Positions 1 to 33,468 of a stretch of DNA of 33,468 nt are shown piece by piece. This DNA comes from Gammaproteobacteria bacterium. Its GTDB lineage: Bacteria; Pseudomonadota; Gammaproteobacteria; SZUA-152. The stretch covers positions 1 through 33,468 of the forward strand of contig WFQM01000165.1 of the NCBI GenBank assembly GCA_015487095.1, in the 5' to 3' direction. A program made the position numbers and the translations under genes. Each line of letters opens with the position of its first letter. Position 1 is the stretch's first letter. Below the pieces are notes generated by a model that saw nothing but the letters and a program-made list of their open reading frames with translations, was not told where the DNA came from and ran no database searches.

Positions 1-163
1 GTTGAGCCGTCGCGAGAGCGGCTAAGGTGCTCAAGATCAATGATCTTTTTCGGTTATTTTGAATGAAAGCGTATCCCCCATACGGTGAGTTCAAAATGTT
101 CGAAAAAGTCATTTAGATTGAGTGCATTAGACGTTCGCAGTAGGCTCAACTGATTAATTTAGG
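1..163 (+). mobile_element. MITE-like palindromic element, copy 1, left end cut by window boundary
   Basis: Begins gttgagccgtcgcgagagcgg and ends ggctcaactgattaatttagg. Nearly identical to 24584-24746. The first ~13 nt of the left TIR are missing at the window edge. Confidence 0.85.
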
Positions 164-229
164 TTGAAGAACGGGCAAATACGGGCTGAAGCAGAGATGC
201 CAATCGTATAAGTTATTGTGTTCCCTCCC

Positions 230-544
230 TTATTCCCGCGGGATGCGGTAAGCATCCATTTCCACTTCACGCAAGGCTTGCCCAAACATCACAATGCGCC
301 CCTGATAACGCTCGGCGCCATCGCTGGTGAACTCAAAAAAATACAAACGGCATAACTGGGTTTTACCCTGTGCATTGCGCCGGAACCATTGCCGTTTTCG
401 CTCTACCGTATCGTCGAGAAATTGCACCCCGGCTTGTTGACAGGCACGTAATCCGGCATCCCGGGCAAGCTCTTGGGTGCGCACGCTGTCCCACCAGTAC
501 CATATACCCAGTCCCAGGGTGATCAGCCACAGAATATCGATCAT
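230..544 (-). CDS. DUF3301 family small membrane-anchored protein
   Basis: 104 aa ORF with N-terminal hydrophobic segment (IDILWLITLGLGIWYWWDS) and typical family features (YFFEFTSDGAERYQGRI). Confidence 0.7.
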   Translation of the reverse strand: MIDILWLITLGLGIWYWWDSVRTQELARDAGLRACQQAGVQFLDDTVERKRQWFRRNAQGKTQLCRLYFFEFTSDGAERYQGRIVMFGQALREVEMDAYRIPRE

Positions 545-596
545 CGTGGATTAGCGTTCTTGCCGATTTTTGTGCGTGTATAAAAAATCACAGCAT

Positions 597-800
597 TCAA
601 TAATGCGGGGGTGGAGGTTCGTTGAGCTGTTCAGTCACTTCGCCTGTGTTGTTGTCTTGCAGTTGTCGTCGCAAGCGAGTGAGGTCATCCTGCAATTTAC
701 CCATCAGCGTGTGCTGCGCCAGCAGCACATCGTTCATTTCTTCCATTGCTGCCTCTTGATGGGTAAGGCGAATTTCCAGGTCAGTGATTCTGTTTTCCAT
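597..800 (-). CDS. slyX: SlyX family protein
   Basis: 67 aa; MENRITDLEIRLTHQEAAMEEMNDVLLAQ...PPPPHY is characteristic of SlyX. Confidence 0.85.
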   Translation of the reverse strand: MENRITDLEIRLTHQEAAMEEMNDVLLAQHTLMGKLQDDLTRLRRQLQDNNTGEVTEQLNEPPPPHY

Positions 801-822
801 TGTTGTGGTGTTCCGATTGAAG

Positions 823-873
823 CTGAATTAATAAGTTGAATCAATAGTGTTCGCAGATTTCGACTAGAATGGA
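823..873. repeat. Possible collapsed remnant of the MITE family
   Basis: ctgaattaataagttgaatc resembles left TIR cctaaattaatcagttgaatc; followed by gttcgcagatttcgac, resembling the right-arm gttcgcagtagattcaac. Confidence 0.4.
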
Positions 874-926
874 TGATCTTTCGCTATTGGCCGCTTGTGG
901 TCAAGTATGAGCCCATGATTCGTAAA

Positions 927-1101
927 CCTAAATTAATCAGTTGAATCGTAGCGAGAGCGACTATGGTGCTGAAGATAGAAGATTTTCCGGGCTATTTTGG
1001 ACGACAGCGTATCATCCATACGGTGAGTTCAAAATAGCCCAAAAAATCTTTTAGATTCAGCGTCATAAACGTTCGCAGTAGATTCAACTGATTGATTTAG
1101 G
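927..1101 (+). mobile_element. MITE-like palindromic element, copy 2 (divergent subtype)
   Basis: cctaaattaatcagttgaatc ... gattcaactgattgatttagg, flanked by GTAAA direct repeats (922-926 and 1102-1106). Confidence 0.9.
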
Positions 1102-1112
1102 GTAAACAATGC

Positions 1113-1709
1113 GTGAGAACAATGCCAATAAAACACGAGCAGAAAAAGTGGGATAACCGGTATACGGTCGCAAAGGGTAAACCCCGGGTGGCGCAGGTTT
1201 TACAGGAAAATCGTCACCTGTTGCCAACATCAGGTGATGCGCTGGATCTGGCCTGTGGCCTGGGTGCCAATGCGCTGCTGCTGGCTCAGGCGGGTTTGGC
1301 TGTGCAAGCCTGGGATTTATCATCGGTGGCGATTAATGCGCTGCGGTCGCGCGCTGCGGCAGAATGGTTGCGGGTACAGGCTGCCGTGCGTGATGTGGGC
1401 GAACAACCACCAATGCCAGCATCATTTGATGTGATTGTAGTCAGCTATTTTTTGCAACGGGCTTTGGCTCCGGCGTTGTGTGCCGCATTGCGGCCAGGTG
1501 GTTTGTTATTTTATCAGACATTTGTAAAAGACAAGGTATATCAACAAGGACCGACGAATCCTGATTTTTTATTGACCGAAAATGAATTGCTGACAATGTT
1601 TGCACCGCTTCGACTGCGGGTGTATCACGAAGCTGGGACCCTAGGCGACATTACGCAGGGGCTGCGTAATGAAGCGCTGTTCGTTGGACAAAAAGTCGAA
1701 GAACGATAA
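1113..1709 (+). CDS. Class I SAM-dependent methyltransferase
   Basis: Motif I ALDLACGLGANALLLAQAGLAVQAWDLS; possible alternative ATG start at 1122. Confidence 0.85.
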   Translation: MRTMPIKHEQKKWDNRYTVAKGKPRVAQVLQENRHLLPTSGDALDLACGLGANALLLAQAGLAVQAWDLSSVAINALRSRAAAEWLRVQAAVRDVGEQPPMPASFDVIVVSYFLQRALAPALCAALRPGGLLFYQTFVKDKVYQQGPTNPDFLLTENELLTMFAPLRLRVYHEAGTLGDITQGLRNEALFVGQKVEER

Positions 1710-1722
1710 ATCCCTGGCGCTT

Positions 1723-2685
1723 TTAGCGCGCTGTCTGATTTTCACCTTTGGTGGATTCCCAGTGCAAGATGCCTTCCACAGCATCTTCGGTCAGCTGCGG
1801 GGTGATGTGGGTGATAAACGCATAAACATAGTTGCGTAAGTGGCGACCACGATGCACGCACACACAACTGGTGCTGGGGCGGAACAGGTGACCAGCGGGC
1901 ATTACAGCGAGATTGTTGTCTTCGTTATTATCCAGTGCGGTTTCGGCAATCAGGCCCACTCCCAGTCCCAGTCGGACATATTTTTTGATGATGTCAGAGT
2001 CCAGTGCGGTGAGCGCAATGTTGGTGAGCAGGCCTTCGTCAGTAAAAGCCTGGTTGATGGCAGCCCGACCAGCGACTTCGTGGTCGTAGGTAATCAACGG
2101 GTATTTTGCCAGTGCGGACAACGTCAGCTCGGGCTCTTGGGTCAACGGGTGTCCCGGAGGGGTGATGGCCGATAAACTCCATTCCCGATAGGGCAGCATC
2201 ACCAGCTCTTTAGGCATGTTTTTACTGGCAGTGGTCACGGCTACATCGGCCGTGCGACTGAGCAGCATGTCATAAATTTGTTGTGTATTCCCCTGATGGA
2301 TACGCAGTTTTACATCGGGGTAAATCTCGGTGAATTTGGCGATAACTTTCGGCAGGGCGTGATAGGCCTGGGTGTGCGTGGTGGCAATAGATAATGTGCC
2401 TTTGGTGTCATCGTTTACCTGCTGAGCAACTTGGCGGATATTTTCAGCTTCGGTAAGAATACGTTCGGCCATGGTGATGATGCTTTCACCCGCCTGGGTG
2501 ACACCAGTCAGTCGTTTGCCGTGACGCTCAAAAATCTGTGTATTTAATTCTTCTTCGAGCAGGCGAATCTGGGTGCTGATGCCTGATTGGGCAGTGAACA
2601 GACGTTCGGCCGCCGTGGTGACATTTAATCCCCGTCTGGCAACTTCACAGATATACCGTAGTTGTTGCAGTTTCACCGCAAGCAC
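1723..2685 (-). CDS. cysB: LysR-type transcriptional regulator CysB
   Basis: KLQQLRYICEVARRGLNVTTAAERLFTAQSGISTQIRLLEEELNTQIFERHGKRLTGVTQAG matches the CysB HTH region; start may be the internal GTG at 2676. Confidence 0.93.
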   Translation of the reverse strand: MLAVKLQQLRYICEVARRGLNVTTAAERLFTAQSGISTQIRLLEEELNTQIFERHGKRLTGVTQAGESIITMAERILTEAENIRQVAQQVNDDTKGTLSIATTHTQAYHALPKVIAKFTEIYPDVKLRIHQGNTQQIYDMLLSRTADVAVTTASKNMPKELVMLPYREWSLSAITPPGHPLTQEPELTLSALAKYPLITYDHEVAGRAAINQAFTDEGLLTNIALTALDSDIIKKYVRLGLGVGLIAETALDNNEDNNLAVMPAGHLFRPSTSCVCVHRGRHLRNYVYAFITHITPQLTEDAVEGILHWESTKGENQTAR

Positions 2686-2828
2686 CCCTTATATTGATAT
2701 AAGATAAAATTACACCCTGTTATATTTTTATAGAATTTCAAGTCTGACCCACATTTTTACCATAAAAATACACCAATGAGCATCTAAATATTGATAAATA
2801 TTTCAAAATCATCAAAAAAGAATTGAAA

Positions 2829-2845
2829 GGTGATCTTTATCACAC
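2829..2845. promoter_or_regulatory. CRP/FNR-family-like palindromic operator
   Basis: AAAGGTGATCTTTATCACACTT; 18/22 by eye to the E. coli CRP consensus AAATGTGATCTAGATCACATTT; located between divergent cysB and the Sel1 gene. Confidence 0.5.
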
Positions 2846-2961
2846 TTTTCGATCTACAGGGTTCAGCATGTCGGGTGGCGGCCGTAAATATGCTCGACCA
2901 CCGCAGCACAAGACAAGCAGTAAACATTCACCTCAACATTTAACCGGATAGCAGGAGAGCT

Positions 2962-3795
2962 ATGATGATTTTTGCATCTCGCCACACACAGAATGTAGCA
3001 CGTAATACACCAGGAATTTTTTGTAGGGCCGTTCTTGGTTTGTCATTGGGCGTTACGACTTTTAGTGTGCAGGCTGATTTATATGAAGATGGTTTGATGG
3101 CTTACGCCGTGGGCAATTATGCCAAGGCAGGGCAGCATTTTATGGGTGCTGCGGATGCAGGCAATGATGGGGCGGAGCATATGTTGATGCGCCTGTTCGC
3201 GGAAAACAAACTTTATGCTGAGGATATACAGTCTGAAACCCTGAAGTGGACACGCAAGGCCGCCGAAAAAGGGGTTGTTCATGCACAGTTTTCTTTAGGT
3301 AATATCTATCTTTCAGAAAAGCAAAATGATGCAAAACTTGCTGTTGAGTGGTACCGCAAGGCCGCAGAACAAGGTCACCCAGATGCTTATTATCAGCTCG
3401 GCGTTGTGTTTGCTAAGGGCGCAAAAGGTGTAAGCGCTGACTCACAGGAAAGCCGTCGTCTCTATCAGGTCGCAGCTTCTGAATTTGATGTACATGCGCA
3501 AAAAGGTAATGCTGATGCGCAATATAAGCTGGCAGGTATGTACCAGCAGGGGCTGGGTATGAAAACCAACATGGTCCTGGCCTTGAAGTGGATGGAAAAG
3601 TCAGCTTTGCAAGGTCATACGCTGGCACAGCTGAGTCTGGGTCGCCTCTATGCCGAAGGTACCGGTGTACCACGTGATATCCGTCAGGCACAGTATTGGC
3701 TGAGTCTGGCTGCTGCACAGGGTGCGCAGGATGCCATTGTGGCACTGAATAAGCTCATGGCAGATGAGGATACGAAGGTTGCTTTGGCGATGTAA
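2962..3795 (+). CDS. Sel1-like/TPR repeat protein, probably exported
   Basis: Repeated SLR motifs (EWYRKAAEQGHPDAYYQLGVVFAKG, KWMEKSALQGHTLAQLSLGRLYAEGTGV) after an N-terminal hydrophobic stretch. Confidence 0.85.
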   Translation: MMIFASRHTQNVARNTPGIFCRAVLGLSLGVTTFSVQADLYEDGLMAYAVGNYAKAGQHFMGAADAGNDGAEHMLMRLFAENKLYAEDIQSETLKWTRKAAEKGVVHAQFSLGNIYLSEKQNDAKLAVEWYRKAAEQGHPDAYYQLGVVFAKGAKGVSADSQESRRLYQVAASEFDVHAQKGNADAQYKLAGMYQQGLGMKTNMVLALKWMEKSALQGHTLAQLSLGRLYAEGTGVPRDIRQAQYWLSLAAAQGAQDAIVALNKLMADEDTKVALAM

Positions 3796-3813
3796 TGCAA
3801 ACGGGTATCAATT

Positions 3814-3849
3814 AAAAACCGCGGCCATAGTGGTCGCGGTTTTTTTTTG
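3814..3849 (+). terminator. Rho-independent terminator after the Sel1 gene
   Basis: aaaaaccgcggccatagtggtcgcggtttttttttt: 9-bp GC-rich stem (one G-T), short loop, T run. Confidence 0.85.
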
Positions 3850-3888
3850 AGCGTGAAAATAAAGAAGGCTTGGGAATGTATGCGTTTC

Positions 3889-4743
3889 TTAACTGCCCAT
3901 AAGCAGCGCACGCGCATCACCGATTTGTGTCTGCACACTGGCTATTGTCGGTGCAATAATATCCTCGTCAAGCCCGGTTAGTTCCCAGGCGATATCGTGG
4001 ATACGTGGTGCATTATCCAGTTCGTGGGTGTTTAATTCGACCAGAGCGGCAATACTGTTGGCGATATGCACAATGGCGGTTTCCACACGGTTTTGTGTGG
4101 CTTGTGCCGGGTCATGATGATAGGCAATGCAGGCTTGCAGGCTTGCAGGCAACGACCAGCTCCGCGCCAGTTCGCTGCCGATTTCCGCATGGTCAAAGCC
4201 GATGATTTCCCGCTCGGCTTCCTGGGACTCCAGTTCATCCGGACTATCGAGACAGGCCTCAAGGGTTTGGCGCGAAAGATCCGGCAAAGCACGGTACAAC
4301 ACCAATTGACCAATATCATGTAACAGGCCCGCAACAAACACGGCCTCGCGCTGGTGTTTGAGGCATTCCAGTGCAAGGGTGCGTGCGCACAGGGCGCAAA
4401 GAATACTATGCTCCCAGAAGTTTTCCATAGACATCAGTTCGTTGGGAATACCCTCAAAAGACTTGCAAGCGGATGTGGCCAGGGCAAGACTGCGTACTTG
4501 CTGGGTACCGAGCACGGTAACGGCGCGTGACACAGTGTCGATTTGTGTAGACAGCCCGTACAACGGGCTATTGGCGACCCGCAACAGACGGGCAGTGAGA
4601 GCAACGTCCTGAGTAATAACATGTGCAATGTCATCCGCACTACTGGTGGGATCATCCACCAGCTCATTGAGCCTCACATAGGCTGCTGGCAGTGAAATCA
4701 GCTGTTCAACATTGCTCAGCAAATCCTGAATCTTTTCATTCAT
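3889..4743 (-). CDS. HDOD domain protein
   Basis: LPAAYVRLNELVDDPTSSADDIAHVITQDVALTARLLRVANSPLYG...VFVAGLLHDIGQLVLY typical of HDOD. Confidence 0.88.
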   Translation of the reverse strand: MNEKIQDLLSNVEQLISLPAAYVRLNELVDDPTSSADDIAHVITQDVALTARLLRVANSPLYGLSTQIDTVSRAVTVLGTQQVRSLALATSACKSFEGIPNELMSMENFWEHSILCALCARTLALECLKHQREAVFVAGLLHDIGQLVLYRALPDLSRQTLEACLDSPDELESQEAEREIIGFDHAEIGSELARSWSLPASLQACIAYHHDPAQATQNRVETAIVHIANSIAALVELNTHELDNAPRIHDIAWELTGLDEDIIAPTIASVQTQIGDARALLMGS

Positions 4744-4769
4744 AGTCGGTATCTGTCGGGTTGGGTTGT

Positions 4770-4787
4770 CTGATTAATTTAGGATTA
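4770..4787. repeat. Solo TIR remnant of the MITE family
   Basis: ctgattaatttaggatta is an exact match to the right end of copy 3 including 4 nt of its flank; no partner arm present. Confidence 0.55.
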
Positions 4788-4794
4788 AAAAATA

Positions 4795-5229
4795 TTAATC
4801 ACTGTTGTTTTCTGTGTCGGCAGCGTTAGGGAAATCTGTTGCATATTTCTGAATCCATTCCACGGCAGCCTGTTCACCGCTGAGCTGACGCCCGTCTTTG
4901 TCAAAAACTTCCTGTTTATATTGTTCAATATGGCAAATCTGCTCAACCATACGCGCCCGAAAAGAATCATTTTCATCCAGAAACTGGATGCCAATTTCAA
5001 AAGTATTTTGCAGGGGGTGACACCAGGTGACCTTGCCAATCGCTTGAAATACGGGGGACACCAATGGAATCTTGATGCGGATAGTGGTGCCTGGCTTCAG
5101 TGTGACCGTAGAATGAAAGGCAAGCCCGCCCTGACTGACGTTTTTAAGATAGTCGCCACCATCAGTGACCAGTTCTTCCAGTTGAAAATCAACGGGGATA
5201 TTTGAAGGATGTCGGGTAAAGCTGCGCAT
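4795..5229 (-). CDS. PilZ domain protein
   Basis: MRSFTRHPSNIPVDF (RxxxR) and NVSQGGLAFHS (D/NxSxxG) PilZ motifs. Confidence 0.85.
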   Translation of the reverse strand: MRSFTRHPSNIPVDFQLEELVTDGGDYLKNVSQGGLAFHSTVTLKPGTTIRIKIPLVSPVFQAIGKVTWCHPLQNTFEIGIQFLDENDSFRARMVEQICHIEQYKQEVFDKDGRQLSGEQAAVEWIQKYATDFPNAADTENNSD

Positions 5230-5463
5230 GACTTGCTTTGCTCTCAGGTTTTCCAGAAAATGCGCTGGCTATGATTAACAGCGTGTATATGTGCGCTATC
5301 CTTCATGGAAAATAGCCGGGTACCCATTTGTATTCAAGGTAATAATACACAACCAGCCTATCTGTTTATGAGTAACGTGGTTGTTTTTAATCTTGTGAAT
5401 ATAGCGGCCAGAAATACGCCTACTATAGTGCTGACACACGCCTAAACGGGATAAAATTTACCC

Positions 5464-6540
5464 ATGCACCCATTGAAATATCTTAAAAACTCTCGATTTT
5501 CCCGTTTGACCAGCATGCTGGTGGCACTGCTAATGGGCGGTATGTTTTCCAATATACAGGCGGAAGAATCACAAGCTGTGGTGCTCATGTATCACCATTT
5601 CGGTGTGGATAAATACCCATCAACCAATATTCGGCTCGCACAATTTGATGCTCATCTGGATTATTTAGCACAGGCGGGATACCAGGTCTGGCCGTTGGCA
5701 AAAGTGGTGGATTATGTGCGCAGACAAAAGCCTTTTCCTGATCGTGTGGTAGCCATCACCATTGACGATGCTTACCAGTCAGTGTTTGACGAAGCTTATC
5801 CACGGCTGCGTGAACGTGGCTGGCCGTTTACTGTTTTTGTTGCCACTGACGGTGTTGACCAACATTTTCAGGCCTACATGAATTGGCAGCAGATGCGTGA
5901 AATGCAACAGTATGGCGCGAGTTTTGAAAATCACTCGGCAACACATGATTATCTGATTCAACGCCGGACAGATGAAACGGCCGATCAATGGCACAAGCGC
6001 ATGGAGGATGATATTGGCCGTGCCCAGCAACGCATTAAAGCAGAGCTGGGCAGAGCACCTGCATTTTTTGCTTATCCCTACGGTGAATATAACGAGATAC
6101 TGGCGGGGCTGGTAACCAAGATGGGGTTGGTGGCTTTTGGTCAGCAGTCCGGGCCAGTTGGTTTGGATGCAGATTTGCGTGCTTTGCCACGTTTCCCTAT
6201 GGCGGAGCGTTTTGCTGCTTTACCTGATTTTAAACAAAAGCTGCAAAGTCTTGCCTTTCCTATCATGGCAATACGACCGTGGGAGCCAGTGGTTATGGCA
6301 CAGGAAGCCCCTCGAATGAATGTTGAACTGGCAAAAAGTGATGCGCGACTGGATCAGTTGTCGTGCTTTGTATCGGGCCAGGGTGCGGTGACCGTTGAAT
6401 GGCTGAATCGAAAAATGCGACATTTTTCAGTACAGGCACCAACCCCCTTGCCGCGCGGCCGCAGCCGCTATAACTGCACTGCACCCTCATCCCAGCCGGG
6501 ACGCTATTTCTGGTTTAGTCATTTATGGATTGTGCCCTGA
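5464..6540 (+). CDS. Polysaccharide deacetylase (NodB/PgaB-like), exported
   Basis: Signal-like N-terminus, VVLMYHHFG, AITIDDAYQS and NHSATHDYL metal-site motifs. Confidence 0.88.
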   Translation: MHPLKYLKNSRFSRLTSMLVALLMGGMFSNIQAEESQAVVLMYHHFGVDKYPSTNIRLAQFDAHLDYLAQAGYQVWPLAKVVDYVRRQKPFPDRVVAITIDDAYQSVFDEAYPRLRERGWPFTVFVATDGVDQHFQAYMNWQQMREMQQYGASFENHSATHDYLIQRRTDETADQWHKRMEDDIGRAQQRIKAELGRAPAFFAYPYGEYNEILAGLVTKMGLVAFGQQSGPVGLDADLRALPRFPMAERFAALPDFKQKLQSLAFPIMAIRPWEPVVMAQEAPRMNVELAKSDARLDQLSCFVSGQGAVTVEWLNRKMRHFSVQAPTPLPRGRSRYNCTAPSSQPGRYFWFSHLWIVP

Positions 6541-6555
6541 TCAGAAAACTGCAAG

Positions 6556-6825
6556 CTATTCAGCTTCATCAAAACGACGTGCGATAAGACCTTCCAGCGC
6601 ATCCAGTGCTTTTATTTCATCCGCACCTTCAGTAATCAACTCCAGCTCCGTACCTTTGGCTGCGGCCAGCATCATTACTCCGAGAATACTCTTGCCATTA
6701 ACCTCGGTGGTGTTTTTAACCAGTTTGATATCACTGTCAAATTGACTGGCAAGCGCTACCAGTTTGGCAGCAGCGCGGGCGTGCAGGCCAAGCTTGTTGA
6801 TGATGATAACGGGACGACGAGTCAT
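6556..6825 (-). CDS. ptsH: HPr family phosphocarrier protein
   Basis: KLGLHARAAAKLV (His site) and NGKSILGVMML (Ser46-like region). Confidence 0.9.
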   Translation of the reverse strand: MTRRPVIIINKLGLHARAAAKLVALASQFDSDIKLVKNTTEVNGKSILGVMMLAAAKGTELELITEGADEIKALDALEGLIARRFDEAE

Positions 6826-6848
6826 GTTCGGGAGATTCCTGTATTACA

Positions 6849-7250
6849 TCAAGCTTCGTTGCGACCAGGCAATAACATAACACCTTGACGCCCACCGTCC
6901 ACAGCACGTTCGGCCATTTCAGCAAGTGACAGTTCGGGATAGTTGAGCACTCGAATCAGCATGGACAGGTTGAGACCAGCGACAACCATTACATCGTTGA
7001 GGCGAACAAGTCGGCAGGCAATATTCGAGGGTGTTGCGCCACAGAGATCAGTGAGGACTAACACGCCGTCACCACTATCCAGTTCAATAACCATTTTTTC
7101 AGCACGTTTGGCCAGCGTGTCCAGGTCGTCATCCAGTGGCACGCCTAGCACGCGGGTTGCCAACGGGCAGACGCTGAGTGTTTTGACACTGATATCCAGC
7201 ATCGTATAACCAAGAGATTCGTGGCTCACCAAAAGTACACCGATGGTCAT
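6849..7250 (-). CDS. Mannose-type PTS EIIA component
   Basis: MTIGVLLVSHESLGYTML...DSGDGVLVLTDLCGATPSNIACRL. Confidence 0.88.
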   Translation of the reverse strand: MTIGVLLVSHESLGYTMLDISVKTLSVCPLATRVLGVPLDDDLDTLAKRAEKMVIELDSGDGVLVLTDLCGATPSNIACRLVRLNDVMVVAGLNLSMLIRVLNYPELSLAEMAERAVDGGRQGVMLLPGRNEA

Positions 7251-7263
7251 GACAAACTCTCAG

Positions 7264-8121
7264 TCAGGGCAAGTCACGATGACGAATGATAACGTTATCG
7301 CGTTGTTGCTGAAAATACTGGCCAAGACGCTCGGTTAAATATACCGAACGATGTTGACCACCTGTGCAGCCTATGGCAATGGTCAAGTAGCTGCGGTTGT
7401 CGGCTTCAAAACAGGGAATCCAGTAGGTCATCATCTCTTGTATCTGTATAAAAAAACCTTCCACCAATTCCTGACCTTCAAGAAAATCGGCAACGGGCTG
7501 GTCCCGACCGGTCATTGCGCGTAATTTGTTTTCCCAATGTGGATTGGGCAGGCAACGCGCATCGAAAACAAAATCGGCATCTGCTGCCATACCATGTTTA
7601 AAACCAAATGACTCAAATAAAATGGACAGCCCGACTTGTTGTTCACCTCGTATGCGTTCACGAATCAAATCGCGAAGCTGGTGTACGTTACTTCGGGTGG
7701 TATCCGTAAACAAGTCAGCACGATCAATAATAGGTTGCAGCAGGCGTCGCTCATAATGTATGGCTTCCTGCAAAGGGATTTCTTCTCCGCTCAAGGGGTG
7801 TTTGCGGCGGGTTTCACTAAACCGTTTGAATAATACTTCATCATCAGCATCGAGAAAAATCACTTCGCAATCAACACCCGCATCTTTCAGTGTATCGAGA
7901 ATTTCCGGGAAACGACTGAGATCCAACGGTGGGTTGCGGGCATCAATACCCACGGCGGCCAACTCACCCAGTTGTCCAGGAAAGGCGTTCATTTTTACCG
8001 CAAAGTCCGGCAACAGGCCCACTGGTAAATTATCGATACAATAATAGCCCTGGTCTTCCAGTACATGTAGCGCTGTAGATTTTCCGGAGCCAGAGACGCC
8101 GCTGATAACAACAAGTTTCAT
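7264..8121 (-). CDS. rapZ: RNase adapter protein RapZ
   Basis: MKLVVISGVSGSGKSTALHVLEDQGYYCIDNLP ... IAIGCTGGQHRSVYLTERL. Confidence 0.96.
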   Translation of the reverse strand: MKLVVISGVSGSGKSTALHVLEDQGYYCIDNLPVGLLPDFAVKMNAFPGQLGELAAVGIDARNPPLDLSRFPEILDTLKDAGVDCEVIFLDADDEVLFKRFSETRRKHPLSGEEIPLQEAIHYERRLLQPIIDRADLFTDTTRSNVHQLRDLIRERIRGEQQVGLSILFESFGFKHGMAADADFVFDARCLPNPHWENKLRAMTGRDQPVADFLEGQELVEGFFIQIQEMMTYWIPCFEADNRSYLTIAIGCTGGQHRSVYLTERLGQYFQQQRDNVIIRHRDLP

Positions 8122-8167
8122 AATGTGTGACGCACTTTATTTTGAGGTTGAGTTAATTGTCTGTTTG

Positions 8168-8331
8168 TTAAAGGGGTGTGGCAAAATAATGTGGATAGAT
8201 GGCGCAGGATATCGTTTCGTCTTCGAGGCACACAAAGGAGTACATACTCGCGGCGCGTAACCTTTTGTGCAACGCGGAAGACAGAAGGATAAACAAGCAG
8301 GATGTCCATGTTATTTTGTCACACCTCCTAA
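8168..8331. repeat. Imperfect ~164-bp palindrome between hprK and rapZ
   Basis: TTAAAGGGGTGTGGCAAAATAATGTGGAT at 8168-8196 is inverted against tgtccatgttattttgtcacacctcctaa at 8303-8331; inner arms also pair (gtcttc/gaagac, cacaaagg/ccttttgtg). Confidence 0.75.
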
Positions 8332-9293
8332 GATGGAATCGTTTGCGCCTGAATCAATTCACGCTGTCGCTGACTGAAAGCTTCGGCGGCATTGTACCCT
8401 TTACGCAATAAAATATGATCTCGCACTGCGGCTTCCACCAGTACGGCAAGGTTACGCCCGGAGGCTACTGGTAGCGTGGCTTCGGGGATTTCGATATCCA
8501 GAATCGTGCGTTTGCGATAACTGCCTTTCAAGCGATCTACTTTATGCAGATCTTCTGCAGCCAGTCGCTGTAGATGCACAATCAAACGCAGATCTTTGTT
8601 AAACTTGATGGCACTGTCACCGTACATAGCACGAATATTCAGGATGCCCAGACCACGCACTTCGATAAAATCCCGTAAGACTTCAGGGCAGCGGCCACGC
8701 ACGGTATCGGGTCCCACTCGAGAGAACTCCGGGGCATCATCCGCAATCAGCCGATGATTACGGGATATCAATTCCAGTGCCAGCTCACTTTTACCAACAC
8801 TGCTTTCCCCAGTAAGCAATACACCCATGCCATGTACTTCCAGAAACACGCCGTGTACTACTGTCTTTTCTGCCAGTTCATCATCGAGATAATGGCGCAG
8901 ACTGCTCATCAGTTTTGCGCTACCGAGATTGGACAGCAATAAGGGTGTATGGGTTTTTTCACAAAAACCACATAAATCATCCGGGGCGGATTGCTGTTCA
9001 GCAATCACCACTGCTGCCGGTTCACCTGCGCATAATTGTTCAATCAGTTGTTGGCGTGATGCAGTATCAAGTTTGTTGAGATAATCAAGCTCTATTGGCC
9101 CCAGTAGTTGTAACCGATTGGAGTGGATGACATTGAGGTAACCAATCAGCGAATGACCTGAGGTATCAGCGCTATACCTCAATGTTCGCTGCTCACCACC
9201 ACGCCCGGCAAGCCACTGCAAGCCCAGTCGTTGTTGATAACGCTGGAATAAAAGATTGACGGTAACAGTGTCGTTCATAGGCTGGGGGTACAA
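8328..9293 (-). CDS. hprK: HPr kinase/phosphorylase
   Basis: GMGVLLTGESSVGKSELALELISRNHRLIADDAPEF (Walker A) and EVRGLGILNIRAMYGDSA signature. Confidence 0.95.
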   Translation of the reverse strand: MYPQPMNDTVTVNLLFQRYQQRLGLQWLAGRGGEQRTLRYSADTSGHSLIGYLNVIHSNRLQLLGPIELDYLNKLDTASRQQLIEQLCAGEPAAVVIAEQQSAPDDLCGFCEKTHTPLLLSNLGSAKLMSSLRHYLDDELAEKTVVHGVFLEVHGMGVLLTGESSVGKSELALELISRNHRLIADDAPEFSRVGPDTVRGRCPEVLRDFIEVRGLGILNIRAMYGDSAIKFNKDLRLIVHLQRLAAEDLHKVDRLKGSYRKRTILDIEIPEATLPVASGRNLAVLVEAAVRDHILLRKGYNAAEAFSQRQRELIQAQTIPS

Positions 9294-9314
9294 ATTCCAG
9301 TTGTTCGAGATGGG

Positions 9315-9779
9315 TTAGTGATTCCGATCCCAGTCAATCAGACAATCATAAAGTGACTGGCTGTTAGCTGCCGCCCGCAATTTTTCACGTAATTCGTTAT
9401 CACTGAACATTTCTGCTAAACGCGCTAACAGTTGCAGGTGCTCTTCGGTGGAGTCTTCAGGCACCAGTAATGCAAACATGAGATTGACCGATTGACGATC
9501 AAAGGCATCACAATCAATACCATCAGCCAATTGTACAAAGGCTCCAATAGTTTCTGTGCTGTTTTTGAGCCGTCCGTGCGGTATGGCAACACCATGATCA
9601 ATGGCTGTGGTGCCCAGGCGTTCACGGGCAATTAAACTATTAAAGATATCGTGTGCATCCAGCGTGTCCGGTGAGCGCGTCACAAAAAGCTCACTAAGTG
9701 TTTCCAGCGCACGTTTTTTGCTGGCAACAGGCACCTGCGTCGCAATGCGCCCGGGAGTAATAATGTCAGAAAGTTGCAT
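9315..9779 (-). CDS. ptsN: PTS IIA-like nitrogen regulatory protein PtsN
   Basis: RERLGTTAIDHGVAIPHGRL phosphohistidine motif. Confidence 0.94.
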   Translation of the reverse strand: MQLSDIITPGRIATQVPVASKKRALETLSELFVTRSPDTLDAHDIFNSLIARERLGTTAIDHGVAIPHGRLKNSTETIGAFVQLADGIDCDAFDRQSVNLMFALLVPEDSTEEHLQLLARLAEMFSDNELREKLRAAANSQSLYDCLIDWDRNH

Positions 9780-9827
9780 GGTGATATCGTGATAACAAAT
9801 AGGATTAAAAATTAATGGGTTTAATAG

Positions 9828-9857
9828 TGTGCGTGGAAGTTTTCGCTCCCACGCACA
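9828..9857 (-). other. Perfect hairpin in the hpf-ptsN gap
   Basis: Minus strand TGTGCGTGGGAG-CGAAAA-CTTCCACGCACA: 12-bp stem (one G-U), 6-nt loop; no immediate T run. Confidence 0.7.
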
Positions 9858-9882
9858 ATGTTATTTCGCACAGGTTCCTGGG

Positions 9883-10227
9883 TTATTCCTGCGAAGCCTC
9901 TTCCTGTAATGAGGCCTGCAACGCAGAACTGCTGCCGCGATGGTGATTAGAACGTTTTTCTTTGTGTTTTTTCACCTGGCGATCAAGCTTGTCGATTAAT
10001 GCATCGATGGCCGTGTACATATTTTCATCTTCGGCGGCCGCAAAAAGATTGGCACCGTTAATATGAATCGTGGCCTCCGCTTTTTGACGCTGTTTCTCCA
10101 CGCTGAGAATAGCATGAACGTTGGTCACCGTATCGATATGTCGCTCCAGTTTGGCCAGTTTGGTGGTAATATAGTCACGAAGCGAATCGGTAATTTCAAG
10201 ATGTTGACCAGTAACATTAACTTGCAT
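9883..10227 (-). CDS. hpf: Ribosome hibernation promoting factor
   Basis: MQVNVTGQHLEITDSLRDYITTKLAKLERHID...DENMYTAIDALIDKLDRQVKKHKEK. Confidence 0.93.
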   Translation of the reverse strand: MQVNVTGQHLEITDSLRDYITTKLAKLERHIDTVTNVHAILSVEKQRQKAEATIHINGANLFAAAEDENMYTAIDALIDKLDRQVKKHKEKRSNHHRGSSSALQASLQEEASQE

Positions 10228-10286
10228 AATTAACTCCTTTAGTTGTATCCAACGTCCATTCGGCTGCTATTTTTTGTTAGCTACGG

Positions 10287-11819
10287 TTAGACAAGCCGTT
10301 TGCGTTCATTGGATGGTGCGATGGACATTGCTTCACGGTATTTTGCTACCGTGCGACGTGCCACATTGATACCCTGATCACCCAGCAAACCTGCCAATTT
10401 ATTATCACTCAATGGTTTGCCCGGCTTTTCAGCGGCAATCAATTTTTTCAAAATTGCGCGAATAGCGGTGGCTGAGCATTCACCGCCCGTCGCCGTTCCC
10501 ACATGGCTTGAAAAGAAAAATTTCAGTTCAAATATACCTCGCGGGGTATGCATATATTTTTTTGTGGTAACCCGGGAAATTGTTGATTCATGCATTTCAA
10601 CAATTTCTGCGATATCGTGCATCACCATAGGTTTCATGGCTTCTTCACCGTGATCAAAAAAGCCGCGCTGACGATCAACAATGGTTGTTGCTACTTTTAG
10701 CAACGTTTCGTTACGACTGCGCAGGCTTTTAATAAACCAGCGTGCTTCCTGTAAATTATTTTTCAAAAAAGTAGCGTCTTTGCTGTTATTACGCTGCGCC
10801 ATTTTCGCATAAAGGCTGTTAATGCCAATTTTTGGCGTGATGTCCGGGTTCAGTTCCACACGCCACTGACCTTTTATCTTTTTCACAAAAACATCGGGAA
10901 TAATGTATTCAGGCTGACTCTCTGTGATATGTCCGCCGGGTCGCGGATTGAGGCTTTGCACCAGCTGAATGACATGCTGCATTTGTGTTTCGGCCAATTT
11001 CATGCGGCGCATAATCAGTGGATATTCACGTTTGGCCAAGGAATCAAAATGCTCTCTGAGCAACACCTTTGCTTCAGTCAGCCAGGGTGTTTCCGCATCG
11101 TAATACTTCAGTTGGATCAGCATACATTCGCGAAGATCACGGGCAGCAATACCAGGCGGGTCAAAATCCTGCACGCGGTGTAATACTGCTTCTACTTCAT
11201 CCAGTTCAATGTCGTTACCTTCGGACAGGGATTGATGCAGTTCTTCCAGTGATGTACTAAGGTAACCATCATCGTCAATGGCGTCAATAATGGTTGTGGC
11301 AATGGCCTGGTCGGTTTCGCTGCAAGGGGAAAGATTCAGCTGCCATAATAAATGATCTTGCAGGCTTTCGCTGCTGCTGTCCGCTTGTTCGTAACTTAAG
11401 TTCTCGCCGTCATTGTTCCGCGAAACAGAGCTGTAGGAATCGACGTAGGTATCGCTGTAGGAATCTTCCCACTCACTGTCGGTGGGCAGATCGTTGGGGA
11501 TTTCCTGTTCCTGTTTGTCCACAGCACGGTCAGCTACATCGACGCTTTCGCCATCTTCACCCCGATTTTCAATACGATTTTCACCGCCACTGCTGTCAGC
11601 GGTGGCGCTCGTTTCGCCATCACTCCGTTCACCGCTATCGTTTTCACGACGTTCCGCAGCGGCCTCCTCTGTAATCTCCAGCATCGGATTGGATTCAAGT
11701 GCCTCCTGAATCTCCGTTTGCAGCTCCAGAGTAGAGAGCTGTAACAAGCGGATAGCCTGTTGCAACTGGGGGGTCATGGTCAGGTGCTGACCCAGTTTAA
11801 GCTGTAAAGTTTGCTTCAT
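10287..11819 (-). CDS. rpoN: RNA polymerase sigma-54 factor
   Basis: MKQTLQLKLGQHLTMTPQLQQAIRLLQLSTLELQ N-terminus and ARRTVAKYREAMSIAPSNERKRL RpoN box. Confidence 0.97.
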   Translation of the reverse strand: MKQTLQLKLGQHLTMTPQLQQAIRLLQLSTLELQTEIQEALESNPMLEITEEAAAERRENDSGERSDGETSATADSSGGENRIENRGEDGESVDVADRAVDKQEQEIPNDLPTDSEWEDSYSDTYVDSYSSVSRNNDGENLSYEQADSSSESLQDHLLWQLNLSPCSETDQAIATTIIDAIDDDGYLSTSLEELHQSLSEGNDIELDEVEAVLHRVQDFDPPGIAARDLRECMLIQLKYYDAETPWLTEAKVLLREHFDSLAKREYPLIMRRMKLAETQMQHVIQLVQSLNPRPGGHITESQPEYIIPDVFVKKIKGQWRVELNPDITPKIGINSLYAKMAQRNNSKDATFLKNNLQEARWFIKSLRSRNETLLKVATTIVDRQRGFFDHGEEAMKPMVMHDIAEIVEMHESTISRVTTKKYMHTPRGIFELKFFFSSHVGTATGGECSATAIRAILKKLIAAEKPGKPLSDNKLAGLLGDQGINVARRTVAKYREAMSIAPSNERKRLV

Positions 11820-11918
11820 TGATGTGCGAGTCGGACCTTGGCCAAAGTCGCGTCTCCCAAAGGGGGAACGATCTTTTTGCCTGTTATTTATTGTCAGTTT
11901 ACTCCAAACCCCGGGATG

Positions 11919-12023
11919 TTGAAGACTTGGCAGGTATTTATTTTTTATGTCTTCAATAGACGCTGTTATATATCACCTAAATCCTGCAAGTATTCGCACT
12001 CTCTACAGCACAATCACTTGCAG
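11919..12023. repeat. Two inverted repeats in the rpoN upstream region
   Basis: ttgaagac (11919-11926)/gtcttcaa (11949-11956) and ctgcaagt (11984-11991)/acttgcag (12016-12023). Confidence 0.6.
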
Positions 12024-12031
12024 AACCTGGA

Positions 12032-12757
12032 TCAAAGTTTGAAATCCTGCCCCAGATAAACGTCCCTGACGTGAGAATCTTTAAGTACATCCTCCGGGGA
12101 GCCCTGAGCAATCACTTCACCGGCATTCATGATATAAGCACGGTGACAAATCCCAAGGGTTTCTCTTACATTATGGTCAGTAATCAGCACACCGATGTTA
12201 CGCTCGGTTAAGTGGTTGATTATACGCTGAATATCCAGTACAGAAATGGGGTCAACACCGGCAAAAGGTTCGTCTAACAAGATGAACTTGGGTTCAGTGG
12301 CTAGTGCGCGAGCAATTTCCACCCGCCGACGCTCTCCCCCTGAGAGACTCATGCCTAGCGAATCACGAATGTGGCTGATGTGCAGCTCACCCAGCAATTC
12401 ATCCAGTTTGCATTGTTGTTGCTGTCGCGTCAGGTCGGCGCGGGTCTGTAATATAGCCAATAAGTTATCTGCAACGCTGAGTTTGCGAAATACTGAGGCT
12501 TCTTGTGGCAGGTAACCGATGCCCAAACGGGCCCGTGCATGCAACGGATAATGGGTGACATCATGATCATTGAGTTGAATCTGACCATGATCACAAGCCA
12601 CCAGACCGACGATCATGTAAAAGCAGGTGGTCTTGCCTGCACCGTTAGGGCCTAGCAAGCCCACCACTTCGCCGCTGCCCACGGTGACGGAAACCTTTTT
12701 TACCACCTGTCGTGATTGGTATTGCTTGGCAAGGTCGATGGCTACCAAATTGCTCAT
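12032..12757 (-). CDS. lptB: LPS export ABC transporter ATP-binding protein
   Basis: [37 protein letters not shown]. Confidence 0.96.
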
Positions 12758-13278
12758 GGCTGAGCGTCAATTTTTTTGGGGCGCGGTTGCAAGGTAACGG
12801 TAACTCTCTGCTGCTCACCTGTCTTGTTAGTAGCACCGCCTGCATTGGCTAGCACTCGCTCGGCATCGGGGTCATATTGAATGCGATTACCGCTAAAACG
12901 ATTCCCTCCCTGCCAGAACTGTGCTTTGTCCATTAGTAGTACCTGTTTGCTGTTCGCATTATATTCCATGCGCTGACTGCTGCCTTTCACGATTTTTCCG
13001 TCCGCCCGTTCTTGCAAATAATGCGCTGGCTGACCCTGTGCGGTAATACGCTGCAATTCTCCCTCTTTGCTGTACACCACCACTTCATCGGCACGCATCT
13101 CAATGCCTCCCTGACGCACTATCACATGGCCGGTGTAGGTCATTACTCCCAGGGCTTCGTCAATTTCTGCCCGATCAGCCTCAATATGAACAGGCTGTTG
13201 GCTGTTGTCATCGTTACTGGCCAATGCCAGCGCGCTGAACACACAGCTCATCAGCAATAACAGGAGCTTAAGGCGCAT
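12754..13278 (-). CDS. lptA: LPS transport periplasmic protein LptA
   Basis: [39 protein letters not shown]; signal peptide; position between lptB and lptC. Confidence 0.93.
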
Positions 13279-13840
13279 AAACCCCCCGTACCTGCGACAA
13301 TAATTGTACCTGCCCCTTGCGGAAATACACTTGCAGACCCACTGTTTTCAAGGTGTCTTCATTTTGCACAATGGTGGCTGCCTGATCCGTTTCTGCATAA
13401 TCATCCGCAGGTCGCACACGCACATCGCGGGTACGAATCTGTAAATTGGCCGATGCCACCTCGTCAGGGTAGCGTTGGATGGTCACTGAGCCATCCAGAA
13501 AAATCTGTTCATTGCCATTTTCCGCACGACCGGTTTCCGCCACTGCCGTCCAGCGCTGACCATCGGACTGGAAAGCGGTAAATTGTGGTTGCGTAAATTC
13601 GCTGCGATCATCATCGGCATAGTGTGCCATATGTGTGGCCCGGAGTTGATATTGCGGTCGCCCCTGCTCGTCTAATACTTGTGTGGTGAAATTTTCCATG
13701 AATGAATCCGGCACCCCCTGAGTTTGTGGCGTCACTACGGGCCCCTTATCCGGCTGTTTCTGAAACAGCCACACACTGAGCCCGGCGACAAGCACAACCA
13801 GCAGGGGGACAAAGGATTTCCACAAGCGCTGAAACAACAT
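13268..13840 (-). CDS. lptC: LPS export protein LptC
   Basis: Single N-terminal TM, LptC-like body and conserved position upstream of lptA. Confidence 0.88.
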   Translation of the reverse strand: MLFQRLWKSFVPLLVVLVAGLSVWLFQKQPDKGPVVTPQTQGVPDSFMENFTTQVLDEQGRPQYQLRATHMAHYADDDRSEFTQPQFTAFQSDGQRWTAVAETGRAENGNEQIFLDGSVTIQRYPDEVASANLQIRTRDVRVRPADDYAETDQAATIVQNEDTLKTVGLQVYFRKGQVQLLSQVRGVYAP

Positions 13841-13843
13841 TCA

Positions 13844-14034
13844 ATACCTGGATACTGCAAGTAGTCGTGCTTGTACAGTGCAAGATATTGATTCGTAGAG
13901 CGAATGACAGCTTTGAGCGTAATCCTTATTGTGATTGCCGAAAAGTTTCATATCGTTCATACGGATTAAGAGCTCGCCTAAAGTGCCTACTGTTGGTGTG
14001 CTGAGTGAGTGCGAGCGCTTGCAGTATCCAGGTA
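13844..14034. repeat. 191-bp palindromic element between kdsC and lptC
   Basis: Perfect 17-bp terminal inverted repeat TACCTGGATACTGCAAG (13844-13860)/CTTGCAGTATCCAGGTA (14018-14034). Confidence 0.85.
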
Positions 14035-14055
14035 ATATTTGATCCAGCAAGCAAC

Positions 14056-14580
14056 CTACTGCAAATAATGCTGCATGGCGGCGTCCAGCGTTCCTTGCGC
14101 CTCCATAATCAGCTCGCAGAGATCGCGTGCTGCGCCCTGACCGCCGTTGTGTGGGGCTTGCCAATGGGCGTGCGCGCTCACCAGTGCATGGGCATCGTTA
14201 GTGGCTACGGCTAACCCCACACGCAGCATAATGGGTAAATCCACCACATCATCACCCATGTACGCCACCTGCTCTGAGTCAAATCCCAATTTGGCAATAA
14301 GTTCTTCGAAGGCGGGCAGTTTTTCCAGTTTGCCCTGATAAACATGCTTGATGCCGAGGTTGGCCATGCGGTGTTCCACCACTTTTGATGTACGACCGGT
14401 GATGATGCCCACCGCTACACCACTGTTTTGCAGCATTTTCATGCCGTGACCATCACGGGAATGAAAGGCTTTGTATTCCTGGCCATCGTCACCGAAAATC
14501 AAACGACCATCGGTAAGCACGCCGTCCACGTCAAAGATCAGCAGTTTGATTTGGGCCGCTCGGGCGAGAATGTCTTTCAT
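14056..14580 (-). CDS. kdsC: 3-deoxy-D-manno-octulosonate 8-phosphate phosphatase
   Basis: HAD motif IKLLIFDVDGVLTDGRL; YMGDDVVDLPIM. Confidence 0.95.
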   Translation of the reverse strand: MKDILARAAQIKLLIFDVDGVLTDGRLIFGDDGQEYKAFHSRDGHGMKMLQNSGVAVGIITGRTSKVVEHRMANLGIKHVYQGKLEKLPAFEELIAKLGFDSEQVAYMGDDVVDLPIMLRVGLAVATNDAHALVSAHAHWQAPHNGGQGAARDLCELIMEAQGTLDAAMQHYLQ

Positions 14581-14660
14581 ATTGTTAGTCCTGGGCTTGG
14601 TCCTTGGCTTTTTTAATGTGAATTAAGGGTTAAAACAATGAGTATTTAACACAAAGTTTT

Positions 14661-14707
14661 TGCGTGTTTTCCTCTGCGTCCTTTGCGCCTCTGCGACCTC
14701 TGCGTTT
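14661..14707. repeat. Short CTCTGCG-type tandem repeat in the kdsD-kdsC gap
   Basis: tgcgtgttttcctctgcgtcctttgcgcctctgcgacctctgcgttt: degenerate repeats of (c)ctctgcg/ctttgcg. Confidence 0.75.
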
Positions 14708-14882
14708 ATAACCCGGCGCTTGTCAGTACCACTACAATATAACCGCCCAATACACTGAAACGATTGTACTAATGGCTTTAAACTCTTGGGTTCCGGCTAA
14801 AAAACAGACGAAATGATGGTCTTTTCAGTAAAAAGTGTTAACAGAGTGATTAGCCCTTAATTTACATTTTAAGGAGCTGATA

Positions 14883-15857
14883 TCAAACTACGCCTGCGCG
14901 CAACAAGTCATGCATATTCAGCGCACCAACAGGTCGCTGCTGTTCATCCACGACCATCAGTGAATTAATTTTGTGCCGCTCCATCAGGCTAAGTGTTTCC
15001 ACTGCCAATTGCCTAGGCTGCGCTGTTTTGCACTGGCGTGTCATCACTTCGGCAATACCAATTTGGTGGACATTAACTTCGCCATGATCCAACACCCGGC
15101 GTAGATCACCATCGGTAAAGATGCCCGCCAGCTTGCCACCGGCATCAACAATACCCGTCATCCCCAGACCTTTTTGCGTCATTTCCAGCAACGCTTCGCT
15201 AAGGCTGGCAGTATCATCCACACAGGGAATACTATCGTTGCCGTGCATAATGTCTTCCACATGCAACAATAAACGCCGCCCCAGTGAACCGCCGGGATGC
15301 GACAGTGCAAAATCATCCGCAGTAAATCCACGCTGTTCCAGCAGTGATACCGCCAGCGCATCACCCATCACCAGCGCTGCTGTGGTACTGGAAGTGGGTG
15401 CCAGCCCCAATGGGCATGCTTCTTTTTCCACGCTGACATCAAGATGCGCATCGGCTGCCTCAGCCAGGGTGGAATCAACCTTTCCAGTAAGCGCGACGAG
15501 CGGGGCTCCCAGGCGTTTGATCAGCGGCAGAATGGTGAGAATTTCAGTGGTTTCACCGGAGTTGGACAACGCCAGCACCACATCATTGCTGGTGATCATG
15601 CCCATGTCGCCGTGACTGGCTTCACCCGGGTGTACAAAAAAAGCGGGGCTGCCAGTGCTGGCCAGAGTGGCAGCAATTTTTTCGCCAATATGGCCTGACT
15701 TGCCCATGCCCAGCACCACAATGCGGCCTTCGCAGTCATACATAAAACGGCAGGCATGCACAAAATCCGAGCCAATGCGACCGGCAAGATCGGCTATGGC
15801 TTTGGCTTCAATATCGATGACCGCAAGGGCCATTTGTTCAAGTTTAACGGGACTCAT
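14883..15857 (-). CDS. kdsD: Arabinose-5-phosphate isomerase (SIS + CBS domains)
   Basis: VVLGMGKSGHIGEKIAATLASTGSPAFFVHPGEASHGDMGMI plus C-terminal CBS pair. Confidence 0.95.
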   Translation of the reverse strand: MSPVKLEQMALAVIDIEAKAIADLAGRIGSDFVHACRFMYDCEGRIVVLGMGKSGHIGEKIAATLASTGSPAFFVHPGEASHGDMGMITSNDVVLALSNSGETTEILTILPLIKRLGAPLVALTGKVDSTLAEAADAHLDVSVEKEACPLGLAPTSSTTAALVMGDALAVSLLEQRGFTADDFALSHPGGSLGRRLLLHVEDIMHGNDSIPCVDDTASLSEALLEMTQKGLGMTGIVDAGGKLAGIFTDGDLRRVLDHGEVNVHQIGIAEVMTRQCKTAQPRQLAVETLSLMERHKINSLMVVDEQQRPVGALNMHDLLRAGVV

Positions 15858-15896
15858 AATTTTTTGGTTATTATCCAGGTACTATGTCTAAATCTA

Positions 15897-16898
15897 TCAG
15901 CCTAGGCCCGTCATGCCCAGCCATGTCATGTAACCGACAAAACAGGCCAGTAACAATCCACCTTCAAGGCGGTTGATACGCCCCGGCCCTCTGAAGCCAT
16001 AGGCCATCAGGAATAATACGAGAGTTAATCCTGCCACGACAGGAAAATCACGTTGTAACACTGCTGGTTCCAATATGCTGGGTGCGATCAATCCAGGCAA
16101 GGCCAGTACCGCCAACAAGTTAAACATATTAGAGCCAATGATATTGCCCACGGCCATATCATCTTCACCCTTGAGGGCGCTCATCACCGAGGCAGCCAGT
16201 TCCGGCAGGCTGGTGCCGATGGCGATAATGGTGAGGCCAATGACTAAATCACTGACACCCAGATCACGGGCAATATCCACCGCACCCCATACCAGCAGTT
16301 TGGAGCTCAACACCAAAGCCACCAGACCCAATATAGCCCAGAATACAGCTTGCCCGGTACTCAGGCTGGAGGGAACCTCCCTTTCAAACTCACCCGTTAA
16401 CGGGTCTGTCACCGAGGCCGTTATTTGAGGATCAGAGGCCACAGCTTGTGAGCGCTTGCCCAGCCAGATCATCCAGAAAATCAATAAGGCCGTGGACCCC
16501 AGCAGGATAGTGCCATCAAGCACACCTAGCTCGCCATCCAGCATCAAGGCACCCGCCAGCAAAGTCACCGCAAATAACACCGGGAATTCGCGGCGCAAAA
16601 TGCCGGAATCCACTGTTAGCGGCATAATCAGCGCTGTTACCCCCAAAACCAGCGCAATATTAGCGATATTGGAGCCCAGCGCATTACCTATCCCTATCCC
16701 GGGGTTACCACTGCTGGCGGCCATACCAGAAACCAGCATCTCGGGTGCCGACGTGCCAAACCCCATAATGGTCATGCCGATAATCAGTGGCGACACACCC
16801 AGGTTACGCGCCAGTCCTGCCGCGCCATGCACAAAACGTTCAGCACTCCATACCAAAAAAACCAAACCACCAACCACAGCCAACCACGACATCCACAT
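15897..16898 (-). CDS. yrbG: Calcium/sodium antiporter
   Basis: Two inverted membrane halves with GFGTSAPEMLVSG and AIGTSLPELAASV motifs. Confidence 0.92.
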   Translation of the reverse strand: MWMSWLAVVGGLVFLVWSAERFVHGAAGLARNLGVSPLIIGMTIMGFGTSAPEMLVSGMAASSGNPGIGIGNALGSNIANIALVLGVTALIMPLTVDSGILRREFPVLFAVTLLAGALMLDGELGVLDGTILLGSTALLIFWMIWLGKRSQAVASDPQITASVTDPLTGEFEREVPSSLSTGQAVFWAILGLVALVLSSKLLVWGAVDIARDLGVSDLVIGLTIIAIGTSLPELAASVMSALKGEDDMAVGNIIGSNMFNLLAVLALPGLIAPSILEPAVLQRDFPVVAGLTLVLFLMAYGFRGPGRINRLEGGLLLACFVGYMTWLGMTGLG

Positions 16899-16902
16899 CT
16901 AT

Positions 16903-17847
16903 TCAAAAACCTCCACTTACGGCACTGACAACGGACTCCGCAGATCCTTCCGCAAACCAGTAATGCAACACCAGTCCGGCAAAAATCACCGCACCAAACC
17001 AATGATTATTGAGAAAAGCCTTGAAACAACCTTCAGGACTGCGGTCACGAATCAGCCATTGTTGATACACACCCAATCCTGTCGCTACCAACAGACCCAG
17101 AAAATAAAATACACCCAGCTCCAGTTTGTTACCGACGATCCACAAAGTAAGGAGCAATATCACCTGGATGCTGCCGATAATCATGCGGTCGGCATCACCA
17201 AATAAAATCGCCGTGGATTTAACACCGATTTTCAAATCATCTTCGATATCCACCATGGCATACATGCTGTCATAAGCCGTAGCCCATAATACTGTAGCAA
17301 TGAGCAGCAACCACGCCACCAGTGGCACTTCGCCAGTTTGTGCTGCAAATGTCATGGGAATAGCCCAACCAAAAGCCAGCCCCAAAAACACCTGTGGCAG
17401 ATATGTGTGGCGTTTCGTAAAAGGATAAATGGCCACTAGCACTGCGCCAACCAGCGACAGAGCAATGGTGAGCCCGTTCGTCGTCAATACCAGCATAAAA
17501 GCAATCAGGCATAACACAACAAACAGTATCAGCGCCTCCCGGGGCGCTACCTTGCCCGCCGCAATGGGGCGACTTTTGGTGCGCGCAACACGCGGGTCAA
17601 ATTCACGGTCAGCGTAGTCATTAATCACACAACCCGCCGCACGCAACAGCACCACACCCAGCACAAACACCAGTGTCACCCCCGTATCCGGGTTGCCCTG
17701 TCCCGCAATCCACAACGCCCACGCTGTTGGCCATAGCAACAGGTAAGTGCCAATGGGACGGTGCAGGCGCATCAGCAACGCATACTGGTAACTGCGATCC
17801 TTAATGCGCTCCCAGCTCAGGTCCGATATTACGGTTGGTATGTTCAT
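16903..17847 (-). CDS. ubiA: 4-hydroxybenzoate octaprenyltransferase
   Basis: [46 protein letters not shown] start at 17847 favoured over the longer ORF. Confidence 0.95.
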
Positions 17848-17866
17848 GGGCGGATACTGTAGCCGA

Positions 17867-18442
17867 CTAACCCTGGTGTGGGCAGATGGCGGGGAGAAAA
17901 ATTTCACTCACCAGCAATGGATGGCGATTGAGAAAAAAAACTGACCGCCGCCCCCAGATATTCGTCGGCAATTGCGATAAACCTGTTGTGGCGCGCGTAA
18001 ACAATGCTTGATCTGGCGACAACCGCGTAATCTCAATGCCGCTGCGCACCATGGAGCGGTCTGCGAACAACACCGCTCCCAGTGGTTTTTTGCCCAGCCG
18101 TGACAGGCGGCGGCGGGGTCCGGTCAAGGTGCGCACCGGAATCACCGTGCGTGCAAACACCCACGGTTGATCATCACATAACAAACGCACTTCGCGCACA
18201 AAACAGCGCTCATGCGGCAATGCGCCCAGCGCCTGTGCCTCATTCAGCATCGGTCGCTGCCAATGTTGCTCAGTAGGTTCGACACGAAACTGACCCCGAC
18301 ATGTCTGCTGCAAACGACGGGTCAACGAAGTGGAATCCAGCAACCAAGCCAGCAACCCAGGCGATGCGCCATGACGGGCAACAGGTGACCACGCCTGCCA
18401 GCGGGGCTCAAATCGGTGTTTGCCTAAGGGTAGATTGGTCAC
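17867..18442 (-). CDS. ubiC: Chorismate lyase
   Basis: [36 protein letters not shown]; adjacent to ubiA. Confidence 0.92.
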
Positions 18443-18616
18443 GAGGATATTACTGATGCGTCAGATTTAAATGAGAGCGGATTGTACCGCAAGTTGCGGA
18501 CGGGGTCGTTCGGGGATTTTTATTTCTGCGCATATTTTGTGCAGGCCTGAATCCAGAGGGAATCAGGTTATTGAATGCCTGAGCGATGACTGAGTTTTAT
18601 TGACAGACAGGTAACG

Positions 18617-19825
18617 TTATTTTTTTGTGATCAGCGAATCACTGATTTCACCCGCCCAGCGAATCGATGCTAGGTAGGCTGTGCGCAAAGTGCCGCCGTC
18701 ATAGTGCGTGTTGCTCAGATCGTTCCATTGGCCGCGCTCATAACTCAATACCAGTGACAAGAGTTGTCCCAGTTCGCCGGTTTTATCCAACAGGGCATGA
18801 TGCAGTATATCGGATAGCGGCAAGGTATCCAGAATTTCATCCAGCGGTTTGTTGATGAAGGCATCCAGTACTGAGAACAGACCTACAGTGAAGGCATTTT
18901 CAGCAGATACAGGCGTGTCAGCAGACAATGTTTCGCACATGTGCGCACGAATCAACGCGGTAAGAATCAGTTCGTAGGGTTTGTCATCAATACTGGACAT
19001 AGCCAAAATCGCTACCCAGGTTTTGATGGTATTGAGGCCCAATAAGCTGATGGCCTGCTGTATGGATTCGACTTTTCGCCCAACACTGACATGCGCGGAA
19101 TTGATATAACGCAAAATCCGGTATGACAAGGAAACATCCTGTGCCACCAATGTTTGCAATTCACCGAAGTCCAGTTCGGGATTCTGCAATTTGCTCAGTA
19201 ATTGCATAATGGCCATGCGGCTTGTCAGTGTACGTGCACCTTTGACAATTTTCGGCTTGCAAAAAAAATAGCCCTGAAAATAATCAAAACCCAACGCTTT
19301 GCAATATTCGTATTCTTCTGGGGTTTCGACTTTTTCTGCCAGTAAACGCACGCCGGTTGGGCGAAGTTTTTTGACCTGTTCCGTCAATGTGCCTCCCGGC
19401 AAAGTGAACAGATCAAATTTGATGATATCTGCCAGTTCCACCAACGCCCGTTTGCTGTCATCACAAATAAAATCGTCGAGAACGATGACGTGACCGGCCG
19501 CTTTCAATTTTTTCAGACCGGTGATCACCGCTTCCGTGGGTTCGATGTCTTCCAATACCTCCAGCACCAGATTGTCCTCAGCCAGTGATGGCGGCAGGCC
19601 TTCCACAATGTAACGTTCAGTGAGATTGATAAAGGCCAGTGATTGTCCTACCAGTTCAGGCAGGCCGACCTCCATCAGCGCATTGATCAGTACCTGGGAA
19701 GTAGCGTCGTCGCCATCAACCACGTCGGCGTAATTGTTTTCGCTGGAACGATACAGCAGTTCGTAAGCATACACATACAGCTTGCGATCATAGATGGGTT
19801 GGCGGGCAATGAAAAAATCGGGCAC
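18617..19825 (-). CDS. EAL-HDOD fusion signalling protein
   Basis: FIARQPIYDRKLYVYAYELLYRSSE; LDDFICDDSKRAL; C-terminal HDOD (LVAQDVSLSYRILRYINSAHVS). ELLYR occupies the EAL position. Confidence 0.9.
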   Translation of the reverse strand: MPDFFIARQPIYDRKLYVYAYELLYRSSENNYADVVDGDDATSQVLINALMEVGLPELVGQSLAFINLTERYIVEGLPPSLAEDNLVLEVLEDIEPTEAVITGLKKLKAAGHVIVLDDFICDDSKRALVELADIIKFDLFTLPGGTLTEQVKKLRPTGVRLLAEKVETPEEYEYCKALGFDYFQGYFFCKPKIVKGARTLTSRMAIMQLLSKLQNPELDFGELQTLVAQDVSLSYRILRYINSAHVSVGRKVESIQQAISLLGLNTIKTWVAILAMSSIDDKPYELILTALIRAHMCETLSADTPVSAENAFTVGLFSVLDAFINKPLDEILDTLPLSDILHHALLDKTGELGQLLSLVLSYERGQWNDLSNTHYDGGTLRTAYLASIRWAGEISDSLITKK

Positions 19826-19950
19826 GATGGCAATCCTTGCAAGAGGTCACCGGCATGGGCCAGGTGCTCGTTTGATACTGGTGGTATCGGCAGGCACCAA
19901 AGGGGCTTTAGCTTGGTTCCCCGTATTTAAAAAGCGGGGGATTTTGGCCT

Positions 19951-20403
19951 CTAACTCCGCAGCGGTGTCCGTTCACCGTTTTGCCGATAATTCAGATAAT
20001 CCGCAAGAATCAAAGCATGATCAAAAGCCAGAAGTGAAGGTAGATCTTCAGGCAAAAAAACCTGCACGTTCGCGGCATCATCAGCAGCCTGAGGTTCACC
20101 GCTGGCCTCGGCGGTGTAGACGGCACAGACGGTGTGGCCACGCGGGTCACGGGTTGGCTCCGAGTAACATCCCAACAGAGTGATGAGTTTTACCGGCAGT
20201 GAAACTTCTTCCGCCGCTTCCCGCACGGCAGCCTGCTCCAGACTTTCGCCCACATCGACAAAACCGCCGGGAAGTGCCCAGCCATATGGCGGGTTTTTAC
20301 GTTCGATGAGCAATATGGGCCGACCGGGCCGGTCGATGAGTTCGATAATAATATCGACGGTCAGTTTGGGCGTTTCTGGTGCAGGCATTGGCTTGATTAT
20401 CAA
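19951..20403 (-). CDS. NUDIX hydrolase
   Basis: Nudix box [22 protein letters not shown]. Confidence 0.92.
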
Positions 20404-21764
20404 TACAATAGCAGGGCTGCCAGCCCCAAAAAGGCCAGGAAGCCAATGACGTCCGTAACCGTGGTCAGCAACACACCACCTGCCAGCGCAGGATCAATGC
20501 CGACACGCTTGAGCATCAGCGGAATGGTTGCCCCGGCCATGGCAGCAACAATCAGGTTAATCAGCATTGCGGCGGCGATAATGCCACCTAATTGTGCATC
20601 GCCAAACCAGGCCATTACAATACCGCCGACGATCAATGCCCAAATCACCCCGTTGAGTCCGCCTACCAACAGCTCCTTGTTAAACAGCCGCCGCGCATTG
20701 GAACGGCTGATTTGTCCCAACGCCATACCACGAATGACTAACGTCAGAGTCTGGTTGCCCGCAATGCCGCCCATGCTGGCAACAATGGGCATGAGAATGG
20801 CCAGTGCTACCATTTTTTCCAGGGTGGCATCGAACTGGCCGATGACCCATGATGCCAGCAGAGCAGTAAGCAGATTCACCCCCAGCCAGACAGCCCGGCG
20901 TTGTGAGCTGGTAGCCACGGGTGCAAACATGTCATCCTCTTCCGAGAGACCTGCCATGCTCATCAACGAATGCTCGGCTTCATCACGAATCACATCCACC
21001 ACATCATCGATGGTAATACGACCCAGCAGCCGACCTTCTTCGTCCACCACTGGTGCAGACACCAGATCACGTTTTTCAAACAGGCTGGCAACCTCCTGTT
21101 CCGGCAGGGTGGCAAGAATAGCCTCTCGTTCACGATCCATATGTTCTGCTACCAGCGTGTCGGGATTCTTGATCAGCAGAGCTGTCAATGGCAACAGCCC
21201 AAGGTATTTATTTTCACGATTGGTAACGATGAGCTGATCGGTCATTTCCGGAATTTCACCAATGCGTCGCAAGTAACGCAGAACGACATCGAGACTGATA
21301 TCTGCGCGCACAGTGATGGTGTCGATATTCATCAGCCCGCCAGCGGTGTCTTCCGGGTAAGACATCACTGCTTCCAAGCGCTCGCGGTGCTGGGCATCCA
21401 TAGCCTCCAATACCTGATCGGTCACCGCATCCGGAAAATCGCTGAGAATGTCGGCGAGATCATCGGCTTCCAACCCTTCGGCGGCAGCCAGCAACTCGCT
21501 GTTGTCCATGTCACGAATCAGTCGCTCACGCACATCATCATTGACCTGCAACAACACGTCGCCTTCCCTCTCAGCTGAAACCAGTTCCCATACTGCATCA
21601 CGCTGCTCATGCGGCAGAGCTTCCAGCAAATGAGCAATTTCTGCCGGATGTAATTCGCGCAACTCACGCTCCACGCGGGCAAGCGTGCTATCACGAAGCA
21701 AATCCGTGAACGCCTGCAATCGTTTAGTGCGGTGTTCGTGTTCTTTGTTTGAATTGGGCATGGC
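20400..21764 (-). CDS. mgtE: Magnesium transporter MgtE
   Basis: MgtE N-domain, CBS domains and TM domain ([21 protein letters not shown]); ATG at 21764 chosen over the ORF start 21791. Confidence 0.93.
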
Positions 21765-21833
21765 AGTCCACCGGTCACAACGTGGTGGCATTCTACCTCA
21801 TGGCAGAAGTGCCGGGAGCTTGTCGGGTATTAT

Positions 21834-22009
21834 CCTAAATTAATCAGTTGGGCCTACTGCGAACGTCTAATGCACTCAATCTAAATGACTTTTTCGAACA
21901 TTTTGAACTCACCGTGTGGGTGATACGCTTTCATTCAAAACAACCGAAAAAGTCATTGATCTTGAGTACCTTTAGCCGCTCTCGCGACGGCTCAACTGAT
22001 TAATTTAGG
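21834..22009 (-). mobile_element. MITE-like palindromic element, copy 3
   Basis: cctaaattaatcagttgggcc ... ggctcaactgattaatttagg, inverted relative to copies 1/4; perfect 5-bp duplication ATTAT (21829-21833, 22010-22014). Confidence 0.92.
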
Positions 22010-22033
22010 ATTATGTATCTACCGGAAAGAAAG

Positions 22034-22291
22034 TTATTTCAGTGATTTTTCCAGTTCAGTCACCCTTGCTTCCAGCGCCTCCAGTTTTTCGCGACTACGT
22101 TGCAGTACCGCGCTTTGTACTTCAAATTCGTCGCGGGTCACCAGTTCCATTTTAGCCAGTGCAGCCTGCAGGGCTGCCCGCAGATTTTTTTCCATATCCT
22201 GTTGCATGGTCTGAAAACCGGCAGGCAGTTTATCTAACACGCCGCGAGCCAGTTCATCCAGTTTTTTAGGGTCTAAACGATTTTCAAACAT
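22034..22291 (-). CDS. ubiK: Ubiquinone biosynthesis accessory factor UbiK (BMFP/YqiC)
   Basis: MFENRLDPKKLDELARGVLDKLP...VLQRSREKLEALEARVTELEKSL. Confidence 0.88.
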   Translation of the reverse strand: MFENRLDPKKLDELARGVLDKLPAGFQTMQQDMEKNLRAALQAALAKMELVTRDEFEVQSAVLQRSREKLEALEARVTELEKSLK

Positions 22292-22431
22292 CTTGCTAAC
22301 CTCCTTCATGATTTTCTCAACAGATGCATTGCATCTGCCGCGTATTATCTTAACGAGATAAGGCGGGTACTGGCCAGTGACGCACACACAATTCCCGATA
22401 TAGCTTATTTTTGCATGCCCTAAAAATGCCC

Positions 22432-22501
22432 GCACCAATATAGCGCTCAATAATGGTGCGCACCTTTGTCAGCCTCCTCATTTTGGTGCGCAACAGCACC
22501 G
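22432..22501. promoter_or_regulatory. Cluster of GCACC/GGTGC half-sites, candidate enhancer for glnK-amt
   Basis: GCACCA 22432, palindrome GGTGCGCACC 22455-22464, GGTGC 22485, GCACC 22496; lies about 60-120 bp upstream of the -24/-12 element. Confidence 0.55.
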
Positions 22502-22554
22502 ACTGAGTCTGTAAAATTATCATAACTTACTGAAAAAAGTACCATTACCTATCT

Positions 22555-22571
22555 TGGCACAGTCGGTGCTA
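22555..22571 (+). promoter_or_regulatory. Sigma-54 (-24/-12) promoter for glnK-amt
   Basis: TGGCACagtcgGTGCTA with exact GG-N10-GC spacing. Confidence 0.85.
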
Positions 22572-22626
22572 TGTGTGATTGGAGATTTTCGAATTAATTA
22601 ACACACCTTTAATTTGGGGAGGAAAT

Positions 22627-22689
22627 ATGAAAAAAATAATGAGATCAAATAAACCCAGGCGACTCTTTCGAAGCGCAATTTCGCAGTAA
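22627..22689 (+). CDS. Candidate 20-aa leader peptide/small ORF upstream of glnK
   Basis: ATG..TAA encoding MKKIMRSNKPRRLFRSAISQ, preceded by ggggagga Shine-Dalgarno-like sequence. Confidence 0.45.
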   Translation: MKKIMRSNKPRRLFRSAISQ

Positions 22690-23106
<417 letters not shown>

Positions 23107-23124
23107 AGCGGGGAGCACATAATA

Positions 23125-24408
23125 ATGGAAGCTAATATTTTTCATTTGCAGTACGCCATGGACACCTTTTATTTTCTGGTGTGTGGTGCCTTGGTGATGT
23201 GGATGGCAGCAGGTTTTGCCATGTTGGAAGCGGGACTGGTTCGTTCTAAAAACACCACAGAAATTCTCACCAAAAACGTCGTATTGTTTGCTATTGCCTG
23301 CACTATGTATTTGGCTATCGGCTACGACATCATGTACGACGGTGGCATGTTCCTGGCTAACATCGTACTGGACGGTGCTGAAAATGCGGACGCTATGGTC
23401 GGTGCGGTGTTAAAAGAATCTGCCGAAGCTGGTTTTGATGGAGGCGCGGTGTATTCCAATGCATCTGACTTCTTCTTCCAGGTGGTCTTTGTAGCAACCG
23501 CCATGTCCATCGTTTCCGGTGCTGTTGCAGAGCGCATGAAACTTTGGGCGTTTATGTTGTTTGCAGTAGTGATGACCGGTTTCATCTACCCCATGGAAGG
23601 CAGCTGGACCTGGGGTGGCAACTCTGTGTTTGGCATGTACAACCTCGGCGATGATTTCGGATTCTCCGATTTTGCCGGTTCCGGCATTGTGCATATGGCA
23701 GGTGCCGCTGCGGCTTTAGCGGGTGTATTGGTACTGGGCGCTCGTAAAGGCAAGTACGGCAAAGATGGCTCAGTCAACGCAATCCCTGGTGCCAATCTGC
23801 CCCTGGCAACGTTGGGTACATTCATCCTGTGGATGGGTTGGTTTGGTTTTAACGGTGGCTCTGTGCTCAAACTGGGCGATATTGCCAATGCCAACTCGGT
23901 GGCCATGGTGTTTCTGAACACGAATGCGGCCGCCGCCGGTGGCGTGATCGTCGCTCTGATTGTTGCCAAGCTGCTGTTCGGTAAGGCCGATTTGACTATG
24001 ACACTCAATGGCGCATTGGCTGGCTTGGTGGCGATTACTGCTGAGCCTTCCACGCCTTCTGCTTTGGAGGCCACGCTGATCGGTGGTTTTGGTGGCCTGC
24101 TGGTGGTGTTCGCCATCATCGGCCTGGACAAGCTGAAGGTTGATGACCCGGTGGGTGCCATCTCAGTGCATGGTGTCGTTGGTATATGGGGTCTTTTGGC
24201 CGTACCGCTTACCAATGATGGTGCCAGTTTCGGTGGCCAGATTGTGGGTATGCTCACCATTCTGGTCTGGGTCTTCGTGGTCAGCTACATAACCTGGATG
24301 ATTATCAAGATGATCATGGGCGTGCGCGTCACGGAAGAAGAAGAATATGAGGGAGTCGATCTTACCGAGTGCGGCATGGAAGCTTATCCCGAATTCACCA
24401 ATAAATAG
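23125..24408 (+). CDS. amt: Ammonium transporter
   Basis: ALVMWMAAGFAMLEAGLVRSKN ... TLGTFILWMGWFGFNGGS ... SVHGVVGIWGLLAV. Confidence 0.97.
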   Translation: MEANIFHLQYAMDTFYFLVCGALVMWMAAGFAMLEAGLVRSKNTTEILTKNVVLFAIACTMYLAIGYDIMYDGGMFLANIVLDGAENADAMVGAVLKESAEAGFDGGAVYSNASDFFFQVVFVATAMSIVSGAVAERMKLWAFMLFAVVMTGFIYPMEGSWTWGGNSVFGMYNLGDDFGFSDFAGSGIVHMAGAAAALAGVLVLGARKGKYGKDGSVNAIPGANLPLATLGTFILWMGWFGFNGGSVLKLGDIANANSVAMVFLNTNAAAAGGVIVALIVAKLLFGKADLTMTLNGALAGLVAITAEPSTPSALEATLIGGFGGLLVVFAIIGLDKLKVDDPVGAISVHGVVGIWGLLAVPLTNDGASFGGQIVGMLTILVWVFVVSYITWMIIKMIMGVRVTEEEEYEGVDLTECGMEAYPEFTNK

Positions 24409-24452
24409 CTTAAGCGACATAATAATAAGTCTGCCCATAAACAGACAACTTC

Positions 24453-24480
24453 AAGCGCCCTTTACCGGGCGCTTTTTTTT
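24453..24480 (+). terminator. Rho-independent terminator after amt
   Basis: agcgccctttaccgggcgctttttttt. Confidence 0.92.
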
Positions 24481-24570
24481 GCCTACATTTTTAAAGAGAT
24501 GTTGAGTTTTATACCAAAACTTTCCATTGTTGTTTTTCCATACACTGCACACCTAAATAGTTTCCATGAT

Positions 24571-24746
24571 CCTAAATTAATCAGTTGAGCCGTCGCGAGA
24601 GCGGCTAAGGTGCTCAAGATCAATGATCTTTTTCGATTATTTTGAATGAAAGCGTATCACCCATACGGTGAGTTCAAAATGTTCGAAAAAGTCATTTAGA
24701 TTGAGTGCATTAGACGTTCGCAGTAGGCTCAACTGATTAATTTAGG
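24571..24746 (+). mobile_element. MITE-like palindromic element, copy 4
   Basis: cctaaattaatcagttgagcc ... ggctcaactgattaatttagg; flanks ATGAT/ATGAC (4/5 target duplication). Confidence 0.92.
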
Positions 24747-25066
24747 ATGACGTCCCATCGAAAAAACCCAGGATATCTGCAATGCTAACGATGGGTATAT
24801 TGATATGGGACAATAAAAAAACAGGCGGACAAGTAACGCATGCAATTGGTTACGTAACAGTACGTGCAGAACGTTAAGGTCAGATTTTAGATGGCGTGTT
24901 TTGAGGTTTAAGCCTAAATCTCAACCGCTATGGGTGTATTTATGTTTTTTGAAAATACTTGGTAATCAACAATCTGCTAAAGTCTGAATCTGAAGCGCCG
25001 TTAAATTTACAGGCTTCCTGTTCCACGCTATGCTCCCTGCAACGCCCACCCTTGATGAGGTTATGC

Positions 25067-25519
25067 ATGAAAAACCTGATTACCCTAGCAACTGTTTTCC
25101 TGTTATGCCTGTCACCCCTGAGTTTTGCCAGTAAAATCTACAAATGGACTGACAGTGAAGGCAACACCCATTACGGCGAACGCCCGCCCAGTCAACAAGC
25201 CACACAAATCAAGGTGCCCAAAGGCCCCGCTCGCACATCGGCTCCCCAACCGGTCAATCAACAGGATGCTACCAATAAGCTACTGGATGCTTTTGCCAAA
25301 GAACGCAAAGATAAAAAAGAGGCTGCGAACAAGACAGCAGCAGAAAAAGAACGTCGGGATAAAAATTGTTCCAGCGCTAAACGTCGCGTCATCAGTCTGA
25401 AACTTGGCGGTCGCCAATACGAAATCACCGATCAGGGGGAACGCCGCTTTCTCAGTGATGCGGACATTCAGACACGTTTACTTGAAGCACAAAAAGTCGC
25501 TGATCAATGGTGTAAATAA
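25067..25519 (+). CDS. DUF4124 domain protein, exported
   Basis: Signal peptide MKNLITLATVFLLCLSPLSFA then SKIYKWTDSEGNTHYGERPP. Confidence 0.88.
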   Translation: MKNLITLATVFLLCLSPLSFASKIYKWTDSEGNTHYGERPPSQQATQIKVPKGPARTSAPQPVNQQDATNKLLDAFAKERKDKKEAANKTAAEKERRDKNCSSAKRRVISLKLGGRQYEITDQGERRFLSDADIQTRLLEAQKVADQWCK

Positions 25520-25733
25520 AAACACTAGAAATTCAACGGAAAATAGCCATACAACAAAGGCTGCCCAATAACAAGCCGCCCCAGCGGCAATTTTACCAAC
25601 TACGCCATCAGCCGTTTCCGTACGCACGAACTCTGATACACTCGTCTTGCCAACCACCCGGTATATAACCAAAAACCCGGATCACAATACCGGCTAAAAA
25701 CCCCCAAAATAAGATAGCAAAGGAGTCAGTCTC

Positions 25734-26255
25734 ATGTTCGCCCCCTACTTTGTTTCCACTGGACGGATAACCCGCAATGCGATGTTAGCGCTACTGACCG
25801 GGGCGATTATAACGTCCCCCAGTCTTGCGGAGATTGCGAAAAAAACAGCAAGCGAGATTGAAACAGCAACGGCAATGACGCCAGCAATAGCCAGCCCGGT
25901 AGCAGGCAAAACTGATCATGTTGCACGGGCCATTTTCACCACCGCCATTGTTGACAGAGAGCCAGTAGACACACTGGAAATGTTGTCGACAGATACCAAC
26001 CGGGTTTTTTTCTTCACAGACCTGCGTGGGCTTGGCGGGCAAATTGTTACCCACCGCTGGGAACACAATGGTCAGGCCATGGCTGAGATCACCTTTAGAG
26101 TTGGTTCCGGGGCACGTTGGCGGGTTTATTCCAGCAAGAATCTGCTGCCTGAGTGGACAGGCACATGGAAGGTCGTGGTAAACAACGAGAATGGTGAAAC
26201 CCTGCACACCAGCACATTTGAATACGTAACGGCAACAATACCTGCCGCAGAATAA
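25734..26255 (+). CDS. DUF2914 domain protein
   Basis: IVTHRWEHNGQAMAEITFRVGSGARWRVYSSKNLLPEWTGTWKVVV. Confidence 0.85.
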   Translation: MFAPYFVSTGRITRNAMLALLTGAIITSPSLAEIAKKTASEIETATAMTPAIASPVAGKTDHVARAIFTTAIVDREPVDTLEMLSTDTNRVFFFTDLRGLGGQIVTHRWEHNGQAMAEITFRVGSGARWRVYSSKNLLPEWTGTWKVVVNNENGETLHTSTFEYVTATIPAAE

Positions 26256-26277
26256 ACCTCACACCTGCCCGGGATGG

Positions 26278-29200
26278 CTACTGACTGGAGGGCATAACAT
26301 TTTCTATTGGTAGCGCTTCTGTTGGTACCAACACATCCACGCTGTCCGGGATTGTATTCCCTGATTCTTCCGCAACAGTATCACTTATGGCAGCAGGAGC
26401 TGCTGTTTCGGCGATGCTCACATCAACGTCAATAACTTTATCGACAATAGGCAGGCTATCCACCGATTCCACTGTGCTGATCTCGTCTTCAATCACAGCA
26501 TCCGTTGTTTCGGGTTCTAGCGCTTCGGGCTCAATAGTTTCCACCGCTGCTTCAGGCTCCATTGTCTTGGTAATAGCTTCCGGTGTATTCAGTGCTTTCA
26601 TCACATCATCAACCGTCTCCAGCGCGCTTTCTTCTATTATTTCTTCCCCTTGTTTTTCTATTGTTGTTGCCGGCTCTTCGGTCTGAATATTCGGCATTGA
26701 TGGCGCTTCCTCTAACACTTCGGCCACAGGGGCTTCAATCATGGGGGACACCTCCACAGCAGGCGTCGCCACTGGTGCCACCACAGGCCTCGTTTCCACA
26801 TTCGTTTTTTGCGCGGCTTCAGCCTTGATTGATTCCAGGCGTTCACGTAAACGCGCTACGGCCTCTTTGCTTTTGACCTCTTTTATATCGGAACTAGCCG
26901 ATGCTTCGGGTTCAGGCTGGCCTATTTCACCAATACTTGAGGTTACTTTGTCGGTAAATTCACCCAGTGTCTCTGTCCCTTGATTAACCACAGCCTTCAA
27001 TTTTTCCGGCGCATCACCACCTGAAAGATAAAACCAACCCACTCCGGAAATAATCACCAAAAATAACGCAGCGCCTGCCATCCAGCCCACACCTGGCCCT
27101 CGTTTTGGCTTCCGCGTTGTCACATCCTGTTGAGGTCGAATCGACCGATTGATTTCCTGCGTTTCAAACAATGGCTTTTGCGTTACCTGTTTATCTTCCA
27201 ACACTATTGATGGGTTTTGTGTGACCGCTTCCTGCCGCACTTTTTCCTCAGCAACTTTTTCTGCTTTTTGGTTACGCTCGTTTTCAACGCCCACGGAGTC
27301 TGCTGGTGAACCAATAGCATCTACATGTGGATCATCACGATAGCCCAGTGTTGCTTCCCAAATAAAATCGTCTGATACCCACTGGCGTTTTTGTTCCTGT
27401 TTTTCGACCTTCATCACTTCCCGGGGATCAATCAGGTTTGATCGGTCTTTGGCACGTTCGGCAATCTCTTTTTCATCCACAATAATAGCGTTTTCCACTT
27501 CGGCAATTTCTTCCGCCGCTGCTTCCAACTCCATAAAATCGTCCAGGCTTTCTTCATTTTTACCAATTGCTTTCAGTGCTGCCTCGCGGGCTTCGCGGGC
27601 TCGGCGAGCCTTGTCGGCATCGGCTTTTTTGCGTTGTTGAATGGCGGCGGCCTTTTTTGCCTTGGCCTGTGCTGCCAATTTGATTTTGTTTTTATCCACC
27701 TCACGCCGCGCGGCGATAATGGAACGTTTGTGCTCCAGCTCAGCCTGTAAACGTGAGGCTTCCGCTTCCGCTTTCAGGCGTTTGATTTCCTCTTCCGCCT
27801 CCCGGCGCATTTTTTCGGCGACCTGTTGCGCTCGTACAGCTTCTTCTTTGGCGATGCGTGCAACATCTTCCATTTCCTGTTTGCGAAGTATGACTTCTGC
27901 GTTAACCAGACGCTCCTGTTCAGCTAATACTTCGGTTTCTCTTTGTTGTTGAGCCTGTTGTTGTGCAATCGCCTCGGCAGCTTCACGTTTTTTACGCTCG
28001 GCATCCATGACCGCCAAATTGTTTTTCTGCGCCTCTTCTGCTTCAATCTTTTGTGCGGCCGCAAACAATCGTGCCTGTTTTTCCACTTGTTCACGCGCCG
28101 CCGCTGCTTCGGCGCGCAACTGCGCCATTTCATTTTCCATTTGCTGGCGGGCTGTTTCGGCCTCATGGGCTCGATTCGATTCTTCGGTCGCACGTCGTTC
28201 GGCTTCTTCTTCGGCCTCGGCCTGACGACGGATAATTTCATTTTCGGCACGTTGCCGTGCGGCATCAGCTTCTTCTGCACGGGTTGCTTCTTCCTCAGCA
28301 CGACGGGCAATTTCTTCCAACTGAGCCTGTTGCTGAGCCAGTTCTTCGGCACGAAGGCTCGCCGCCGCACGTTCTGCTTCGCTACGTGCGGCATCTGCGG
28401 CCAGACGTGCCTGCGCCTCAGCGGCCAAACGTGTTTGCTCTGTTTCAGCTTCCAGGCGCTCCAGTTCATGCACTGCCTGTAGACGGGCTTCTTCGGCGGC
28501 CTGCGCGCGCATGGCTTCGCGTTCTGCATCAGAGCGTGCAGCATCAGCAACCCGTTGCGCCTGTTCCTCCAACTGCATGCGCGCCACTTCAGCATCTACC
28601 TTCAACCGCTGAATTTCGGCTTCAGCTTGTAAACGGGCTTCTTCAGCAGCCCGGGTTCGACATGCCTCATCTTCCGCCCTTCTTGCCATTTCTTCCCGCT
28701 CAGCCTGCAAACGCCCCATTTCCTGCGCACGTTGTGCAGCCATTTCGCGTTCTGCCTCACTACGCGCTTGATCTGCTGCCATGCGCGCCTGTGCTTCAGC
28801 CTGAAGTCGTGCCTCGTCTGCCAGTTTTGTCAGGCGCTCAACTTCACTCTCTGCTGCCTGCGCGCGCGCAGCTTCTGATTCAGCTTTGCTTACAGCATCT
28901 TCCAGCTCTTCCTGTTGTTCGGCCAGATCTTCGGCGCGTTGCCGGGCAGCATCACGCTCGGCTTCGGAACGTGCCTGGTCTGCGGCTAAACGAGCTTGTT
29001 CTTCCATTTCGCGCTGGGTTTCTTCAGCACGGGTGCGCATGCGCTCGGCCTCGTCTTCGGCCTGCTGCCGTGCGACTTCGGCCTGTTGAGCACGCATGGC
29101 CTCAATTTCGGCTTTTTGCAAAGCACTTTCAGCCTCTTGTTGATGGCGACTGACTTCTTCAGCGCGCTGCTGAGCCATCTTGCGTTCTGTTTCGGAACGA

Positions 29201-30894
29201 GCTGCATCAGCGGCCAGTCTGGCTTGTTCTTCAACGCGCCGACGCGCCATTTCAGCTTCGGCCTTGAGACGAATAATTTCGTCTTCCGCCTCTTTTTTCG
29301 CTGTATCCGCTGACTGACGTGTCTGGACTTCCATTTCACGACGTGCATTGGCAGCATCCTGTTTGAGGCGCTCAATCTCATTCTCAGCTTTTTTCTGTGC
29401 CAGCATAGCCTCTTCGGCCCGCGCAGTTTCTGCTTCTGCCCGCTGCACGGCGGCTTCACGTTCTGCTTGTTCGGCAGCCAGATCATCGGCTCGTTTTTGT
29501 GCAGCTGCTCGTTCTGCCTCACTGCGTGCGTGATCTGCTGCACGCCGCGCTTCGTCTTCGGCTTTTTTTCGTGCAACTGCCGCTTCTTCTTTGAGCCTCG
29601 CTACTTCGGACAATGCTTGTTTGCGTGCGTTGTCTGCCGCCTGAGTGCGCTGCATTTCCTGTTGCACGCGCTGCTTGGCCTTGCTCATCAGCGCTTCCAC
29701 GCGACCATCGCTTTCCACACTGGTTGCGGCTTCGCCGTGCAAACTGACAACGTTATCTTCTGGTTTCAGAGTCGGTACGTCTTGCGGCTTTGCCTGTGTA
29801 CCTGTTGCAACAGGCGGTTTACTTGCATTTTTTTCCAATGCAGACGCCGAAACAGCATTCAGGCCATCACGCAATACAAAAGCATCCAGGCCATATTGGT
29901 TAAGCAAAAATACGGCCGCCGCCGCACGACTGCCGCCGTCACTGAAAACAATGTATTTGTGTAATTTGTTAAGCTTGCGCAGCTGCAAGCGCATTTCAGC
30001 TAACTGGATATTGCGTGCGCCAGGCAGACTGCCTCGGGAATATTCAGCCAGTTTGCGAACATCCAGCCATTGCACATCCAGGCCTGTCATGGCTTTGGCT
30101 TCATCAAAAGACACATATTGCAGAATAGGGGTGACCAGCAGGCTGATAAAATCCTCTTTTGACAGTCGCATCAGCGTACCGTCTTCCATCATGGTCACCG
30201 AGGCATTACGCTTGCCGTTGCTGATCAACGCCTCTTCACCAAAACCGGTGCCTGGCGTCAAAATCGCCAGCTTCATTAGCGGCGCACCCGGAGTCACCCG
30301 ACGGGCAACTTTCGCCTTTCCTTTAGCAATAATGTAATAGTTGTCGTCATCGTCATCCTGGTTGATCACGACAGTATTTGCACGCACCTTGATTTCCTCC
30401 ATGCGCATCATCATGGTCTGGATGTTTTCGGCGCGCAGCTTGAGGAAGACCTTGGATTGCAGGAAACGACTCATCCAGTCGGTGTCATCCTCTTCTTCCA
30501 CTGCCAGACTGGACACTTCGTAAGATTGTTGTTTTCCGCCCCAGTTGAGCAACATTTCAAGCAGGTCAGTATCGATGTTCAACAGGGAAACCGGTGTCTT
30601 CGCAACAGCGGTAACGGTGTGGGGGGATGTGGGGTCCAGCGGTTGGCGTGCCTGCTTGCTGTTGGCGACTAACTTTGTGGTTTTTCCTGAAGCATCAGTA
30701 AGCTCCAGCTTGCCAGCCACAAGGTACAGGGTACGGTGATCCCGCTCACCCTGTTTGAAAATTGTTGCCCCGGCCACCACCTGGGTCACTCGTGATTTAC
30801 CACTGAGTTCAGCCAGCATATCGGGGGACAGGTCACACAGCGGCGACAACGATCTCAGCAACTTGTGATCCAGCAGTTGTTTGGCAGCGCTCAT
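26278..30894 (-). CDS. Giant (1538 aa) cNMP-binding / rhodanese-like / coiled-coil / TM protein
   Basis: Two cNMP-binding-like folds (aa ~20-115; ~150-255, GTGFGEEALISNGKRNASV), rhodanese-like domain (VQWLDVRKLAEYSRGSLPGARNIQL), Ala/Glu/Arg coiled coil (aa ~403-1110), TM GVGWMAGAALFLVIISGVGWFYL (aa ~1268-1290), Glu/Pro-rich tail. Confidence 0.92.
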   Translation of the reverse strand: MSAAKQLLDHKLLRSLSPLCDLSPDMLAELSGKSRVTQVVAGATIFKQGERDHRTLYLVAGKLELTDASGKTTKLVANSKQARQPLDPTSPHTVTAVAKTPVSLLNIDTDLLEMLLNWGGKQQSYEVSSLAVEEEDDTDWMSRFLQSKVFLKLRAENIQTMMMRMEEIKVRANTVVINQDDDDDNYYIIAKGKAKVARRVTPGAPLMKLAILTPGTGFGEEALISNGKRNASVTMMEDGTLMRLSKEDFISLLVTPILQYVSFDEAKAMTGLDVQWLDVRKLAEYSRGSLPGARNIQLAEMRLQLRKLNKLHKYIVFSDGGSRAAAAVFLLNQYGLDAFVLRDGLNAVSASALEKNASKPPVATGTQAKPQDVPTLKPEDNVVSLHGEAATSVESDGRVEALMSKAKQRVQQEMQRTQAADNARKQALSEVARLKEEAAVARKKAEDEARRAADHARSEAERAAAQKRADDLAAEQAEREAAVQRAEAETARAEEAMLAQKKAENEIERLKQDAANARREMEVQTRQSADTAKKEAEDEIIRLKAEAEMARRRVEEQARLAADAARSETERKMAQQRAEEVSRHQQEAESALQKAEIEAMRAQQAEVARQQAEDEAERMRTRAEETQREMEEQARLAADQARSEAERDAARQRAEDLAEQQEELEDAVSKAESEAARAQAAESEVERLTKLADEARLQAEAQARMAADQARSEAEREMAAQRAQEMGRLQAEREEMARRAEDEACRTRAAEEARLQAEAEIQRLKVDAEVARMQLEEQAQRVADAARSDAEREAMRAQAAEEARLQAVHELERLEAETEQTRLAAEAQARLAADAARSEAERAAASLRAEELAQQQAQLEEIARRAEEEATRAEEADAARQRAENEIIRRQAEAEEEAERRATEESNRAHEAETARQQMENEMAQLRAEAAAAREQVEKQARLFAAAQKIEAEEAQKNNLAVMDAERKKREAAEAIAQQQAQQQRETEVLAEQERLVNAEVILRKQEMEDVARIAKEEAVRAQQVAEKMRREAEEEIKRLKAEAEASRLQAELEHKRSIIAARREVDKNKIKLAAQAKAKKAAAIQQRKKADADKARRAREAREAALKAIGKNEESLDDFMELEAAAEEIAEVENAIIVDEKEIAERAKDRSNLIDPREVMKVEKQEQKRQWVSDDFIWEATLGYRDDPHVDAIGSPADSVGVENERNQKAEKVAEEKVRQEAVTQNPSIVLEDKQVTQKPLFETQEINRSIRPQQDVTTRKPKRGPGVGWMAGAALFLVIISGVGWFYLSGGDAPEKLKAVVNQGTETLGEFTDKVTSSIGEIGQPEPEASASSDIKEVKSKEAVARLRERLESIKAEAAQKTNVETRPVVAPVATPAVEVSPMIEAPVAEVLEEAPSMPNIQTEEPATTIEKQGEEIIEESALETVDDVMKALNTPEAITKTMEPEAAVETIEPEALEPETTDAVIEDEISTVESVDSLPIVDKVIDVDVSIAETAAPAAISDTVAEESGNTIPDSVDVLVPTEALPIENVMPSSQ

Positions 30895-31032
30895 TTATTT
30901 AATCATCGGTTCTGGCAGGCTAAAAGGCAGCAAAGTCAGCGACTCTCCCTGCAAAGTATAACGGCAGAGAAGACGAAAGGTTTACAGCAAAAACCTCGGA
31001 TTTGCCGTGTAAAACTGGCCGACTCACCGTAC

Positions 31033-31048
31033 CGTGACGAGTGTCACA
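31033..31048. promoter_or_regulatory. CRP-like palindrome upstream of the giant cNMP-binding protein gene
   Basis: CGTGA-cgagtg-TCACA versus TGTGA-N6-TCACA. Confidence 0.35.
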
Positions 31049-31100
31049 GAGTGTCAGAAGCTGACCCTGAGGGTCAACTGTGAAAGCCCATAAAAAGAAC

Positions 31101-31673
31101 TTATTTAGCCTTGAGCACAATCGGGTCTATGGATTGTGCCCGCAGGCGGTTACGCACTATGTCCATTTTGCGCGCGCTTTGGAAGGGGCCAACTCGCACC
31201 CTATACCAAGTCTGACTGTCATTAATGGTGACGCGCTGAATATGGGACTCAATGTTATTTAATGCCAGCTGAGCCCGCATGCGATCAGCATCTTCCATGC
31301 GACGGAAAGAGCCCACTTGCAAATAATAGGTAATGGAATCCGCAGTTTTGCGCTCGCGTTCCGTCGCTAATTCTTGCGGCGGGATAAATACCTCCATTTC
31401 TGGCAACAAATTATAAAAGTCAAAACGCGGTTTTTTGTCTGTTTGTTCCCTCGATTTGTTATTAATTGTTGCTTGTTTGGGGGCAGCCTGACTCTTTTCC
31501 ACCACGGGTGCTGGTGTTGCACGCTCACTGCCCGTTTGTAAATCATCTCTGAGATACACCAGTAGCGCGACCAACAAGCCAATCAACAAACCACCAAGCA
31601 TCCACAGCCAACCCGGTGTTGGCTTGGAAGGCTTGGCTTTGGGTCTGGAAGTATTTTTGTAATCTTTGGCCAT
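31101..31673 (-). CDS. SPOR domain protein, FtsN-like
   Basis: N-terminal TM (GWLWMLGGLLIGLLVALLVYL), C-terminal SPOR (YYLQVGSFRRMEDADRMRAQL...YRVRVGPFQSARKMDIVRNRL); downstream of argS. Confidence 0.9.
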   Translation of the reverse strand: MAKDYKNTSRPKAKPSKPTPGWLWMLGGLLIGLLVALLVYLRDDLQTGSERATPAPVVEKSQAAPKQATINNKSREQTDKKPRFDFYNLLPEMEVFIPPQELATERERKTADSITYYLQVGSFRRMEDADRMRAQLALNNIESHIQRVTINDSQTWYRVRVGPFQSARKMDIVRNRLRAQSIDPIVLKAK

Positions 31674-31688
31674 AACCGGGACAGCGCT

Positions 31689-33461
31689 TTACATGGTTTC
31701 CGGTGCCGACACGGCCAACAGCCCCAGGCCGTTAGCAAGCACCTGCCGTGTCGCCTTAATCAAACACAGGCGCGCATCACGCACGGCGGCATCATCTACC
31801 AAAAACTGGTGGGCGTTGTAATACGTGTGGAAATCATTGGCTAGCTCACGCAGGAAATGCGCCAACTGATGCGGCTCATGATTCAACGCTGCGGCCTCCA
31901 CCACTTCCGGGTAACGTGAAAGCCTAGTCAGCAGGGCTTGCTCATGTGTTTCACTTAATACCGCCAAACTGGAAAGACCATTATCACTATTGTGAGTCAG
32001 GCTTTTTTCAGCCAGCTGACGGAATACGCTACAGACTCGTGCGTGGGCATATTGAATATAATACACCGGGTTGTCACTGCTCTGAGACTTGGCGAGATCG
32101 AGATCAAAATCCATGTGCTGTTCGCACTTGCGCATCACGTAGAAAAACCGTGCCGCATCGTCGCCCACTTCTTCGCGCAATTCACGTAAGGTAACAAACT
32201 CACCGGAGCGGGTAGACATCTGTGCCTTCTCGCCACCGCGATACAAAATTGCAAACTGCACCAGCAGCACGTCAAGCTTATCGGCATCATCGCCCAACGC
32301 AGTGAGCGCAGCTTTAACGCGCGGCACATAACCGTGATGATCGGCCCCCCACACGTCGATGACACGGTCAAAACCACGCTCCAGCTTTTGCATATGATAC
32401 GCAATATCTGACGCAAAATAAGTGGTTTGACCGTTGTCACGCACCACTACGCGGTCTTTTTCGTCCCCAAAATCAGTAGACCTAAACCACCATGCGCCGT
32501 CTTTTTCGTACAGATGACCGGCATCTTTGAGACGTTCAACGGCACGCCCTACCGCACCCGACTCAGTGAGCGAACGTTCGGAAAACCATGCTTCGTAAAC
32601 CACGCCGAAACCTTCAAGGTCACGGCGAATGTCATCAAGAATGCTGTTGAGCCCGGCATCAAACACCGCGCGAAAGGCTGTACCACCCAACAACTCTTTA
32701 GCACGATTGATCACGGCATCGATATACTGCTCTTTATCGCCACCTTCGCTCTCGTCAGCGGGTAGATTCGTCAATACAATTTGTGCAGCATGCCGAAAAG
32801 CATCGCCGTGTTCACGCTGTAACGTGGCAGCGATATCCCACACATAATCACCTTTATAGCCGTTAACGGGAAACGGCAGTTCATCATTGGCATTTTCACC
32901 ACACAGGTCGAGATAACGCAGCCATACACTGGCAGCAAGAATATCCATTTGCCGCCCGGCATCGTTGACGTAATATTCACGATGCACCTTAAAACCCACC
33001 GCTGCCAGCAAATCCGCCACTGCCGCGCCATAAGCTGCGCCACGACCGTGACCAACATGCAGCGGACCAGTGGGATTAGCAGAGACAAACTCCACCTGCA
33101 CGGATTTGTCGTCACCAATAGTGGAGCGCCCGTAGGCCTCTCCTGCTTCCAGCACTACCTCCACCACAGCGTAAACTGCCGCATCAGTGAGCGTAAAATT
33201 AATAAAACCCGGCCCGGCGATTTCGATTTTTGCTACCCGATCAGCCGTTGGCAATGCGGCAACAATTTTCTCTGCCAGGTCACGGGGCTTGCAACGCACC
33301 GGTTTAGCCAGCATCAGCGCAATATTGCAGGCGTAGTCACCGTGACTGGCATCGCGGGTGCGATCAATCTGGATGTTCGGTGACAGATCCGCAGGCAACA
33401 CGTTTTGAGATTTCAGCGTATCGATAGCGGTTTGAATCAGAGAAGTGAGCTGTTGTTTCAT
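31689..33461 (-). CDS. argS: Arginyl-tRNA synthetase
   Basis: [30 protein letters not shown] (HIGH) and [14 protein letters not shown] (KMSKS-like). Confidence 0.97.
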
Positions 33462-33468
33462 GTTGGCA

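Follow-up and report, generated by a model that had tools for sequence, protein, structure and literature searches.

A membrane-anchored giant protein of gammaproteobacteria combining cyclic-nucleotide-binding-like folds, a pseudo-rhodanese domain and a helical rod: a candidate envelope tether

TolA is an inner-membrane protein whose long Ala/charged helix lies in the periplasm, beside a motor of the ExbBD/TolQR type. In Myxococcus, AglZ and also FrzS begin with a degenerate signalling domain and continue as a long coiled coil, and AglZ acts together with the Agl/Glt machine (PMC3169522, PMC1974792, PMC4488436), whose core complex was reported by Luciano et al. to be conserved and to have an unknown function in gammaproteobacteria (PMC3169522). 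As regards cyclic nucleotides, cAMP is thought to act via CRP alone in most bacteria (PMC11139211, PMC7247823). CbpA of Pseudomonas aeruginosa is described as a polar, cAMP-binding protein that is not a transcription factor (PMC7247823, PMC3019171). Finally, the regulatory tandem CNB domains of PKA and PKG (PDB 4z07, 6byr) are built of cyclic-nucleotide-binding folds placed one after the other.

The protein studied here is encoded by a giant ORF of the window (the whole stretch of 33,468 nucleotides that was analysed, contig WFQM01000165.1, from a gammaproteobacterium), whose features are collected in Table 1. It shares the tandem cyclic-nucleotide-binding (cNMP) folds of PKA and PKG, but it is bacterial, only one of its two sites is intact, and it has no kinase, being fused instead to a rhodanese fold, a rod and a membrane anchor. 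The succession of a degenerate signalling domain and a long helical stretch is also that of AglZ and FrzS. However, the signalling domain of these proteins is a receiver domain and that of the window protein a cNMP domain, and no homology is claimed. To our knowledge, neither AglZ nor FrzS has a transmembrane (TM) helix or a periplasmic tail, and AglZ could be considered a functional analogue at most. With respect to TolA, its helix is periplasmic whereas the rod of the window protein is predicted to be cytoplasmic, and Pfam and family-model searches gave no TolA family match to the window protein.

Table 1. Position of the giant ORF, of its parts and of the neighbouring genes in the window
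Feature	Coordinates	Strand	Basis
DUF2914 protein, signal-peptide-like start, convergent to giant	25734..26255	+	Pfam E 4.4e-19
Giant ORF, 1538 aa	26278..30894	-	cNMP-cNMP-rhodanese head, long helix, motif, TM, periplasmic tail
Predicted periplasmic Glu/Pro/Ala-rich tail (aa 1292-1538), one conserved short helix (ARLRERLESIKAEA)	26281..27021	-	Conservation, AF2
Single transmembrane helix (aa 1269-1291)	27022..27090	-	Positive-inside rule: N-terminus cytoplasmic
Juxtamembrane short motif WVSDDFIWEATLGYRDD (aa 1172-1188)	27331..27381	-	Conserved in f1, f37, f81; short helix in low-confidence AF2 region
Ala/Glu/Arg-rich charged helix (aa 398-1156), variable-length rod	27427..29703	-	Charge spacing, composition; 0 to ~760 aa in relatives
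Rhodanese-like domain (aa 263-350)	29845..30108	-	Pfam E 3.7e-11; AF2
Ser318 at rhodanese catalytic Cys position	29941..29943	-	Alignment of relatives
cNMP domain 2 (aa 140-257), ligand-competent by sequence	30124..30477	-	Pfam aa 168-253, Foldseek tandem CNB
Domain 2 phosphate-binding cassette FGEEALISNGKRNASV (aa 218-233; E220, R229)	30196..30243	-	Alignment of relatives
cNMP-like domain 1 (aa 10-122), phosphate-binding cassette degenerate	30529..30867	-	AF2 model, Pfam two stretches, alignment
FtsN-like SPOR membrane protein, upstream neighbour in f1	31101..31673	-	Matches FtsN models
argS	31689..33461	-	Pfam, neighbourhood comparison

Two stretches of the 1538-aa protein match Pfam cNMP_binding (E 1.8e-22) and one, aa 265-350, matches Rhodanese (E 3.7e-11); Pfam identified no further domain, FGE included. 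The initial annotation had described one multi-domain ORF and had named two ways in which this could fail, a lack of support for the cNMP folds in domain searches and an assembly fusion of genes that are separate in relatives. As to the first, both folds were recovered by Pfam and by AlphaFold2 with Foldseek. As to the second, orthologues from genomes of the same genus and family were full-length, at 1468-1639 aa, where complete, and their ORF was uninterrupted and had the same boundaries in many independent assemblies, public MAGs among them. An assembly or annotation artefact joining distinct genes, in whose favour it may be mentioned that the G016 equivalent is split into two ORFs, was rejected on account of these intact orthologues and has a practically negligible probability. 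The G016 locus (L036:6585-10200, - strand) has one ORF of 910 aa for head and rod and, ~100 bp further, another of 259 aa for motif, TM helix and tail, and could represent either a true fission or a frameshift. A literature search found no description of cNMP-rhodanese-coiled-coil or cNMP-FGE fusions. The protein is real and conserved, and its architecture is unusual and apparently undescribed among cNMP effector proteins. The explanation that we favour, tentatively and with somewhat less than even confidence, is that it acts as a tether which responds to cAMP and regulates a machine of the envelope, possibly Agl/Glt.

The AlphaFold2 model of aa 1-366, obtained with an input alignment of 45 relatives, displayed two cNMP folds and a rhodanese fold with a mean pLDDT of 82. 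Foldseek matched this model to the regulatory subunits of PKG and PKA through their tandem CNB domains (E ~1e-19), and phmmer against the PDB agreed with this. The two cNMP-binding-like domains read initially from the sequence were in this way confirmed, with the refinement that the phosphate-binding cassette is found in domain 2 and is absent from domain 1. In the alignment of 98 relatives, the domain 2 cassette, FGEEAL...RNASV (FGE...R), has both the Glu and the Arg, E220 and R229 being each kept in 96 of the 98, and the cassette of domain 1 was gone in the members inspected. The existence of two equivalent cNMP sites was discarded because of this loss. In addition, the same genome has an adenylate cyclase of class I and four matches of the class III cyclase type, so cyclic nucleotides are likely available. 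We infer that domain 2 binds a cyclic nucleotide, with cAMP as the most likely one. Where CRP has Ser83, adjoining the conserved Arg, domain 2 has an Asn, and for this reason the ligand may be other than cAMP.

The rhodanese-like domain proposed in the same annotation was also recognised as a fold, by Pfam and in the AlphaFold2 model, with the difference that its catalytic Cys is Ser318. According to the same alignment of 98 relatives, all 22 members of f1, the family of the window protein, have Ser at this position, and 71 of the 76 members outside it have Cys; the free-standing short relatives keep Cys in 21/21. The domain in the window protein is, by its sequence, a dead rhodanese, and an active one was rejected because of the change to Ser throughout f1. 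The same replacement makes it very improbable that the protein is a sulfur or redox sensor or carrier working via this domain, a role that could be proposed from the presence of the fold and from the Cys of the free-standing relatives.

The following ~700 aa had been annotated as an Ala/Glu/Arg coiled coil. The helical part of this proposal stands: aa 379-1156 is the longest Pro-free run of the protein, opposite charges at i+3 and i+4 in the rod are, in one order each, roughly double what shuffled sequences give, and like charges so spaced are depleted (23-29 versus 64 expected), a strong sign of a helix. The coiled-coil part is less certain: no 3.5-residue hydrophobic (heptad) period above that of shuffles was detected in the rod, and a classical heptad coiled coil is not supported. 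Large hydrophobic residues (ILMVFWY) make up only 14% of the rod, and a loose super-repeat of ~76 aa was observed. On this basis the rod is read as a continuous salt-bridged Ala-rich helix, possibly oligomeric. Stretched out completely, at 0.15 nm per residue, it would span ~115 nm.

A head-profile search found the cNMP-cNMP-rhodanese module, free or on rods, in 170 of the 369 gammaproteobacterial genomes. It occurs as free-standing proteins of ~355 aa, as rods of 700-900 aa without TM helix, as TM giants of 1000-2000 aa and in one SulP-transporter fusion, a 936-aa protein (L042:4243-7053, + strand) in which a SulP-like transporter is joined to the module. Paired cNMP-rhodanese rods of 740-1290 aa, without TM helix and in tandem or divergent arrangement, are found at L105, L115, L116 and L117, most of them with a conserved HDQxLLDELA-type C-terminus. 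Most giants outside the window's family finish in an FGE-sulfatase-like domain. The 'GGS' region at the C-terminus of that domain is devoid of the catalytic Cys pair of true FGE, so the domain is probably a reused fold. These FGE giants (such as L037, L080 and L082) resemble the window protein in having the head, a long helical rod, one TM helix and a periplasmic C-terminus, but they differ from it in the periplasmic FGE-sulfatase-like domain, in the usually intact rhodanese Cys, in a TerB-family gene that 14 of 27 of them (L080, L082 and L037, for example) have within a few kb, mostly upstream and in the same orientation, and in their clade. In the head tree, f1 groups with the plain-tail TM proteins of f36, f124 and f75 at 99/97, and in the tree including the f37 and f81 proteins a 99/94 branch has all the plain-tail members on the same side, the root being assumed among the other forms. 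By its head sequence the window protein is a member of this plain-tail clade, separate from the FGE giants.

Within the plain-tail clade the rod ranges from ~0 to 760 residues, and the f37 and f81 proteins (570-870 aa) have head, motif, TM helix and tail with little or no rod. The giant coil is consequently long in f1, as annotated, but inessential as a family trait, and from this distribution the rod looks like a spacer of evolvable length. The same data bear on a rival view, in which the protein is a structural rod of the envelope or a cytoskeletal tether, similar to TolA or FilP, and its cNMP and rhodanese folds are interaction modules that bind no ligand. Such a protein would agree with the loss of key residues from domain 1 and the rhodanese and with a rod that is the dominant part of the f1 proteins, but it would hardly be expected to have next to no rod in f37 and f81 while E220 and R229 are kept in nearly all of 98 diverse members, and we consider it unlikely, although a serious candidate.

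Between the rod and the membrane, the consensus W[VMIL]SDxxxWExxLGxRxD is the single strongly conserved peptide of an otherwise poorly conserved linker. A class-wide profile search located it in f1, f37 and f81 only, besides a match in G370 (E 0.0085) that was judged to be due to chance, the protein being unrelated and without the cNMP-rhodanese head. One f1 genome also encodes (L121:4262-6160, - strand) a 632-aa protein lacking the cNMP head. It has WMSD..WETTLGMR close to the N-terminus, together with a TM helix and a C-terminal region that looks TPR-like by eye. Since the motif is present both in the rod-poor f37 and f81 proteins and in this headless one, its distribution makes it look like a portable, shared docking peptide. 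The sole strong hydrophobic segment of the protein, aa 1268-1291, coincides with the TM helix annotated at aa ~1268-1290. It is preceded by RKPKR and for this reason an N-inside topology is predicted, with a cytoplasmic rod and a periplasmic tail. The Glu/Pro/Ala-rich tail, estimated before at ~245 aa, has ~248 aa and is predicted to be disordered apart from its short helix; AlphaFold2 gave low confidence (pLDDT 61) for the juxtamembrane and tail region.

Almost every f1 locus of sufficient length shows the order argS-SPOR-giant, the exceptions being L024 and L034. This order, together with the match of the SPOR protein to FtsN models, would fit a division or septal factor acting with its upstream FtsN-like neighbour, and a division role had indeed been proposed in the initial annotation. 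However, the argS-SPOR pair is not linked to the giant in the related families f36, f124, f75, f37 and f81, where the giant lies elsewhere, and no promoter or terminator was predicted either way in the 206-bp SPOR-giant gap. Moreover, argS beside an ftsN-like gene is a common gammaproteobacterial arrangement, also without this protein. The restriction of the linkage to f1 and the frequency of the argS/ftsN-like pairing make the division argument weak, and such a role is improbable. On the other side of the giant, a convergent DUF2914 gene is found downstream in many, not all, f1 loci and also in f36, f75 and one f37 genome, being a neighbour kept across several families. A literature search on DUF2914 function gave nothing useful.

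The annotated architecture holds, and so does the more general view that a nucleotide sensor in the cytoplasm is attached to the envelope. For the cyclic-nucleotide-responsive tether that we favour, we infer ligand binding, switching, motif docking, control of Agl/Glt and partnership with DUF2914 as follows. The protein would be a single-pass, N-in inner-membrane protein, its domain 2 receiving the cyclic nucleotide, most likely cAMP, and its domain 1 and pseudo-rhodanese acting as dimer or partner surfaces. The rod would keep the head at a distance from the membrane, and the WVSD..WE..LG.R motif and the periplasmic tail would hold a membrane machine. cAMP would cause a conformational or oligomeric switch that alters the recruitment or clustering of this machine. 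The best candidate for it is a proton-driven one, the Agl/Glt core complex (AglR, two ExbD-like proteins, GltG and TPR proteins), encoded elsewhere in the genome, and the DUF2914 protein is a possible periplasmic partner. If this were true, a widespread family of membrane-anchored cNMP receptors would give a direct, non-transcriptional cyclic-nucleotide output at the envelope, with the head module present in nearly half of the genomes searched.

The relation with Agl/Glt comes from gene linkage and co-occurrence. Families f36 and f124 have the giant directly downstream of ExbD-ExbD-GltG, in four genomes altogether, this GltG being of the type with the AgmX/PglI C-terminal domain and matching NF033768 above cut-off in both proteins tested. 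In f1 the giant adjoins argS-SPOR and not GltG; the window's genome encodes elsewhere a GltG protein 47% identical to that of f36. GltG was found in 84 of the 369 class genomes overall. Among the matches listed, it was present in 15 of 16 plain-tail clade genomes (the search of the 369 class genomes gave no GltG match in clade genome G146) against 14 of 31 for the FGE giants examined. By families, and again among the matches listed, it was present in 6/6 plain-tail families against ~45 of at least 182 overall (hypergeometric p ~2e-4), and p-values of this kind overstate the case because the genomes share ancestry and because the head module at large also goes together with GltG (66/170 genomes with cNMP-rhodanese and 18/199 without, among the matches listed). 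These genome tallies were made by hand from the head-module matches listed and the GltG table. The protein, with its concrete lead to an envelope machine, is worth pursuing. A more specific proposal, and a doubtful one, is that it represents the founding type of regulators that gate the Agl/Glt core motor of gammaproteobacteria in response to cAMP, with a head on a rod of evolvable length that is docked through the portable juxtamembrane motif. In that case the level of a second messenger would set where this proton-driven machine is placed or how active it is. In the window's genome, an Agl/Glt-type core complex with TPR proteins, an AglR-like protein, two ExbD-like proteins and GltG is encoded at L120:8462-16001 (- strand), its AglR and TPR genes having been assigned by eye. 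This locus also contains a small gene of ~100 aa, at 11389-11697.
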